Assembly (NCBI GenBank): GCA_029060755.1
Contig: JAIDTI010000001.1
Location: forward strand, 1 to 64,000
From: Ruminococcus sp.
Lineage (GTDB): Bacteria > Bacillota > Clostridia > Oscillospirales > Ruminococcaceae
Length of the DNA: 64,000 nucleotides
Direction of reading: 5' to 3'
Every line of letters begins with the position of its first letter. Position 1 is the first letter of the stretch. The notes beneath the pieces were generated by a model. It worked only from the letters and a program-made list of their open reading frames with translations. It was not told where the DNA came from and searched no databases. The translations under genes and the position numbers were made by a program. Positions 1 through 64,000 of the stretch are shown piece after piece.

Positions 1-37
1 ATTATAATCAGAGGTTTATATTATCAGGAGGGATTCT

Positions 38-556
38 ATGCTTAAAGCCATATGCTCAAAAAAAGAACTCATAAACAGTGCTTTTTATTTTTATGTCTAT
101 GACATTATTAATGCCCCCGAACTTGAAAAACTGAAAAATATAACTCATCATATATGCACAACAAGATTTCAGCATTGTCTTAATGTTGCATACTACAGCT
201 ATAAAATTTGCAGAATATTTCATCTTGATGCACGCTCTGCCGCAAGAGCAGGACTGATGCACGACCTTTTCTATTATGACAGAAAAAAATACAATGCAGA
301 AAAATCAAAAAGTGACCCGAATCATAGCAGAAAACATTCTGATGTTGCATTACATAATGCAGAACTTCTTACAGATATAACCCCTATGGAACGTGACATC
401 ATTCAGAAACATATGTTCCCTATGACTTTATCCATACCAAAATACAAGGAAACATATATTATAACATTCGTTGACAAATACTGTGCTATATTGGAATTTT
501 GTGTTCCGAAAGTACAGCAAATTATAAATATCAGGAGGATTTCAAATGAAAATTGA
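38..556 (+). CDS. HD-domain protein (putative metal-dependent phosphohydrolase)
   Basis: 172 residues. The metal-binding pattern of the HD superfamily is visible: an early His in 'RFQHCLNVA', the His-Asp pair in 'GLMHDLFYYD', further His residues in 'HSRKHSD' and 'IQKHMFP', and a late Asp in 'FVDKYCA'. Such proteins are cytosolic phosphohydrolases, often acting on nucleotides, but the substrate cannot be read here. The ATG has a strong AGGAGGG ribosome site 5 bases upstream (26-32), and a TATAAT at 3-8 could be the -10 of a promoter whose -35 lies outside the window. The 3' end overlaps metY by 11 bases, so the two are translationally coupled. Confidence 0.75.
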   Translation: MLKAICSKKELINSAFYFYVYDIINAPELEKLKNITHHICTTRFQHCLNVAYYSYKICRIFHLDARSAARAGLMHDLFYYDRKKYNAEKSKSDPNHSRKHSDVALHNAELLTDITPMERDIIQKHMFPMTLSIPKYKETYIITFVDKYCAILEFCVPKVQQIINIRRISNEN

Positions 557-1811
557 AACAAAATGCCTTCATTCAGGCTATACACCAAAAAATACTGAAC
601 CAAGAGTTGTCCCGATTGTACAAAGCACAACCTATGTATATGATTCAACAGATGATGTTGCTGCTGTATTTGATGACCCTACAAAAAGTCTTATCTACTC
701 ACGCTTCGAAAATCCGACAGTAATGGCAGTTGAGGAAAAAATTGCCGATTTGGAGGGCGGTATCGGTGCAATGTGTACATCAAGCGGACAGGCGGCTACA
801 ATGTGTGCAATGCTTAATATATTGCAGTCTGGCGACAGTTTTATTTCAACTGCTACAGTCTATGGCGGTACTATCAATCTTTTTGCTGTTACTTTCAAGA
901 AAATGGGTATTGAGTGTATATTTGTAAATCCTGATGCTTCAGAGGAAGAAATAAGAGCCGCTTTCAAACCAAATACAAAAGCTGTTTTCGGTGAAACTAT
1001 TGCAAATCCTGCACTTACTGTACTTGATATAGAGAAATTTGCAAAAATCGCTCATGAAAACAATGTTCCTCTTATTGTGGACAATACATTTCCTACTCCT
1101 GTTCTCTGCCGTCCGATTGAATACGGTGCAGATATTGTAATTCACTCAACTTCAAAATATATGGACGGTCACGCTGTACAGGTCGGCGGTGTTATCGTTG
1201 ATTCAGGCAATTTCAATTGGGCAAACGGCAAGTTCCCTGAATTTACAGAGCCTGACGAAAGCTATCACGGTCTTATATATACTCAGACTTACGGCAAAGC
1301 AGCTTATATCGTCAAGGCACGTATGCAGTTAATGCGTGACTTTGGCTGTTATCCGTCTGCACAGTCCGCATTTTATCTGAATTTAGGACTTGAAACACTT
1401 GCTGTACGTATGGAAAGATACTGCAAAAATGCTATGGCTGTTGCAGAGTATCTTGAATCAAATGACAAGGTTGAATCAGTAAATTATCCTGCACTTGCAA
1501 GCAATCCATACAATGAACTTGCAAAGAAATATCTCCCTGACGGTACAAGCGGTGTTATTTCATTCGTAATCAAGGGCGGACGTGATACTGCTGTCAAGTT
1601 CATGGATTCACTTAAACTTGCATCAAATGAAGTACACGTTGCTGATATAAGAACTTGTGTTCTTCACCCTGCAAGTGCAACTCACAGACAGCTTACAGAT
1701 GAACAGCTTGTCGCTGCTGGTATCAATGGCGGTATGATTCGTCTTTCTGTCGGACTTGAAAATGTTGATGATATTCTTGACGACCTTAAAAATGCTTTTT
1801 CTGCTATATGA
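546..1811 (+). CDS. metY: O-acetylhomoserine sulfhydrylase (PLP-dependent, Cys/Met metabolism)
   Basis: 421 residues, usual length for MetY. This pyridoxal-phosphate enzyme joins O-acetylhomoserine and sulfide to give homocysteine. Family marks: N-terminal 'ETKCLHSGY', 'YSRFENPT', the 'SSGQAA' phosphate-binding loop, 'PLIVDNTFPTP' with the cofactor Asp, and 'HSTSKYMDGH' with the Schiff-base Lys. The C-terminal 'IRLSVGLE' is typical. AGGAGG stands 7 bases before the ATG. It lies between two HD-domain genes with overlapping ends. The substrate preference agrees with the MetA of this window (35.5 kb), which has the Glu that favours acetyl-CoA. A methionine gamma-lyase is a less likely alternative given the length and the insertion after 'NFNWANGKF'. 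Confidence 0.93.
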   Translation: MKIETKCLHSGYTPKNTEPRVVPIVQSTTYVYDSTDDVAAVFDDPTKSLIYSRFENPTVMAVEEKIADLEGGIGAMCTSSGQAATMCAMLNILQSGDSFISTATVYGGTINLFAVTFKKMGIECIFVNPDASEEEIRAAFKPNTKAVFGETIANPALTVLDIEKFAKIAHENNVPLIVDNTFPTPVLCRPIEYGADIVIHSTSKYMDGHAVQVGGVIVDSGNFNWANGKFPEFTEPDESYHGLIYTQTYGKAAYIVKARMQLMRDFGCYPSAQSAFYLNLGLETLAVRMERYCKNAMAVAEYLESNDKVESVNYPALASNPYNELAKKYLPDGTSGVISFVIKGGRDTAVKFMDSLKLASNEVHVADIRTCVLHPASATHRQLTDEQLVAAGINGGMIRLSVGLENVDDILDDLKNAFSAI

Positions 1812-2245
1812 TTTACACAATGCTTACTAATAAGGCAATGAAGATTGCCTACGATGCACATCACGGACAAACTGATATAAACGGAGTACCATATATATTT
1901 CACCCTTTTCATGTTGCAGAGCAGATGACGGACGAAATTACAACTTGTGTGGCACTTCTTCATGATGTTGTTGAAGATACTGCTGTTACGATTGAACAGC
2001 TTGAAAAAGAATTTCCTCCCGAAGTTACAACTGCTGTCCGCTTGCTGACATATGATAAAAGTATTGATTATTTCAGCTATATCAGAAAAATCAAGGAAAA
2101 TCCGATTGCAAAGGCTGTAAAACTTGCTGACCTCAATCACAATATGGACAGAAGTCGTATTGTTGACTTATCGTGCGTATCTAAAGAAAAACTTGATTAC
2201 TGGGATTACAAGTATTCAACAGCACTGAAAATCCTTATGGAATAA
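1808..2245 (+). CDS. HD-domain (p)ppGpp hydrolase-like protein
   Basis: 145 residues forming a single HD domain of the RelA/SpoT hydrolase type: 'AYDAHHGQTDINGVPYIFH' (20 residues) matches the region around the first ligand His, 'VALLHDVVEDT' is the HD pair followed by the E-D pair typical of hydrolases, and 'AVKLADLNHNM' holds the late Asp and Asn. No synthetase, TGS or ACT domain is present, so it is a short stand-alone hydrolase like MESH1, or a related nucleotide phosphatase. The ATG overlaps the metY stop (ATGA), showing coupling. A rho-independent terminator follows. The substrate is inferred from the family only. Confidence 0.8.
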   Translation: MIYTMLTNKAMKIAYDAHHGQTDINGVPYIFHPFHVAEQMTDEITTCVALLHDVVEDTAVTIEQLEKEFPPEVTTAVRLLTYDKSIDYFSYIRKIKENPIAKAVKLADLNHNMDRSRIVDLSCVSKEKLDYWDYKYSTALKILME

Positions 2246-2254
2246 AACAGATTA

Positions 2255-2288
2255 GGCTTGTATTTTAAAATGCAAGCCAATTTTTTTT
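2255..2288 (+). terminator. Rho-independent terminator after the metY operon
   Basis: GGCTTG (2255-2260) pairs with CAAGCC (2273-2278) around an AT-rich loop, followed by AA and eight T residues. Confidence 0.85.
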
Positions 2289-2297
2289 GCAAATCTC

Positions 2298-2326
2298 TTG
2301 ACAAATTCAAAAAAGTATGATACTAT
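2298..2326 (+). promoter_or_regulatory. SigA-type promoter for the 2377 gene
   Basis: TTGACA at 2298-2303, 17-base spacer, TACTAT at 2321-2326. A second candidate -10, TATAAT at 2324-2329, overlaps it with a 20-base spacer. Confidence 0.7.
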
Positions 2327-2376
2327 AATAAGTGTACTATTAATCTTAACACAATCAATACTTTGAGGTGAGTTAC

Positions 2377-3051
2377 ATGAATAATATAAAAAAATTTTTC
2401 AGCTTTACAAAATTTCTGTGGATTGGCGGAATAATGGGATTCACTCAACAGATTCTTAGCAATCTGAACTATGAAATATTCAATCTTTCGCAGATTATGG
2501 GTTCTTTCGGACTGTATGCCATGATAATACTTCTTTTAATCCACAGAGACAAACCACCGAAAAAGCAGTTTCTTGATATATTTTTATTTTTCGTGGGTCT
2601 TGATTTCTTCTATGCACTATACATATTTTTAGCCGATATATCAAATTATTTTGCTTACAATGCAAAATATCCCGATAATACAAGAGAAACTGCATATTTC
2701 TTTCAACAGACTCATGGAGAAATACTTGGCTTTTTCTGGTGGACATCATTAGGTACAGCGGCGGCTGTATGGACATTCTTTGCAACAAAATTCCGCATCA
2801 AAGACTGGAAAAAACGCTATATTATAATGCTTGCACCGCTTTTTGCCGTACTTATAGCAGAGTTTGCAGATAGTACAGTCCATATGATTCTGTATATAAT
2901 TCAGGAATGTAATAAAAATAGTTTGCCTGATAGTTTCAGGCGTTGCAGTTCGCTTGGTACTCTGCTTACCGATTTAGTCGGATTAATTATATGTTCAATT
3001 ATTTACTTAAACAAAGAAAAAACATATATGCAAAAAAAAGGGACGCTATAA
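2377..3051 (+). CDS. Integral membrane protein of unknown function
   Basis: I do not recognise a family. From the ATG at 2377 it has 224 residues; the in-frame GTG at 2368 is rejected because it forms part of the ribosome site (GAGGTG, 6 bases before the ATG). The protein has about six hydrophobic segments, for example 'LYAMIILLLI', 'IFLFFVGLDFFYALYIFLA', 'IIMLAPLFAVLIAEFA' and a last one near 'LIICSIIYL'. An aromatic and charged stretch (residues about 80-115) would lie outside the membrane. It has its own promoter and a terminator shared with the facing upp operon, so it is a single-gene unit. Confidence 0.6.
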   Translation: MNNIKKFFSFTKFLWIGGIMGFTQQILSNLNYEIFNLSQIMGSFGLYAMIILLLIHRDKPPKKQFLDIFLFFVGLDFFYALYIFLADISNYFAYNAKYPDNTRETAYFFQQTHGEILGFFWWTSLGTAAAVWTFFATKFRIKDWKKRYIIMLAPLFAVLIAEFADSTVHMILYIIQECNKNSLPDSFRRCSSLGTLLTDLVGLIICSIIYLNKEKTYMQKKGTL

Positions 3052-3064
3052 AACGTCCTTTTTT
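3034..3064. terminator. Bidirectional terminator between the 2377 gene and upp
   Basis: GGACG (3041-3045) pairs with CGTCC (3054-3058). An A-run precedes and a T-run follows the stem, so it can stop transcription from both sides. Confidence 0.85.
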
Positions 3065-3102
3065 GTTGAATAAATATGTACTTGATTTTGTGGCGGAAAT
3101 AT

Positions 3103-3732
3103 TTATTTTGTACCGAAAATTCGGTCGCCTGCATCTCCGACACCCGGAACGATATACTTATCCTCATTAAGTCCTTTATCCATAACACCTGTATAAATAT
3201 CAACATCAGGGTGCATCATACGCACTTTGTCAACGCCTTCAGGTGAACAGATAATGCACATAAACTTGATGTTCTTGACACCAAGTTTTTTTATTTCATC
3301 AATAGCTGCTACTGCTGAATGACCTGTTGCAAGCATAGGATCAACAATAATAACATGACGTTCTGCAATATCATCAGGCATTTTTGAATAATATTTTACT
3401 GCCTCTTTCGTATCAGGCTCACGGAATATTCCGATATGACCAATTTTTGCTGCTGGTACAAGTGCTGTTACACCGTCTATCATGCCAAGACCTGCACGGA
3501 GAATCGGCACAAATGCAAGCTTTCTGCCCGAAATGACCTTTGTCTTTGCAACTGCAATAGGTGTTTCAATTTCAACTTCCTTAAGCGGTAAATCTCTTGT
3601 TGCCTCATAGCATATAAACATTGCTATTTCCGAAACAAGTTCACGAAATTCCTTTGTACCTGTATTTTTATCTCTCAAAAGAGAAATCTTGTGCTGTACA
3701 AGCGGGTGATTGATGATGTGTAAATCTGCCAT
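3103..3732 (-). CDS. upp: Uracil phosphoribosyltransferase
   Basis: 209 residues, normal length. It converts uracil and PRPP to UMP in pyrimidine salvage. Family marks are '[13 protein letters not shown]' at the N-terminus, 'PILRAGLGM', the PRPP loop '[11 protein letters not shown]', and the C-terminal '[17 protein letters not shown]', which holds the uracil-binding residues. Last gene of the leftward fhs-tsaE-tsaB-rpiB-upp operon, 13 bases after rpiB. TAGGAG precedes the ATG. Confidence 0.97.
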
Positions 3733-3745
3733 AATAAAACAGCTC

Positions 3746-4183
3746 CTATCTATTATTTTCTATATCAGTGATTAAGTCAATGCGACGCTTATGACGACCG
3801 CCCTCAAATTCTGTTGTCATGAATATTTCAGCAAGTTCACAGGCAAGACCTGTTCCAATAACTCTTGCACCCATACACATCACATTTGCATCATTATGCA
3901 GTCTTGTATATTTTGCGGAAAATGAATCGGAACAGAGTGCGGCTCTTATACCCTTGAATTTATTTGCCGTCATTGACATTCCTATACCCGTACCGCAAAT
4001 AAGAATACCTTTTTCACATTCTCCTGACTGTACAAGTTCACACACAGCCTTTGCAATTACAGGATAATCGCACGGCTCACCGTCTGTACCTAAATCCATG
4101 AGTTCAAAACCCTTTTCTTTAAGTGCATCAGTAACCGCTTTTTTCATTTCAACTCCTGCATGGTCACAACCAATTGCTATCAT
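3746..4183 (-). CDS. rpiB: Ribose-5-phosphate isomerase B
   Basis: 145 residues of the RpiB/LacAB family, interconverting ribose 5-phosphate and ribulose 5-phosphate. Visible marks: 'IAIGCDHAG' at the start, '[13 protein letters not shown]', '[15 protein letters not shown]' with the active-site Cys in this loop, and '[13 protein letters not shown]'. It sits between tsaB and upp, so ribose phosphate and thus PRPP supply are linked with uracil salvage. AGGAGTG precedes the ATG. Confidence 0.95.
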
Positions 4184-4196
4184 TAAAAAATCACTC

Positions 4197-4886
4197 CTAA
4201 TTATTTTCTAAATCTTTTTCAGCCTTTGATTTCTGTAAATATGATACTTCCAGTTCATCAGGCAAAACAAATTTTTCTGACATAGCACCTAAACATATTC
4301 CGCACGCACTCTGCAATCTGCTTTGCGGAGGTGCAATAGTAAACATTGGCGAACGGTAATTCATAAAGAAATCAGGTGAACCGTCTCCGCAGAGAAGTAC
4401 TTCTGTACCATTCATGGCAAGAAATTCCGCAAGTTCATCATGGCTTATAATCTTCTCACTGCATATCGGCTCAACTGCATATCCGTCACTTTTGTATGTG
4501 CAGGTATATACAAGTTCCGCCCTTGCATTCATGATTGAACATATAGTGCCTTTATAGGCTGTATTATTATATGCAAGTCCTTTGAGAGTAGAAACTCCGC
4601 AACATTTACAGTCAAGACCAAATCCCATAGCTTTTACAACAGATACACCAATACGCAAGCCCGTATAACTCCCTGGTCCGTTTGCAACAGCTATAACGTC
4701 AATATCAGAAACTTTCTTGCCAGCCTGTTCTATCATATTCTTTACAGCAGGCATTATTACTTGTGAGTGCGTTTTTTCTGTATAAAGTGAAGTATGTGCA
4801 AGAAAAATTTCTGTTTCTGTATCAAAAAGTGCAGTTGACGCTGTTTTTCCTGACGTATCAATTCCAAGCAGAATCAAATTTTCCAC
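4197..4886 (-). CDS. tsaB: tRNA threonylcarbamoyladenosine biosynthesis protein TsaB
   Basis: 229 residues, ASKHA fold. TsaB partners TsaD and TsaE in making t6A37 on ANN-decoding tRNAs. Marks: 'LLGIDTSGKTASTAL' near the N-terminus and 'IAVANGPGSYTGLRIGVSV'. The GTG at 4886 gives the coordinates used; an in-frame TTG at 4877 has a GGTGG ribosome site at better spacing and gives a start more like the family (M-I-L-L-G-I-D), so the true protein may be 3 residues shorter. It overlaps tsaE by 29 bases in another frame. tsaD and tsaC are not in this window. Confidence 0.92.
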   Translation of the reverse strand: MENLILLGIDTSGKTASTALFDTETEIFLAHTSLYTEKTHSQVIMPAVKNMIEQAGKKVSDIDVIAVANGPGSYTGLRIGVSVVKAMGFGLDCKCCGVSTLKGLAYNNTAYKGTICSIMNARAELVYTCTYKSDGYAVEPICSEKIISHDELAEFLAMNGTEVLLCGDGSPDFFMNYRSPMFTIAPPQSRLQSACGICLGAMSEKFVLPDELEVSYLQKSKAEKDLENN

Positions 4887-5298
4887 CGTCCTCTATAATA
4901 ATTTCTCTTTTTGTATCATCAAGAGCATTTATTGTGATATATATTGTATTTTTCGGCAGAAACTCTGATATATTCTCCGACCACTCAATAACAGCAACAT
5001 TATCTGAAAAATCATAATCATAAAACCCTGATGACTCCAAATCGCCCTCTGATTCTATACGGTACATATCAAAATGATACATATTAATATTGTTTCCGCA
5101 GTACTCATTTACAAGGGCAAAAGTCGGAGATGTCACATTGTCGCCAAGTCCAAGACCCATTGCAAGACCTCTTGTAAAAGTGGTTTTTCCTGCTCCGAGA
5201 TTGCCCTTATATGCGATTATATCGCCTTTTTTCAGTAATCTGCCAAGCTTTACTGCTGTTTCAATAGTTTCCTGTGGTGAATTTGTTACTATCTTCAT
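4858..5298 (-). CDS. tsaE: tRNA threonylcarbamoyladenosine biosynthesis ATPase TsaE
   Basis: 146 residues. Small P-loop ATPase of the t6A pathway. The Walker A motif is 'GNLGAGKTTFTRG', followed by 'VTSPTFALVNEY' and 'HFDMYRI', both typical of TsaE, and 'VIEWSEN'. It begins 1 base after the fhs stop and overlaps tsaB, so fhs, tsaE and tsaB form a tightly coupled unit. Confidence 0.95.
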   Translation of the reverse strand: MKIVTNSPQETIETAVKLGRLLKKGDIIAYKGNLGAGKTTFTRGLAMGLGLGDNVTSPTFALVNEYCGNNINMYHFDMYRIESEGDLESSGFYDYDFSDNVAVIEWSENISEFLPKNTIYITINALDDTKREIIIEDGGKFDSAWN

Positions 5299-5299
5299 A

Positions 5300-6979
5300 T
5301 CAGAAAAGCCCCGTTATATTGCCGTTTATGTCGCAGTCTATATTAAGTGCGGACGGTACTTTCGGAAGTCCGGGCATTGTCAGAATATCGCCTGTATAGA
5401 TTACAACAAATCCTGCACCTGCTGAAACTCTTGCATCACGTACTGTTATACTGAAATTCTTTGGCTTGCCGAGAAGTGACGGATTATCCGACAATGAATA
5501 TTGTGTTTTTGCAACACATATAGGAAGATTTCTGAATCCTATGCTTTCAATTTCCTTGATTGCCTTTTCTGCCTGCGGAGTATAATTCACACCGTCTGCA
5601 CGGTAAATTTCCTTTGCAATCTTTTCAATTTTGTCCTTAATCGGAAGTTCTGTTGCATAAATCGGGTGGAATTTCTCATTGCTGTCATCTGTAAGTCTGA
5701 TTGTATCGCACACTTTATTTGCGAGGTCGATACCGCCATCACCGCCTTTTGCGAATACTTCACACATAGAAACATCTACTCCCATATCGGAACAGAAGTT
5801 CTTTACAAATTCAACTTCTGCATCTGTATCAGTACCGAAGCGATTAATTGCAACAACAACAGGAACATGGAATTTGTGTATATTTTCAATGTGTGTCTGC
5901 AAATTTACAATACCTTTTTCCAATGCCCAGAGATTTTCTTTTTCAAGTTCGTTTTTTGGCACTTTTCCGTTATATTTCAATGCACGGATTGTTGCAACAA
6001 GTACAACACAAGCAGGAGTAAGACCGCCATATCTGCACTTTATATCAAAGAATTTTTCTGCACCTAAATCCGAGCCGAAACCTGCTTCCGTAATGCAATA
6101 GTCGCCAAGTTTAAGAGCAAGCTTTGTTGCACGGACAGAATTACAGCCATGTGCAATATTAGCGAATGGTCCTCCGTGAATAAATGCGGGATTGTTTTCA
6201 AGAGTCTGTACAAGATTTGGTTTAAGAGCATCTTTCAAAAGTGCGGTCATAGCACCTGTACAGCCGATTTCACGTGCAAAAACAGGCTCTCCATCAAGAT
6301 TATATGCAACAAGTATATTTCCAAGACGCTTTTTAAGATCGCCTAAATCAGTTGCAAGACAAAGTATAGCCATGATTTCAGATGCAACAGTAATATTGAA
6401 TCCGTCCTCACGTGGCACGCCGTTAGCCTTTCCGCCAAGTCCTACAACAATATTTCTCAATGCACGGTCATTCATATCCATACAACGCTTGAATAATATA
6501 CGTCTCTGGTCTATTTTCAGTTCATTTCCCTGCTGAATGTGATTATCAATCATAGCACAAAGAAGATTGTTAGCTGCTGTTATAGCGTGCATATCACCTG
6601 TAAAATGCAGATTTATGTCCTCCATTGGTACAACCTGAGCATATCCTCCACCAGCCGCACCGCCTTTTATTCCAAAAACAGGTCCAAGAGACGGCTCACG
6701 CAAAGCAAGTACAGCATTTTTGCCGATTTTTCCCATAGCTTCAGCAAGTCCGACACTGACAGTCGTCTTTCCCTCACCTGCCGGAGTAGGATTTATAGCT
6801 GTAACAAGAATAAGTTTTCCGTCCTCACGAAATGCAAGCTGAGAGTATAAACTTTCTGACAGCTTTGCTTTATAGTGTCCGTAAGGCTCAAGATAATCAT
6901 CGCTTATTCCAAGAGCAGATGCAATCTCACTTATCTTTTTCATTTTCGCATTCTGTGCAATTTCTATATCTGACAACAT
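5300..6979 (-). CDS. fhs: Formate-tetrahydrofolate ligase
   Basis: 559 residues from the ATG at 6979. The enzyme makes 10-formyl-THF from formate, THF and ATP, feeding one-carbon metabolism. The P-loop is '[14 protein letters not shown]'; '[18 protein letters not shown]' and '[11 protein letters not shown]' are hallmark stretches, and '[13 protein letters not shown]' is the conserved C-terminal region. An in-frame TTG at 6988 touches the GGGGG ribosome site, so the ATG, 9 bases beyond that site, is preferred. First gene of the fhs-tsaE-tsaB-rpiB-upp operon, with a strong promoter just upstream. Confidence 0.97.
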
Positions 6980-7014
6980 AGGTTTCAACCCCCATTTTTC
7001 AATATTATTCTATT

Positions 7015-7043
7015 ATTATATCACAATTTCTGCAAAAATGCAA
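7015..7043 (-). promoter_or_regulatory. Promoter of the fhs operon
   Basis: On the minus strand, TTGCAT (7043-7038), 17-base spacer and TATAAT (7020-7015). It begins 9 bases beyond the stop codon of the MATE gene lying upstream in the same direction. Confidence 0.85.
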
Positions 7044-7051
7044 TAGTTTTT

Positions 7052-8440
7052 TCAGTTATCAACCAAATTATTTATCCATATGTCACTTTTAACCATGAAA
7101 TAACCGATTACAACTTTCAATATTTCTGAAAATGTGACAACAGCAAAAAGCAGATGAATATTCATAGCTGTAAAATATGAAAGGATATATGCAAGAGGTA
7201 TCATGAAAAGCCATGTGTAACCGAAATCAAAAAGAAATGTTATACCCGTTTTTCCTCCGCTTCTTATAGTGAAATAACAGGCATTTGTATACGACCACAA
7301 AGGCATAGCAAATGCCTGAATTATTATCATATATGAAGCAAGGTCACGGATTTCCTGCTCCGTATTATAGAAATTCGGAAACAGATTTGCAAGCGGAAGT
7401 ATCATAAGAGCAACAATAACAGATAATACAACACTGAAAAATAACAGTTTATTGTCTGTATCTCTTGCATCTTTCAGCTTGTTTGCTCCAAGTTTTGCAC
7501 CAACTATTATTCCTATACAAGCACCAAGCTGAATATATACTGTTCCGAAAAGATTTGTTATTGTTCCTGAAATATTTCTTGCTGCAACAACGTCAAGCCC
7601 TCTGATAGAGTAGCATTGTGCTATCATTGATATTCCTGCTGCCCATAAAAATTCGTTCATAAGCAGAGGTATTCCTTTTTTAATCATTTCCCATGTCAAT
7701 GCTGACGGTATGCGGAAATTTTTGTATAATCCGACTATGTACTTATTTCTGTCGTGGTGAGTGTGCGCCCATATAACAACAACACCTGCTTCAATAAACT
7801 TTGAAACAACAGTTGCAACAGCTGCACCCTCAACTTTCATTTCAGGAAATCCTAATTTTCCGAAAATAAGCACATAATCAAGCAAAATATTTACACCAAC
7901 AGCAATCATTGATGCTATCATAGGAATTTTAGTTTCTCCACATTCCCTTACAACACTTGAATAAGCCTGACCTATTCCAAAAGGCAAAAGACTTATAAGC
8001 ATTATTTTCATATACTGTTTTGCGTACATCATAGTATCAGCTATTTCTTCGGGTGAATCCTCCTTGCTTATAAATAAAGAAATAAGCGGTGTATCAAATA
8101 ACCCGAATATAAAAACAGCCAGAGCTATTATAAGAGTGCAGGTAATAAGCCGAAATCTTACAGTGTATTTCTGTCCCTCATGGTCGCCTTTTCCAAAAAA
8201 TTGAGAGCCGAAAATTCCTGCCCCTGCAACTCCTCCGAAAATAGTTATATTAAATACAAATATAAACTGATTCACAATTGAAACACCATTCATCTGCGGT
8301 GTACCTATACGTCCCACCATGATATTATCAATAAGACTTACAAAATTAGTTACAAGATTTTGCAGAATCATTGGTATAACCATAATAAGTACAGATTTGT
8401 AGAAATTCTTATCTCCTATAAATTTTTCCCTGAAATTCAT
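7052..8440 (-). CDS. MATE family efflux transporter
   Basis: 462 residues with about 12 membrane segments. MATE proteins export drugs or metabolites using a sodium or proton gradient. Typical marks are 'MILQNLVTNFVSLIDNIMVGRIG' type N-terminal helix (19-41), 'NQFIFVFNITIFGGVAGAG' in helix 2, and the repeated half after 'LLMNEFLWAAG' near residue 260. AAGGTGG precedes the ATG. It diverges from a second, different MATE gene at 8559; the two promoters are back to back. Substrate unknown. Confidence 0.92.
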   Translation of the reverse strand: MNFREKFIGDKNFYKSVLIMVIPMILQNLVTNFVSLIDNIMVGRIGTPQMNGVSIVNQFIFVFNITIFGGVAGAGIFGSQFFGKGDHEGQKYTVRFRLITCTLIIALAVFIFGLFDTPLISLFISKEDSPEEIADTMMYAKQYMKIMLISLLPFGIGQAYSSVVRECGETKIPMIASMIAVGVNILLDYVLIFGKLGFPEMKVEGAAVATVVSKFIEAGVVVIWAHTHHDRNKYIVGLYKNFRIPSALTWEMIKKGIPLLMNEFLWAAGISMIAQCYSIRGLDVVAARNISGTITNLFGTVYIQLGACIGIIVGAKLGANKLKDARDTDNKLLFFSVVLSVIVALMILPLANLFPNFYNTEQEIRDLASYMIIIQAFAMPLWSYTNACYFTIRSGGKTGITFLFDFGYTWLFMIPLAYILSYFTAMNIHLLFAVVTFSEILKVVIGYFMVKSDIWINNLVDN

Positions 8441-8464
8441 TAAAATTCCACCTTTCCATTATCA

Positions 8465-8493
8465 ATCATATCATTGAATTTTTATTTTGTCAA
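8465..8493 (-). promoter_or_regulatory. Promoter of the leftward MATE gene
   Basis: Minus strand TTGACA (8493-8488), 17-base spacer, TATGAT (8470-8465). Confidence 0.85.
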
Positions 8494-8497
8494 GTAC

Positions 8498-8526
8498 TTG
8501 CAAAATTTTTTCCAAAGGTGTATAAT
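8498..8526 (+). promoter_or_regulatory. Promoter of the rightward MATE gene
   Basis: TTGCAA (8498-8503), 17-base spacer, TATAAT (8521-8526). Its -35 lies 4 bases from the -35 of the divergent promoter. Confidence 0.85.
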
Positions 8527-8558
8527 TAATTAGAAATAAGAAAAAAGGAGTAAAAAAA

Positions 8559-9950
8559 ATGAATGAAAACCCGTTAGGATATGAATCCGTATCAAAATTA
8601 ATGGTAAAATTTTCCGTACCCAGTATTATAGGAATGCTTGTCAGTGCATTGTATAATATAGTAGACCAGCTTTTTATCGGTCAGGGTGTAGGCACAAACG
8701 GAAATGCCGCTACAACTATAGCTTTTCCGTTCTCAACAATCTGCATGGCGGTCGCTTTGCTTCTTGGAATAGGCGGTGCATCATGCTTTAATCTTACCAT
8801 AGGAAGAGGAGATATAAAGCGTGCAGGATATTTTGCAGGAAATTCCTTTACTATGCTTATTGTAAGTGGATTTATAATAAGTGCGATAACTTTCGCATTT
8901 CTTACACCTCTGCTTAAAGTTTTCGGCTCATCTGATGATGTTCTGCCGTATGCGCAGGATTATGTATTTGTGTCTGCATTTGGTTTTCCATTCCTGATTC
9001 TTACAACAGGCGGAGGACATATAATCAGGGCAGACGGAAGCCCGCAGATTACAATGGCTTGCAACCTGACAGGTGCTATAATAAATACTATCCTTGATGC
9101 AATTTTTGTACTTGTTTTTGACTGGGGAATGAAAGGTGCTGCACTTGCTACTGTTATAGGACAGGTTGTTTCTGCTGTTATTGTTATTGTTTACATCACA
9201 AAATTCAAAACCATAAAGCTTACAAAAGAACATTTCACGCCTGACTTTACAACAATACACCGTGTATGCTCAATCGGCATGGCATCATGTTTCAATCAGC
9301 TTGCTATTGCAATTGTACAGGTTGTACTTAATAATTCATTAGGTCACTATGGCGAACTTTCAGTTTACGGCAAGGACGAACCTATCGCTTGTGCAGGTAT
9401 TATCATGAAAGTAAATATGATTGTCTTTGCAATTGTAATAGGTCTTGCACAAGGTACACAGCCGATAGAAAGCTATAACTATGGTGCAAAGAAATATGAC
9501 AGAGTAAAAAAAGCATACAGACTTGCCCTTACAACAGGTGCAACTATTTCAGTAATCGCATTTATATTGTTCCAGATTTTCCCGAAACAGATTCTATCAA
9601 TATTTGGTACAGGTACAGAAACATATTTTGAGTTCGGCATAAGATTTTTCAGAATATTCTTATTTTTCACATGGATTAACTGCATACAGCCGATTTCGTC
9701 AACATTCTTTACATCAATAGGAAAAGCAATAAAAGGTGTATTTTTGTCACTTACAAGACAGATTTTATTCTTTATACCGATTTTGCTTATACTTCCGCAT
9801 ATTTTAGGCGGTATTGACGGTGTAATATATACTGGTCCTGTTGCGGATTTGCTTTCTGCTGTTGTTGCAGTTGCAATGACTTTATATGAATTTAAACTTA
9901 TGAGGAGTGAGGAAACAAATGATACAGGATATTCAGCCGTTGAAACTTGA
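8559..9950 (+). CDS. MATE family efflux transporter (MepA-like)
   Basis: 463 residues, about 12 membrane segments. The start 'NPLGYESVSKLMVKFSVPS' and the helix 1 text 'ISALYNIVDQLFIGQG'-like (seen as 'VSALYNIVDQLFIGQG') are typical of the MepA/VmrA branch, distinct from the neighbouring MATE. 'GLAQGTQPIESYNYGAKKYDRVKKA' region marks the second half. AAGGAG precedes the ATG. Its last 32 bases overlap the Nudix gene, so the two are translationally coupled. Substrate unknown; multidrug or flavin export are options within the family. Confidence 0.92.
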   Translation: MNENPLGYESVSKLMVKFSVPSIIGMLVSALYNIVDQLFIGQGVGTNGNAATTIAFPFSTICMAVALLLGIGGASCFNLTIGRGDIKRAGYFAGNSFTMLIVSGFIISAITFAFLTPLLKVFGSSDDVLPYAQDYVFVSAFGFPFLILTTGGGHIIRADGSPQITMACNLTGAIINTILDAIFVLVFDWGMKGAALATVIGQVVSAVIVIVYITKFKTIKLTKEHFTPDFTTIHRVCSIGMASCFNQLAIAIVQVVLNNSLGHYGELSVYGKDEPIACAGIIMKVNMIVFAIVIGLAQGTQPIESYNYGAKKYDRVKKAYRLALTTGATISVIAFILFQIFPKQILSIFGTGTETYFEFGIRFFRIFLFFTWINCIQPISSTFFTSIGKAIKGVFLSLTRQILFFIPILLILPHILGGIDGVIYTGPVADLLSAVVAVAMTLYEFKLMRSEETNDTGYSAVET

Positions 9951-10752
9951 CAATACATATTCTGTCGATATTCAGCCCGACGAAAACAGCATTGTTTTTC
10001 ACTTTGATGGAAAAACAGTTCTTTACAGAGATGACAAGGAAAATCCTTTTCCTGTCTATGCTGATTTGACATTGCCCGATAATCTGACTTATCTTTTTGC
10101 TGTCGGGGATAAGAGATATTTTCTGCTGAATGATTCAGTTATAGCTGTTCCCGAAGGTTTCAGCTACACTGATGTAGCAAATTTCCGTCATGACAAAACA
10201 GAAAAGCGCATAAATCAATTTGCACTTTCAATAGCTTGTCATTTATCAGTGTGGTACAATTCAAGCCGATACTGCGGAAAATGTGGAGGAATTACAGTTC
10301 CCGACAGAAAAGAACGTGCCTTGAAATGCACGTTCTGCGGAAAAAAAATATATCCACGCATAAATCCTGCTGTTATTGTCGGAGTAACTGACGGAAATCG
10401 TCTGCTTATAACAAGATACGCAGAAAACAGAGGTGTGGCACATGATGCACTTATTGCAGGATTTACGGAAATAGGCGAAACACTGGAGGAAACTGTCAGA
10501 CGTGAAGTAATGGAGGAGGTCGGACTTAAAGTAAAGAATATTCGCTATTATAAGTCACAGCCGTGGGGCGCAACTCAAACTATACTTGCAGGATTCTATT
10601 GTGATGTTGACGGAGATTCTGACATAACACTTGATGAAACAGAGTTAAGCCGTGCGGAATGGGTTGAGCGTGAGAATATACAAGGTCAGCCTGATGATTT
10701 AAGTCTCACAAATGAAATGATGATGCACTTTAAAAAGGATAATCGTCAATAA
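9919..10752 (+). CDS. nudC: NudC-like Nudix hydrolase with zinc ribbon
   Basis: 277 residues from the ATG at 9919; the upstream GTG at 9907 is part of a GA-rich ribosome site. Order: N-terminal NUDIX-like domain, a four-Cys zinc ribbon ('YCGKCGG' and 'CTFCGKK'), then the catalytic Nudix domain with the Nudix box ending 'REVMEEVGL' and the 'SQPWG' stretch that corresponds to the SQPWPFPxS mark of NudC. The family hydrolyses NAD(H) or removes NAD caps from RNA. The SQPW motif is only partly kept, so specificity is less certain. Its 3' end overlaps the facing GH25 gene by 23 bases. Confidence 0.88.
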   Translation: MIQDIQPLKLDNTYSVDIQPDENSIVFHFDGKTVLYRDDKENPFPVYADLTLPDNLTYLFAVGDKRYFLLNDSVIAVPEGFSYTDVANFRHDKTEKRINQFALSIACHLSVWYNSSRYCGKCGGITVPDRKERALKCTFCGKKIYPRINPAVIVGVTDGNRLLITRYAENRGVAHDALIAGFTEIGETLEETVRREVMEEVGLKVKNIRYYKSQPWGATQTILAGFYCDVDGDSDITLDETELSRAEWVERENIQGQPDDLSLTNEMMMHFKKDNRQ

Positions 10753-11401
10753 TTGTCTCTCCGTCAATTATTAAAGTTATTCGATGTGATTTTCCGAAAC
10801 CGTTAAGCTTTGCATTGCTGATAATATCGGGATAATTCTCAAAAGACTCATTTATATCAACATCTCCGTCTATGCCGTTTATTCTGCCTTTTGCGGATTT
10901 CTGCCACATACCGTACTTTCCGTTGTAATTCGGTTTCGGCACATCATAATTTGCAACCCATACAGTATATTTTTCTGTAATTTCAGATTCAATATATGTT
11001 TCAAGTGCATTTGCTGACATATATAATCCCACAAAACAGCCGTTTTTTTCAACAATATCAAGAAAAGTGCGTATTATATCACTTACAGCCGATTTTCCCA
11101 TAGATAATACGCTCTGTTCCTCTACATCATAATAAATCGGATATTCAAACTGTTTTTCTTTGATAACTTCAAGACAAGCCAGAGCCTCACGCTTTGCATC
11201 TTCAGGCGATTTTGCGTAGCTGTACCAATATACACCGCATGGTATATTATTTGATTTACAGCCATTATAATTCTGCTCAAAATACTTGTCAGTCTGATTT
11301 GCCTGATTTCCATATCCTGCACGTATTATCACAAAATCAGTCTTTACTATGTTCCAGTCAATTTTCCCCTGCCATTCAGAAACATCAATGCCATTTGCCA
11401 T
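10730..11401 (-). CDS. Glycoside hydrolase family 25 lysozyme (muramidase)
   Basis: 223 residues and no signal peptide. 'GIDVSEWQGKIDW' gives Asp6; 'YYDVEEQ' gives Asp92 and Glu94, the acidic pair of the GH25 active site; 'AGYGN', 'GVYWYSYA' and 'WVANYD' are conserved barrel strands. It cleaves the MurNAc-GlcNAc bond of peptidoglycan. A tail of about 25 residues after the barrel ends in 'IIDDYPF' and is not assigned. AGGTGA precedes the ATG. Absence of a leader suggests release by lysis, an unconventional route, or a phage-derived endolysin. The gene faces nudC with overlapping 3' ends and no terminator between them. Confidence 0.9.
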   Translation of the reverse strand: MANGIDVSEWQGKIDWNIVKTDFVIIRAGYGNQANQTDKYFEQNYNGCKSNNIPCGVYWYSYAKSPEDAKREALACLEVIKEKQFEYPIYYDVEEQSVLSMGKSAVSDIIRTFLDIVEKNGCFVGLYMSANALETYIESEITEKYTVWVANYDVPKPNYNGKYGMWQKSAKGRINGIDGDVDINESFENYPDIISNAKLNGFGKSHRITLIIDGETIIDDYPF

Positions 11402-11438
11402 AAATAATCACCTCAATAAATATTATATAAATTTCCTA

Positions 11439-11467
11439 TTGATTTTGTTACGCTGATATGGTATAAT
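11439..11467 (+). promoter_or_regulatory. Promoter of mtnN
   Basis: TTGATT (11439-11444), 17-base spacer, TATAAT (11462-11467); AAAAGGAG then precedes the ATG. Confidence 0.8.
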
Positions 11468-11497
11468 TTATATATAATAAAAAAAAGGAGTGAAAAC

Positions 11498-12175
11498 ATG
11501 AAAACAATTGCAATTATAGGAGCTATGCCGTCCGAACTTGCAGATATAAGAAATATGCTTGGTGATGCTGAAATAAAGCGTATATCGGGCTTTGATTTCT
11601 ATATCAACTCATACAAGGGCAACACTGTCATCAATGCCTGCTGTGGTATTGCAAAGGTAAACTCTGCACTCTGCACGCAAGTCATGATTGATAATTTCAA
11701 GCCTGATTATGTTATCAATACAGGTGTTGCAGGCGGTATGAATAAAGCTGTAAAAGTGTGTGATATTGTAATATCAACAGAAGTGCTTCCGCATGATTTG
11801 GATTTGCATTTCCTCAAGGATTATCCGCCATACTGTGCAATTTTCAAGGCTGATGAAAAACTTATTGAAACAGCAGAAAAAGTATGTGCTGATAATAACA
11901 TAACAAGTTTCAGAGGTCGTATTGTATCAGGTGAAGCATTTATTTCTGACAGCAGTATCAAAGCACAGATTCAGGAAAAATTCAATCCCTATGCTGTTGA
12001 TATGGAAAGTACAGCTGTAGGTCATGCCTGCTATCTCAATGATGTTCCATACGTGAGTGTACGCTGTATTTCTGATAATGCAGATGATGAGGGTGCAATG
12101 TCCTTTGATGAATTTGAGAAAATTGCCGCTAAAAGAGTGGCAGAAATCGTATTGAAAATGACAGAATTAATTTAA
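11498..12175 (+). CDS. mtnN: 5'-methylthioadenosine/S-adenosylhomocysteine nucleosidase
   Basis: 225 residues, usual length. It hydrolyses MTA and SAH, recycling sulfur and purine and removing the methyltransferase inhibitor SAH. Marks: 'IAIIGAMPSELADI' at the start, 'INTGVAGGM' in the middle, 'SGEAFI' and the 'AVDMESTAVGH' loop that holds the ribose-binding Met-Glu pair, followed by 'SVRCISDNADDEG' with the catalytic Asp. A dockerin gene begins 14 bases downstream, apparently on the same transcript. Confidence 0.96.
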   Translation: MKTIAIIGAMPSELADIRNMLGDAEIKRISGFDFYINSYKGNTVINACCGIAKVNSALCTQVMIDNFKPDYVINTGVAGGMNKAVKVCDIVISTEVLPHDLDLHFLKDYPPYCAIFKADEKLIETAEKVCADNNITSFRGRIVSGEAFISDSSIKAQIQEKFNPYAVDMESTAVGHACYLNDVPYVSVRCISDNADDEGAMSFDEFEKIAAKRVAEIVLKMTELI

Positions 12176-12189
12176 GGAGAAAGAGAAAA

Positions 12190-13083
12190 ATGAAAAAACT
12201 TTTAGTAACATTATCAGCAGTAGTCTTAATGACTGCCACAACATCAGCATTTACTGCAAATGCCGATTACATACCAACTGTTTATTTTACTCCCCATGCT
12301 GAAACCGATTCAGAGGGTACACTTGTTATAAGTCGTGAGGAGCTTGCAAAAGGTCTTACTGTAACAACAGATGTTTTTATTGATGATACATCAAAAACCT
12401 GCTGGAGCGTTGACCCGAAATGGAAATGCCCGACTTCTTTCATAAAACTTGATAACGTCATTGACCCGCAAGTCCCGTATATCCCTTATGCCTATGCGGA
12501 GGAAAAAGACGGCGAACTTAAAAGAATAAGACATTACACTGCCTGTGGAAAAGATGAGAAACTGAACACAATGTTCTTTGCCTGCGACCTTGGTACTATA
12601 TACAAAGACAACTCTCCGCTTACTCCATACGGCGAAAATACCACTGATTATGCACTTACAAGCTTTGACATGATTTTTAACAGAAATATTCCGTACGGCG
12701 AATATGATGTTTACTTCCTTACACAGGCAGAAGATTATGCTGACCAGAGATACAGCAATGTTTCAATGAGAACGGGCGAAGAAAGTCTTACAGTTATTCC
12801 AAATGTAAAGAATCTTCATATAAAAATTACAGGTGCAAATAAGGGCGATATAAATAACGACGGTTTTATTGATGCAAATGATGCAACAATGGCTCTTGAC
12901 GCATTTTCAGCAGTTTCAACAGGTGAGGACAGCGGACTTAATGATGATGAATTTTTGGCAGGTGATGTAAATTCAGACGATATTATTGACTCAAATGACG
13001 CTTCTGCTATTCTTGGATATTATTCATACCTCTCAACTTCTGAAGGCGAATTAAGCATAGAAGATTATCTGAATCAGCAGTAA
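12190..13083 (+). CDS. Secreted dockerin type I protein, N-terminal domain of unknown function
   Basis: 297 residues. A signal peptide (residues 1-26, 'KKLLVTLSAVVLMTA' then 'ANA') is followed by a domain of about 185 residues that I do not recognise, with Cys and Tyr-rich beta-like segments. The C-terminus (about 218-290) is a dockerin with two EF-hand-like calcium loops, 'DINNDGFIDANDA' and 'DVNSDDIIDSNDASAIL'. Dockerins bind cohesins, so the product should be secreted and attached to a cellulosome-type scaffold. No cohesin is in the window. It follows mtnN by 14 bases with AAGGAGA as ribosome site and ends at a strong terminator. Confidence 0.85.
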   Translation: MKKLLVTLSAVVLMTATTSAFTANADYIPTVYFTPHAETDSEGTLVISREELAKGLTVTTDVFIDDTSKTCWSVDPKWKCPTSFIKLDNVIDPQVPYIPYAYAEEKDGELKRIRHYTACGKDEKLNTMFFACDLGTIYKDNSPLTPYGENTTDYALTSFDMIFNRNIPYGEYDVYFLTQAEDYADQRYSNVSMRTGEESLTVIPNVKNLHIKITGANKGDINNDGFIDANDATMALDAFSAVSTGEDSGLNDDEFLAGDVNSDDIIDSNDASAILGYYSYLSTSEGELSIEDYLNQQ

Positions 13084-13086
13084 AAA

Positions 13087-13119
13087 AACAGACGTTCCTT
13101 ATTTTGGGGAACGTCTGTT
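13087..13119. terminator. Bidirectional terminator
   Basis: A perfect 12-bp stem, AACAGACGTTCC (13087-13098) against GGAACGTCTGTT (13108-13119), flanked by an A-run and T-run. It separates the dockerin gene from the facing response-regulator gene. Confidence 0.92.
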
Positions 13120-13122
13120 TTG

Positions 13123-13749
13123 TTAAATTATATTATTTTTTATAGCAAAAACCGCCAGTTGTGTACGGTCTTTCAGGTGAAGTTTTTCAAGTAGCCGTGA
13201 TATGCCGTTACGGACTGTTCCTTCAGCAAGAAACATTCTGTGTGCAATTTCTTTGTTGTCACAGCCGTCGCATATATGGCGGAGAAATTCTGTTTCACGC
13301 TCTGTCAAGCCGAATTCATCAGGATTGGACGGCATAACAGTTTCCTGCTTTATCGACTGAAAAATATTGTCGCAGAATACATTTATACCACCCGAAACAG
13401 CTTTAATTGAGTTTATAATCTGTGCATTGTCCATTTCTTTCAGGATATAACCGTCCGCACCGCTTGAAAGTGCCTTTTGCACTGTTTCTTTATCGTCAAA
13501 TGTTGTAAGTACAAGTACTTTCACGCTGTTAAGTTTCTGTTTAATCTGCTTTGTGCCGTAACCGCCGTCAAAATCGGGCATACGCATATCCATAAGCACA
13601 ACATCAGGGCGGAGACGTATTGACATTTCATACGCTTCTTTGCCGTCTGATGCTTCACCCACAACCTGTATATCATTATCCTGTGAAAGAACTGCTTTAA
13701 GTCCTGTCCGCAGAATCTGTACATCATCTGCAATAATTACCTTTATCAT
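13123..13749 (-). CDS. NarL/LuxR family response regulator
   Basis: 208 residues. Receiver domain (1-120) with 'IIADDVQILR' acidic pair, phospho-acceptor Asp in 'VVLMDMRMPDFDG', and the Lys of 'ILKEMDN'. C-terminal LuxR-type HTH (about 145-205), 'LTERETEFLRHICDG' and 'NKEIAHRMFLAEGTVRN'. Partner of the kinase upstream, with which it shares an ATGA overlap. Part of the DUF2157-kinase-regulator operon. Likely targets include its own operon, since repeated TGTCAC sites lie upstream of the operon promoter (inference). Confidence 0.95.
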   Translation of the reverse strand: MIKVIIADDVQILRTGLKAVLSQDNDIQVVGEASDGKEAYEMSIRLRPDVVLMDMRMPDFDGGYGTKQIKQKLNSVKVLVLTTFDDKETVQKALSSGADGYILKEMDNAQIINSIKAVSGGINVFCDNIFQSIKQETVMPSNPDEFGLTERETEFLRHICDGCDNKEIAHRMFLAEGTVRNGISRLLEKLHLKDRTQLAVFAIKNNII

Positions 13750-15305
13750 TCAATTTTCTGCTCCTTTGGTATTTTTATTATTGTAGTAAAGCCCTCACCC
13801 TCAACTGACGAAAACTTAACACTTCCACCGATTGCTTCTGTGCGTGTACGAATACCCGAAAGACCGTTATTTTCTTTTATTTCGGAACACCCTGCTCCGT
13901 TATCGAAAATATACAGTTCAAGACGGTCAGCAAGAAATTTCACGATAATGTCTATTCTGTCCGCACCTGAATATCTCATAGCATTTGTAAGTGTTTCACG
14001 GATATTATCGTACACTTCACGAATACAAAACGAAAAACTTTCGTCCTCTGCTCCCTGAATACACGTTTCAACCTTTATATTGCGTACAGCTGTTGTAACA
14101 GTCTGAACTGCTCTTGTGACAGATGTCATAAATTCATCGTCACGCAGATTATTTATTGAGCATCTCAACTGTGTTATGCCACTTCTTGATAAGCCGTCAA
14201 TCTCTGAAACATATTCAAGAATTTTGTTTCTGTCTGTTTCAACCTGTAAAACTTTGGCAATTGAGCTAATCATTGTAAAAGTATGTCCAGCTGAATCGTG
14301 AATTTCCTGTGCAATTCTGTTGCGTTCATGTTCAAGCGACAGCTTTTTTTCTGTTTCAGCAAGTTCATAGTATTCAGATACATTGTTAATTATAATGACT
14401 TTTGCAATTTCAACGCCCTTTTTGTTTACGCAATTGCTTTGTCTTACATTGTAAAATATATCATCTATTTCAATATCACCCTGATTACTGCCGATTTTTT
14501 CTATAAAATCAGTCATTGTCCTGATATTTTCAAGATTTATTATTTTATCGGAATATTTGTTCTTATATGTTATTTTATTATCCGCATCAAAAACAATAAC
14601 AGCTGTACTGATATTATCTATAGTATCATTTATGGCTATTCTGTTTATATTAAGCAAGCCGAAACGTTTTATAGCTATGAGAATCATAATTACAGAAAAA
14701 GCAAAAAAAAGCGGAGTAAGTTCAATTTTTGATTTGATAACACCTGTAACCGTGAATACGTTCACAATAAGAGGAACAGCCGTTGCAAGTGCAAGGAGTG
14801 TGCGCGAACGCTCATTTTTTTTGCCTGCACCGATAACAGCAATTCCCGATATTATGAATATATAAAATATAAGCTGAAAAGCATAGAAAAGGAATCCATA
14901 TTTTATATTGCCTTTTTGAAATTCCATATAATACAAGCTGTGAATCGGATTTGTTGCTATGGATATGAACATTACAGCAGAAATAACAGGCAGAAACTTT
15001 GTATATTTTCTTATTTTTACTCCTGAATATTCAGCGGAGAACATAAACCAGAACGGCGAAAAACAGCATATACCGATATTTCCTATAATATAGCTAATCC
15101 ATAGCTGACGTATGCTCTCCGAAAACAGAATAAGAAGTTGAGAAATAAGCCATAGCGCAATTGAAAGCTGACACATTATAAAAAGATGCGTCATTCTGTT
15201 ATTGTTGCCACGTCTTAAAATCCAGCCGACTGTGCCAATCATTCCGCCTAAACCGATAAAAAGCAATACTGCTGATAGTATTGTAACTATATTTACAGTC
15301 TGCAT
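13746..15305 (-). CDS. Membrane sensor histidine kinase (HisKA_3/NarX class, 7TM N-terminus)
   Basis: 519 residues from the ATG at 15305; a GTG at 15323 in frame would add 6 residues but has no clear ribosome site. The N-terminal 220 residues hold about seven hydrophobic helices, like the 7TM 'N-terminal histidine kinase' sensor module. A PAS-like segment (about 230-325) precedes the dimerisation domain with 'ERNRIAQEIHDSAGHT' (phospho-His), then a HATPase with 'DNGAG' and 'GLSGIRTRTEAIGG'. The start codon lies one base after the stop of the DUF2157 gene and the end overlaps the regulator gene, so all three are coupled. Confidence 0.93.
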   Translation of the reverse strand: MQTVNIVTILSAVLLFIGLGGMIGTVGWILRRGNNNRMTHLFIMCQLSIALWLISQLLILFSESIRQLWISYIIGNIGICCFSPFWFMFSAEYSGVKIRKYTKFLPVISAVMFISIATNPIHSLYYMEFQKGNIKYGFLFYAFQLIFYIFIISGIAVIGAGKKNERSRTLLALATAVPLIVNVFTVTGVIKSKIELTPLFFAFSVIMILIAIKRFGLLNINRIAINDTIDNISTAVIVFDADNKITYKNKYSDKIINLENIRTMTDFIEKIGSNQGDIEIDDIFYNVRQSNCVNKKGVEIAKVIIINNVSEYYELAETEKKLSLEHERNRIAQEIHDSAGHTFTMISSIAKVLQVETDRNKILEYVSEIDGLSRSGITQLRCSINNLRDDEFMTSVTRAVQTVTTAVRNIKVETCIQGAEDESFSFCIREVYDNIRETLTNAMRYSGADRIDIIVKFLADRLELYIFDNGAGCSEIKENNGLSGIRTRTEAIGGSVKFSSVEGEGFTTIIKIPKEQKIE

Positions 15306-15306
15306 C

Positions 15307-17697
15307 TCACCATGTCCAGTCACTGAAAGTTTTTGATACTTTTGATTTCATTGTCTCACCGTTTTTCTTGCATATTTCATTTATAGATGCAATTGTTATA
15401 AACACAATACCTACTATAAGCAGATAGAGCCACCAGCCTGCACTATTGAAATATCTGTATGTTGATGAAATTGTAAGCACAACAAGTGAAATTGATGAAA
15501 CTGTAAACCATGTTTTACTTTTCAGGAAGAATGAGAGAACAAGTACTCCTGCTGTTACAGCAAGAACAAATATTCTGTTTCCTATATTGTTAAATATAAG
15601 TCCGTCAATCATAAGACTTATAAATGAAAGTACAAATATTATTGTTGATGCACTCTTTGACACACTCTTATTATTTTTCCATATAATCATATATGCTGCA
15701 CCAAGAAGTGCAAATATAGCGATATTGACTTTACTTGCAATCATTGATGAAGCAGGTGTAAGGAAAGGTCTTGTCATAAATGCAAAGCAAGCAATTGTTG
15801 CTGAAATAGAAACAAGTACACAAGCTGTTTCTTTCTTTGTATTTCTTTTTATGAATCCTGCAATAAATACAGCTATTGCAATTGTTCTAAGAAAAAATGT
15901 TGCTCTGCTTGTAAGCGGAAACGGAATAACAGCTGTCCATGAACTAAGCAGAATAACATCAATCAGTGTTTTGTTATCACTTTTAACTGAAAAACCGTCA
16001 GGGAAAACAATTCTTGAAATAATAACAAGTATAATGAAAAGACCAAGCATTATATAAAGTCTCATATCTGAATCATCATCAAGATAATGTTTGAGTATGC
16101 TGTTTGTGAGAAAAATAAATCCTATAACTGAGCCTGTTGCTGTAATGTTACAGCTCATTGAATAAGATACAACAAAATGTGCTATACAGAGTATAACAGG
16201 AATCATGAAAAGCTGTGAATATCTTGAAATACTGAGAAGTACAGCTGTCGCAGAAATCATGCTTGTGTATATAATAGCCTGCGATTTTACGGGGTGATTT
16301 GCATAGAAGCTGAAATTTATTTTCGGAAGATATACAAAGAATCCTGCTGTAAGTACATATATCAGTACAAGAAGTCCATAAGCAAATGTTATTCTTTCAT
16401 CACTTCCCATGTGCGTAACCAACATAAGATTTGAATTAAAGAACACTGCCATAAGAAACGGAATTATCGGAAAAGCAAGTCCTGATGCTGTCTGAACTGA
16501 TTTATCCTGATTAAGTCCATAGCTTGCAATTATAACAGAAGTTACAGCAGGAACGATAAATCCTGCCCAGAGAGTTTCTCTGTTTACCGCAGAAAGTGAA
16601 ACAATTGAGCCTATAACAGCACCAACAAGCGTAATAACCTTACATGATGCAAGATTTTTCGGGATAAATCTGTTTACAAGACAAAATGCAAGTGTAATAA
16701 ATGAGAACAAAAGCATTGCATCATATTTTCCTATTTTATCTTCAGCAAGGAAAGATATAATCATTCCTGTATATAATCCCACAAGATTAAACAGAGGGAA
16801 CATATATTTTTTATTTTTGAAAATACCATATACAAGAAACTGTGCAAGCAGTATAATGAGTACAAGGAAAGTATATATTGTCGGGTCAAAAGTTGTCCAG
16901 AGAACATATAAGCACGCAAGAAACTGATATACAACAGCTGAAATATCGCCGACTAATACAACAGGTCTTTCCATATCTGTATCTTTTTGTGGTTTTAAGA
17001 AATGTATTACAGCCGTCATGATAAGCTGTGCAAGAGCGATAACAGGGGCGAACTGCTCATAGTTTTCAGTTGGCTGAATACAGAGGAAAACAATCGCTAA
17101 AGAAGTGAAAGCAGAACCTATGTAGTTGAAAGCCTTGCTGTTGTAAAGTGAATAGCCTGCAAATGATGCAGAAGCAACTATAAGTGCTGATACAGAGTAG
17201 AGAAGTGCAAAGCCATCGCCATCGACTGCAAACCAGTCGCCGAGAAGTCTGTAATATCCTGCTGTTATAAATGCGATAACTGCAATTATTGAACCAATCA
17301 TATAGAATGACATTGATGTGCGGTTAAGCTTTATGACTTTTTTAAGCAGAACACTTATTCCGAATCCTAATGCAGATTCAGCAAGAAGTGCAAACACACG
17401 ACCGAGTGCGTTCATTTTAACCCAGTTTGCAGCAACAAAAGCAATTGCACCAAGAACTATAAAAGCTGTACCGATAAGGAGCATAACAGCTGACGCACTT
17501 AGTTTTGGTCGTGGCGGTTTTGGTGATTTGGGTGATTTTGGTGGTATTGGCGGTAATTCCACACGCTCCCCGTTAATTATATAGAACTGTTTTTCTTCTT
17601 TTTTGCTAGATTTTACACAAGCTATAATAACCAGTGTTATAACAGCAGGAATAGCCATCATAACTCCTGCAATAAGAATAATTGCTATAAATCCCAT
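15307..17697 (-). CDS. Large DUF2157-type integral membrane protein
   Basis: 796 residues. A first membrane helix (5-27) is followed by a short cytosolic or external stretch with a proline-rich piece, 'PPIPPKSPKSPKPPRPK', then about 20 or more hydrophobic helices to the end. The part from 'SASAVMLLIGTAFIVLGAI' onward ('FVAANWVKM', 'AESALGFG', 'YRLLGDWFA') resembles DUF2157. Function of that family is not known. It is the first gene of an operon with a two-component system, so it may act as the sensor input or be what that system controls. AGGAGG precedes the ATG. Confidence 0.75.
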   Translation of the reverse strand: MGFIAIILIAGVMMAIPAVITLVIIACVKSSKKEEKQFYIINGERVELPPIPPKSPKSPKPPRPKLSASAVMLLIGTAFIVLGAIAFVAANWVKMNALGRVFALLAESALGFGISVLLKKVIKLNRTSMSFYMIGSIIAVIAFITAGYYRLLGDWFAVDGDGFALLYSVSALIVASASFAGYSLYNSKAFNYIGSAFTSLAIVFLCIQPTENYEQFAPVIALAQLIMTAVIHFLKPQKDTDMERPVVLVGDISAVVYQFLACLYVLWTTFDPTIYTFLVLIILLAQFLVYGIFKNKKYMFPLFNLVGLYTGMIISFLAEDKIGKYDAMLLFSFITLAFCLVNRFIPKNLASCKVITLVGAVIGSIVSLSAVNRETLWAGFIVPAVTSVIIASYGLNQDKSVQTASGLAFPIIPFLMAVFFNSNLMLVTHMGSDERITFAYGLLVLIYVLTAGFFVYLPKINFSFYANHPVKSQAIIYTSMISATAVLLSISRYSQLFMIPVILCIAHFVVSYSMSCNITATGSVIGFIFLTNSILKHYLDDDSDMRLYIMLGLFIILVIISRIVFPDGFSVKSDNKTLIDVILLSSWTAVIPFPLTSRATFFLRTIAIAVFIAGFIKRNTKKETACVLVSISATIACFAFMTRPFLTPASSMIASKVNIAIFALLGAAYMIIWKNNKSVSKSASTIIFVLSFISLMIDGLIFNNIGNRIFVLAVTAGVLVLSFFLKSKTWFTVSSISLVVLTISSTYRYFNSAGWWLYLLIVGIVFITIASINEICKKNGETMKSKVSKTFSDWTW

Positions 17698-17746
17698 AAA
17701 ATACCTCCTCTGTTAATCATGATATTATATTTTTTACTGTAATTAT

Positions 17747-17775
17747 ATAATATCACAAATTTTCCTGATTTGTAA
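17747..17775 (-). promoter_or_regulatory. Promoter of the DUF2157-kinase-regulator operon
   Basis: Minus strand TTACAA (17775-17770), 17-base spacer, TATTAT (17752-17747). Confidence 0.65.
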
Positions 17776-17784
17776 GATGCTGTA

Positions 17785-17811
17785 TGTCACTTTTGCAGTG
17801 ACAAATGTCAC
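17785..17811. repeat. Triple TGTCAC repeat upstream of the operon promoter (candidate operator)
   Basis: TGTCAC at 17785-17790, its inverse GTGACA at 17798-17803, and TGTCAC again at 17806-17811. The block starts 9 bases upstream of the -35, the usual place for an activator such as a NarL-type regulator. Function is inferred from position and symmetry. Confidence 0.5.
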
Positions 17812-17855
17812 TATTATTATAGCATTGCAGGAAAATCATGTCAATTAAGCTGAAA

Positions 17856-19292
17856 TTACAATAAGTTACAAATTTTTTCTGCATCTGCTACATCAATAGC
17901 CTTGACAGTAAATTTTGATTTGCTTTCACCAGTAAACCATATACTTACATGACATCTTTTATTTGTTATACGTTGAAATATGCTTTGACTTACTTCAACT
18001 GAAACGACTTTTTTATTTTCCGCAATAACAGTATGAAAAGAAGTCCACTCTGAACAGCGTACAATTATCTTATCGCTGTCTATGGTGATACCACTTTTCA
18101 GAAGTGACGCTATTTTTACGGACATAAGCCACACAAGAGGTATTTCCGCCATTACAAGCAGAAAGTATGAAAGTTCCGCAAGCTGTGGGATATACTTATC
18201 CGCAAGGCAGTAAAGCAGATAAACTGAAACTATCATAAGACAAGGCATGAAAGTATATGTCATAAATGCAGATGTTTTCGGACGGAAATCAAGTCTTTTA
18301 CGGCTTGAAATACCTATTTTCTCAAGACCGTTTCCAAGATTACTCTCTTTCCGCATAGGCAGAAGCACTGGAAGCTGACGTGAACTGTTCTCATATCCTG
18401 AACAGCTTATATTAACCGATACAGCACCACATATTTTCATTATGAGATTTTGTCGGAGATTTGTATAGTTTATATAGTCTGTCCTGATTCTGTATTCCTT
18501 ACGCTTCGTTATTCCGCATGATATGTTGATATACTTTTTGTCCGCTGAAACCTTGAATCTTAAATATCTTAAAAGATTTACTATAAAAGACAAAAGCCAT
18601 GTTGTAAGAAAAAACATTCCTACTACAATTCCAGCCTGTGGTATACGCAGAATCATTTTTTCGCTTATTTTTTCCGTTGTTTCCGTAATTTTAGCAACCC
18701 ACTCCGAAACAAGATTATGTGCAATATCTCCACCCTTGAAAAAGAATGTTGCAATATATACTGCTCCTGAAAATCCGCTTGAAAAGAATACTGAAAACAA
18801 AAGTACTGATAAAACTGTCGGTTCAGGAAAGTCCATATCCGACTTATCTTTTTCAAGTTTCGGAATATGTGACATGAGTTCTTTTCCGACTTTTGTCGTT
18901 ACAAGAAGTTTCATATCACTTGACTTGAAAAATCCTGCCCTTGTATCACATCTGAATGTCATTGCTTTCAGCGGAATAAGAAAAAACAACTGTTCCGAAG
19001 TGACAGCACTTATATTTTCAATAGGTATTGTTGTTGTGACCTTTATAAATATACCGTTCTGGTGAATTACTGCCGATTCTGTTATCTGTATCATGGAAAA
19101 ATACCACTGTACAAATCCAAAAAGCAGAATGATACCTATGATTGCAATATCAAGCCATGCACCCTGAATCCACGCATAAAAACCAGCAGGGTCAAATTTT
19201 ATGACTGTTGCACCTCTTATCAAAGGGAATATCAGAAGCCATATATTTTTAAATGAGTAACGCATTATTCTAAGAGGGTGTTCGTGATACAT
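17856..19292 (-). CDS. Membrane protein with bacterial PH domains (YdbT-like)
   Basis: 478 residues with several bPH2 (DUF304) domains and about six membrane helices. 'ITESAVIHQNGIFIKVTTTIPIENI' region (72-96) is a clear bPH2 core, repeated near 'KYINISCGITKRKEYRI' and in the C-terminal part. In Bacillus the YdbS-YdbT pair has this layout and has been linked to resistance against amylocyclicin-type bacteriocins; that role is carried over by homology only. It overlaps the upstream YdbS-like gene by 23 bases, confirming the pair. Confidence 0.8.
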   Translation of the reverse strand: MYHEHPLRIMRYSFKNIWLLIFPLIRGATVIKFDPAGFYAWIQGAWLDIAIIGIILLFGFVQWYFSMIQITESAVIHQNGIFIKVTTTIPIENISAVTSEQLFFLIPLKAMTFRCDTRAGFFKSSDMKLLVTTKVGKELMSHIPKLEKDKSDMDFPEPTVLSVLLFSVFFSSGFSGAVYIATFFFKGGDIAHNLVSEWVAKITETTEKISEKMILRIPQAGIVVGMFFLTTWLLSFIVNLLRYLRFKVSADKKYINISCGITKRKEYRIRTDYINYTNLRQNLIMKICGAVSVNISCSGYENSSRQLPVLLPMRKESNLGNGLEKIGISSRKRLDFRPKTSAFMTYTFMPCLMIVSVYLLYCLADKYIPQLAELSYFLLVMAEIPLVWLMSVKIASLLKSGITIDSDKIIVRCSEWTSFHTVIAENKKVVSVEVSQSIFQRITNKRCHVSIWFTGESKSKFTVKAIDVADAEKICNLL

Positions 19293-19710
19293 CTCCGCAT
19301 CTCCTTAATATTTCCATAGCATCATCTTCTTTCAGAAAAACAAGTCTAAGATTTCCGCCATATACAAATAATACAACAAAATTCAAGCCTGTTTTATGTG
19401 AAAGCGGTGTAGTGACAACCGTGCTGTATTGTACAGTCGAATATCTGACAGACTGATGCGACTTAAAAAAGACTCCGCTGTGCTTTACAATTTTTTCGTC
19501 TGTCATATCATAGCTTAATGACGAAAAATAAATCGGCAGATATATAAAAATCATGACAATATCAGTCATAACAATTGCAACAGCAAAAATCATGAAAACA
19601 ATATCAACCGGAATATATATTTTTATTACCCCTGTTAAAACTGCTGATACAATTAAAATAATTACCCTTAAAGCATTAAGTGCTTTTTTTTCAGGTTTAA
19701 AATTCTTCAT
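19270..19710 (-). CDS. Small bacterial PH-domain membrane protein (YdbS-like)
   Basis: 146 residues: two membrane helices (about 14-55) followed by one bPH2 domain, with 'YDMTDEKIVKHSGVFFKS' and 'YSTVQYSTV', the typical strand pair of the family. It is the first gene of a two-gene operon with the larger YdbT-like protein. It diverges from the AGCS transporter gene. Confidence 0.8.
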   Translation of the reverse strand: MKNFKPEKKALNALRVIILIVSAVLTGVIKIYIPVDIVFMIFAVAIVMTDIVMIFIYLPIYFSSLSYDMTDEKIVKHSGVFFKSHQSVRYSTVQYSTVVTTPLSHKTGLNFVVLFVYGGNLRLVFLKEDDAMEILRRCGDVSRTPS

Positions 19711-19761
19711 TTCTGCACTCTCCGAAAAAACAAACTGGTATATTTATATTATAACTCAAAT

Positions 19762-19790
19762 ATTTTATAATGTATACACTTTTTTGTAAA
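19762..19790 (-). promoter_or_regulatory. Promoter of the PH-domain pair
   Basis: Minus strand TTTACA (19790-19785), 17-base spacer, TAAAAT (19767-19762). A rightward TATAAT at 19766-19771, with TTTATA 17 bases before it, overlaps and may serve the divergent transporter gene. Confidence 0.55.
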
Positions 19791-19809
19791 TTTATGGAGG
19801 ATTTTTTAT

Positions 19810-21042
19810 ATGACGGATTTTCTTGAAAAAATAAATAATTTTGTATGGGGAAACGGACTTATTTTTCTGCTTATCGCAACAGGAATTATTTTCACTTTCA
19901 AGCTGAAATTTATTCAGTTTTCTATGCCGAAATTTCTTTTCAGCAGTAAAAAATCCGACAACAGCGGACTGTCTCAACTAAAAACCGTGTGTATGAGTTT
20001 AGGAACGACTATGGGAACAGGAAATATAATCGGAACATCTTCCGCACTTGTTGCAGGCGGAGCAGGCTCTGTATTCTGGCTATGGATTTCAGCTTTTCTT
20101 GGTATGGCAATAGTATACGCTGAAAACGTTCTCTCCATGAAATACAGCGATAAATCTGTAAAAGGCACAATGGCTTATCTTGAAAAAGGACTGGGCTGTA
20201 AACCGCTTGCAAAAGTCTTTGCATTTTTCTGTGTACTTGCATCATTCGGCATGGGCGGTATGGTTCAGATAAATACTTTTGCTGTAAGTTTATACGATAC
20301 TTGCAAAGTCAACTCTATTATCATATTTATTATCATTTCTGTTGTGATTTTTGCAATCACAAGCGGAGGTGCGGAACGAATCGGCACATTTGCACAATAT
20401 CTTCTGCCTGTTGCATCAGTTTCTTACATTATTATATGTATAATAGTAATGTTTATTTTCAGAAGCAATATACCCGATGTTTTCATAAAAATATTTACAG
20501 AAGCTTTCAGTTTCAAATCAGCATCAGGTGGAATTTTCGGCTATGCTGTCTCTGTTGGTATAAGACGGGGTATTTTCTCAAATGAAGCAGGTCTTGGAAG
20601 TTCACCCATTCTACATAGCTCCGCCGGAGAATCATCACCGCAGAAACAGGGTATGTGGAGTATGTTTGAAGTATGTTTTGATACGATAATATGCTGTACT
20701 CTTACGGCTGTAACATTATTATGCTCCACCAAAAATTTTTCAGTGAACGAATCATTTTCGGCTGTACTTGGAAAATACAGTATGCCGTTTATAACTGTTC
20801 AGCTTGGAATATTTGCCCTCTGTACGATTATAGGCTGGTATTACTGCGGAGAAATTTCATTCCGCTATCTTACTGGAATGGAAAATATACTTTTCTGTAT
20901 CATATATACTCTTGTATCTGCATCAGGAGCAGTATTTTCAGCCCCGACAGTATGGACAGTCTCCGACATTTTCAACGGTCTTATGGCATTTCCTAATCTT
21001 ATAGGTATACTTCTGTTGATGAAAAACGTGAAAAAGGAATAA
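19810..21042 (+). CDS. Sodium:amino acid (alanine/glycine) symporter, AGCS family
   Basis: 410 residues, somewhat shorter than the usual 450-540. Family marks: 'NNFVWGNGLIFLLIATG' at the start, 'GTTMGTGNIIGTSSALVAGGAG' type region (residues about 65-85) that contains the substrate-binding Gly-rich stretch, 'RRGIFSNEAGLGSSPI', and late helices with 'GWYYCGE'. It imports alanine or glycine with sodium. TGGAGG precedes the ATG. The next gene, a degenerate phosphohexomutase, follows after 59 bases. Confidence 0.9.
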   Translation: MTDFLEKINNFVWGNGLIFLLIATGIIFTFKLKFIQFSMPKFLFSSKKSDNSGLSQLKTVCMSLGTTMGTGNIIGTSSALVAGGAGSVFWLWISAFLGMAIVYAENVLSMKYSDKSVKGTMAYLEKGLGCKPLAKVFAFFCVLASFGMGGMVQINTFAVSLYDTCKVNSIIIFIIISVVIFAITSGGAERIGTFAQYLLPVASVSYIIICIIVMFIFRSNIPDVFIKIFTEAFSFKSASGGIFGYAVSVGIRRGIFSNEAGLGSSPILHSSAGESSPQKQGMWSMFEVCFDTIICCTLTAVTLLCSTKNFSVNESFSAVLGKYSMPFITVQLGIFALCTIIGWYYCGEISFRYLTGMENILFCIIYTLVSASGAVFSAPTVWTVSDIFNGLMAFPNLIGILLLMKNVKKE

Positions 21043-21101
21043 TTTTACTAAGTCAGTCAAAAATAATATACGTAAAATACAAAGCAAAGGAGTATTTGAA
21101 A

Positions 21102-22166
21102 ATGAGTTATATCGGCGAAAACAAATATTTCAGTTTCAGAGATAATTATTGTGAGGCTATAACCCCTGTATCGTCCGTTGAAGCATCAGCACTTGGCAGA
21201 ACAGTTGCCCGACTGTTCACAAGATTCAGTGTCGGTACAAACTGCTTTAATCGTCTGCCTATTCTGTATGCATTATGCAGTGGCATTTCTGAATGTGGAA
21301 AAGATGTATATGTATGCGAAAATACAGATATGCCGTCATTCCGTTTCGGCTATCCTCTTTTGTCGGCGGACTGCGGAATATTTATAAACGGCGATTCAGA
21401 ACTCAAGCTGTCATTTTTCGGAAATATAGGACTTCCTCTGAATGAGCATATATTAAAAGAGATAGTTTATTCTGAACCGTCTGCACCGTCTGAACGTTCG
21501 GGCAGAATACATTCCATAACATCATTTAACAGCATCTACATTAATAATATTGCTGATTCTTTAGGCAACAGAAAAATCATGGATGCAGGAATAAGCTGTG
21601 GAAATAAAGCTGTACGCTCATTATGGCTTGAATTTTTTTCGGGAGAAAGTGATAAACTTGTATTTCAGATTGCCGACGATGGACAGCGTGTAAATGCTTA
21701 TTCCGCTGAAATCGGTTTTATCTCATATGAGAAATTAATGCTTGCATACTGCCTTAATCAGACGGAAAAAGGCTGTACTGTATGGCTTCCCGATACTTTT
21801 CACTATGGTGCGGATTTTCTCAATACTGACAGGATAAAACGTTTCAGCTCTGAAACAGGACTTCCGAAAAATGCAGAAAATACACGTTTTCTTCGTGATT
21901 CGCTGTATATGTGTACTCATATTGCAGAAAATCTGATTGAAACAGTTCAGAGACTTCCGAAAATCGCAAGTGCAAAACGTGAAATAACTCTTTCAGGTAT
22001 GGAGTATATACCGAAAAATCACACCATAGATGACAAAAAAGGGCGTATAATCATCACACAAAGCGGAAAAAACAGAATTTCTCTGCTTGCACAGACTTTA
22101 TCCGCTGAAACAGCGTCGGAACTATGTGCAGTCTGGACAGAAAAAATAAAACAACATAATATTTAA
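21102..22166 (+). CDS. Degenerate alpha-D-phosphohexomutase-like protein, probably catalytically inactive
   Basis: 354 residues from the ATG at 21102 (AAAGGAG 9 bases upstream; the TTG at 21096 is rejected). The order of segments follows phosphoglucomutase/phosphomannomutase: 'SSVEASALGRTVARLF' (24-39), 'CGKDVYVCENTDMPSFRFG' (65-83), then 'GIFINGDSELKLSFFG' (92-107), where active enzymes have the ITASHNP serine loop, and 'IADDGQRVNAY' (190-200), where they have the DGDADR metal loop. Both catalytic motifs are altered, and the protein is about 100 residues shorter than active mutases. The call rests on this alignment by eye. Role unknown; a pseudoenzyme or binding protein is likely. Confidence 0.6.
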   Translation: MSYIGENKYFSFRDNYCEAITPVSSVEASALGRTVARLFTRFSVGTNCFNRLPILYALCSGISECGKDVYVCENTDMPSFRFGYPLLSADCGIFINGDSELKLSFFGNIGLPLNEHILKEIVYSEPSAPSERSGRIHSITSFNSIYINNIADSLGNRKIMDAGISCGNKAVRSLWLEFFSGESDKLVFQIADDGQRVNAYSAEIGFISYEKLMLAYCLNQTEKGCTVWLPDTFHYGADFLNTDRIKRFSSETGLPKNAENTRFLRDSLYMCTHIAENLIETVQRLPKIASAKREITLSGMEYIPKNHTIDDKKGRIIITQSGKNRISLLAQTLSAETASELCAVWTEKIKQHNI

Positions 22167-22195
22167 ATTATCTGTAAATGTTCTCTTTTTTAGTC

Positions 22196-22224
22196 TTGAC
22201 ATAAATAATTATTTCTTGTATAAT
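22196..22224 (+). promoter_or_regulatory. Promoter of the rnj-gdpP-rplI-dnaB-tilS-ftsH run
   Basis: Perfect TTGACA (22196-22201), 17-base spacer, TATAAT (22219-22224). It leaves a leader of about 80 bases before the start codon, in which I see no riboswitch or hairpin of note. Confidence 0.9.
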
Positions 22225-22308
22225 TATATATATATTATTGTTAGTATGTATCCGTATTAAATTAAATCAATTAAGATATTACTATCTGAAGAAAGCGAGG
22301 CTAAACAA

Positions 22309-24153
22309 TTGAACGAAAAAAACCAGAAAACTAAATCAACACGTCCAACTGCTAAAAGCAGTACAACAAAAAGAGTCAGCAAGAAAAAAACTGAAACTTC
22401 TGTTGAAATTACTGCAAAAGAAACAAAAAAAGCTGTTGCAAAAAATGCAGAGACAAAAGAAAAACACTCCAGACAGGAGAAAAAGCAAAGAAAAACACCT
22501 CTTAGAATTATTCCTTTAGGTGGACTTAACGAAATAGGAAAAAACATGACCGTTTTTGAATGTTGTAACGATATGTTTATTCTTGACTGCGGACTTGCAT
22601 TTCCTGATGCTGATATGCCGGGAGTGGATATTGTGATTCCTGATTTTTCCTATGTTGAAAAAAATGTGAATAAAGTCAGAGGAATAGTTATAACTCACGG
22701 ACACGAAGACCACATAGGCGGTCTTGTCTATCTGTTGAAAAAGGTAAATGTTCCAGTCTATGCAACAAGACTTACAGCAGGACTTATTGAAGGAAAGCTA
22801 AGAGAAGCAGGCATTATAAATCAGGTTAAAATAATTGTGAAAAAACCACGAGAGAGTGCAAAAATGGGCTGTATGTCGGTCGAGTTCATAAAGGTAAACC
22901 ACTCTATCCCTGATGCTGTTGCTATGGCTATCCATACACCAGCAGGAATTATTGTCCATACGGGCGATTTCAAGGTGGACTTCTCCCCTATCGACGGCGA
23001 AACAATAGACCTTGCATATTTTGGCGAACTTGGAAGTAAAAAAGGTGTCCTTGCTCTTATGGCTGATTCAACCAATGCCGAAAGACCAGGATATACACAC
23101 TCTGAAAAAACGGTAGGCGAATCCTTCGACCGACTTTTTCAGCAGGGTGAGGGAAAGAGAATCATTATTGCAACATTCTCCTCAAATATTCACCGTGTTC
23201 AGCAGATTATAAATTCTGCTGTCAGATATAAGCGTAAAGTTGCTATATTCGGCAGAAGTATGGTAAATGTAATAAATACGGCAATAGAACTTGGCTATCT
23301 TGAAATTCCTGATGGTGTTATAATCGATATTGAAATGATGAATCAATACGAAAATGAGCGTATCGTACTCATAACAACGGGAAGTCAGGGCGAACCTATG
23401 TCATCACTTACAAGAATGGCTATGAATGACCATAGAAAAGTTGTTATCACATCAAGAGATTTTATCATAATTTCTGCAACTCCTATTCCCGGAAATGAAA
23501 AATATGTTACACGTGTAGTAAATGAACTTATGAAATCAGGTGCAGAAGTTGTATATGAAGCTATGTATGAGGTACACGTTTCGGGTCATGCCTGTCAGGA
23601 GGAGTTAAAACTTATCCATACCCTTACAAAACCGAAATTCTTTATCCCTGTTCATGGCGAATACAAGCATCTCAAAAAACATGCTGACCTTGCTTATTCT
23701 ATGGGTATGCCGAAAGACAACATAATAATTGCAGAAATAGGCAATGTCATTGAAACAGACGGTGTGAGCATGAAAGTTGTTGCACAAGTTCCCGCAGGTC
23801 GTGTTCTTGTTGACGGCTTAGGAGTGGGAGATGTAGGCTCAATAGTTCTGCGTGACAGAAAGCATCTTGCTGAAGATGGTCTTATCATAGTTGTAGTAAC
23901 GATTGAGCGTTCTTCAAATACAATTATTGCAGGTCCTGATATTATTTCACGTGGCTTTGTATATGTAAGAGAATCGGAAGAACTGATGATAGGTGCAAAA
24001 ATCAGGCTTAATCATACACTTTATGAATGTTCGTCTTTTGAAATGAAAGAGTGGAATACACTGAAAACAAAAATGAAAGAAGCTCTTTCAGATTACATTT
24101 ATGAAAAGACAAAACGCAGTCCTATGATTCTCCCGATAATCATGGAGACATGA
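22309..24153 (+). CDS. rnj: Ribonuclease J
   Basis: 614 residues. Beta-lactamase/beta-CASP RNase with endonuclease and 5'-3' exonuclease activity, central in mRNA decay. 'ITHGHEDHIGG' holds the zinc ligands; 'NHSIPDA', 'HTGDFKVD', 'SDSTN'-type 'ADSTNAERPG' and the late 'VSGHACQEELK' and 'PVHGEYKHL' complete the active site. The first 63 residues are an added Lys/Thr/Glu-rich, probably disordered segment before 'PLRIIPLGGLNEIGKN'. The start is TTG with GAGG 8 bases upstream. First gene of a long rightward run. Confidence 0.96.
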   Translation: MNEKNQKTKSTRPTAKSSTTKRVSKKKTETSVEITAKETKKAVAKNAETKEKHSRQEKKQRKTPLRIIPLGGLNEIGKNMTVFECCNDMFILDCGLAFPDADMPGVDIVIPDFSYVEKNVNKVRGIVITHGHEDHIGGLVYLLKKVNVPVYATRLTAGLIEGKLREAGIINQVKIIVKKPRESAKMGCMSVEFIKVNHSIPDAVAMAIHTPAGIIVHTGDFKVDFSPIDGETIDLAYFGELGSKKGVLALMADSTNAERPGYTHSEKTVGESFDRLFQQGEGKRIIIATFSSNIHRVQQIINSAVRYKRKVAIFGRSMVNVINTAIELGYLEIPDGVIIDIEMMNQYENERIVLITTGSQGEPMSSLTRMAMNDHRKVVITSRDFIIISATPIPGNEKYVTRVVNELMKSGAEVVYEAMYEVHVSGHACQEELKLIHTLTKPKFFIPVHGEYKHLKKHADLAYSMGMPKDNIIIAEIGNVIETDGVSMKVVAQVPAGRVLVDGLGVGDVGSIVLRDRKHLAEDGLIIVVVTIERSSNTIIAGPDIISRGFVYVRESEELMIGAKIRLNHTLYECSSFEMKEWNTLKTKMKEALSDYIYEKTKRSPMILPIIMET

Positions 24154-24186
24154 TGATAAGCACGGTTTCTGAAAGGAGTATAAGAC

Positions 24187-26178
24187 GTGAAAAAAAAGTT
24201 TCCGACAGTATTTTTTACACTTATCTTTGCAATTCTTATTTGTCAGATATTTGTATCTCTGTCGCTGTACAGCTATAACAGTGTACACGGTCTTTGCGGA
24301 ATTATATCCGCTGTAGTTCTTATTGTTGCACTGGTGATTATTTCTGTTGCCTGGTCAAGAAATTTCATACGGCATATGATGAAAATGAATAATCATCTTG
24401 AAAACTCATCAGCAGAATACATGAATAATCTCCCCGCACCTATAGCCGTTATAAGCGAAGAAAAAAAGTTTGTATGGTATAATCAAAGCTTTTCTGATAA
24501 AATAAGTCGTGGTTCTGATGTTTTCGGTCTTAACTTTGAGGAATATGTAAAGATTGATGTTGATTCTGTCATGTCGGGCGGTAATCCCATATGCCGTATA
24601 AACGGAGCTATGTACAGAACTTTTGTTGAAAAATTTGACGAAAATGATATTTCTTTTCTTATAATATACTTTCATGATGAAACCGAATATTTTAATCTAA
24701 AAAAAGAATGTGAGGAATCGCACCCGAATGTTGTAATACTCACAATTGATACTTATGATGAAATCATGCAGAACGCCAAAGAAAGTGAAAAAGCTCATGC
24801 TTCTGTTGAAATTGAACAGCTTATTGAACAGTTCATGAACAGTACGAACGGATTTGTAAAGAAAATTTCATCAAATACTTTCTATGCTGTAATTGAACAG
24901 CGTCATCTTAATGAAAAAATACGGGACAAATTCAGGATACTTGACCTTGCAAGAAATATAAAAATCGCCGGAAAATATCCGCTGACATTTTCAATCGGTA
25001 TAGGACAAGGTGCAAAAACACTTGCTGAAAGCGAAAAAATTGCCCGTCAATGTCTTGATATGGCACTCGGGCGTGGCGGTGACCAGGCTGTAATAAAATC
25101 CGAAAACGGCTATCACTTTTTCGGCGGTGTTTCAAAGGGCGTTGAAAAAATGTCACGGACAAAAACCAGAATTATCGCAAATGCCATGCAGGATATTATA
25201 ATGAACTCTGACAAGATTTTTATTATGGGACATCGTTTCGGCGACCTTGATTCTGTAGGGGCTTCATGCGGTATGGCAGGAGCTTTGAAACTTATCGGAA
25301 AACCTGTTCATATTGTAGTGGATAAAACAACAAATCTTGCAGTAAATCTTATTGAAAGAGTTGAATCGCAGACAGAGAACGACCTTTTTATAACTCCACA
25401 GATTGCTCTTGATTCTCTCGGCGATAATGACCTGCTTATAATTGTTGATATTCACAATACTGACTGTCTTGAAAGTTATGAACTATATGACAATATGAAA
25501 AAGTCTGTCGTGATAATCGACCACCACCGCCGTGCTGTAAGGTCTATTGAAAATTCAGTTATTTTTTATCATGAGCCTTATGCGTCATCTGCCTCTGAAA
25601 TGGTTACAGAACTTATACAGTATTTCCGATTTGTTGATGATGAAAAACTGCCCGTATACTATGCAGAAGCACTTCTTGCCGGAATTATGCTTGATACAAA
25701 AAGTTTTGTGATGAGAACAGGTGTCCGCACATTTGAGGCGGCTGCTTTCCTGAAAAAGCTTGGTGCTGATACTGTTGCAGTAAAACTGCTTTTTTCAAAT
25801 TCGTTTGAAGCTTATAAAGACAGGTCGCAGATTGTATCATCTGCAAAAATACATAAAAACTGCGCAATTGCAACAGCAGATTTCAAATGTGACGATATAA
25901 GAATTGTTGCACCGCAGGCGGCAGATGAACTTCTTAACATTACAAATGTAGATGCTTCATTTGTTATATATAAAACAGGAAATACCATAAATATTTCCGC
26001 ACGCTCACTTGGAGCGGTAAATGTACAGGTAATAATGGAACTTCTTGGCGGCGGAGGTCATCAGACAATGGCTGCTACTCAGCTTAAAGACAAAAGCATC
26101 AATGAGGCATTTAATCTTCTTGTTGATGCTGTTGATAAGCGTGACGATGATGTTTCGTTAAAAAATACAAATAAATAA
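24187..26178 (+). CDS. gdpP: Cyclic-di-AMP phosphodiesterase GdpP
   Basis: 663 residues. Two N-terminal membrane helices (about 8-58), a PAS-like domain, a degenerate GGDEF domain, then DHH/DHHA1 phosphodiesterase. The catalytic parts are intact: 'GHRFGDLDSVGA', 'IVDIHNTD', 'VIIDHHRRA' and 'GGGGHQTMAATQ'. It hydrolyses c-di-AMP to pApA and so controls potassium and osmolyte balance and wall stress. GTG start with GGAG about 9 bases upstream. The order gdpP-rplI-dnaB is conserved widely in Firmicutes. Confidence 0.95.
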   Translation: MKKKFPTVFFTLIFAILICQIFVSLSLYSYNSVHGLCGIISAVVLIVALVIISVAWSRNFIRHMMKMNNHLENSSAEYMNNLPAPIAVISEEKKFVWYNQSFSDKISRGSDVFGLNFEEYVKIDVDSVMSGGNPICRINGAMYRTFVEKFDENDISFLIIYFHDETEYFNLKKECEESHPNVVILTIDTYDEIMQNAKESEKAHASVEIEQLIEQFMNSTNGFVKKISSNTFYAVIEQRHLNEKIRDKFRILDLARNIKIAGKYPLTFSIGIGQGAKTLAESEKIARQCLDMALGRGGDQAVIKSENGYHFFGGVSKGVEKMSRTKTRIIANAMQDIIMNSDKIFIMGHRFGDLDSVGASCGMAGALKLIGKPVHIVVDKTTNLAVNLIERVESQTENDLFITPQIALDSLGDNDLLIIVDIHNTDCLESYELYDNMKKSVVIIDHHRRAVRSIENSVIFYHEPYASSASEMVTELIQYFRFVDDEKLPVYYAEALLAGIMLDTKSFVMRTGVRTFEAAAFLKKLGADTVAVKLLFSNSFEAYKDRSQIVSSAKIHKNCAIATADFKCDDIRIVAPQAADELLNITNVDASFVIYKTGNTINISARSLGAVNVQVIMELLGGGGHQTMAATQLKDKSINEAFNLLVDAVDKRDDDVSLKNTNK

Positions 26179-26196
26179 AAGGAAGGAAAAATAAGT

Positions 26197-26643
26197 ATGA
26201 AAGTTATTTTTTTACAAGATGTAAAAGGCTCGGGAAAAAAAGGAGAAGTAAAAAATGTTGCAGACGGTTATGCAAGAAATATGCTCCTGCCAAAAGGATT
26301 TGCTATTGAAGCTAATGCAGAAAATCTCAACAAACTCAAAGGACAGCAGTCCTCCGAACAGCACAAAATTGATACAGAAAAAAAGACTGCTCAGGAATCA
26401 GCTGAAAAAATCAAAGATAAAAAGGTTGTAATAAAGGCAAAAGCCGGCTCGAATGACCGTCTTTTCGGCTCTGTTACTCCTGCACAGGTTGCAGATGCAA
26501 TAAATACACAGTTCGGACTGAAAATTGACAAGAAAAAAGTCACTCTCAGTTCTGAAATAAAAAATTTCGGCTCATATTCTGCAACTATCAAATTTTACAC
26601 AGGCATATCAGAAAAAATTGATATTGAGGTTGTTGAGGGCTAA
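26197..26643 (+). CDS. rplI: 50S ribosomal protein L9
   Basis: 148 residues, normal length. N-terminal rRNA-binding domain with '[18 protein letters not shown]' and '[16 protein letters not shown]', a long linking helix, and the C-terminal domain ending 'KIDIEVVEG'. AAGGAAGG precedes the ATG. The stop and the dnaB start share an A (TAATG), so the two are coupled. Confidence 0.98.
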
Positions 26644-27992
26644 TGGAAAACAATAACCTTGCTTTCCAGTCAAAAGAACTGCCACATAGTTTAGAAGTTG
26701 AACAGGCTGTAATCGGATTTATGCTTGCAGATTCAAGTCTTATTCCAAATGTTGTGGAAAAAGTAAAATCCGAATATTTCTATAATGAAAACCTGCGTAA
26801 GATTTACAATGTCATATGTACAATGGTTGCAAACAACAAACAGGTTGACGTTCTCACAGTTATTGACGAAACAACAAAACTGCATTTGTTTGAAGATTCA
26901 GCAGAAGCAAAACGCTATTTCTTTCAGCTTGGCGATATACTTCATTCTGAAGGAAATGTTGAAACATACTGCAATATTCTTGCAGACAAATATCTTATAA
27001 GAAGTCTTGGAAATGTGGCAATGTCAATTCTTAATGAGATATACAGCGGTGAAAACAATGCACAGCTTCTTATTGACCTGGCAGAGCAGAAAATATATGA
27101 TATAAGACAAGGCAGAGATACAAGCGGACTATTGCCAATATCTGTTGCTGTATTTGAAGCATTTGAAAGACTTGGCAAGCTTTCGGGTGAGGACAGAGAA
27201 AAATATATCGGTGCAAGAACAGGCTTTACATTGCTTGATAAAATAACATCTGGACTGAATAAATCAGACCTTATTATTATTGCTGCACGTCCCGGAATGG
27301 GAAAAACTTCTTTTGTTATGAATATCGCCCGAAACGTTGCAAGGACAACTGAAAAAGAGGTTGCTATATTCAGCCTTGAAATGTCAAAAGAACAGCTTGC
27401 AACACGTATGCTCTCAACAGAAGCAAGAGTATCATCAGAAAGTTTCCGAAATGGCGGAATAAATACAGACGAATGGGGAAGAATTGCCGATTGTGCATCT
27501 TATCTCAGTCTTCTGCCGATTTATATTGACGAAACAGCAAATGTTACAGTTCCGCAGATGAAAGCAAAATTAAGACGTTTGAAAAATCTTGGACTTGTTA
27601 TAATTGACTATCTACAGCTCATGGGTTCAACTTCACATTCCGACAATCGTGTAAATGTAGTATCAGAAATAACACGACAGCTTAAAATCATGGCAAAGGA
27701 ACTCAATGTGCCTGTTATTCTCCTCTCTCAGCTTTCAAGAGCAGTTGAGGGACGTAATGACAAAAAACCTGTTCTTTCTGATTTGCGTGATTCAGGTTCA
27801 ATTGAACAAGATGCAGATATAGTGCTTTTTCTTTATCGTGATGCCTACTACAACACACAAAGCGAACTTCAGAACGTTTCTGAATGTATTGTTGCAAAAA
27901 ACCGTCACGGTGAGCTTGGCAATGTAAAACTTATGTGGAACGGCAAATATACACTTTTTTCAAACCCTGAAAATGGAACACCTCCTGAATAA
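26643..27992 (+). CDS. dnaB: Replicative DNA helicase DnaB
   Basis: 449 residues. N-terminal DnaB domain ('LPHSLEVEQAVIGFML') and C-terminal RecA-like helicase core with Walker A 'ARPGMGKTSFVMN', 'FSLEMSKEQLATRM', Walker B 'LVIIDYLQLM', 'LSQLSRAVEGR' and 'RDSGSIEQDADIVLFLYR'. Hexameric helicase that unwinds the fork. Start codon overlaps the L9 stop. No intein is seen. tilS follows after 2 bases. Confidence 0.98.
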   Translation: MENNNLAFQSKELPHSLEVEQAVIGFMLADSSLIPNVVEKVKSEYFYNENLRKIYNVICTMVANNKQVDVLTVIDETTKLHLFEDSAEAKRYFFQLGDILHSEGNVETYCNILADKYLIRSLGNVAMSILNEIYSGENNAQLLIDLAEQKIYDIRQGRDTSGLLPISVAVFEAFERLGKLSGEDREKYIGARTGFTLLDKITSGLNKSDLIIIAARPGMGKTSFVMNIARNVARTTEKEVAIFSLEMSKEQLATRMLSTEARVSSESFRNGGINTDEWGRIADCASYLSLLPIYIDETANVTVPQMKAKLRRLKNLGLVIIDYLQLMGSTSHSDNRVNVVSEITRQLKIMAKELNVPVILLSQLSRAVEGRNDKKPVLSDLRDSGSIEQDADIVLFLYRDAYYNTQSELQNVSECIVAKNRHGELGNVKLMWNGKYTLFSNPENGTPPE

Positions 27993-27994
27993 TT

Positions 27995-29329
27995 ATGATA
28001 GATAAAATTTATAACTTTGCAAAAAAATACAATATGTTCTCCTATGGAGATGAAATAATATGTGGTCTTTCGGGCGGTGCGGACAGCGTATGCCTGCTTC
28101 TGACAATGTATAATCTGCGTGAACGTCTGGGAATAACCATTTCTGCACTTCATGTCAATCATTGTCTGCGTGGTACTGAAAGTGACCGTGACGAACAGTT
28201 CTGCCGTAATCTCTGCGAAAGAATGGGTATACATTTTACTGCTGTTGCGTGCGACGTTAAAGGGTATGCGGAAAAAAACTCACTCTCATGCGAGGAATCC
28301 GCAAGAAAACTGCGATATGACATATTCAGCAGGTATTCAGTCGGCAGAAAAATTGCAACGGCTCACAATGCAGATGACAATCTGGAAACAGTTATACATA
28401 ATCTTATTAGAGGAACAGCATTAAAAGGACTTTCGGGTATTCCTGTTGTGAGAGATAATATTGTCCGTCCACTACTTGCTGTTTCAAGACGTGAAATTGA
28501 AGAATATCTTTCAGAAGTCGGACAAGATTATGTAACAGACAGCACAAATCTTACTGATGACTACACAAGAAATAAAATACGCCATAGAATAATCCCACTT
28601 ATGAGGGAGATAAACGGCTCACTTACTGAAACTTCTGTCCGTTCAATAGACAGTCTAAGAAGTGAAAATTCTCTTATTGAAACAGAAGTTGATGAAACAA
28701 TCAAAAAATGTTCCGACAATGGAATTTTCAGAGGACTTTCAGAGTATAATGAAGTTATCCGACATAGATGTATTTCAAGACTTTTAAGCACAAACAATTT
28801 TCCTGTTTCAAATAAAAGGATTACAGAATGTGATGATATTCTCATAAACGGCGGAAAACTTAATCTTTCACATGATATTTATTTTATCTCCGACGGCAAA
28901 ACCGCAGAAATAAAAAAAATCACACATGAAAAAACAGAATTTATCTCAAAAGACCTTGAAATCGGCGAAAATATTATTTTTTCCGATTCAAAGCTTATCT
29001 GTGAAATTATTGAATGTGATAGTTTTATGAAATTTGATTATGTTAACAAAAAATTAACATTTTTCGTCCTTGATTATGATAAAATAAAAGGTAGAGCTGT
29101 TGTCAGAAACAGAAAATATGGCGACAGAATAAAGCTGAAAGGGAGAAACTTTTTTTCTTCTGTAAAAAAATTAATTAATGAAAAAATTCCTGAACCGCAA
29201 AGACCTTTCCTGCACTTTATTGAGGACAGCGAAGGTACGATATTCGCCGAAAATATCGGTATAGCACAAAGAGTTGCTCCTGATAATAATACAAAGCGTC
29301 TGTTGAAAATATATGCGGTAAAGAATTAG
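27995..29329 (+). CDS. tilS: tRNA(Ile)-lysidine synthase
   Basis: 444 residues. ATP-PPi synthase core with the P-loop '[13 protein letters not shown]', '[10 protein letters not shown]', and '[20 protein letters not shown]', which binds tRNA; the C-terminal TilS domain contains '[11 protein letters not shown]'. It converts C34 of the CAU-anticodon isoleucine tRNA to lysidine, so AUA is read correctly. It begins 2 bases after dnaB and ends just before ftsH; tilS-ftsH is a common Firmicutes pair (often with hpt between them, which is missing here). Confidence 0.95.
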
Positions 29330-29342
29330 ATTGGAGTGTGCA

Positions 29343-31199
29343 ATGACACCGAAAAAAAACAGAGGCATTTTTACTTATCTTATTATTGTTTGTATCTCTA
29401 TTTTCTGTTTATATTTTGTCATATCAAGACTTTCAGACAATACAGAGAATACAGAATACACATCAGTTATCACACATTTTGATAATTATGAAGTTTCATA
29501 TTATCAGCTTGATTTAGGTACAGGGGAACTTATCTACCAGCTTAGAGGAGAAACGGAAAAGCACAAATATTCTGTCCCTAATGTCAGCCTTTTCATTGAT
29601 GATACAGAAGGCTACAGAAAAGCATATAATGAAAAATATCCGAATGACCCTCTTATTCAGAACTATATTAAAATCACGGACAGAACATGGATTTATTCTA
29701 TTATTCCTGTTGTATTGACTGTACTGCTTGGAATATTCATTCTTTATTTTATGATGAAACAAAGCAGCGGCGGTGGAAAATATTCAAGTTTCGGAAAGGC
29801 AAATCTCAAGGCACAGCCTGATGCAAGAAAAGCTACTTTTGCTGATGTTGCAGGTGCAGATGAAGAAAAACAAGAACTTCAGGAGATTGTTGACTATCTC
29901 AAAAAGCCTGATAAGTATACTGATATAGGTGCAAAAATTCCGAAAGGTGTACTTCTTTTAGGACCTCCCGGAACTGGTAAAACACTTCTTGCAAGAGCTG
30001 TTGCAGGTGAAGCCGGTGTGCCATTTTTCCCGATTTCAGGCTCGGATTTTGTTGAGATGTTTGTCGGCGTAGGTGCGTCAAGAGTGCGTGACTTGTTTGA
30101 ACAGGCAAAGAAACACGCTCCGGCTATTATATTCATTGATGAAATTGATGCTGTTGGTCGTCACAGAGGCGCAGGACTTGGTGGCGGACACGATGAAAGA
30201 GAGCAGACTCTTAACCAGCTTCTTGTTGAGATGGACGGCTTTGTCGGAAATGAGAGTGTAATTGTAATTGCCGCAACAAACCGCCGTGACATTCTTGACC
30301 CTGCATTACTCCGTCCTGGAAGATTTGACAGACAAATTGTTGTCGGTTATCCTGATGTCAAGGGACGTGAGGAAATACTCTATGTTCACGGTAAAAACAA
30401 GCCTTTCGCTCCTGATGTTGATTTGAATATAATTGCACGTACAACACAGGGCTTTACAGGTGCAGACCTTGAAAATCTGCTTAATGAAGCTGCATTATTA
30501 GCCGCAAGAGCAGAGCGAAAAGCAATTACTGAAAAAGATATTGAAGAAGCCACAATGAAAGTCATTGCAGGACCAGAGAAAAAATCACGCATTGTAACTG
30601 AACATGATAAAAAAATAACAGCATATCACGAAGCAGGTCATGCCATAGCCGCATATAATCTTCCTACACAAGACAAAGTGCATCAGGTTACTATAATTCA
30701 GCGTGGAATGGCGGCAGGACTTACAGTTACCCGTCCCGATACAGACGATATGCACGTTTCAAGAAACACCATGAAAGAAAATATTATAATGCTTCTTGGC
30801 GGACGTGTTGCAGAAGAACTTTTCCTTGATGATATATGTACAGGTGCATCAAATGACATTGAACGTGCTACAAATACCGCAAGAAACATGGTTACAAAAT
30901 ACGGATTTTCAAGCAAGCTCGGAACTGTTGTATATGGCTCGGACAATGACGAAGTATTTCTTGGCAAGGATTACGGTCACACAAGAAATTACAGTGAAAC
31001 TATAGCAGCTCAAATTGATGCTGAAGTAAAAGATATTATCGAAAAGGCTTACAGAGACTGCACAGCAATCCTCAAAGCAAATGAAGATAAAATGCACAAG
31101 CTTGCACAATATCTTCTCAAATATGAAAAAATCGACAATGCAGATTTTGAACGTCTTATGAAGGGCGAAGATATTGAAGCAGAAAAATCTGAATCATAA
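29343..31199 (+). CDS. ftsH: ATP-dependent zinc metalloprotease FtsH
   Basis: 618 residues from the ATG at 29343, with GGAG 6 bases upstream; the TTG at 29331 is part of that ribosome site region. Membrane helix 1 (about 9-28), an extracytoplasmic domain, helix 2 (about 117-138), then AAA+ with Walker A '[13 protein letters not shown]', Walker B '[15 protein letters not shown]', the SRH '[18 protein letters not shown]', and the zinc site 'HEAGH' at 429-433. It degrades membrane and regulatory proteins. Ends at a terminator. Confidence 0.97.
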
Positions 31200-31205
31200 A
31201 AAAAA

Positions 31206-31240
31206 TTTCCCGTGGGTTACTGCTCACGGGAAAAATTTAT
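31206..31240 (+). terminator. Terminator after ftsH
   Basis: TTTCCCGTG (31206-31214) pairs with CACGGGAAA (31225-31233), followed by a weak T-stretch. It lies upstream of the true start of the next gene. Confidence 0.8.
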
Positions 31241-31268
31241 TGACTTCTGACAGATTTTGTGGTAAAAT
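31240..31268 (+). promoter_or_regulatory. Promoter of the PH-domain/FkbM pair
   Basis: TTGACT (31240-31245), 17-base spacer, TAAAAT (31263-31268). Confidence 0.8.
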
Positions 31269-31299
31269 AAGTTATACGGTCGAAAAGGAGTGGTTTTTT

Positions 31300-31686
31300 A
31301 TGGCGAAACATGAGATAGATTATATATGGACTGACAAAAAGCGTACTTTTCTCGGACTTCCTATTTCTTTTACAAGATATTATCTTACAGAAACAAAATT
31401 TATAACAAAAGCAGGTTTTTTCACTATAAAAGAAGATGAAATTGACCTTTACAAAATATCAGACAAGAGTATAACTCGCTCATTCGGACAGAGACTTGTC
31501 GGCTGTGGCACTATTATAATTCACAGCAAAGATACTGATACCCCTGTTAAAGAAGTACAGAGCATCAAAAATGTAAGAAAAGTTGCAGATCTTATTGACA
31601 AATATGTTAATCAGATGCGTGACAGATATAGTATACGTGGCAGAGACATGATTAATTTTCATAATGATTCAGTTGATAACGAATAA
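31300..31686 (+). CDS. Soluble bacterial PH-domain protein
   Basis: 128 residues from the ATG at 31300 with AAAAGGAG 9 bases upstream. The open frame runs 42 codons further back, but that part crosses the ftsH terminator and this gene's promoter, so it is not coding. The protein matches a bPH2 domain: 'TRYYLTETKFITKAGFFTIKED' pattern, 'EIDLYKISDKS' and 'GCGTIIIHS'. No membrane helix. The family is poorly understood; likely cytosolic. An FkbM methyltransferase gene follows after 18 bases. Confidence 0.75.
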   Translation: MAKHEIDYIWTDKKRTFLGLPISFTRYYLTETKFITKAGFFTIKEDEIDLYKISDKSITRSFGQRLVGCGTIIIHSKDTDTPVKEVQSIKNVRKVADLIDKYVNQMRDRYSIRGRDMINFHNDSVDNE

Positions 31687-31704
31687 AATTTGCGGAGTGT
31701 TGAA

Positions 31705-32769
31705 ATGATTTCCTTTATAAAAGAAAAAATGTCCACATGGGACAAGCTTAAAGCAGAAAAAAGACCTATTTTTATATACGGTATGGGCGACGGCGCATTG
31801 AAAATAATGTCCGTTTTCAAAGAAAAAGGCATAACCCTTTCAGGAATATTTGCAAGTGACGATTTTGTGCGTGGTCACTCATTTCAGGGCTATCGTGTAC
31901 ACAAGCTTTCTGAAATTGAAGAAATGGTTGACGATTTTGTGATTGTACTTGCCTTTGCGGCAGGCTATCAGGAAATAGTTGACAGAATAATATCAATCGC
32001 CGAAAAGCATACTCTTTATGTTCCTGATGTACCTGTTGCCGGCAACGGACTTTTCACTTATGAATACTGCGTTGAAAATGCGCAGAAGATTCAGCAGGTG
32101 TATGATATGCTCTGCGACGACTACTCAAAGAAAGTCTATGCAAATATCATAAATTTCAAGATAAGCGGAGATATAAGCTATCTTTCAAGTGTTACAACTC
32201 CGAAATCAGAGATTTACAGAGATATTATAAAACCGCATCTTAATGAAACATACATTGATTTGGGAGCGTACAACGGTGATACCATAGGCGAATTATTGAG
32301 CTTTACACGTGGAAGATATGCTGGAATATATGCAGTTGAACCCGACAGAAAGAATTTCCGAAAATTGCTTAAATTTGTTGACGATATGCCGAATATATTC
32401 ACATTTAATGCAGTTGCATGGTGTACTGATACTGAATTGCCGTTTGCATCAAAAGCGGGCAGACAGTCTGCTATTTCCGCAAGCTCCGATACACTTATTC
32501 AGGCTATTTCAGTTGATAAGATACTCAATAAAAAAAGTGCCACAATAATAAAAATGGACGTTGAGGGCTTTGAGCGTGAGGCTATATGGGGTTCGGCAAA
32601 TACAATTGCAAAACATTCTCCCCGACTTATGATTTCTCTTTATCACAGAAATGAGGATATTTTTGAAATTCCGCTTCTTATAAAGACTATCAACCCCGAC
32701 TATAAGCTATATATCCGTCATCAGTTATATATCCCCGCATGGGAAACAAATCTATATGCAACACTATAA
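31705..32769 (+). CDS. FkbM family methyltransferase
   Basis: 354 residues from the ATG at 31705 (GGAG 7 bases upstream; the TTG at 31690 is rejected). N-terminal half (1-150) has a Rossmann-like start, 'RPIFIYGMGDGALKIM', like a nucleotide- or sugar-binding domain. The C-terminal half is the SAM-binding FkbM domain: 'YIDLGAYNGDTIGEL' (motif I), 'AVEPDRKNF' (acidic end of strand 2), 'IIKMDVEGFEREAIWG' (FkbM signature). These enzymes O-methylate sugars or small molecules. Substrate not known; no glycan cluster is near. Confidence 0.85.
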   Translation: MISFIKEKMSTWDKLKAEKRPIFIYGMGDGALKIMSVFKEKGITLSGIFASDDFVRGHSFQGYRVHKLSEIEEMVDDFVIVLAFAAGYQEIVDRIISIAEKHTLYVPDVPVAGNGLFTYEYCVENAQKIQQVYDMLCDDYSKKVYANIINFKISGDISYLSSVTTPKSEIYRDIIKPHLNETYIDLGAYNGDTIGELLSFTRGRYAGIYAVEPDRKNFRKLLKFVDDMPNIFTFNAVAWCTDTELPFASKAGRQSAISASSDTLIQAISVDKILNKKSATIIKMDVEGFEREAIWGSANTIAKHSPRLMISLYHRNEDIFEIPLLIKTINPDYKLYIRHQLYIPAWETNLYATL

Positions 32770-32786
32770 AAAATTTTCATATCCTC

Positions 32787-32815
32787 TTGACTTCTGCACT
32801 TTACAGTAATATAAT
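32787..32815 (+). promoter_or_regulatory. Promoter of dapF-dapL
   Basis: TTGACT (32787-32792), 17-base spacer, TATAAT (32810-32815). Confidence 0.88.
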
Positions 32816-32852
32816 AATAGTGGGAGAATTTAGCATTGAAAGGAAGATTGAT

Positions 32853-33722
32853 ATGAGATTTACTAAAATGCACGGTATCGGAAACGATTATATCTATGTG
32901 AACTGCTTTGAGGAGACTGTTGACGAACCTGAAAAAGTTGCAATGATACTCAGTGATGTGCGAAAAGGCATAGGCTCAGACGGGCTTGTTATGATTATGC
33001 CGTCTGATGTAGCTGATTTCCGTATGCGTATGTTTAATATTGACGGCTCAGAGGGTAAAATGTGCGGTAACGCTACACGCTGTATCGGCAAATATGTTTA
33101 CGAAAAAGGTCTTACAGATAAAAAAGAGATTACTCTTGAAACTCTTTCGGGAATAAAATATCTCACACTTTTTGTAAATTCTGATAACAAAGTTGAACTT
33201 GTCAGGGTCGATATGGGTAAAGCAATACTTGAGCCAAAAAATATCCCTGTAGACAGCGAACTTGATAAATTTATTGATGTTCCTGTTGATGTTGACGGAA
33301 AAACATATAATCTTACCTGCGTTTCTATGGGAAATCCTCATGCTGTACTTTTTACAAAAGGAATTGCAGAGCTTGACCTTGAAAAAATCGGTGTGAAATT
33401 TGAAAATCACCCGCTTTTCCCTGAAAGAATCAACACAGAATTTATTGAAGTAATCGACAGTCACACCCTTAATATGCGTGTGTGGGAGCGTGGAAGCGGT
33501 GAGACTTTTGCTTGCGGTACGGGTGCTTGCGCATCTGCTGTTGCGTCTGTACTCAACGACTACTGCAAATATGATGAGGAAATATTAATTCATCTTCGTG
33601 GCGGTGATTTGCGTATCACATACAAATCAGACGGAACAGTTTTAATGACTGGCTCAGCTGATTTCATATGTGACGGAACTGTTGAAGATGATTATATTAA
33701 CATGATGAAGGAGTGCTTATAA
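32853..33722 (+). CDS. dapF: Diaminopimelate epimerase
   Basis: 289 residues from the ATG at 32853, preceded by AAAGGAAG; a reading frame extends 38 codons upstream but overlaps the promoter. It converts LL- to meso-diaminopimelate for wall and lysine synthesis. Marks: 'FTKMHGIGNDYIYV', first catalytic Cys in 'GKMCGNATRC', second in 'TFACGTGACASAV', and 'MGNPHAVLF'. Its stop overlaps the dapL start (TAATG). Confidence 0.97.
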   Translation: MRFTKMHGIGNDYIYVNCFEETVDEPEKVAMILSDVRKGIGSDGLVMIMPSDVADFRMRMFNIDGSEGKMCGNATRCIGKYVYEKGLTDKKEITLETLSGIKYLTLFVNSDNKVELVRVDMGKAILEPKNIPVDSELDKFIDVPVDVDGKTYNLTCVSMGNPHAVLFTKGIAELDLEKIGVKFENHPLFPERINTEFIEVIDSHTLNMRVWERGSGETFACGTGACASAVASVLNDYCKYDEEILIHLRGGDLRITYKSDGTVLMTGSADFICDGTVEDDYINMMKECL

Positions 33723-34930
33723 TGCCACAGTTAAACGAAAATTTTCTTAAACTTGAGAAAAACTACTTATTTATCAATATAGCAAAGAAAATCAATGCTT
33801 ACAAAACAGCAAACCCTGATGCTGATATTATCCGTATGGGAATTGGTGATGTCACTCTGCCTATTGCACCTGTTGTAATTGATGCAATGAAAAAGGGCTG
33901 TGACGAAATGGGAGTAAAAGAAACATTCAAGGGCTATGAGGACAGTGGTGCAGGCTATGACTTCCTTAAAAATGCCGTATCGGACTATTACAAGAGTTTC
34001 GGGGCTGATGTTTCGCCTGATGAAATCCGCATAAATGACGGTGCAAAAGCTGACTGCGGAAATATTGTCGATATTTTCGGAGATGACAATATTATCCTTG
34101 TAACAGACCCTGCTTATCCTGTATATGTTGATTCAAATCTCATGAGCGGACGTAAAATCATTTACGCTGATTCAAATGAGGAAAACGGCTTTGCAGCTAT
34201 GCCCGATTTCAGTGTTCATGCTGATATTATCTATTTATGCTCACCTAACAATCCGACTGGCTCTGTTTATACGGCTGAACAGCTTAAAACATGGATTGAT
34301 TATGCAAAGCAGAATAATGCTGTAATTATCTATGATTCAGCATACGAAGCATTTATAACAGAAGAAAATATTCCACGCAGTATTTTCTGTGTTGACGGTG
34401 CAAAGGAAGTCGCAATTGAAATGTGTTCACTCTCCAAAACAGCAGGATTTACAGGCATGAGATGTGGATATACTGTAATTCCGAATGAGCTTATTGTTAA
34501 AGCAAGTGACGGAACAGAAGTTTCAGTTGCTCAATTATGGGGTCGCCGTCAGGGAAGTAAGTTCAACGGCGTTTCGTATCCTGTACAGTGTGCCGCTGCT
34601 GCTGTATTTACAGATGAGGGACTTAAACAAATTCATGAAAACATTGCTTATTATCAGGAAAATGCACGCATTATCGCTGATACAATGACATCTTTAGGAG
34701 TGAAATTTACAGGCGGAATTAATTCACCATATATATGGTTCAAATGCCCGAATAACATGGGCAGTTGGGAATTTTTTGACCTTATGCTTGAAAAAATTCA
34801 GGTTGTCGGCACTCCCGGAGCTGGTTTCGGCAAGAATGGTGAGGGCTGGTTCAGACTTACATCATTCGGCGACAAACAGCGTACTATTGAAGCTATGGAA
34901 CGTTTCAGAGGTCTTGTTGAAATAATGTAA
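33722..34930 (+). CDS. dapL: LL-diaminopimelate aminotransferase
   Basis: 402 residues from the ATG at 33722, which overlaps the dapF stop and has AAGGAG 8 bases upstream. PLP-dependent class I/II aminotransferase making LL-diaminopimelate directly from tetrahydrodipicolinate, a shortcut used by plants, Chlamydia and many Clostridia. Marks: 'YLFINIAKKINAYK', 'RMGIGDVTLPI', 'LCSPNNPTGSVY', Schiff-base Lys in 'CSLSKTAGFTGMRCGY', and 'TPGAGFGKNGEGWFRL'. Ends at a terminator. Confidence 0.97.
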   Translation: MPQLNENFLKLEKNYLFINIAKKINAYKTANPDADIIRMGIGDVTLPIAPVVIDAMKKGCDEMGVKETFKGYEDSGAGYDFLKNAVSDYYKSFGADVSPDEIRINDGAKADCGNIVDIFGDDNIILVTDPAYPVYVDSNLMSGRKIIYADSNEENGFAAMPDFSVHADIIYLCSPNNPTGSVYTAEQLKTWIDYAKQNNAVIIYDSAYEAFITEENIPRSIFCVDGAKEVAIEMCSLSKTAGFTGMRCGYTVIPNELIVKASDGTEVSVAQLWGRRQGSKFNGVSYPVQCAAAAVFTDEGLKQIHENIAYYQENARIIADTMTSLGVKFTGGINSPYIWFKCPNNMGSWEFFDLMLEKIQVVGTPGAGFGKNGEGWFRLTSFGDKQRTIEAMERFRGLVEIM

Positions 34931-34941
34931 TAACAAAAAAA

Positions 34942-34971
34942 CTCTCCAGAAAAAATCTGGAGAGGATTTTT
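34942..34971. terminator. Bidirectional terminator
   Basis: CTCTCCAGA (34942-34950) pairs with TCTGGAGAG (34956-34964), with A-runs before and T-runs after. It separates dapL from the end of the leftward operon. Confidence 0.9.
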
Positions 34972-35529
34972 TTATAAGTCAACAGGTTTTTCGCCTGCAT
35001 TATCAAGAAAATCATTGGAATCCGTGTTATTATTTTTGGTGTTTCCATTTCTGCTGTAATATTTTTCTGTAAAGCGGTCCATATAGTCTTTATAGAAAGC
35101 ATCAAAACTGTCATATCCCATATATTCCCATACTCCGTCATATTTAGGGTCGCAGTATTTCTTGAAATCTTCGGGAACTTCTCCTGTTTCCTCATATTCC
35201 TGCACATATTTATCTGCATTCATAATAAATTTTGTTATATCGTTGTTCACTTCTTTAAGTGCAATATTTGATACTATCAAGAAGATAATTGATATTGACG
35301 AAAGAATCACACCAGCAATTGCAAGTCCTTTTCCAGCCCACTTTTTGCTAAGTGCTATTATGCCGAAAATAAGTGAAAGCGGTGCAAAAATATACGTTGT
35401 ACAGCAACATAAGCATATATTCATAATACCAAGTACAAAGCTTGTTACTGATGCCCATATCGGTTTTTGCTGTGGCGGATTCGGATTAAAGTTTTCATTA
35501 TAATTATAGGGATTAAACTGTTCGTCCAT
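34972..35529 (-). CDS. DUF4190-type small membrane protein
   Basis: 185 residues. An N-terminal Asn/Pro/Gln-rich tail ('YNYNENFNPNPPQQ') leads into two membrane helices (about 28-55 and 66-92) separated by 'LSKKWAGKGLAIAG', a pattern of DUF4190. The rest is an acidic, Tyr/Asp/Asn-rich domain of about 90 residues, likely outside the cell. AAAGGAG precedes the ATG. It follows metA by 13 bases, so it is probably the last gene of that run. Function unknown. Confidence 0.65.
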   Translation of the reverse strand: MDEQFNPYNYNENFNPNPPQQKPIWASVTSFVLGIMNICLCCCTTYIFAPLSLIFGIIALSKKWAGKGLAIAGVILSSISIIFLIVSNIALKEVNNDITKFIMNADKYVQEYEETGEVPEDFKKYCDPKYDGVWEYMGYDSFDAFYKDYMDRFTEKYYSRNGNTKNNNTDSNDFLDNAGEKPVDL

Positions 35530-35542
35530 TTTTTACTCCTTT

Positions 35543-36490
35543 TTAATAGTCTGTTTCCCATGTCCAGCTTCTTATTTCAAGTTCATCAAGATTATACGGT
35601 GTACGCTGATAAACACAATAATTAAGCCAGTTTGAAAACATGAGATTTGCTGTACATCTCCATGAAAAAACAGGTGTATTTTCAGGGTTGTTGTCAGGGA
35701 AATAATTATAAGGCAACTGTATATCAATTCCCTTTTTTACATCACGGAAATACTCTGATGCTATAGTATCTCTGTCATATTCTGAATGACCTGTAATAAA
35801 ATACTGCCTGCCATTTTTGTTTGCAATTATGTGAACTCCTGAAAGTTCAGAACTTGTCAGGATAATCAACTGCTTTTCCTTTTCAATATCCTCACGGTGT
35901 ATCTCTGTATTTCTGCTGTGCGGTACATAGAAAACATCGTCAAAACCTCTTAAAATCAGACTGTTTTCGACTTCTGACCTGTGCGGAAAAATTCCGAACA
36001 TTTTCTGTTTAAGCGGATATTTTGGTATTCCGAAATGATAATATAATCCAGCCTGAGCCGCCCAGCAGATATGGAGAGACGAAAATACATGAGTTTTTGA
36101 CCATTCAAATATTTCCGTTATTTCTTTCCAGTAGTCCACCTGCTCATAGTCAAGAAGTTCAACAGGTGCGCCAGTTACAATCATACCGTCATATCTGCAA
36201 TTCTTTATTTCGTCAAAAGTCTTATAGAATGATTCAAGATGATGTGTTGATGTATTTTTCGATACATGAGATGCCATTTGCAGAAGTTCAATATCAACCT
36301 GCAACGGCGTATTGCTTAAAAGTCGGAGGAGCTGGCACTCTGTTTCAATTTTTTTCGGCATAATGTTAAGAATCAGCACTTTAAGCGGTCGTATATCCTG
36401 ATGTTCTGCACGTTCCTTTGACATTACAAATATATTTTCCTTGCCTAATGTCTTAAATGCAGGAAGTTCAGAAGATATTCTTATGGGCAT
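35543..36490 (-). CDS. metAA: Homoserine O-acetyltransferase (MetA family)
   Basis: 315 residues from the ATG at 36490, which has AGGAGG upstream; a start 11 codons earlier is rejected. MetA transfers an acyl group from acyl-CoA to homoserine. Counting from this Met, the catalytic residues fall at the published places: Cys142 ('LHICWAA'), His235 and Glu237 ('ITGHSEYD'). Residue 111 is Glu in 'GAPVELLDY'; in the family Glu111 marks acetyl-CoA users, while Gly111 marks succinyl-CoA users. This agrees with the MetY of this window. The start lies next to the stop of the preceding small gene. Confidence 0.93.
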   Translation of the reverse strand: MPIRISSELPAFKTLGKENIFVMSKERAEHQDIRPLKVLILNIMPKKIETECQLLRLLSNTPLQVDIELLQMASHVSKNTSTHHLESFYKTFDEIKNCRYDGMIVTGAPVELLDYEQVDYWKEITEIFEWSKTHVFSSLHICWAAQAGLYYHFGIPKYPLKQKMFGIFPHRSEVENSLILRGFDDVFYVPHSRNTEIHREDIEKEKQLIILTSSELSGVHIIANKNGRQYFITGHSEYDRDTIASEYFRDVKKGIDIQLPYNYFPDNNPENTPVFSWRCTANLMFSNWLNYCVYQRTPYNLDELEIRSWTWETDY

Positions 36491-36491
36491 A

Positions 36492-36875
36492 TCAATCCGC
36501 CTCCTTTTTTCTGCACGACTCACAGGTATTCATAAATCCGTCAAGGTTTTCACATATATTGCTGTCACCTGAAAGAAAATGCAGTTTTTTCAGATTCTCA
36601 AACTTGCTTTTGTCTTCAATCTCAAAAACCATTGTTTCAATTCCTTTCAGTACGCTTTTGAACATAACAGAACGCACAAGACCATCACAAAGCATAATGT
36701 CGCCGTTATCGTCATAATCATATACAACAGTTCTTTCCGATTCATAGGCATAAGCAATAAACCCTGTTGCATTGCCCTGCTCCATTGCCTCTGTTATGTG
36801 GACGTTGTTTATACCTGCCTGTTCTATGACAGCTTCATAACCTGTATTGTCAAATTTTTCCTGTATTTCAAGCAT
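36492..36875 (-). CDS. Small protein, weakly like a GNAT-type acetyltransferase
   Basis: 127 residues. It has no clear catalytic motif. The pattern 'IEQAGINNVHITEAMEQGNATGFIAYAYES' (spread over 17-46), then 'DGLVRSVMFKSVLKGIETMVFE', resembles the beta-strand and helix order of some short GNAT-like proteins, with a last segment ending 'CESCRKK' that could bind metal. The call is weak. It lies 3 bases after rluB and directly before metA, so it is transcribed with them. Confidence 0.4.
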   Translation of the reverse strand: MLEIQEKFDNTGYEAVIEQAGINNVHITEAMEQGNATGFIAYAYESERTVVYDYDDNGDIMLCDGLVRSVMFKSVLKGIETMVFEIEDKSKFENLKKLHFLSGDSNICENLDGFMNTCESCRKKEAD

Positions 36876-36878
36876 CTG

Positions 36879-37610
36879 TTACTTCTCCTTGCCTATAGCC
36901 GTTCTTATAGCACGAAGTTCATCTGCTGTAAGTTCTCGCCATGTACCCGGTTTAAGCATACCAAGACGCAAAGGACCTACACTTATACGGCGAAGTCTTG
37001 CAACTTCAAGTCCTACTGCTTCACACATTTTACGAATCTGTCTGTTTCTGCCCTCTCTTATGGTGATAAGCAGAACAACTCTGCCCTGCTGTTTCTCTTT
37101 TACAATAACAGTTGCAGGAAGTGTCTTTTTGCCGTCAATCTCCACACCCTCTGAAAGTCTTACAAGCTGTTCGTCATTTATATCGGGGCGAACTGTTACA
37201 CGATATGTTTTGGATATATGTCTGCTCGGGTGCATGATATTATTTGCAAATTCGCCATCATTAGTGAAAAGCAGAAGTCCTTCTGAATTTCTGTCAAGTC
37301 TGCCGACAGGGTACACACGCTCCTCAACACCTTCCAGTAAATCCATTACACAACGTCTGTCAAGTTCATCTGATACTGTTGTAACATATCCACGTGGCTT
37401 ATTCATCATGATATAGACAAATTTTTTCTTGCGTGGAATATTTATACGCTCGCCATCAATTGTGATAATATCGTTGAATCCGCATTTATCACCTAATTTA
37501 ACAGAACGTCCGTTAAGTTTAACCTTGCCTTTGGAAATAAGCTCCTCTGCTTTTCTGCGTGAACAGTATCCACTGTCAGCAATCATTTTCTGTATTCTTA
37601 TTTTTTCCAT
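36879..37610 (-). CDS. rluB: rRNA pseudouridine synthase, RluB/RsuA family
   Basis: 243 residues. N-terminal S4 RNA-binding domain ('RIQKMIADSGYCSRRKAEELI') and the catalytic domain with 'YPVGRLDRNSEGLLLFTNDG', which holds the catalytic Asp, and 'REGRNRQIRKM'. It isomerises a uridine in 23S rRNA (RluB) or 16S rRNA (RsuA); Firmicutes homologues next to scpA-scpB are usually called RluB. It lies in the leftward scp operon. Confidence 0.93.
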   Translation of the reverse strand: MEKIRIQKMIADSGYCSRRKAEELISKGKVKLNGRSVKLGDKCGFNDIITIDGERINIPRKKKFVYIMMNKPRGYVTTVSDELDRRCVMDLLEGVEERVYPVGRLDRNSEGLLLFTNDGEFANNIMHPSRHISKTYRVTVRPDINDEQLVRLSEGVEIDGKKTLPATVIVKEKQQGRVVLLITIREGRNRQIRKMCEAVGLEVARLRRISVGPLRLGMLKPGTWRELTADELRAIRTAIGKEK

Positions 37611-37621
37611 TTTATCTCCTT

Positions 37622-38749
37622 TCAGGAGAAAAACTCCTTGATTTTAGTAATAAAATTCTTTTTCTTTTCTGGTTCGGGTATCTTATAATCCGCATTTTCT
37701 GCTGAATACAGCGGAATCTGCTTTATTTTTCTGTTTTTGTAGTATATGCTTAATTCTGCCACTTCATCTCCCTCACAAACTGGAGCATATACAAACGGCG
37801 GTGCATTGACGATATAATCAAAGTCACCAGCATCTGCTGAAAGCGTTGTGAAATGTACGGGGTCAGCAGTAACGCTTATTTTGTCTTTTTCTGCACCTGC
37901 AACATCAAGCTGTATATCTTCCGAAATTTCAAAATCAACAGTCTTTGCGGTCTTGAAACAACTGTCATATAAAGCGGAATGGTCATTCCAGTCATTGCGG
38001 TCATTCAGTGTTACACATACAAGATTTTTGCCGTCACGCTCACAAGCTGAAACAAGACAGCGACCTGCTTCATCTGTAAAGCCTGTTTTAACTCCATATG
38101 TACCGCTATAGAGTGAAAGAAGTTTGTTTGTATTTTTCAGCCAGCGTGTATACGGTGGATTGCCGTATTCAAGTTTTATGGTCTCACTTGAACATATTTC
38201 ACGGAAAATATCATTTTTCAGTGCTTCTGATGCAAGAATCGCCATATCATAGGCAGACGAGCCATGCCCCTCCCCCTCAAGTCCAGACGGAGTAACAAAA
38301 TAAGTCTTTGTCAAGCCCATTTCCTTTGCCCTGTCGTTCATCATTTCAGCGAAATTTTCAATACTCCCTGCCAGCTTTACTGCTGTAGCATTTGCAGCAT
38401 CATTTCCCGACGGTAAAAGCATTCCGCAACACAACGCATACTTTGTAACAGTATCGCCCTCCTGCAATCCCATTGACGAACCTTCTACGTGAATAGCATC
38501 GCTGTCCACGATAAAAGGCTCATCGAGATTTCCGCTTTCAATACAAAGCAAAGTTGTCATGATTTTTGTCGTACTTGCCATAGGAAGTTTTTCGTTGCAG
38601 TTATGTTCAAACAGAATTTCTCCCGTATCGGCAGAAATAACAACAGCTGCTTTTGCAGAAACTTCTACTTTATCATCAGCATATACATCAGAAATATTCA
38701 ATCCCTGAAAAATCATCATTATCGACAGAATAACAGCATACTTTTTCAT
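37622..38749 (-). CDS. D-alanyl-D-alanine carboxypeptidase (DacF-like)
   Basis: 375 residues from the ATG at 38749 with GGAGG 9 bases upstream. A signal peptide ('AVILSIMMIFQGLNIS', to about residue 24) and S11 peptidase with the three motifs: SxxK 'STTK', SxN 'SGN' in 'LLPSGNDAANA', and KTG in 'YGVKTGFTDEAG'. A C-terminal PBP5-type domain (about 270-360) follows. It trims the last D-Ala of stem peptides outside the membrane. Placed beside gerW, it may be the sporulation-linked DacF, but that is context only. Confidence 0.9.
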   Translation of the reverse strand: MKKYAVILSIMMIFQGLNISDVYADDKVEVSAKAAVVISADTGEILFEHNCNEKLPMASTTKIMTTLLCIESGNLDEPFIVDSDAIHVEGSSMGLQEGDTVTKYALCCGMLLPSGNDAANATAVKLAGSIENFAEMMNDRAKEMGLTKTYFVTPSGLEGEGHGSSAYDMAILASEALKNDIFREICSSETIKLEYGNPPYTRWLKNTNKLLSLYSGTYGVKTGFTDEAGRCLVSACERDGKNLVCVTLNDRNDWNDHSALYDSCFKTAKTVDFEISEDIQLDVAGAEKDKISVTADPVHFTTLSADAGDFDYIVNAPPFVYAPVCEGDEVAELSIYYKNRKIKQIPLYSAENADYKIPEPEKKKNFITKIKEFFS

Positions 38750-38816
38750 TTCCGCATACCTCCGAAAAAAATATATTTCTCTGTATAATATGCGGAAAAG
38801 CCATGCTATATTACAA

Positions 38817-39242
38817 TCAATCCGTAAGAGATACTTCACTTTCCTCCGGATTTTTTTTACCTGCTTTCTTCTTGTTTATTATAGACTGGATTTTCTCAAT
38901 AAAAGTAGGAACAGAGTTTATAGCACTATTAATTTTGTCGTTTCCTGATTCAACGGTAACCATTTTTGTAGTTCCGTCAGGTGAGATTACAAGGAATCCC
39001 TCTGGCTTTATGCTTATTCCTGCACCTGCTCCGCCTGCAAACAAATCCTTGTCATATTTTGACGGCAAATCAGAACCGCCAGAAGCAAATCCATAGCACA
39101 CTTTGGAAATCGGAATAACTGTAGTTCCGTCTGCCGTTGTAATAGGGTCGCCTATGATTGAGTTGACATCTGCCATTTCCTTGACTTTTTCCATTGAAAC
39201 GCCTATCAATTCATTTATAGACGGCTTTTTCTTTGTATCCAT
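38817..39242 (-). CDS. gerW: Sporulation protein GerW/YtfJ
   Basis: 141 residues, usual length. Marks: 'IDELIGVSMEKVKEMAD'-like start (here 'INELIGVSMEKVKEMAD'), 'GTTVIPISKVCYGFASGGSD', the Gly-rich 'FAGGAGAGISIKPEGFLVI', and 'VESGNDKI'. In Bacillus the protein is needed for normal spore germination. The DUF2953 gene next to it corresponds to ytfI, the usual neighbour. The C-terminal tail is Lys-rich. Confidence 0.93.
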   Translation of the reverse strand: MDTKKKPSINELIGVSMEKVKEMADVNSIIGDPITTADGTTVIPISKVCYGFASGGSDLPSKYDKDLFAGGAGAGISIKPEGFLVISPDGTTKMVTVESGNDKINSAINSVPTFIEKIQSIINKKKAGKKNPEESEVSLTD

Positions 39243-39253
39243 AATTTAAAACC

Positions 39254-40069
39254 TCACTTTTTTGATTTTTTTAATTTTCTTTCCTGCATTTTCTGCGGAA
39301 TGAAAAATCTGAACATATATATTATCAGGAAATAGATTCCTGCAATAATCGGTGTGATAAGCTTGAAACTGCATTTTACAGAAGCATCAAAACAGCTTTC
39401 TTTTTCCTTGAAATTCGGAAAAATATCAACTGTCCTGTAACTTACTCTGAAAAGAGTTGACATATATCCAAGAAGATTATACACTGCTCCGCTTATTTTT
39501 CCGTAATTCAATGCACACTTATAAGCATCTTCATCTGCAATCATAAAATCAATATAAATCTTACTGAATCTGAATCCCTTACAGATATGAAGTAATGGTC
39601 TGTCTGATGAACGCACTAAATCAAGCACAAACTCAATCTTTTCATCAAGCCGACTGTCTTTTTCTGCTGATTTGTTCGTATTTTTCGGACTTTTCGATTT
39701 ATTTTTCTTTTTCGGTTTACTGTCAGCTTTTTCTTCAAAAGACTCTGCCACTTCTTCTGTCGTTTCGGATTCTGTTTCAGCAAGTTCTTCATCTTCCGTA
39801 TTATCAAAAATTTCATCAGGTTCAGGCATCACAAAATCGTCCGTATCATCTGAATCCTCATCAGGCTTTTTGTTTTTTCTTTTATTGATAAACTTCAATG
39901 CAAGTCCTTTTCCGCCTGAATCGTACATATTCATAAATCCATAGCTTATTTTATAAGTGAATTTTTTATCAATATAGCTTACTTCTGCACTTGCAGGTAT
40001 AATAAGAATCAACAGAATAACCCCTATAACTGCAAGAATTAGCCAGAGCAGTATCTTTAAAATTATCAT
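39254..40069 (-). CDS. DUF2953 membrane protein (YtfI-like)
   Basis: 271 residues. Membrane helix at the N-terminus (4-26), 'IPASAEVSYIDKKFTYKISYGF' start pattern of DUF2953, then a long low-complexity acidic and Lys-rich insert (about 70-150, rich in Glu, Asp, Ser and Lys) and a conserved C-terminal part with 'CKGFRFSKIYIDFMIADEDAYKCALNYG' region and a second helix near 'IAGIYFLIIYMFRFF'. Function unknown; gene order next to gerW is shared with Bacillus. Confidence 0.8.
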   Translation of the reverse strand: MIILKILLWLILAVIGVILLILIIPASAEVSYIDKKFTYKISYGFMNMYDSGGKGLALKFINKRKNKKPDEDSDDTDDFVMPEPDEIFDNTEDEELAETESETTEEVAESFEEKADSKPKKKNKSKSPKNTNKSAEKDSRLDEKIEFVLDLVRSSDRPLLHICKGFRFSKIYIDFMIADEDAYKCALNYGKISGAVYNLLGYMSTLFRVSYRTVDIFPNFKEKESCFDASVKCSFKLITPIIAGIYFLIIYMFRFFIPQKMQERKLKKSKK

Positions 40070-40084
40070 TCCTTTTCCTCACTT

Positions 40085-40654
40085 TTAAGCATTTTCATCT
40101 GTATCAGCATTATCAAGCTCAAATTCAAGTTGTCGGGAGGGCTGATAGTCTGCAAGCGGTGGAAGTTCTGAAATTGAAGTCAATCCGAAACAACGCAGAA
40201 AATTTGCGGTTGTACGGTAAACAACAGGCTTTCCGGGAACATCAAGTCTGCCGGATTCCTCAATAAGTGCCTTTTCAACAAGATTATTTATAACAGATGA
40301 ACTGTCAATTCCACGCACATTTTCTACAAATCCCTTTGAAACGGGCTGATTATATGCTATAATCGTAAGCACTTCCAGAGCCGCATTTGAAAGAGGTGTA
40401 TTTTTCTTTGTTTCAAGTGCTTCACGAATCTGCGGAGCAAATTTTTCTCTTGTACACATCTGATAACAGCCTTCAAGATTTTTTATACAGATACCACTTC
40501 CGCAATCGTCGTAACGCTCATTAAGCAAGTCTATCATCATCGGAATACTGCCGACATCAATTCCGCAGGCGTGGGCGATACGGCTTGACTCAACAGCTTC
40601 ACCACCTGCAAAAATAACAGCTTCTATTGCTCCGAGTTTTTCCTTGATTTCCAA
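40085..40654 (-). CDS. scpB: Segregation and condensation protein B
   Basis: 189 residues. ScpB dimer subunit of the SMC-ScpA-ScpB complex, with winged-helix folds: 'LGAIEAVIFAGGEAV' at the start, 'LSNAALEVLTIIAYNQPVSK' and 'VRGIDSSSVINNLVEK', then 'GRLDVPGKPVVYRTTANFL'. The start is TTG. It overlaps scpA by 31 bases. Confidence 0.96.
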   Translation of the reverse strand: MEIKEKLGAIEAVIFAGGEAVESSRIAHACGIDVGSIPMMIDLLNERYDDCGSGICIKNLEGCYQMCTREKFAPQIREALETKKNTPLSNAALEVLTIIAYNQPVSKGFVENVRGIDSSSVINNLVEKALIEESGRLDVPGKPVVYRTTANFLRCFGLTSISELPPLADYQPSRQLEFELDNADTDENA

Positions 40655-41370
40655 TTCCTGCGTGCGCCTCCTTTTAAAAATACCATTGTATTATCGTCAC
40701 TTATGGTAATTCTGCCGAATCTTGTCATTTCAAGAACAGCAAGAAAAGTTGCAACTCTTGCTGAACGGTCTGTTATACCGTCATAAAGCCTGTCCATCTG
40801 CACTTCGCCTGTTGAATACAATTCACGCAGAATATGTATTACTTTTGTCATAACAGGAACTATTTTCCGCTTTACAACTGCGTTTATCTTGTTTTCTATG
40901 TGAGTTTTTTTCAGTTCATCTTTTAATTTCCGTGGCGATAATGCACTGTAAGCTGATACAAGTATTTCGGGGTCGTGTTTCAGTGTATACGTCATATCTG
41001 CTTTTATTTTCATGGGCTTGCGCACAAAAATATTGTTGCCGACACTTCTTTTTGCAAGTGCTTCTGCCGCAAGTCTGCAAAGAGAAAGTTCAATCAAAGC
41101 CCCCTCAAGTTCTTTTTTCATCTTCTCTGCTTCTTCAGGTTTCGGGAGAAGTTCTGCTGTCTTTATATAGATAAGTCTTGCCGCCATTTCAAGAAATTCC
41201 CCTGCAAGTTCAAGATTCTGACGGTGCAACTCATCAATATACAGCATATACTGCTCCAGAAGTTTTGATATTTCAATATCATAAATATTCAGCTTATGTT
41301 TTATTATAAGATTTAACAGAACATCAAGAGGACCTTCGTATACATCAAGCTTATATGTTATTGTTTCCAT
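40624..41370 (-). CDS. scpA: Segregation and condensation protein A
   Basis: 248 residues. Kleisin subunit of condensin: 'VYEGPLDVLLNLIIKHKLNIYDI' pattern near the start (N-terminal SMC-neck binding), 'LEMAARLIYIKTAELLP', and a C-terminal winged helix with 'FLAVLEMTRFGRITI'. It begins 1 base after the site-2 protease-like gene and overlaps scpB. Confidence 0.96.
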   Translation of the reverse strand: METITYKLDVYEGPLDVLLNLIIKHKLNIYDIEISKLLEQYMLYIDELHRQNLELAGEFLEMAARLIYIKTAELLPKPEEAEKMKKELEGALIELSLCRLAAEALAKRSVGNNIFVRKPMKIKADMTYTLKHDPEILVSAYSALSPRKLKDELKKTHIENKINAVVKRKIVPVMTKVIHILRELYSTGEVQMDRLYDGITDRSARVATFLAVLEMTRFGRITISDDNTMVFLKGGARRNWKSRKNSEQ

Positions 41371-41371
41371 A

Positions 41372-42040
41372 TCAGCCGAACACCAGCGGAATCCATGCAG
41401 TTGTTACACTCAGAAGTCTGAACACAAGATTGATAAGCCAACCTAAAGGGTCAATCAGTCCGCCTGTGAGAGTACCTATAAAGAACAGTCCAAGAAGAAT
41501 ATATGTTGAATACTGATTTATCTGCTGATGATTTCTGTGATACCAGTTGAGCATTTTAGGATTTGCCAGCTGATAGAGAATATGAAAGCCGTCAAGCGGT
41601 GGCAACGGAAGCAAATCTATAGTTCCAAGACATACATTGATATTTGCAAGGAAAATCAGAATTATATACAAAGCAGACATGGCATTGCTTGCAATATTTA
41701 ATTTCAATGACATAAAAGTATACATATTCATACATAAAATCGCCATGAGATAATGTGTTACAGGTGCTGTAAGGGAAATAAGAATAATGCCTTTTCTCAG
41801 GCTTTTCATATTGTTGACGTTAATCGGCAAAGGTTTAGACCAGCCGAATCCGCATATAAGAATGGCAAGTGAGCCAAGCGGGTCAAGATGTGCCAAAGGA
41901 TTAAGCGTAATTCTGCCCTCTCTGTCCGCCGTATCATCACCAAGTGCCCTTGCAACAAGTCCTTTTACAGAATTTGTAACAGGAAGTACAAGAAAAAGCA
42001 TCAGGACACGACTGAAAATTCTCAAAAAAAAGTTTAACAT
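41372..42040 (-). CDS. Site-2 protease (M50) homologue lacking the HExxH motif
   Basis: 222 residues, about five membrane helices. Strong similarity to short M50 rhomboid-like site-2 proteases found next to scpA: 'ARALGDDTADREGRITLNPLAHLDPLGS' pattern (30-57), 'GWSKPLPIN' (66-74) and 'LLPLPPLDGFHIL' (143-155) with Asp150. The zinc motif HExxH, expected at 22-26, reads TNSVK. With both His and the Glu gone it should not cleave peptides. AGAGGAG precedes the ATG. First gene of the leftward scp operon. Confidence 0.85.
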   Translation of the reverse strand: MLNFFLRIFSRVLMLFLVLPVTNSVKGLVARALGDDTADREGRITLNPLAHLDPLGSLAILICGFGWSKPLPINVNNMKSLRKGIILISLTAPVTHYLMAILCMNMYTFMSLKLNIASNAMSALYIILIFLANINVCLGTIDLLPLPPLDGFHILYQLANPKMLNWYHRNHQQINQYSTYILLGLFFIGTLTGGLIDPLGWLINLVFRLLSVTTAWIPLVFG

Positions 42041-42074
42041 TTTTTTACTCCTCTCAAATTATGATACAATACTT

Positions 42075-42103
42075 ATTATACTACAAATGCACAATTTTTT
42101 CAA
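42075..42103 (-). promoter_or_regulatory. Promoter of the S2P-scpA-scpB operon
   Basis: Minus strand TTGAAA (42103-42098), 17-base spacer, TATAAT (42080-42075). Confidence 0.85.
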
Positions 42104-42160
42104 GTCTAATTTGCAAATTTATGCTTATTAAAAAAATTTGTATTTTTTTTCAAAAAACAC

Positions 42161-42189
42161 TTGCATTTTCTGAAAAAGTATGATACAAT
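42161..42189 (+). promoter_or_regulatory. Promoter of rpmB
   Basis: TTGCAT (42161-42166), 17-base spacer, TACAAT (42184-42189). Confidence 0.8.
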
Positions 42190-42255
42190 ATATTTGTTGT
42201 CTGATAATATGCCCATATTATCTGATTTTTATGATTCTATAAGGAGGTGCGGACA

Positions 42256-42441
42256 GTGGCAAAATGCGAAATCTGCGGTAAGGGCGTTACATTTGGAATT
42301 AAGGTTTCCCACTCACACAGAAGAACAAACAGAACATGGAAGCCAAACGTAAAGCGTGTTAAGGCTATCGTCAAGGGTACTCCTTGTCATATCTACGCTT
42401 GCTCAAGATGCCTGCGTTCAGGTAAGGTTGAAAGAGCTTAA
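42256..42441 (+). CDS. rpmB: 50S ribosomal protein L28
   Basis: 61 residues from the GTG at 42256; AGGAGG (42242-42247) is 8 bases upstream. A GTG three codons earlier overlaps the ribosome site and is rejected. 'AKCEICGKGVTFGIKVSHSH' start with the CxxC pair, 'RRTNRTWKPNV' and a second CxxC in 'ACSRCLRSGKV' show the zinc-binding form of L28. Single-gene unit with its own promoter and terminator. Confidence 0.97.
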   Translation: MAKCEICGKGVTFGIKVSHSHRRTNRTWKPNVKRVKAIVKGTPCHIYACSRCLRSGKVERA

Positions 42442-42465
42442 TCGACCTACATCACAAAAAGTATC

Positions 42466-42496
42466 GGACGTTCTTTTGAGCGTCCTTTATTTTTTG
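42466..42496 (+). terminator. Terminator of rpmB
   Basis: GGACGTTC (42466-42473), TTTT loop, GAGCGTCC (42478-42485) with one G-T pair, followed by a T-rich run. Confidence 0.88.
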
Positions 42497-42500
42497 CAAA

Positions 42501-42534
42501 AAATAACGCTGTTTTTGAATGAACAGCGTTATTT
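42501..42534 (-). terminator. Terminator of the dual-esterase gene
   Basis: AAATAACGCTGTT (42501-42513) pairs with AACAGCGTTATTT (42522-42534). On the minus strand the stem is followed by a T-run. Confidence 0.85.
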
Positions 42535-42542
42535 CTGTTATT

Positions 42543-45500
42543 TTATTTTACATATTCGCCAAGACCTGCTATTTTCTGATTCTTTACATCATCTGCAACA
42601 AGTCTGGCAACAGCCTTTGCACCAGTCTCACAAAAGTGTGTGCCGTCTGTTGAACCGTCAACAACACCCATAAGATGATATTTGACTGCACTATCATAGC
42701 CGATTGAGTTATAGTGATTTACCATAAGGGTATTGAGGTCAATACATGGTATACTGTATTTTGATGCAAGCTGTTTGCAGGCATCACAATAATTTGTATA
42801 GCTGTTGGTGAATTTGCCGTTTGAATATGCTTTCATGCCGATAACTGTTGTGACAAGAATCGGAGTTGCACCCTTTTCCTTTGCAGATTTAATAAACTCT
42901 GTCATATACCATTCATAAGAACCAGCGGACGGATTATTTACATTTCCGCAAGTCGGGGCGTATCTGTCGGCATTTGATGCACCTGAATCATTTATAGCAA
43001 ACTGCACCATTACATAATCGCCCTGTTTAAGACTGTCTGCTATAGTCTGCCATCTGCCCTCATCATAGAATTTCTTTGTTGAACGTCCTGCAATTGAATG
43101 ATTTGATACTATTACATTGTCTGTAAAGTAGTCGGCAAGATAATATCCCCAGCCCTGTTGTGGTGCATACTGCGCACGGTAGCTCTGTACTGTTGAATCA
43201 CCAGCAATATAGATAGTCGGCTTGTCTGAGCCTGTCGGATTTGCATTGCTGTTCGGGTCATATGTTTCAGCATACGGCTCATCTGTAGGAGTAAGAGTGA
43301 TGTAATCAAGATTCGGACCGCCGTTTTCTGTTGCTGATACAAGTTCTATTGTGTTTTTACCTGCAATAAGCGGTAAAACTATTCCGAACTCTGTCCATGT
43401 TGTCCAACTACCAGTACCTGTAAATGACTGAAGCCAATAATCATTCTTATTGCCGTTTACATAAACTTTCATTTTTCTGTCGGTATCCGTACCATTTGCA
43501 AATCTGATGTGTGTCATGTAGTTTCCTGCTGATGCAACATCTACATCAAATGTAACACTGCTGTCAAGAATATTATCAAAATTGAGATAGCCCACTACTT
43601 CGCTTTTTTCTGTAGGTTCAGTCTTTGTATAGCCCTCGTTTACTGTTTCAGCAACACCACTGCTCCATGACTGGTCAACCGCATAATAGTGAGGGTCTGC
43701 TGTAGTTGTAACTGTAGTAGTTGTTGTTTCTGTAGTTTTCTCTGTTGTAGTTGTCGGAGGAGTATATACAGGAAGTTCCACCATACCTGCTTCGACTTGC
43801 TGAAGGAAAAGTGCGTCCATACCCGTAACGCCGTCACCTGTGTTATACACATCTGCATTGATTTCTCCCTGCGGAGAAAGACCATATTTATCACGATTTC
43901 CTAAAAACTGAACAATTGCTGTAGCATCTGCAATATTTACTGAACCGTCGCAATTTGCATCACCAAGCAGAATATTTACAGCAGGAGTTGTTACAGTAGT
44001 AACTTCTGTTGTAGTTGTAATTTCCTCTGTTGTAGCCTCTGTTGTTGTAGTTGTGGCAATAACTGCCTTTTCGATAAACCAGTCCTGACAGCTTGCGCCG
44101 TTCACTTCCCACTGCTGAATATTTGCACCTGCATCTGTATAGGCATTTTTTACTTCAATTGCAGACATATCATTTGCAACTTTTGTACGGATTTTATAAG
44201 TGCCGTCGAGATTTTTAGTAAACTTGAATTTCTGATTGTCCTGACCGTTCTGCACATAAAGTCCTATATTCTGACCATTAAGTGCCTTGTTTCCTGCAAT
44301 ATCAAGCACAATGTCATCACTTAATGCCGGATAAATATAGTAATAGTCGTCTCCTGCTGATTTGATTTTCCATGTGTTATGCGCCATTGGTTCAGTCATG
44401 CCCCATTGCTGAACGTTTGCACCGCTTTCAACTTTTCCGTCTGCAACTTCCATATAAAGACCACTGTTCACATTTTTGAACGTATACATAACAGTTTCGT
44501 CCATTACTTCTGCTGTGATACCGCTGAAATTGTAAAGCTTTGACATGAGTTCAGCAAGTTTCATTGAACCCATTTTGCTTTGATGCAAGTCATCATTTGA
44601 GCCATTCGCCTGAATTGCGTAATATGATGCCATATCGTCATAACCGACAGATAAGCCGAACTCCTGCCAAGGATTGAACAAATCAACAACAGTAACATTC
44701 TGTTCACTGCCTATTTTATCAAGTTCACCGCCAAACCAACGACCGCTTAACAATGGACTTCTTATAAGGTCACCTCGTCTGCCCTGCTGTTTTACAAGTA
44801 CAACTCTCATGCCTTTTGCTTTTGCTTTTTTAACCATATCTGTAACAGTTTCATAATATTCTGTTGCATTTGAATAGTTTGTGTCATTTATTCCTATTGA
44901 AATAACGTAAATATCACCTGTTTTTCCGTAATATTCAATAGGAACAAACTGTCCGCCGTCAACAAATCCCTTTGCAAACTGTCCGCTTGCCGCCATGTTG
45001 CGTATCTGCCATGATTTGTCAACATATTCACCTAAAAACTGTCCCCAGCCGTGCTGTGAAGTATCAGCTGTATTATAGTAATTTGCAACTGTTGAATCTC
45101 CGCAAAGCCATATTGTAGGACTCATTTTACCTGTGGTATTAAGCTGTGTGATTTCAACAGCAGATATTGAGAACTGCGTGCCTGCTCTGCCTGCAACTGC
45201 CTGAATATTAAGCTGACCGTCTGTAACAGGAATCTGTATTGTTTCAACAGCATTATTTCCTGTAAGGTTTATCATCTGTAGCATACCCTCAATTTTAATG
45301 GAAGTACGGTTGCAGTTTCCCGTGATAATCTTTACTTCATAAAGTCCTTTTGGCAAATCAACATTAAAAGTATTTTCTTTATTTTCAGTCTTGAACTGTA
45401 CAGCGTCATTGCCAGCTCCGTTTCCACCTGCTGTTACATTGGCTACATTTGCAGTCTGCGCAAAACCATAGCCCTTTGAAGCGTTGTAACCGTCCGTTGC

Positions 45501-45671
45501 CGATACTCCTGTATAGCCGTTTGCAGCACCTGCTCCGCCAAAATCAAATTTCCAGTTTACAGCAGCCGCATCAGAAGTCAGCATATTCTGCGGAATGACT
45601 GAACTGAAAGCACCTGCCGAAAAAGCAACAGCAAGAGAAGTGAGACCGCTTAAAAGTTTCTTTGCTTTCAT
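42543..45671 (-). CDS. Secreted dual SGNH/CE12 acetylesterase with CBM13-like, dockerin and CBM35-like modules
   Basis: 1042 residues from the ATG at 45671 (AAAAGGAG upstream). Order: signal peptide (1-35); beta-rich N-terminal domain (about 40-175); SGNH esterase 1 (about 182-395) with 'GDSTVANYY', 'SIGINDTN' and 'DDLHQSKMG'; ricin-like CBM13 with two QQW repeats (about 400-535); Thr-rich linker; dockerin (about 567-630); Thr-rich linker; CBM35-like domain (about 665-800); SGNH esterase 2 (about 820-1040) with 'GDSTVQSY', 'FAINDSG' and 'DGTHF'. Both keep Ser, Asn and Asp-His. Esterase 2 is typical of CE12 rhamnogalacturonan acetylesterases; esterase 1 is more divergent. Likely role: deacetylating pectin on the cellulosome. 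Confidence 0.88.
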   Translation of the reverse strand: MKAKKLLSGLTSLAVAFSAGAFSSVIPQNMLTSDAAAVNWKFDFGGAGAANGYTGVSATDGYNASKGYGFAQTANVANVTAGGNGAGNDAVQFKTENKENTFNVDLPKGLYEVKIITGNCNRTSIKIEGMLQMINLTGNNAVETIQIPVTDGQLNIQAVAGRAGTQFSISAVEITQLNTTGKMSPTIWLCGDSTVANYYNTADTSQHGWGQFLGEYVDKSWQIRNMAASGQFAKGFVDGGQFVPIEYYGKTGDIYVISIGINDTNYSNATEYYETVTDMVKKAKAKGMRVVLVKQQGRRGDLIRSPLLSGRWFGGELDKIGSEQNVTVVDLFNPWQEFGLSVGYDDMASYYAIQANGSNDDLHQSKMGSMKLAELMSKLYNFSGITAEVMDETVMYTFKNVNSGLYMEVADGKVESGANVQQWGMTEPMAHNTWKIKSAGDDYYYIYPALSDDIVLDIAGNKALNGQNIGLYVQNGQDNQKFKFTKNLDGTYKIRTKVANDMSAIEVKNAYTDAGANIQQWEVNGASCQDWFIEKAVIATTTTTEATTEEITTTTEVTTVTTPAVNILLGDANCDGSVNIADATAIVQFLGNRDKYGLSPQGEINADVYNTGDGVTGMDALFLQQVEAGMVELPVYTPPTTTTEKTTETTTTTVTTTADPHYYAVDQSWSSGVAETVNEGYTKTEPTEKSEVVGYLNFDNILDSSVTFDVDVASAGNYMTHIRFANGTDTDRKMKVYVNGNKNDYWLQSFTGTGSWTTWTEFGIVLPLIAGKNTIELVSATENGGPNLDYITLTPTDEPYAETYDPNSNANPTGSDKPTIYIAGDSTVQSYRAQYAPQQGWGYYLADYFTDNVIVSNHSIAGRSTKKFYDEGRWQTIADSLKQGDYVMVQFAINDSGASNADRYAPTCGNVNNPSAGSYEWYMTEFIKSAKEKGATPILVTTVIGMKAYSNGKFTNSYTNYCDACKQLASKYSIPCIDLNTLMVNHYNSIGYDSAVKYHLMGVVDGSTDGTHFCETGAKAVARLVADDVKNQKIAGLGEYVK

Positions 45672-45730
45672 AAATTTCTCCTTTTCCATACAGCTATAAG
45701 CACATAAGCTGTATTATTTTAGCTGTTTTA

Positions 45731-45759
45731 ATTATATCATATTGTATTTACAAAGTCAA
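45731..45759 (-). promoter_or_regulatory. Promoter of the dual-esterase gene
   Basis: Minus strand TTGACT (45759-45754), 17-base spacer, TATAAT (45736-45731). The rest of the AT-rich gap to 45940 shows no clear gene. Confidence 0.85.
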
Positions 45760-45940
45760 TGAAATAATTGTATATTTTTCAACCATATTCAGAATATTTT
45801 TTTATCTGCATATTTTTTATGTGCAAAATAATCTTCTTTTTTCAAAAAATAACAGTAGTATTTTTCACTGGAAAGATATTTTATAATGTGATATAATGAA
45901 AAATGTGTGTTCACTATTAATTGATTAAGAGGAAAAACTT

Positions 45941-46636
45941 ATGCAAAACGATATTAAAAAATTAAGAAATAAATACAAAAAACACGGATATAAATCACTT
46001 ACAGACAGAGAAAAAATAGAGTTTATACTGTCATATTCAGAAAAAAATGCTGAATGTATCAAAAAAGCAACAGAAAAAATCCTGAATACTCATAACATAA
46101 TCAACGGCGAAATGAAAACAGATATTTTCTTTGCTATGAATGAATTTGGAATATCAATGGAAAGTGCTGTACTTCTGAATCTTATATTGAAGATAACAAA
46201 AATATGCAGTCTGAATAAATTAAAAATACACTCTGATAACTTTAAAAAAATAAAACTTAATTCTATAGACAATTCAAAGAAATTTTTCAATGCTTTTTTT
46301 CATAACAGCTATACAGAAGAACTCATTGTTGTTGCTGTAAATGAGAATTTAGAAATAATAAATCATAAAAAAATTATATCAAGCGAAAGTGATATGATTG
46401 AAGTGTCCCATAAAAAAATATATCACTTTGCAAAAGCAAATAATTCTGAACGTATTTTCTTTGCTCATTGTCACCCTTATGGAAGTTCAAAACCTTCACA
46501 AAGAGATATAGATACAACATTGAAAATCAAACATACACTCAATTTATTGAATATTAAACTTGTTGACCATATAGTAGTAGGAAAAGATGATGCCACATCA
46601 ATATGTGAAATACTGAAAACCAATGCAGAATATTAA
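45941..46636 (+). CDS. RadC-like JAB/MPN domain protein
   Basis: 231 residues. N-terminal part resembles the UPF0758 helical domain ('LTDREKIEFIL'), and the C-terminal part the RadC JAMM domain: 'TEELIVVAVNENLEIINHKKI', then the metal motif 'HCHPYGSSKPSQRDIDTT' with His-x-His and the distal Asp, and 'LVDHIVVGKDD'. Normal RadC has HNHPSG here, so this is a divergent copy. Metal-dependent function is not established for RadC. It stands alone, facing the C39 peptidase gene with 7 bases between stops. AGAGGAAA precedes the ATG. Confidence 0.8.
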   Translation: MQNDIKKLRNKYKKHGYKSLTDREKIEFILSYSEKNAECIKKATEKILNTHNIINGEMKTDIFFAMNEFGISMESAVLLNLILKITKICSLNKLKIHSDNFKKIKLNSIDNSKKFFNAFFHNSYTEELIVVAVNENLEIINHKKIISSESDMIEVSHKKIYHFAKANNSERIFFAHCHPYGSSKPSQRDIDTTLKIKHTLNLLNIKLVDHIVVGKDDATSICEILKTNAEY

Positions 46637-46643
46637 AAAGATA

Positions 46644-47651
46644 CTACCAAAGTCTGACAATAACAGCCTGTCTGCCTAACTCCTTGTAACGTGCTTCAAC
46701 GTCTGATTTTCTATATGGAACAGCACAACCGCTTTGCGGGTCATTGAAATAATAGTAATTATTGTCATATCCGACAAGCACAAGACAATGCTCGTTTGAA
46801 ATCCAGTTAATCTCCTTTCCTGTTTCTTTGATAACACACTTTACTTTCTCTTTCTTTTCTGTCGGTTTCATGTCCACACTTGCCCATATTATAACAGGCT
46901 CATCTAAATCTATGTATTCCATACACAAATCATCAAGGCTCATACCCGAAAGATTTACAGCATCACAGAATTTTCCGTCAAGATATTTTTTCATTGCATT
47001 AACCAATGCAGGAGCATAACAGCCATAACCACTTTCTGTATATGGGTCACCGATAAAAAATTTATTCGGGTCGGCACAATAAATAACATCAGAGTCTCTT
47101 TCAGGCTCTTTTTTTTCTATATAGCCATTTTCAATAAATTCACCTGCTGTAATATCAAATCCATAATATTTCAGAAGCATTGATGCACTTACAAGCTCAC
47201 AGCCTGTGGGATATTCATCTTTTTGAGAGATATACGGAACATCAAGCAATACTAAATCTTCATTTACAGCTTTAGTTGTTGTGGTAGTTGTAGTTTCTGC
47301 TGATGTTGTTTCAGTCTGTTCTGTTTCAGTTGTTGTTGCTGTAGAAACAGTTGTTGTTTCTGTTGTTTCTTTAGTCGTTTCCTCTGCTTCTGTTGTTTCG
47401 GGAATATCATCTTCATATTCGGAAATATCCGGAAAATCAAAAGAGTAAGAACTTTCTGAAGATTCAGAAGAATACGAACTGTCCAGAAAATCGGAAAAAT
47501 TATATGTAAAATCCTCTGTTGTTTCTTCCTCATAAGAATCTTCTGAAAAATTCGTGTTTACCTCTTTTATCGGTATTGTCTCAAAATCATCACAAGAATA
47601 AAAGGTCGCTAAAGCAAATGATATTACAATAAATAACAAAAATTTTCTCAT
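46644..47651 (-). CDS. C39-type cysteine peptidase lipoprotein with Thr-rich linker
   Basis: 335 residues from the ATG at 47651, with AGGAGA upstream; a frame 15 codons longer has no ribosome site. Lipoprotein signal with Cys20 ('ATFYSCDD'), then a Ser/Asp/Glu-rich stretch and a Thr/Glu-rich linker (about 85-135) like those of the dockerin protein. Peptidase C39_2 domain: 'LDVPYISQKDEYPTGCELVS' pattern with the catalytic Cys, 'SNEHCLVLVGYDNNYYYFNDPQ' region with His and Asp/Asn. Anchored outside the membrane. Substrate unknown. Confidence 0.87.
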   Translation of the reverse strand: MRKFLLFIVISFALATFYSCDDFETIPIKEVNTNFSEDSYEEETTEDFTYNFSDFLDSSYSSESSESSYSFDFPDISEYEDDIPETTEAEETTKETTETTTVSTATTTETEQTETTSAETTTTTTTKAVNEDLVLLDVPYISQKDEYPTGCELVSASMLLKYYGFDITAGEFIENGYIEKKEPERDSDVIYCADPNKFFIGDPYTESGYGCYAPALVNAMKKYLDGKFCDAVNLSGMSLDDLCMEYIDLDEPVIIWASVDMKPTEKKEKVKCVIKETGKEINWISNEHCLVLVGYDNNYYYFNDPQSGCAVPYRKSDVEARYKELGRQAVIVRLW

Positions 47652-47684
47652 TTTAAAAGTCTCCTGATTAATTAGTATATTACT

Positions 47685-47713
47685 ATTATCAACCATTTTT
47701 CAAAAAATGTCAA
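47685..47713 (-). promoter_or_regulatory. Promoter of the C39 peptidase gene
   Basis: Minus strand TTGACA (47713-47708), 17-base spacer, GATAAT (47690-47685). Confidence 0.65.
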
Positions 47714-47740
47714 GACTGTAAAACAAGAAAATCTGTTAAT

Positions 47741-48613
47741 TTATTCTGACAAAAGCTTTTCCATATATTCTTCTGTAGAATATAATCCACTTCTGTTATA
47801 TCTTCCTATACCATAGAGGCATTTTGGCTCACGTGTGATATAATTCGGTAGTTCACGGCAGGTAAGTGTCATAAGAAAACCATTTTCATAAATTATCGGT
47901 AGACTCTCACGACTCACTTTTCCAAACGGATATGTGAATACTACAGGCTCAAGGTTCAGATTTTCTTTGAAACTGTCCTGCAAATGCGAAATATCCTCAT
48001 TGAGTTTTTTTCGGTAATCTGTTTCGGATTCGTTTTCAGCCATTCCGCACCCTATACGCTCACCTTTCAGAGAGTGCATATTATATGTATGATTTCCTAA
48101 TTCAACACGTCCCGACTGATATAGTTCTGCAATATCTTCCCATGTCAAATATGAATAATCCGGATTATGAGGGTCTTTCACTGCATTATTATCAGTATAA
48201 GTGCCAACAACAGATACAACTGCTGTCATATCGTATTTTTCAAGCAAAGGCACAAGCACTGACAAATTATTGTAGAAGCCGTCATCAAGAGTAATCATAA
48301 CACACTTTTCAGGCAGATTACCTATGCCTTTTGTATAGTTTATCACCTGCTCCGCTGTAACTGTTGAATATCCGTTGTTTTTCAGCCAGTACAAATCACT
48401 TTCAAGCTGTTGAGGTGTTACGATATAGTCTTTTGGTGTATCTCCACATATACTATGATACATGATAACAGGAAGAAACACGGGTTTTTCCTTATCTTTT
48501 GCAGATGAAAGCAATGTTTTTCCAAGAAAGAAAAATATAAGACAGATTGAAAATATAACTGCATCTGTCATAACTAAACGGATAAATCTTTTCATTGTAT
48601 AACACTTGTACAT
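47741..48613 (-). CDS. Membrane-anchored polysaccharide deacetylase
   Basis: 290 residues. N-terminal membrane anchor (about 12-32), then a NodB-type domain: 'LPVIMYHSI', 'MITLDDGFYNN' (the Asp-Asp pair), 'WEDIAELYQSGRVELGNHTYNMH' region with the metal His pair, and 'FTYPFGK'. It removes acetyl or other N/O groups from glycans outside the cell. Two starts are possible: ATG 48613, with a GGGGGAGAG just upstream that belongs to the neighbouring mobile element, or ATG 48595 (MKRFIRLV), which looks like an ordinary leader but lacks a clear ribosome site. Confidence 0.87.
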   Translation of the reverse strand: MYKCYTMKRFIRLVMTDAVIFSICLIFFFLGKTLLSSAKDKEKPVFLPVIMYHSICGDTPKDYIVTPQQLESDLYWLKNNGYSTVTAEQVINYTKGIGNLPEKCVMITLDDGFYNNLSVLVPLLEKYDMTAVVSVVGTYTDNNAVKDPHNPDYSYLTWEDIAELYQSGRVELGNHTYNMHSLKGERIGCGMAENESETDYRKKLNEDISHLQDSFKENLNLEPVVFTYPFGKVSRESLPIIYENGFLMTLTCRELPNYITREPKCLYGIGRYNRSGLYSTEEYMEKLLSE

Positions 48614-48620
48614 GAACTCT

Positions 48621-48889
48621 CCCCCACCTACGCTCGTTTCACTCGCTAAGAGGTGGGGGCTTCGTAAGAAGATTGGTATTTAAGTTTCCACCTGAAAAAA
48701 TCAGGCAACCCTTATTCTTACAGACGTGTCCACTTCGCCACTACTGGATAGGACTTTAAATCCACACCTCTACTTTAATTTATTATTTTATTTTTCCTGA
48801 CTTCTTTTTTACAGAAGACTAACTGACGCTTAAGATTTTACACACGATACGATTCGATAGTGTAACCGCTTATCTTAACTTATCAGGAT
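48621..48889 (-). ncRNA. Structured RNA resembling HEARO/omega-RNA, driven by its own promoter
   Basis: Read on the minus strand from about 48889. Helices seen: GTCC (48728-48731) with GGAC (48751-48754); GTAAGAA (48664-48670) with TTCTTAC (48715-48721), enclosing a CCTGA/TCAGG hairpin (48691-48705); and the terminal 9-bp CCCCCACCT/AGGTGGGGG hairpin. A structured RNA ending in a C-rich/G-rich hairpin at the right end is the layout of guide RNAs from TnpB/IscB elements. If it works that way, the guide would come from bases below 48613, inside the deacetylase gene. Confidence 0.5.
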
Positions 48890-48895
48890 ATATTA

Positions 48896-48924
48896 ATTAT
48901 ACCAAAAACATGATGATTTGTCAA
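48896..48924 (-). promoter_or_regulatory. Perfect promoter inside the non-coding element
   Basis: Minus strand TTGACA (48924-48919), 17-base spacer, TATAAT (48901-48896). Transcription would run through the structured RNA toward the deacetylase gene. Confidence 0.85.
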
Positions 48925-49112
48925 CACCTTATCGGCATTCATCGCTCACTTCGTTCGCTTAGAAGTGGGGGTATTCTGCTGATAATTGGATAAAAATCAC
49001 CCTTTATAGTATATTCTCTGTTATTCAGCAAAATGCCTGTCCGAAAAAAAGTACTATTTTTTCCTTGATATGAATATATCTGAATAAAAGGTTATAATAA
49101 TGAGGTGAAGTT

Positions 49113-50270
49113 ATGACACGTTTCAAACGTCGAAAAATTACAGGTGCTGTAAGGTGTATACTGCTTATGCTTGTACCTTTCTGTACCGCCGGAATAGCAA
49201 AAGGAATCCCATTTATAAAATCAGCTGTAAGCAAAATGGAGCATATTTCTGTTGGCGGAACAGCTGAAAAATCAGTTGAAAAGTCAGATTATTACAGTCT
49301 TTCACATGAAAATACCTCTGAAAATATTCTTAGTGGTAAAACTATTCTTTCAGAGGGATATGGCATTGCAGAAGAAGAATTTCCGTCAGAAGTGAGACTG
49401 CAAAGTCCGCTTGATATGACAAACGATAATGCTGGTGAAAAGCCTTATCCGAAAAATGAGGACTGGACTAAGGGAATTGATATTGTCCGCACCACATACG
49501 GAGAATACAGCGGAACTTCATTTTTTAGCCTTTCTGACGGTGGACAGGTCAACAACAAGACTTCAATATCAAATCAGACACTTATCGAAGAAAGCAGGCT
49601 TTTTCCAGATTTTACAATATCTGATACAGACGAACCGCAAGTATTAATTTATCATACTCACACAACAGAAAGCTTTGAACCATTTGTAAGAGAAAATTTA
49701 GATGCAAATTTCAATTACAGAACTACTGATTCAACAAAAAATATGATTATGGTCGGAAATGCTATTCAGGCAGAACTGGAAGCTCGTGGTATAGGTGTTA
49801 TACACGTAACAGAAATACACGATTACCCCTCATACAATGGCTCATACGGCAGAAGCAGGGAAAGCATAGTCCCGATTCTTGAGCAGTACCCTACAATAAA
49901 AGTGGCACTTGACATTCATCGTGATGCAATATCAAATGACAGCTTTGCAGCTCAACCATACATTGAAATTGACGGAAAAGAGGCTGCTCAGATTATGATA
50001 ATATCAGGTTGTGACGACGGCACTCTTGATATGCCAAACTACATGAAAAATTTTCACTTCGCTTGCAGTCTGCAACAACAGCTTGAAAATGATTATGCAG
50101 GACTTACACGTCCGATATTATTCGATTACCGTCACTATAATCAGGATTTGACAACAGGCAGTCTGCTTATTGAAGTCGGCTCACATGGAAATACATTGGA
50201 ACAGGTGCAGTATTCAGGTCAGCTTATCGGACGTTCTTTGAGCAATTTACTTAACAGGATAAAGGAGTAA
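49113..50270 (+). CDS. spoIIP: Stage II sporulation protein P
   Basis: 385 residues. Membrane helix near the N-terminus (13-33), then a long spacer and the SpoIIP amidase/endopeptidase domain: 'VLIYHTHTTESFEP', 'VALDIHRDAI', 'MIISGCDDGTLDMPNY', 'YRHYNQDLTTGSLLIEVGSHGNT'. With SpoIID and SpoIIM it thins peptidoglycan during engulfment. GAGGTG precedes the ATG. A small gene follows after 8 bases. Confidence 0.95.
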   Translation: MTRFKRRKITGAVRCILLMLVPFCTAGIAKGIPFIKSAVSKMEHISVGGTAEKSVEKSDYYSLSHENTSENILSGKTILSEGYGIAEEEFPSEVRLQSPLDMTNDNAGEKPYPKNEDWTKGIDIVRTTYGEYSGTSFFSLSDGGQVNNKTSISNQTLIEESRLFPDFTISDTDEPQVLIYHTHTTESFEPFVRENLDANFNYRTTDSTKNMIMVGNAIQAELEARGIGVIHVTEIHDYPSYNGSYGRSRESIVPILEQYPTIKVALDIHRDAISNDSFAAQPYIEIDGKEAAQIMIISGCDDGTLDMPNYMKNFHFACSLQQQLENDYAGLTRPILFDYRHYNQDLTTGSLLIEVGSHGNTLEQVQYSGQLIGRSLSNLLNRIKE

Positions 50271-50278
50271 AAAATTTT

Positions 50279-50581
50279 ATGAGAAAAAACAAAAAAGCGG
50301 TCAGAATAATTTTTGTGTACATCATTCTGACCGTCGGAGTGCAGATGTTTATGTATTCCTATACAAATTCGTATAACAGGCTTAATGACGAAAAAATCAA
50401 GCCTGCAAATCTTATAGTCAGCGAAAATAATGCTGAACTCCATATTCTTGACAAAACCTATAATTTCAATCTGAATAAAATATCACCCGAAAACAAGTTT
50501 TTTTTCTGGATATATCTTATTACGCCTGATGAACTCAAGGCAGAACTGCTTTTTGCTTCTGAATATCGCTGTTTGCAGTAA
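50279..50581 (+). CDS. Small single-pass membrane protein, unknown function
   Basis: 100 residues. A Lys/Arg-rich start (RKNKKAVR) leads into one membrane helix (about 9-27), followed by a soluble part of 70 residues without a recognised motif. It starts 8 bases after spoIIP with AAAGGAG overlapping the spoIIP end, so it is probably cotranscribed. Its last 47 bases overlap the 3' end of the facing gene at 50535. Not recognised. Confidence 0.6.
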   Translation: MRKNKKAVRIIFVYIILTVGVQMFMYSYTNSYNRLNDEKIKPANLIVSENNAELHILDKTYNFNLNKISPENKFFFWIYLITPDELKAELLFASEYRCLQ

Positions 50582-51107
50582 TATCATCATAAAAGCAGTT
50601 AAGTTCACCTGCATAATATAAATCAGCACCGGGAAATTTGCGAAAATCATCAGGAATGTAAAGACTGAATGGTTTTTCAAGCGGTATGCCGATTCTGTTC
50701 ATAGTGTACGCTACAAACTGCGAACAGGCAAAGTTATGGTTTCGCTCCCAGTTTATATTAAAATAGACTGCAAAAAGTCCGAGAATATTATATGAATATA
50801 TTTTCCTGTTATTGACAAAATGCTTTATTATCCTGTTATACTCCTGTTTTTGTTCATGGGTTACTTTTATACGATATATTTCACATGGGATATATCCGAA
50901 CTTTCCAAGTGTTCCCTTACCCACAATTTCTCTGTTGAATGTAGCAGGCAACGGAAAAGGTTTGTAAGTCCGACAGAAACTATACATTTCAGATAAATCG
51001 GCACTTCCTGAAAGTGATACATGATTATATGGCTTTTTTGTGATTAACCTGAAAAACTTTGCAGGCTTTGTGCCAGTCTGTGCAACAATAATATATATGT
51101 AATCCAA
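50535..51107 (-). CDS. Permuted NlpC/P60 (YiiX-like) cysteine hydrolase
   Basis: 190 residues. The start is TTG with a strong GGAGGTG 6 bases upstream. The order of catalytic parts is permuted relative to NlpC/P60: the His comes first in 'PYNHVSLS' (about 27-34) and the Cys later in 'FACSQFVAY' (about 127-135). Such proteins are amidases or lipid-modifying hydrolases; substrate unknown. No signal peptide. It faces the small spoIIP-linked gene with overlapping ends. Confidence 0.75.
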   Translation of the reverse strand: MDYIYIIVAQTGTKPAKFFRLITKKPYNHVSLSGSADLSEMYSFCRTYKPFPLPATFNREIVGKGTLGKFGYIPCEIYRIKVTHEQKQEYNRIIKHFVNNRKIYSYNILGLFAVYFNINWERNHNFACSQFVAYTMNRIGIPLEKPFSLYIPDDFRKFPGADLYYAGELNCFYDDITANSDIQKQKAVLP

Positions 51108-51175
51108 AATTTCACCTCCATTATGTAAATATTATACAAAAAAATTTTTTTCTAAAATTATTATATCATAAACGC

Positions 51176-51204
51176 TTGCAAATTTCAATAGTTTTTGATA
51201 TAAT
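51176..51204 (+). promoter_or_regulatory. Promoter of tRNA-Arg
   Basis: TTGCAA (51176-51181), 17-base spacer, TATAAT (51199-51204), about 38 bases before the tRNA. Confidence 0.85.
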
Positions 51205-51241
51205 AATATTGTTGTGTTTTTGGATAAATTTCATAAAATAT

Positions 51242-51313
51242 GCACCTGTAGCCCAATGGATAGAGCAATGACCTCCGACGTCATGTGTGCAGGTTCAATT
51301 CCTGTCAGGTGTA
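51242..51313 (+). tRNA. tRNA-Arg (anticodon CCG)
   Basis: 72 bases including the discriminator; no CCA is encoded. Acceptor stem GCACCTG with CAGGTGT (G1-U72 pair); D stem GCCC/GAGC with a C-A mismatch at 12-23; anticodon stem ATGAC/GTCAT with loop CTCCGAC, anticodon CCG at 51275-51277, reading CGG; T stem GCAGG/CCTGT with loop TTCAATT. Confidence 0.93.
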
Positions 51314-51385
51314 CTTCCTAAAAGTCCGGATTTTAATTTTTTGGACTTTTTCTTGATTATTTACAATATTGAGGGAGAGTTTATA

Positions 51386-51877
51386 ATGCTTAATACACCT
51401 TTTGGAGAAATAAATTTTTATATTGATGATATTCTGACATCTGACGTAAAATTAACAAAGCTGATTTCAGATAAAAGTTGTTTTTCTGAACTGGACGGAA
51501 GATATAGTGCTGTTATTAATTTTATTCCTGACGGAAAATTACATAGAATTACTTGTAAAATAGAAGATTATACTTCATCTGAAAACGACGGAATAGAATC
51601 GGGTGAAAAACTGGTAAGCGTTGGATTCCATAAGAACAGCGGAAAGCTTTCAATAGGAATAGAGTACGATTGTGATATATGCAAAGACGGAAAATTTTAT
51701 TCTCCGTATGATTATAAGTGTGCCTATTCTAAAGAAGGATTTGTTGAGTTTATTACAGATGAATCAACTAAAACATCAGAATATGTTTTCGGAATTGCGT
51801 GGATTGAGAAAAATGTCACTGAAGACGGCTTAACACAAACATGGCTGGGAGCTGACCCTACGTTTTATTTTTATTGA
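51386..51877 (+). CDS. Hypothetical protein, 163 residues
   Basis: Not recognised. The ATG at 51386 has GAGGGAGAG upstream; the frame extends back into the tRNA but that part is not coding. The protein is acidic, rich in Ser, Asp and aromatic residues, with predicted beta structure and no membrane helix or signal peptide. Two Cys in 'CDICKDGK' could be structural. It directly follows tRNA-Arg and shares a perfect inverted repeat terminator with the facing NADAR-like gene. Its setting beside a tRNA and its size would fit an accessory or immunity-type protein, which is speculation. Confidence 0.55.
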   Translation: MLNTPFGEINFYIDDILTSDVKLTKLISDKSCFSELDGRYSAVINFIPDGKLHRITCKIEDYTSSENDGIESGEKLVSVGFHKNSGKLSIGIEYDCDICKDGKFYSPYDYKCAYSKEGFVEFITDESTKTSEYVFGIAWIEKNVTEDGLTQTWLGADPTFYFY

Positions 51878-51883
51878 TATAAG

Positions 51884-51925
51884 AATAACACCATAGTACT
51901 TATTCAAAAATACTATGGTGTTATT
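51884..51925. terminator. Bidirectional terminator with 15-bp perfect stem
   Basis: AATAACACCATAGTA (51884-51898) pairs exactly with TACTATGGTGTTATT (51911-51925), 12-base loop. It separates the 163-residue protein from the NADAR-like gene. Confidence 0.8.
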
Positions 51926-51935
51926 ACTTTATTTG

Positions 51936-52586
51936 CTAAAATTTTGTTTTAAATAAAGCCTTGAACTTTTCAGCGTCTTTTATTTCATCTGTCAGTCCCA
52001 GTCTGTAGAGTGAAACAAATATAGCGGCTGATTTAGCTTGTGTGCTTATACTTTTGTTCGGGTTATACTCAATATCCGTAAATCCGTTATATTTTACAAG
52101 TTCCTCTGCGAATTCTGGATTTTCAAGAACTGCATTGAGATAGATATAATCATAAAAAAGAGACTGCGGAGTTGTCGGGAATTTCTGATTATCAAATATA
52201 AAGCCTGTTATTTTGCCGTTCTGTTTAAAACGTTCATCACGCTTTGCCTCTTTTGAAGTTACAAACATCAAATCAGGAAAATTGCCTCCTCTTTCAAATA
52301 TTTTTCCTGCCTGATACACGTTTTCAACAGGAATACTTTTATTAAGTTCAGGAACGTATTTCAGAAGATTAAATGCACTTAGTTTAACACCAAGCTCAAT
52401 AGCAGACTTGCTTGAAATTTCAAGCGGTTTTCCGTCAGCATTTTTCAGCCTGAATCCATTATGCACAGCTTCAATATTCTTTCTTTTCTGCGACACCGCA
52501 AATCCGCCGTTCCATGCAAAATCAATATTCACCACATTATAGAATGGTACTGCATCATTCGGAACAAATACAGGTCTGACAGCCAT
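51936..52586 (-). CDS. NADAR-like protein (DarT1-associated antitoxin family)
   Basis: 216 residues. The start 'MAVRPVFVPNDAVPFYNVV', then 'FAWNGGFAVSQKRKNIEAVH', 'EISSKSAIELGVKLSAFNL', 'VENVYQAGKIFERGG', 'TSKEAKRDERFK' and the late 'YNPNKSISTQAKSAAIFVSL' resemble, from memory, the NADAR family proteins that act as antitoxins of the DarT1 DNA ADP-ribosyltransferase by removing ADP-ribose. No DarT gene is in this window, so the protein is an orphan here. AGGTGA precedes the ATG. No signal peptide or membrane helix. Confidence 0.6.
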   Translation of the reverse strand: MAVRPVFVPNDAVPFYNVVNIDFAWNGGFAVSQKRKNIEAVHNGFRLKNADGKPLEISSKSAIELGVKLSAFNLLKYVPELNKSIPVENVYQAGKIFERGGNFPDLMFVTSKEAKRDERFKQNGKITGFIFDNQKFPTTPQSLFYDYIYLNAVLENPEFAEELVKYNGFTDIEYNPNKSISTQAKSAAIFVSLYRLGLTDEIKDAEKFKALFKTKF

Positions 52587-52615
52587 AATATTTCACCTCA
52601 TTTCAGAATAATAAA

Positions 52616-52638
52616 GAGGAATGTTGAAAACATTCCTC
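52616..52638 (-). terminator. Terminator of the rubrerythrin gene
   Basis: GAGGAATGTT (52616-52625) pairs with AACATTCCTC (52629-52638); on the minus strand a TTTATTATT run follows. Confidence 0.8.
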
Positions 52639-52663
52639 CCAGATACATATAAATCTCAAAAGA

Positions 52664-53215
52664 TTAACCGAAATATCTCTTTAAAAGACCCTCAAAAGCC
52701 TTGCCGTGACGAGCTTCATCCTTAGCCATTTCATGTACAGTATCATGAATAGCATCAAGATTGAGTTCCTTAGCTTTCTTTGCAAGTGCAAGCTTGCCCT
52801 CTGTTGCACCGTGTTCAGCAGCAACTCTTTTTTCAAGATTCTCTTTAGTTGAAGCAGAAACAACATCTCCGAGAAGTTCAGCAAATTTTGCAGCGTGTTC
52901 AGCTTCTTCATAAGCAGCTTTTTCCCAGTAAAGACCAATTTCAGGATAGCCCTCTCTAAATGCTACTCTTGCCATAGCAAGATACATTCCGACTTCTGTA
53001 CATTCGCCTGAAAAATTAGCTTTAAGACCGTCAATTATTTCAGCATCTGTAACAGCCTTTGCAACACCTACTTCATGTTCACAAGCAAAAACAAGCTTTT
53101 CACTGCTGTCTTTCTTGATGAACTTTGAGCCTGGTACTCCACACTGTGGACATTTTTCAGGAGCTTCGTCTCCCTCGTGAACATATCCGCAAACCGGACA
53201 AACATATTTAGCCAT
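52664..53215 (-). CDS. Reverse rubrerythrin
   Basis: 183 residues. Rubredoxin domain at the N-terminus with two Cys pairs ('[12 protein letters not shown]' and '[11 protein letters not shown]') followed by the diiron ferritin-like domain with '[14 protein letters not shown]', '[16 protein letters not shown]', and a second pair of ligand motifs ('[10 protein letters not shown]', '[11 protein letters not shown]'). The rubredoxin-first order is the reverse rubrerythrin of Clostridia, a peroxide and oxygen detoxifying enzyme using NADH via rubredoxin reductases. Second gene of a two-gene leftward unit, 32 bases after the NrdD-like miniprotein gene. Confidence 0.95.
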
Positions 53216-53247
53216 GATAAAATTACCTCCGATATGTATTTTTCTGA

Positions 53248-53511
53248 TTAACAGGTGTGCTTAACTCTTTCCTGCTCCTCTGCACGCTTTCCATTATTAA
53301 AGCGGTCAAGAGTTCCGACAAGATAACCTGTTATGCGTCTGATACGGTGAAAAGGAACGTCGGCAAACTCAAATTTAAGGTCAACAAAATCATCATCAGC
53401 CTTGACGGTCATTTCCTTGATGATTTTGTTGCTGTATTTTTCTCTGCCGTATGCCATGTAGGCATTAATTTCCTCTTGTGAGAGTTTTTCGCCAATAACA
53501 TTAACTTTCAT
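53248..53511 (-). CDS. NrdD-like miniprotein (anaerobic ribonucleotide reductase-related)
   Basis: 87 residues from the ATG at 53511, with AAGGAAG 7 bases upstream; a TTG 7 codons earlier is rejected. '[19 protein letters not shown]' followed by '[11 protein letters not shown]' resembles a segment near the C-terminus of class III ribonucleotide reductase (NrdD) annotations in Firmicutes. The glycyl-radical loop and the active-site Cys residues are absent, so it cannot reduce nucleotides. It could bind or regulate NrdD or be a separate small family. It leads the transcript of the reverse rubrerythrin. Confidence 0.6.
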
Positions 53512-53592
53512 TCCATTTACTTCCTTAATCAATAAATTTTTGACAAATTTGTATATTTTTCATATATCAGCCGCTGACTTTATGGTGATTAT

Positions 53593-53621
53593 ATTATAAC
53601 ATCTCAGGTTAATTTTGTCAA
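53593..53621 (-). promoter_or_regulatory. Promoter of the NrdD-like/rubrerythrin unit
   Basis: Minus strand TTGACA (53621-53616), 17-base spacer, TATAAT (53598-53593). No clear PerR box is seen. Confidence 0.88.
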
Positions 53622-53678
53622 TAGCAAATTTTTTCAATAAGTTTGTGTTACCTAACAAAATATTATAAAAAAAATAAT

Positions 53679-53707
53679 TTGACATATAAATAATAATATG
53701 ATATAAT
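53679..53707 (+). promoter_or_regulatory. Promoter of uppP
   Basis: TTGACA (53679-53684), 17-base spacer, TATAAT (53702-53707). Confidence 0.9.
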
Positions 53708-53747
53708 AAATTCAGCAAATCCTGTCAGAGAAAGGAAAAATATAAAT

Positions 53748-54620
53748 ATGATATGGGAATACATAAAATCCATAATTCTTGGAATAGTTGAGGGCATAAC
53801 GGAGTGGCTACCCGTCAGCAGTACAGGTCACCTGATTCTTGTTGACGAATTTTTACAGCTGAAAGTCAGCAGTGATACAGAAGTAAATGATGCTTTTATA
53901 AGTATGTTCAATGTTGTGATTCAGCTTGGTGCAATACTTGCTGTAGTTATAATCTTCTGGAAAAAACTTTTCCCGTTCGGCAAAGAAAATAATCCGCACC
54001 CATTACAGAAAGACGGTTTCGGAGCGTATATCAAAATGGATATTATGCAGATGTGGTTCAAGGTTATTGTTGCCTGTCTGCCTGCCGCAGTTGTCGGAGT
54101 TCTTTTTGATGAATGGCTTGATGCACATTTCTATAATCCATGGGTTGTTGCAATAGCACTTATAACATTCGGTATTGCATTTATCGTTGTGGAAAACTGG
54201 AATAAATCAAAAAAATCAAAAATAACAAAAATTGCCGACCTTACATATCAGACAGCTTTAATAATCGGCGCATTTCAATTGATAGCTGCTATTTTTCCCG
54301 GAACATCTCGTTCAGGAGCTACAATTGTCGGCGCATTGCTTATCGGTGTATCAAGAACTGTTGCGGCTGAATTTACATTTTATCTTGCTGTACCTGTAAT
54401 GTTCGGCGCAAGTCTGCTCAAAATTATAAAATATGACGGCGGATTTGATTCAACACAACTCGCAATACTTGGTATCGGAATGATTGTTGCATTTGTTGTA
54501 TCAATATTTGTAATCAAGTTTCTTATGGATTATATCAAAAAACACGACTTCAAGGTGTTTGGCTGGTACAGAATAGTACTTGGAATACTTGTTCTTGGAT
54601 ATTTTACATTAATTAAATGA
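53748..54620 (+). CDS. uppP: Undecaprenyl-diphosphatase
   Basis: 290 residues, about eight membrane helices. It recycles undecaprenyl diphosphate to the monophosphate for wall synthesis and gives bacitracin resistance. Marks: 'GIVEGITEWLPVSSTGHLIL' with the catalytic Glu/Ser/His, and 'FPGTSRSGATIVGALL' with the Arg. A GAAAGGAAAA sequence precedes the ATG. Leads a three-gene rightward unit. Confidence 0.97.
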   Translation: MIWEYIKSIILGIVEGITEWLPVSSTGHLILVDEFLQLKVSSDTEVNDAFISMFNVVIQLGAILAVVIIFWKKLFPFGKENNPHPLQKDGFGAYIKMDIMQMWFKVIVACLPAAVVGVLFDEWLDAHFYNPWVVAIALITFGIAFIVVENWNKSKKSKITKIADLTYQTALIIGAFQLIAAIFPGTSRSGATIVGALLIGVSRTVAAEFTFYLAVPVMFGASLLKIIKYDGGFDSTQLAILGIGMIVAFVVSIFVIKFLMDYIKKHDFKVFGWYRIVLGILVLGYFTLIK

Positions 54621-54640
54621 CAAAATTAAAGGAATAAAAA

Positions 54641-55510
54641 ATGAAAAAAAATATATTGTATATTGTGTTGTCCGTTGCATTGCTTGCAAGTATTGGTATT
54701 AACATTTATCAGGCATTTTTTGATGATGAAAGTTATCTGCAAAATACTGAAGAAATTTACATAATGGAATCGGGTATTCTGTACAATAATTTGGAATTTT
54801 CAGACGGAGAAGAAATTGAACTCACATATGATTTTTCAAATGACGATTATACTATACTGAAAGAAAAATATAATCTTGAAAAAATAGCAGAAAATGGCTC
54901 AGAATTTGAAAAAGCCATGCATCTTATGAACGAATTTGCACCCCGTCTTACACATAAAAGTAACTATGATAATCATATTGAAACAAGGGCTTTGTCTTTG
55001 CTTGAATACAGCCTGAATAAAAAGTCATGTGGAATAAATTGCAGAGCAAAAGCTCAGATTTTGAATGAGATGTGCTTGTCATTGGGCATATTTTCACGAA
55101 AAGTATGGCTTATGCCTAATTCCCGCTATGACAATGACTGCCACGTTGTAAATGAAGTGTGGGACAGCACTTTGAATAAATGGGTCATGCTTGATATTAC
55201 AAACAATGAATACTGGATTGACGAAAACGGTGAACCGCTTTCAGTTCTGGAAATTCGTACAAAAGGGGCAAATCAGGAGTTCTGTACTCCTGTTGCTATC
55301 GGAGAAGAAACAAAAGATGTACAGACATTAAAAGAAAAGAACATAGATGATTTTCTGTATATAATGAAAAATATGGTCTACATTGAATATCTTAATAATT
55401 ATACTGTTGGTGAGAATGAAACAATATATCTGTTGTTTCCCGAAAACCTGAAAACTGACTATGAATATATAATTTCAGAAAATTCTGTAAGCCGACCGCC
55501 TATTGATTAA
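54641..55510 (+). CDS. Membrane-anchored transglutaminase-like protein
   Basis: 289 residues. N-terminal helix (5-25) as signal anchor, then an extracytoplasmic domain whose core matches transglutaminase-like cysteine proteases: catalytic Cys134 in 'GINCRAKAQILNEMC', His in 'NDCHVVNEVW', Asp in 'WVMLDITNN'. Activity may be peptidase or cross-linking. It follows uppP by 20 bases, with AAAGGAAT as ribosome site. Confidence 0.8.
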   Translation: MKKNILYIVLSVALLASIGINIYQAFFDDESYLQNTEEIYIMESGILYNNLEFSDGEEIELTYDFSNDDYTILKEKYNLEKIAENGSEFEKAMHLMNEFAPRLTHKSNYDNHIETRALSLLEYSLNKKSCGINCRAKAQILNEMCLSLGIFSRKVWLMPNSRYDNDCHVVNEVWDSTLNKWVMLDITNNEYWIDENGEPLSVLEIRTKGANQEFCTPVAIGEETKDVQTLKEKNIDDFLYIMKNMVYIEYLNNYTVGENETIYLLFPENLKTDYEYIISENSVSRPPID

Positions 55511-55543
55511 AAAATATACAAAAAATTAGTGAGGTATTGTTTT

Positions 55544-55930
55544 ATGAAAATAAAAGTCAAAAAAATTTCAATGTTTAATGTTATAACAGCAGGTTATCTG
55601 ATAATATTCGGCTTTATTCTGATTCATTTCGACAATTCAGTAACAGGCATAATTTTAGTATTTCTTGGCTTGATTCGTGCTTTTTATCTGACAGTCTGGA
55701 AAATTAAAATTGATACAGATACAGGTGAATTTTATTGCAGAGAACCTTTCAGGCACAACTGGTCTTTTCATGTTTCTGAAATCAGTAATTTCTATATTCT
55801 CAAAGGCAGGCAAAGCGGTTTTATTTTAGAACCTGCATTCCGTATCTTTGTTTATGACAGAAAAATCACTGTTCCTGCTCACAAATCAAAAAAATTAAAA
55901 CAATATCTTGAAGATTACAAATATACTTAA
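55544..55930 (+). CDS. Two-helix membrane protein with PH-like C-terminal domain, unknown function
   Basis: 128 residues from the ATG at 55544, with GTGAGG upstream (a GTG at 55529 is part of that site). Two hydrophobic segments (about 13-48), then a short beta-rich domain, 'KIDTDTGEFYCREPFRH' and 'FRIFVYDRKITVPAHK', which looks like a small PH-like fold; no family was recognised. Last gene of the uppP unit, before a terminator. Confidence 0.6.
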   Translation: MKIKVKKISMFNVITAGYLIIFGFILIHFDNSVTGIILVFLGLIRAFYLTVWKIKIDTDTGEFYCREPFRHNWSFHVSEISNFYILKGRQSGFILEPAFRIFVYDRKITVPAHKSKKLKQYLEDYKYT

Positions 55931-55933
55931 CTA

Positions 55934-55963
55934 AAAGCGGACAGAAATTTGTCTGCTTTTTTT
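55934..55963 (+). terminator. Terminator of the uppP unit
   Basis: AAAGCGGACA (55934-55943) pairs with TGTCTGCTTT (55950-55959) with one G-T pair, followed by a T-run. Confidence 0.85.
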
Positions 55964-55973
55964 ATAAAAACTA

Positions 55974-56002
55974 TTGCAAAATGCTGAAATATTTGTTATA
56001 AT
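55974..56002 (+). promoter_or_regulatory. Promoter of the GH3 operon
   Basis: TTGCAA (55974-55979), 17-base spacer, TATAAT (55997-56002). Confidence 0.85.
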
Positions 56003-56041
56003 TATGTGTGATGATTAATTCGTGAAATGAGGCACTGCTCT

Positions 56042-58780
56042 ATGAATAAAATTCTTGACTGGGAAAAATACCTGAAAATTGCATCGCAGACTGTTTCAGA
56101 AGGAATTGTAATGCTCAAAAATGATAATTCTGCACTTCCATTGAAAAAAGATGAGATTATTTCAGTTTTCGGACGTATACAGCTACACTACTACAAAAGC
56201 GGTACAGGCTCGGGCGGTATGGTTAATGTATCAAGAGTTATAAGCATTGTGGATGGGCTTATTGATGCAGGTGTAAAACTCAATGAGGAACTGCTTGATA
56301 TATATATAAAGTGGGACAGCGAAAATCCTTTTGATGTAGGAACAGGCTGGGGAGCTGAACCGTGGGCGCAGAAAGAAATGCCACTTGATGATGAACTTGT
56401 AAGAAAATCCGCTGAAAAAAGCAGTACTGCTATTGTAATAATCGGCAGAACCGCAGGTGAGGAGCAGGACGTTAAATATGAGGCAGGCTCATTCTTATTG
56501 ACAGATGTCGAAAAAGATATGCTTACAAAAGTCCGCAGGACATTTGAAAAAGTAATTGTTTTACTTAATACTGGTGGACTTATTGACCTGAACTTCATAG
56601 AAGACTGCAAACCCGATTCAATTTTATATGTATGGCAGGGCGGTATGACTGGTGGAACAGGTACAGCTATGGTACTTACAGGTGAAGTCTCGCCGTCTGG
56701 AAAACTTCCTGATACTATCGCATACAATATTGAAGATTATCCCTCACACAAATATTTCGGTGACAAACATAAAAATTTCTATGCAGAAGATATTTACGTC
56801 GGCTACAGATATTTTGATACTTTCGCACCTGAAAAAGTGCGCTATCCGTTCGGCTATGGACTTTCATATACAACTTTCAAAACAGAATATCTTGCTTCTG
56901 ATGATGCAGATATAAGAATGAATATATATATCCATGTTACGAATACAGGCAGATACAGCGGAAAAGAAGTTGTTATGCTATACGTTGAAAAGCCACAAGG
57001 CAAACTCGGTCAGCCGAAAAAAGTTCTTTGCGGATATGAGAAAACAAAAAATCTTGTACCAAATGAATCGCAGGATTTATGCCTTGAAATTGATTTCAGT
57101 GAATTTGCTTCTTATGACGATTCAGGCGTAACAGGTCACAAAAACTGCTGGGTACTTGAAAAGGGCGAATACAGGTTTTATGTTGTTACCTCTGAAGAAA
57201 CAACATATATTGATTATGTCGGATTAGCAGATGATTTTGTTGTAAAGGAATGTATTCAGGCACTTGCACCTGTTAAACCGTTTGAGCGTATGGCAAATCA
57301 TGGCGGACTTGTATGGGAATCCGTACCGCTGAATGAGGTTGACGAAAATGCAAGGCACATTGAAAACATTCCGCAGGAACTCATGTACACAGGCAATAAG
57401 GGAATAAAGCTTGCTGATGTATACCGCAATAAAAACACTCTTGACGAATTTGTCGGACAGCTTTCAGATGAAGAACTTGCCTGCATCATACGTGGTGAAG
57501 GCATGGGAAGTCCACGTGTTACAGCAGGTACAGCCAGCGCATTTGGTGGAGTTGCTGATTGTCTCACAAAATACGGAATCCCTACAGCCTGTTGTGCTGA
57601 CGGTCCTTCTGGTATGCGCCTTGACTGTGGTACAAAAGCTTTCAGTCTGCCAAATGGTACACTGATTGCATCTACATTCAATACCGAACTTATCAGCGAA
57701 CTTTTTGAACTTCTTGGACTTGAAATGGCATCAAATAAAGTGGATTCTCTTTTAGGTGCAGGCATGAATATTCACCGTCACCCACTGAACGGACGTAATT
57801 TTGAATATTTTTCGGAAGACCCCTATCTTACTGGCACTATGGCATCTGCTGAACTTACCGGACTGCATAAATCAGGTGTAACAGGAACATTAAAGCATTT
57901 CTGCGCAAATAATCAGGAAATGAACAGGCATTTCCTTGAATCAGTTGTATCTGAACGTGCATTGCGTGAAATATATCTTAAAGGATTTGAAATTGCGGTA
58001 AAATATGGTAATGCCGATAGCATCATGACTTCATACGGCAAGCTCAATGGCTTATGGACAGCAGGAAGTCCTGACCTTAACACACAGATTCTCCGCAATG
58101 AATGGGGTTTTGACGGAATCGTCATGACGGACTGGTGGGCGCATATAAACAGACGCAACAGTGAACCAAATAAAACTGATTTTTCAGCTATGGCACAAGC
58201 ACAGAATGACTTGTATATGGTATGTGCAGAGGGTGGAAACAATGACGACAACACGCTTGAAAGTCTTGCATCAGGTGATTTGCAACGTGCAGAGTTACAG
58301 CGCAATGCAAAAAATATCTGTAAATTCCTGCTTCATACAAATGCACTTAAAAGGCTTATTGATGAAGATGATACCATTGAAATTATAAATCGTCCTGCTG
58401 ATGAAATTGATTCTGATGAACCTGTTGTATTCTATGAACTTGACGGAAATTTCACACTTGATTTAAGCGGAATAAAATCCGAAAAGGGAAAAGACTACAG
58501 ATTTGCACTTACTGTATTAAATCCGGGTTTGTATAAAGTCACTGTCACTGCATCATCTGCACAGAGTAAACTTGCACAGATTCCTGTAACTCTTTTTGCA
58601 ATGGGAACGGCAAGTGCTGTATTTACATGGAACGGCACAGACGGCAAGCCTGTTTCGTTCTCAAAAGTTATACCAATATTTTCACGTTATTCAACTTTAA
58701 GACTTTATTTTGCACAGAATGGGCTTGACTTGATAAGTATAAATTTCGAGATTACCAACAAAACAGAACATAATTTTTAA
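56042..58780 (+). CDS. Circularly permuted GH3 beta-glucosidase
   Basis: 912 residues from the ATG at 56042 (GAGG 9 bases upstream; the ATG at 56027 is the less likely start). The domain order is reversed relative to common GH3: the GH3 C-terminal domain comes first ('SEGIVMLKNDNSALPL', 'GRTAGEEQD'), then the fibronectin III-like part ('RYPFGYGLSYTTF'), then the catalytic barrel from about 455 ('CADGPSGMRLD', 'GTLKHFCANNQE', nucleophile Asp697 in 'GIVMTDWWAH'). No signal peptide, so it is cytosolic and likely splits cellobiose or other beta-glucosides that enter the cell. This order is known from Ruminococcus albus enzymes. Confidence 0.93.
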   Translation: MNKILDWEKYLKIASQTVSEGIVMLKNDNSALPLKKDEIISVFGRIQLHYYKSGTGSGGMVNVSRVISIVDGLIDAGVKLNEELLDIYIKWDSENPFDVGTGWGAEPWAQKEMPLDDELVRKSAEKSSTAIVIIGRTAGEEQDVKYEAGSFLLTDVEKDMLTKVRRTFEKVIVLLNTGGLIDLNFIEDCKPDSILYVWQGGMTGGTGTAMVLTGEVSPSGKLPDTIAYNIEDYPSHKYFGDKHKNFYAEDIYVGYRYFDTFAPEKVRYPFGYGLSYTTFKTEYLASDDADIRMNIYIHVTNTGRYSGKEVVMLYVEKPQGKLGQPKKVLCGYEKTKNLVPNESQDLCLEIDFSEFASYDDSGVTGHKNCWVLEKGEYRFYVVTSEETTYIDYVGLADDFVVKECIQALAPVKPFERMANHGGLVWESVPLNEVDENARHIENIPQELMYTGNKGIKLADVYRNKNTLDEFVGQLSDEELACIIRGEGMGSPRVTAGTASAFGGVADCLTKYGIPTACCADGPSGMRLDCGTKAFSLPNGTLIASTFNTELISELFELLGLEMASNKVDSLLGAGMNIHRHPLNGRNFEYFSEDPYLTGTMASAELTGLHKSGVTGTLKHFCANNQEMNRHFLESVVSERALREIYLKGFEIAVKYGNADSIMTSYGKLNGLWTAGSPDLNTQILRNEWGFDGIVMTDWWAHINRRNSEPNKTDFSAMAQAQNDLYMVCAEGGNNDDNTLESLASGDLQRAELQRNAKNICKFLLHTNALKRLIDEDDTIEIINRPADEIDSDEPVVFYELDGNFTLDLSGIKSEKGKDYRFALTVLNPGLYKVTVTASSAQSKLAQIPVTLFAMGTASAVFTWNGTDGKPVSFSKVIPIFSRYSTLRLYFAQNGLDLISINFEITNKTEHNF

Positions 58781-58796
58781 AGGAGGTTTTATTTAA

Positions 58797-59354
58797 ATGA
58801 CAGCTGAATTTCTTGCTGAATACATCAGACACCCTAAAACCGTTGGTGCGGTTGCACCAAGCAGTCAGTATCTTGCTGAAAATATGATTAAGAATATTGA
58901 TTTTGAACACTGTTCCGTTATTGCAGAATATGGGGCAGGTATGGGAATATTTACAGCAGAAGTTATCAAACATAAAAAAAGAGATACTAAATTTATTGTG
59001 ATAGAACGTAATAAACACTTTTACAAGATTCTACACAGAAGATTTGCAAAATGCCATAATGTTTTTGTGATTCATGGCAATGCTCAGAATCTCAGAAAGT
59101 ACATGAAAAAATGCGGTACGGATTCTGTAGATTACATAATATCGGGACTCCCTTTTGCGTCACTTCCACATGACATATCAGACAAAGTTCTTGCGGAGAC
59201 AAGAAAAATAATCAAAGAAAGTGGTGGAAAGTTCATAACATTCCAATACACGCTTTTCAAAGTCGGACTTTTCAGAAGATTCTTTGATATTGTCGATACT
59301 GATTTTACGCTCAAGAATATTCCACCCGCTTTTGTACTCACCATGACTTCATAA
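58797..59354 (+). CDS. Class I SAM-dependent methyltransferase, phospholipid/rRNA-dimethyladenosine type
   Basis: 185 residues. 'YIRHPKTVGAVAPSSQYLAENMI' region at the start is typical of PmtA-like phospholipid N-methyltransferases; SAM motif I is 'IAEYGAGMGIFTAEV', followed by 'FIVIERNKHFYKILH' and 'VDYIISGLPFASLP' with the NLPF-like GLPF motif. Likely methylates a lipid head group or a similar substrate; exact target unknown. AAAGGAGG precedes the ATG. Second gene of the GH3 operon, 16 bases after it. Confidence 0.82.
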   Translation: MTAEFLAEYIRHPKTVGAVAPSSQYLAENMIKNIDFEHCSVIAEYGAGMGIFTAEVIKHKKRDTKFIVIERNKHFYKILHRRFAKCHNVFVIHGNAQNLRKYMKKCGTDSVDYIISGLPFASLPHDISDKVLAETRKIIKESGGKFITFQYTLFKVGLFRRFFDIVDTDFTLKNIPPAFVLTMTS

Positions 59355-59369
59355 CAGAGGGATTTACAT

Positions 59370-59711
59370 ATGAATATACAGATTTTCGGCACAAAAAAGT
59401 GCTTTGATACAAAAAAAGCTGAACGATATTTCAAAGAGCGTGGAATAAAATTTCAGCTTATTGACATGAATGAAAAAGGCATGAGCAAAGGTGAATTTAC
59501 ATCAGTGATGCAGTCTGTCAAGGATATTGACAATATGATTAATGAAAATGCAAAAGATAAAAATACTCTCATGCTTATGAAATATCTTCTTGACAGCGAT
59601 AAAGAAGATAAGCTTTTTGAAAATCAACAGCTTATTAAAACTCCCGTTGTAAGAAACGGAAAAAAGGCTACAATAGGTTATTGCCCTGAAATCTGGAAAG
59701 ATTGGGAATAA
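59370..59711 (+). CDS. ArsC/Spx-family protein
   Basis: 113 residues, typical length. 'IFGTKKCFDTKKAERYFKERG' start pattern keeps one Cys (Cys11 in 'TKKCFDT'), then 'IKTPVVRNGKKATIGYC' near the C-terminus. The family includes arsenate reductases and Spx-like regulators; the single N-terminal Cys and lack of arsenic genes nearby leave the role open. 15 bases after the methyltransferase gene, GAGG upstream of the ATG. Confidence 0.82.
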   Translation: MNIQIFGTKKCFDTKKAERYFKERGIKFQLIDMNEKGMSKGEFTSVMQSVKDIDNMINENAKDKNTLMLMKYLLDSDKEDKLFENQQLIKTPVVRNGKKATIGYCPEIWKDWE

Positions 59712-59740
59712 TATATTTTAATTAAAGGAGACTTGATATT

Positions 59741-61081
59741 ATGGGACTTATAAGAGCAGTTGTAGGTGGTATCAGTTCAACACTTTCTGACACATACAAA
59801 GACTATTTCTATTGTGAAGCTATTCCGACTGATATACTTGTCAAAAAAGGACAGAAAAAAATCGGCAAAAAATCAGTAGGTTACAAACAGGACAGCAATA
59901 TAATCACAAACGGAAGTATTGTTGTTATAAATGAAGGTCAGTGTATGATTATCGTTGACCAAGGTCAGGTTGTTGAATTATGTGCAATTCCTGGTGAATA
60001 CACATACGATACATCAACTGAACCAAGTATTTTTTATGGAAGTTTAGGAACAAGCATAAAAGAAACTTTCAAGACAATAGGAAAACGTATCTCATTCGGC
60101 GGAGGTACTGCACACGACCAGAGAGTTTATTATTTTAACATCAGAGAAATTACAGATAATAAATTCGGCACATCAACCCCGATTCCTTTCAGAGTTTCTT
60201 ACGCTGATTTAGGAAGAAGCTTTACTGTCGGACTGCGTTGCAACGGTGTATACTCATACATGATTAAAGACCCTCTTTTATTCTATCAGAATGTATGCGG
60301 AAATGTTTCAGAAACATATGACAGAGCGCAGCTTGATAATACACTCTACAGTGAATTTATGAATCATTTACAGCCTGCTCTTGCAAAACTTACTTCCTCT
60401 GTCAGATACGATGAACTTCCGTTGCATACAGAAGAAATAACAGAGGTTATGAAGGATATACTCAAAAAGGAATGGAGAGAAGCACGTGGCATTGAAATCT
60501 TCAAAGTTGCAATAAAGTCTGTATCAATTCCAAAAGAGGACGAGGACAACATTAAGAAATACGAAGATATGGCATGGAACACAAACCCACTCAATGCAGC
60601 TGCTAAAATGGTAGAGGCGCAAAGTTCATCAATGAATACAGCGGCAGGAAATGCAGGCGGAAATGCTATGGGATTCTATGGAATGAACATGGCGCAGGCT
60701 ATGGGCGGTATGAATACTCAAAATCTCTTTAATATGGGATTACAGCAACAGGCAAATCAACAGCAGGCTAATACATGGAAATGCTCCTGCGGTACTGCAA
60801 ATACCGGAAAATTCTGTGCAAACTGTGGTAAAGAAAAACCTGATTCCAATAGTGAGTGGAAATGTTCATGCGGTGCTGTAAATAGCGGAAAGTTCTGTGC
60901 AAACTGCGGAAGTCCGAAACCTGCTGACAACAAATGGACTTGTTCATGTGGTGCTGTAAACAGCGGAAAATTCTGTGCAAACTGTGGAAAGCCAAAACCT
61001 TCTGACGACAAGTGGAACTGCTCATGCGGTACTACAAATACTGGAAAATTCTGTGCAAACTGTGGAAAACAGAAACCATAA
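59741..61081 (+). CDS. SPFH-domain protein with four C-terminal zinc ribbons
   Basis: 446 residues. N-terminal two thirds is an SPFH (virion core/YdjI-like) domain: 'YFYCEAIPTDILVKKGQKK', 'VVINEGQCMIIVDQG', 'VSYADLGRSFTVGLRCNGVY' and 'IEIFKVAIKSVSIPKED'. A Gly/Met/Asn/Gln-rich hinge (about 287-345) leads to four near-identical zinc ribbons, each CxCG-x8-CxxCG. No signal peptide or membrane helix. Proteins of this group are thought to assemble scaffolds at membranes; the zinc ribbons may bind partners. Last gene of the GH3 operon. AAAGGAG precedes the ATG. Confidence 0.85.
   Translation: MGLIRAVVGGISSTLSDTYKDYFYCEAIPTDILVKKGQKKIGKKSVGYKQDSNIITNGSIVVINEGQCMIIVDQGQVVELCAIPGEYTYDTSTEPSIFYGSLGTSIKETFKTIGKRISFGGGTAHDQRVYYFNIREITDNKFGTSTPIPFRVSYADLGRSFTVGLRCNGVYSYMIKDPLLFYQNVCGNVSETYDRAQLDNTLYSEFMNHLQPALAKLTSSVRYDELPLHTEEITEVMKDILKKEWREARGIEIFKVAIKSVSIPKEDEDNIKKYEDMAWNTNPLNAAAKMVEAQSSSMNTAAGNAGGNAMGFYGMNMAQAMGGMNTQNLFNMGLQQQANQQQANTWKCSCGTANTGKFCANCGKEKPDSNSEWKCSCGAVNSGKFCANCGSPKPADNKWTCSCGAVNSGKFCANCGKPKPSDDKWNCSCGTTNTGKFCANCGKQKP
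60776..61078 (+). repeat. Four tandem zinc-ribbon-coding repeats
   Basis: Units begin at Trp codons 60776, 60857, 60935 and 61013, spaced 81, 78 and 78 bases. Each codes for WxCSCG, a Thr/Val-Asn stretch, GKFCANCG and a KP end. The units are close in DNA sequence, so they arose by recent duplication or are homogenised. Confidence 0.9.
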
Positions 61082-61093
61082 CAATAACAAAAT

Positions 61094-61118
61094 CCCCTGA
61101 AAAATCAGGGGACTTTTT
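61094..61118. terminator. Bidirectional terminator
   Basis: CCCCTGA (61094-61100) pairs with TCAGGGG (61105-61111); T-run follows on the plus strand. Between the SPFH gene and glnN. Confidence 0.85.
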
Positions 61119-61119
61119 A

Positions 61120-63210
61120 TTAAACATTGTAAATAATTTCTGAATACGTCGGAATAGGATATAAATCCTGTGGCATATTGATTTCAATTTCATCAGCAAT
61201 ATTGCGCATAATATTCATTTCAGCAAGTACATAATCATGAAAAAACTCTGCCTGTTTCTGTACGTCGGAAATTTTGCAGGCTTCTGCAACGATTTTTTCA
61301 AGTCTTTCAATTGATTCATAGAATCTGTCACAAAGTTCATTCAGTTTTGATGCAATTTTTTCTTCTGTCAAAGCAGTCATGCCGATTGCTTTCTTTGATG
61401 CAATGGAAACACAAAGCTTGTTGAGATAGTCAAGAGATGCAGGAAGTAACTGTTTTCTTGCCATTTCAATCATAGTACGGGCTTCAATACGTCTTGTCTT
61501 TGAATATTTTTCAAGATGAATTTCAGTTCTTGCAATAAGTTCTTCTTTGTTGAAGATGCCGAATTTACGAAGTATTTTAAGATTTTTTTCGTCTGTATAA
61601 TGTGGCATACAGTCAACAATTGACGGATAATTAGGAAGTCCACGTCTTTCGGCTTCCTTTACCCATTCAGGAGAATAACCATCACCATTGAAAATAATAC
61701 GTCTGTGAGCTTTCAGAACTTCTTTCAGCAGTTTCTTTAATTCCTTTTCAAACTGTTCACTGTTCTTATATGGTTCAAGTCTGTCTGCAAACCAGCTCAA
61801 TTCCTCTGCCACAATAGTATTAAGCAAAGCATTAGGACAGCCTATATTATCAGATGAGCCAACCATTCTGAACTCAAAGCGGTTTCCCGTGAACGCAAAC
61901 GGCGATGTTCTGTTTCTGTCTGTTGAATCTTTCGGAAATGACGGAAGTGCATTTACTCCGATTTCAAATGCCTGAGCCTGAGTTTTATAAACACCGTCCT
62001 CCTCAATTGCTTTAAGTACTGCATCAAGTTCTTCACCTAAAAACATGGAAATAATTGCAGGAGGTGCTTCATCTGCACCAAGTCTGTGGTCATTTCCTGC
62101 TGATGCTGCGGAAAGTCTCATAAGGTCGGCATATTCGTCAACACCTTTAATCAATGCACAAAGGATAGTAAGGAACTGCAAATTTTCCATAGGCGTATCA
62201 CCAGGGTCAAGCAGATTCTGTCCGTCATTTGTAGTCATGGACCAGTTGTTGTGTTTTCCGGAGCCATTTACGCCCTCAAACGGCTTTTCGTGGAGCAGGC
62301 ACACAAGACCGTGACGGAGTGCAACTTTTTCCATGACTTCCATAGCAAGTTCATTCTGGTCTGTACCAAGATTTGATGTTGTGAAAATAGGTGCCATTTC
62401 ATGTTGTGCGGGTGCAACTTCATTGTGCTTTGTCTTTGAGTAGATGCCAAGTTTCCATAATTCCATATCCAAATCAGCCATATATGATGCGATACGTGGC
62501 TTTAAGTTTGCAAAATACTGGTCGTCAAGTTCCTGACCCTTCGGCGGTTTTGCACCAAAAAGTGTTCTGCCTGTAAGAATCAAATCTTCTCTCTGGTCAT
62601 ATTTTGCCTTGTCAATAAGGAAATACTCCTGCTCCGCACCGACAGTTGAAGTAACTCTTGTCACATTTTCATTTCCGAAAAGTTTCAGGAATCTTACAGC
62701 AGACTTGCTTAAAGCGTCCATTGAACGCAAAAGCGGAGTTTTCTTGTCAAGGGTTTCACCTGTATACGATACAAAAACAGTTGGTATATACAAACTTCCC
62801 TCTTTTACAAAACAATAAGAAGTCGGGTCCCATGCGGTGTAACCTCTTGCGGAACTTGTCTGCCTTAATCCGCCTGACGGAAATGATGATGCATCAGGTT
62901 CGCCCTTTATAAGTGCCTTGCCCGAAAACTCCATAAGAGCAGTACCGTTTGCCCCGATACTTATAAATGAATCATGTTTTTCTGCTGTTGTACCAGTCAT
63001 AGGCTGAAACCAGTGTGTATAGTGAGTTGCACCAAGTTCCAAAGCCCAGTCCTTGATAGCATTTGCAACCACGTCTGCTGTTTCCATATCAAGCGGTACA
63101 CTCTTTTCCATAGTGCGTCGCAGATTTTTATAGATGTTTTTCGGCAGTTTTGCTTTCATGACTGTTTCATTGAATACATTACAGCCGAAAATCTCCGGAA
63201 TATTAGTCAT
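61120..63210 (-). CDS. glnN: Glutamine synthetase type III
   Basis: 696 residues from the ATG at 63210, with GGGAGGAAAG upstream; a start 5 codons earlier lies at the ribosome site. GSIII is the large glutamine synthetase of Bacteroides and Ruminococcus. Marks: 'HYTHWFQPMTG', 'GEPDASSFPSGGLRQT', 'GAEQEYFLID', 'NEVAPAQHEMAPIF', 'KHNNWSMTT' and 'RTSPFAFTGNRFEFR'. It joins ammonia and glutamate at ATP cost. Single gene with a perfect promoter; the TGTNAN7TNACA NtrC-like or GlnR-like site was not seen. Confidence 0.97.
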   Translation of the reverse strand: MTNIPEIFGCNVFNETVMKAKLPKNIYKNLRRTMEKSVPLDMETADVVANAIKDWALELGATHYTHWFQPMTGTTAEKHDSFISIGANGTALMEFSGKALIKGEPDASSFPSGGLRQTSSARGYTAWDPTSYCFVKEGSLYIPTVFVSYTGETLDKKTPLLRSMDALSKSAVRFLKLFGNENVTRVTSTVGAEQEYFLIDKAKYDQREDLILTGRTLFGAKPPKGQELDDQYFANLKPRIASYMADLDMELWKLGIYSKTKHNEVAPAQHEMAPIFTTSNLGTDQNELAMEVMEKVALRHGLVCLLHEKPFEGVNGSGKHNNWSMTTNDGQNLLDPGDTPMENLQFLTILCALIKGVDEYADLMRLSAASAGNDHRLGADEAPPAIISMFLGEELDAVLKAIEEDGVYKTQAQAFEIGVNALPSFPKDSTDRNRTSPFAFTGNRFEFRMVGSSDNIGCPNALLNTIVAEELSWFADRLEPYKNSEQFEKELKKLLKEVLKAHRRIIFNGDGYSPEWVKEAERRGLPNYPSIVDCMPHYTDEKNLKILRKFGIFNKEELIARTEIHLEKYSKTRRIEARTMIEMARKQLLPASLDYLNKLCVSIASKKAIGMTALTEEKIASKLNELCDRFYESIERLEKIVAEACKISDVQKQAEFFHDYVLAEMNIMRNIADEIEINMPQDLYPIPTYSEIIYNV

Positions 63211-63243
63211 ATACTTTCCTCCCATATTTCAATCAGTTATTAT

Positions 63244-63272
63244 ATTATAACATATTTATCAGGGGCGGTCAA
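63244..63272 (-). promoter_or_regulatory. Promoter of glnN
   Basis: Minus strand TTGACC (63272-63267), 17-base spacer, TATAAT (63249-63244). Confidence 0.88.
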
Positions 63273-63298
63273 TATTCACGGAAAAATTTTTTGCTTTA

Positions 63299-63484
63299 TT
63301 AATTTGTGTTATTATTATTTCCGCCTATTATAATTTCTCCGTGCTTTTCCTCATATTTCTCAATACAATCACGGATTAAAATTAAAATCTGACTGTTTGC
63401 GGAACGTGCTTCATAATCAGCGACAACGTGAAGCTTGTCAAGTATTTTTTCGTCAATTCTAATAGATAAACTCTTTATAGGCAT
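63299..63484 (-). CDS. Arc-like ribbon-helix-helix DNA-binding protein
   Basis: 61 residues. 'IKSLSIRIDEKILDKLHVVA' forms the beta strand and first helix of the ribbon-helix-helix fold, and 'EARSANSQILILIRDCIEKYEEKHG' the second helix, as in Arc-type regulators. It should dimerise and bind repeated operators. The tail is Asn-rich. AAAGGAG precedes the ATG. Three exact or near-exact 10-bp repeats lie just upstream (63514-63543), a candidate autoregulatory site. It is a paralogue of the gene at 63641. Confidence 0.8.
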   Translation of the reverse strand: MPIKSLSIRIDEKILDKLHVVADYEARSANSQILILIRDCIEKYEEKHGEIIIGGNNNNTN

Positions 63485-63513
63485 AAATAAACTCCTTTTT
63501 AAACTTAATTCGA

Positions 63514-63543
63514 CATTATTTTACATTATTTTATCTTATTTTA
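63514..63543. repeat. Three tandem 10-bp repeats (candidate operator)
   Basis: CATTATTTTA at 63514-63523 and 63524-63533, then TCTTATTTTA at 63534-63543. One repeat per helix turn suits cooperative binding of ribbon-helix-helix dimers on one DNA face. The site lies 30 bases upstream of the 63484 start codon. Confidence 0.6.
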
Positions 63544-63640
63544 CATCATATTTATGGTATAATGTAACATATAGGTCTGAAATAAATTCAAAATATGTCT
63601 AAAAAGAAGTTAAAATTATTAAATCAGCAATAATTATCAA

Positions 63641-63826
63641 TTATTTCTTATCAAATTCAAACTTGATTTCGCCTTCTTTTGCCTCAAAATCCCTGATACA
63701 CTTGCGAATTAAATACAAAATCTGCCCATTAGCAGAACGTCCCTCATATTTTGAAATATAGTGCAGTTTATAATGAAGTTCGGGGTCGATTTCGATTCCT
63801 AAATGTTTATTATTTTTGTTTCTCAT
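63641..63826 (-). CDS. Arc-like ribbon-helix-helix DNA-binding protein
   Basis: 61 residues. 'LGIEIDPELHYKLHYISKYEGRSANGQI' pattern followed by 'LYLIRKCIRDFEAKEGEI' gives the same ribbon-helix-helix fold as its neighbour; the 'EGRSANGQI' and 'EARSANSQI' turns are nearly identical, so they are a duplicated pair. AAAAGGTGG precedes the ATG. No toxin gene is between or next to the two; the window ends 174 bases beyond. That end stretch contains no gene I can support. Confidence 0.78.
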   Translation of the reverse strand: MRNKNNKHLGIEIDPELHYKLHYISKYEGRSANGQILYLIRKCIRDFEAKEGEIKFEFDKK

Positions 63827-64000
63827 AATTTATACCACCTTTTTTAATATAACTATATTTTATCAGACTGCCAAAAATGTCTTTAACAAAATTATTTTCT
63901 ACGTGTTGTATGTTGCACGTATAGTGGTACATAAATGCTAATGTATACAGATGTAAAACTGCTTTTCAGGTGTAAAATCTGACAGACAGTTTAGCTACTT

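Follow-up and report, generated by a model that had tools for sequence, protein, structure and literature searches.

A transposase-free IS200/IS605-type element of Ruminococcus with a predicted TnpB guide RNA scaffold and a structured leader shared among guide RNAs

The window is the whole stretch of Ruminococcus sp. DNA analyzed here, 64,000 nucleotides of contig JAIDTI010000001.1. A polysaccharide deacetylase gene on the minus strand begins beside a 378-bp element. Read on the minus strand, the element is composed of a left-end hairpin, a promoter, a leader core, an A-rich linker, an omega-RNA-like scaffold, and a right-end hairpin, in that order, and after this last hairpin it terminates in ..GAGTTCAT. 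Elsewhere in the window, at 42543-45689, the ORF list holds a large secreted protein with, by eye, dockerin-like repeats and SGNH-hydrolase-like parts. The locus contains the following features.

47741-48613, minus strand: polysaccharide deacetylase gene (ORF, Pfam PF01522, and empty sites), with a start codon that is split and then restored (..TTCAT/G)
48592-48611, minus strand: predicted guide, the first 20 nt beyond the right end, which coincide with the deacetylase gene start; placed as in TnpB elements (PMC10278001)
48612-48989, minus strand: whole element, 378 bp with no ORF of its own, bounded by empty sites in G109, G095, G006, and G121; its final base, 48612 or 48613, was set by copy-to-copy comparison
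48612-48776, minus strand: putative omega-RNA scaffold, homologous to a tnpB 3' end plus right end (91% identity to G000:C90)
48621-48659, minus strand: right-end hairpin (sequence, folding, and covariation alignment)
48795-48888, minus strand: leader domain, an outer stem UCCUGA/UCAGGA plus an extra hairpin (sequence and folding)
48825-48882, minus strand: 58-nt leader core (model R1), two helices and a conserved internal loop, supported by covariation and by an R1 score of 85.2 bits that is not independent, as this copy belongs to the training set
48896-48924, minus strand: promoter TTGACA-N17-TATAAT
48943-48971, minus strand: left-end hairpin region (sequence and folding), with a hairpin that is longer in sister copies than in the window copy
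48990-48994, minus strand: TTTAT, the target/transposon-adjacent motif (TAM) beside the left end, from the left-end pattern of the class A copies described below

Both end hairpins of the original prediction (48621-48659 and 48947-48967) are present at these places, as is its minus-strand promoter, which agrees with the consensus at 12 of 12 positions (48924-48896). Of 5000 dinucleotide-shuffled versions of the element, 2 contained a perfect promoter site; the whole 64-kb window has five perfect sites of the TTGACA-N17-TATAAT type. No terminator-like site was seen near the element. The predicted element is real, but its extent of 48616-48972 was drawn too short, as empty sites in four genomes place the bounds at 48612-48989.

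In the four relatives compared (G109, G095, G006, and G121), both flanking genes are present and the element is absent. This insertion polymorphism shows that the element has moved. The empty site in all four reads GGGTGATTTTTAT/GTA, i.e., TTTTTAT/GTA, and the insertion point is 3' of TTTTTAT, between the AT and the G of the deacetylase start codon. Insertion behind a fixed short motif without target duplication is as in PATEs (palindrome-associated transposable elements) of the IS200/IS605 family. The ribosome-binding site and the start of the deacetylase gene are now kept apart by the insertion, and the ATG is rebuilt by the element's final base. As the sequence reads, the Shine-Dalgarno position of the deacetylase gene appears to be taken by the G-rich arm of the right-end hairpin. 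The earlier suggestion of a domesticated RNA that controls the deacetylase gains no support, the insertion being absent from the four relatives compared.

Searches of the host genome and its relatives recovered what had been anticipated, namely further copies, tnpB-bearing copies, and empty sites. At E <= 0.001, 30 of the 125 genus genomes, counting the own genome, have DNA matches to the element, some through short end or promoter matches only; in other genomes, the leader alone is matched. The own genome holds three leader-bearing copies, the window copy included. It also holds a tnpB-bearing copy (G000:C90) that has both ends, the scaffold, and the TAM in common with the window element and from which the leader is absent. 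This copy carries an intact 416-aa TnpB frame with the Pfam domains OrfB_IS605 and Cas12f1-like_TNB; its protein had no match among PDB sequences at E <= 0.001, and its catalytic residues were judged by eye. The claim that no nuclease is left is therefore correct for the element itself and incorrect for the genome. Empty sites and copies with the same ends, one of them with the nuclease, bear out the assignment to a transposase-free IS200/IS605-like element. A search for a Y1 transposase (PF01797) gave nothing in the own genome, whose draft is 90% complete, and a match in only one of ten carrier genomes; the enzyme may have been lost after insertion.

A second TnpB-type element of the own genome (G000:C16, L008, ~141.3 kb, minus strand) has a 365-aa frame, a window-like left end, and a different right end. 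Among 72,556 plasmid records, five have a piece that is 60-90% identical to the element, and none spans 80% of it. The scaffold-matching region is annotated as TnpB in three of the five.

The 3' end of the C90 tnpB and its right end are 91% identical to 48776-48612, which marks the scaffold as a TnpB omega-RNA. Judged from this homology, the 3' half of the inner RNA is a TnpB-type guide RNA scaffold. Two properties of a TnpB omega-RNA are found here: the homology to the tnpB 3' end and right end, and a conserved secondary structure. The target of the predicted guide, together with TTTAT, is the empty site as found in the relatives.

The original prediction had also named HEARO as a model for the RNA. 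HEARO (RF02033) is the guide of IscB, and its general layout is that of a transposon guide RNA. No Rfam HEARO match was found at the gathering cut-off, and the covariance search of the window element with HEARO and other Rfam models gave no hit; at E <= 10, 48500-49050 returned only a 13.9-bit snoRNA. HEARO/IscB was rejected on the missing covariance match and on the protein of the gene-bearing copy, which is OrfB_IS605/Cas12f1-like_TNB and not IscB.

Leaders of the window type occur in front of several guide RNAs. This leader, the 5' half of the inner RNA and its most unusual part, was overlooked in the original prediction. There are 42 distinct leader loci, counted after merging leaders that are identical including their 20-nt flanks and excluding two copies of genome G822, and in 38 of the 42 the leader is followed by one of four kinds of guide scaffold. 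Short sequence signatures defined classes A, C, and D and Rfam defined class B, with L112 (truncated) placed in class A and L070 in class D by hand; the leader listing also contains chance matches.

Class A, 13 loci: window-type TnpB omega-RNA
Class B, 5 loci: RAGATH-18, the IS607 TnpB guide
Class C, 10 loci: omega-RNA of a second IS605 TnpB
Class D, 10 loci: the type I-C CRISPR repeat of the host
Leaders without scaffold, 4 loci: L091 and L125 at or near a contig edge; L132, decayed; L075, leader shortened

In L075, the promoter is kept, the leader is shortened, and the scaffold is missing. All five distinct class B types match RAGATH-18 at gathering (67-76 bits vs. a cut-off of 44.9), and in L165 and L167 the class C scaffold coincides in part with the 3' end of a tnpB. 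Apart from RAGATH-18 located 3' of class B leaders, no Rfam family was matched at gathering in leader or scaffold. A RAGATH-25 match in L018 scored 27 bits, under the 49-bit cut-off, and the remaining matches of leader stretches were weak microRNA models, which were set aside. One 2.4-Mb genome (G261) has 33 RAGATH-18 matches, 32 of them above the cut-off. Near a class B solo element, an abiF RNA (RF03085) lies barely over its gathering score (L071:1152-1188 and L090:1745-1781, the same place).

Left ends picked by pattern comprise 23 rows: 15 of class A, 5 of class C, and 3 judged to be chance. TTTAT precedes 15 of the 15 class A left ends so picked (11 solo, 4 with tnpB), and TTCAT is found in 5 of 5 in class C.

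That the RNA is structured, as originally proposed, is confirmed by compensatory changes in leader and scaffold across copies. RNAalifold on 13 class A sequences gives 52 consensus pairs. Both partners have changed in 12 of these, with six such pairs each in leader and scaffold. Folding of the single sequence is weak-to-moderate evidence and makes no choice of strand: z is -2.06 (48600-48990) and -2.39 (48613-48900) on the minus strand and -3.32, a better value, on the plus strand. Comparison of the copies supports a minus-strand RNA.

The R1 covariance model was built from 19 copies covering all four classes. Among 30 distinct gapless leader sequences, paired cells make up 93.6% (shuffles, 84.8%), with a covariation score of 0.293 vs. 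0.135 (0 of 500 shuffles); these shuffles leave relatedness in place. With a copy from another family added, 10 of 14 leader pairs are changed on both sides and the score is 0.318 vs. 0.137, again with 0 of 500 shuffles. Sliding the pairing partner by 1-3 columns lowers leader pairing to 29-46%.

The taxonomic range of the leader is narrow. With strict filters, which weak copies may escape, R1 matched 13 of 125 genomes of the genus, 3 of 396 sampled genomes of the family (the own genome, G122, and one of another genus, so that two of the three belong to the own genus), and 2 of 394 sampled genomes of the order (the own genome and G822, from another family). A pattern scan of species genomes returned 34 leader stretches, all titled Ruminococcus, Oscillospiraceae, or Clostridia, and a scan of viral contigs returned 0. 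The G822 copies are L344 and L345, two solo elements that share one diverged leader. They score 43 bits and have a rewritten upper helix, and the internal loop GGUU / GUAAAAUCUU is kept. By eye, the G822 leader is followed by a class-C-like scaffold that has a TTTCAT site next to it.

Of the 38 classified leaders, 34 are preceded by a promoter-like site that agrees at 10 or more of 12 positions, a count made without shuffle control. The four leaders below this level are L124, L102, L094, and L098, and the upstream sequence of L094 and L098 is cut short. In class A, the promoter ends 12-13 nt before the leader core in 10 of 13 copies. The distance is 36 nt in 5 of 5 class B copies, 33-36 nt in 10 of 10 class D copies, and 50-62 nt in the seven class C copies having a promoter.

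These observations bear on whether the window element is an ordinary decayed PATE or MITE, i.e., a deletion derivative made up of ends, a fossil guide RNA, and a functionless leader that hitch-hikes. Such derivatives exist: a PATE-like element that retains the final 58 nt of tnpB plus the right end is known (PMC7290912), and leaderless deletion derivatives occur among the class A copies. Evidence against decay comes from compensatory changes in both leader and scaffold, from promoter-like sites before 34 of 38 leaders, and from a leader that is joined to four different guide RNAs and reaches another family. We regard this explanation as quite unlikely.

In the copies examined, the leader occupies the place of tnpB. 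Among 24 informative class A scaffold copies, 13 have the leader without tnpB, 4 have tnpB without the leader, none has both, and 7 have neither; 8 of the 32 class A scaffold copies were excluded for having 132 nt or less of upstream sequence. The four leaderless tnpB-type copies carry an open frame of 422-436 codons. Among the seven with neither, L017 and L047 have broken leaders and L051 keeps a tnpB-type promoter. With 7 of 24 copies being solo without an intact leader, the leader is not required for a solo element to exist. The pattern recurs in 14 loci of 44 RAGATH-18 matches, where 4 have the leader, 6 have a TnpB-like frame (Pfam-confirmed for L175 only and judged by eye in the others), 0 have both, and 4 have neither. 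Leader-pattern matches with 3-4 mismatches in L181, L186, and L179 (there a second one) were treated as chance and left out of these numbers.

Class D is confined to G122, the only Cas8c/Csd1-positive genome of 12 tested. Its ten loci are on contigs C6, C19, C20, C24, C42, C43, and C67 (L053-L056, L074, L077, L079, L080, and L096, among the class). A 22-repeat array adjoins the Cas8c/Csd1 gene of G122, and its repeat is GTCGCCCTCTCACAGAGGGCGTGGATTGAAAT with small variants. The leader-borne repeats range from exact to degenerate copies of this array repeat, and each is followed by flanking sequence that differs per copy; one locus has two repeats with a spacer. The promoter-to-leader stretch is 85-91% identical between two class B and two class D copies, so class D probably arose from class B through scaffold exchange.

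By eye, the class D flanks include methyltransferase, portal, terminase, and MuB-like ATPase genes and stretches upstream of nadA-like and nadB-like genes; several copies border phage-type genes. At L080 (G122:C19) and L072/L096 (G122:C20), repeats lie upstream of nadB-like and nadA-like genes, which could hint at a regulatory use. The PAM of type I-C systems is TTC. This triplet is found beside the homologous site in 56 of 71 relatives of the phage methyltransferase and in 0 of 79 relatives of the portal gene; in the methyltransferase it is the codon of a conserved residue, so its presence is perhaps a coincidence. No true target of the class D guides was found, and the best relatives shown differ at 8 or more of 36 bases.

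Class D also raises the idea of a decoy RNA, in which leader and scaffold form a defective guide that titrates TnpB or Cascade in the manner of RNA anti-CRISPRs (Racrs), which work through solitary CRISPR repeats. A single mechanism would then cover all four classes. Class D resembles a promoter-driven solitary repeat unit of the host subtype, and several of its copies lie next to phage-type genes. According to PMC10651486, solitary repeats in prophages of CRISPR-bearing hosts match the host subtype in 83% of cases. Against a decoy, class A and C elements keep right ends and left-end motifs that would aim a guide at the empty site, and one class D locus has two repeats with a spacer. A decoy also gives no reason for the mobility of the solo element. 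We consider titration unlikely.

The leader could instead act as an RNA in its own right, either as a small 5'-trimming ribozyme or as regulatory or toxic cargo maintained by the attached guide. It is small and structured, with invariant unpaired bases, and RAGATH RNAs include known ribozymes (PMC11061315). CreTA (PMC9458426 and PMC10097628) provides a precedent for a CRISPR-like guide coupled to a toxic RNA. However, Rfam 15 gave no match, ribozymes included, in the leader stretches searched. The guides, on inspection, are derived from the flanks and differ per copy, and as such could hardly all repress the promoter of the leader as in CreTA, so the toxin version is rated low. An acting leader is, as a whole, quite unlikely in our estimation.

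The explanation we favor, and hold to be probable, is that the window element is an IS200/IS605-type transposon, now non-autonomous, that has been pared down to a guide RNA gene, that its solo RNA is used by TnpB in trans, and that the leader is a portable 5' module. Insertion polymorphism, architecture, family, conserved structure, and the common leader are observed; transcription, service by TnpB in trans, and the task of the leader are deduced. The strong sigma-70 promoter would drive one RNA made up of the structured 5' leader, the TnpB omega-RNA scaffold, and a guide from the flanking target DNA. TnpB made elsewhere, e.g., from the intact gene at G000:C90, is expected to bind this scaffold in trans, and TnpB with the solo RNA is expected to cut TTTAT plus guide, which is the empty site. 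Cutting of empty sites would let the solo element be retained and spread like a tnpB-bearing one. According to a preprint (PMC11870625), TnpB with an insertion-site guide helps an IS200/IS605 element to persist and spread in plasmids; the solo element would receive this help in trans.

The leader would then be a portable 5' RNA module that replaces tnpB. In cis systems, TnpB excises the omega-RNA from its own mRNA (PMC10278001). A solo RNA has no such mRNA, which points to the leader as a 5' module for guides that are made alone. Solo guides for a second IS605 TnpB and, in the form of RAGATH-18, for an IS607 TnpB start with the same leader, as do ectopic repeats that would serve type I-C Cascade. 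As it stands on guides for three kinds of TnpB and for Cascade, specificity for a single nuclease is unlikely. Its most likely role would be to let a guide transcript be produced and maintained on its own, no matter which nuclease reads it, be it by shielding the 5' end, by processing, or by docking a general factor.

A more far-reaching version is tentative, and we put it at slightly below an even chance. Here, transposons with unrelated TnpB families and ectopic CRISPR repeats would each have become joined to the leader, which would be a universal 5' module of guide-only mobile elements that borrow the TnpB or Cascade of the cell, either for their own retention or to attack competing DNA, and a common factor that recognizes the leader would link transposon retention to CRISPR guides.

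If solo guides are served in trans, TnpB is a shared good exploited by non-autonomous elements, and cleavage of empty sites is predicted even though the element encodes no nuclease. As far as our searches reach, a leader shared by three kinds of TnpB guide and a CRISPR repeat is undescribed. No description of a shared structured leader on solo guide RNAs appeared in the literature searched, which left most subscription papers outside and is weak evidence of novelty. Such a leader would offer a handle on a general step in the making or stability of guide RNAs and on the movement of guides between transposons and CRISPR systems.

Several parts of this picture have known counterparts. The window RNA differs from HEARO in having no covariance match and in having tnpB as its cognate gene. 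It resembles the TnpB omega-RNA (reRNA) of IS200/IS605 OMEGA systems, in which the scaffold overlaps the tnpB 3' end and right end, the guide lies past the right end, and the motif lies at the left end. For solo-tnpB elements of Sulfolobus islandicus, too, TTTAT has been proposed as the TAM (PMC10640517). In contrast to these systems, the window element has no tnpB in cis and has its own promoter and 5' leader.

With PATEs, the element shares the form of a short, ends-only derivative with subterminal hairpins common to a gene-bearing copy. PATEs are often mobilized in trans, and in Halanaerobium one of them contains the 3' end of tnpB together with the right end (PMC7290912). Unlike a PATE, the window element reads as an RNA gene with a promoter and a conserved leader, and it is found in multiple copies across species.

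The class B solo elements carry RAGATH-18 (RF03064), which guides IS607 TnpB. Of all RAGATH-18 RNAs, 64% (10,258 of 16,029) adjoin IS607 TnpB, leaving 36% elsewhere (PMC11061315), and no leader is mentioned in the passages on them; in our leader-bearing loci, no TnpB-like frame is directly upstream in 4 of 4.

Precedents in print exist for small IS605 derivatives that keep a tnpB tail and the right end (PMC7290912), for RAGATH-18 RNAs that do not adjoin a TnpB (PMC11061315), and for promoter-driven solitary CRISPR repeats (PMC10651486). Class D resembles the last of these, the Racr or solitary repeat unit, in being a promoter-driven repeat of the host type that is found several times near phage-type genes. 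By analogy it may have an inhibitory role, and it differs from a Racr in that its leader is common to transposon guide RNAs.
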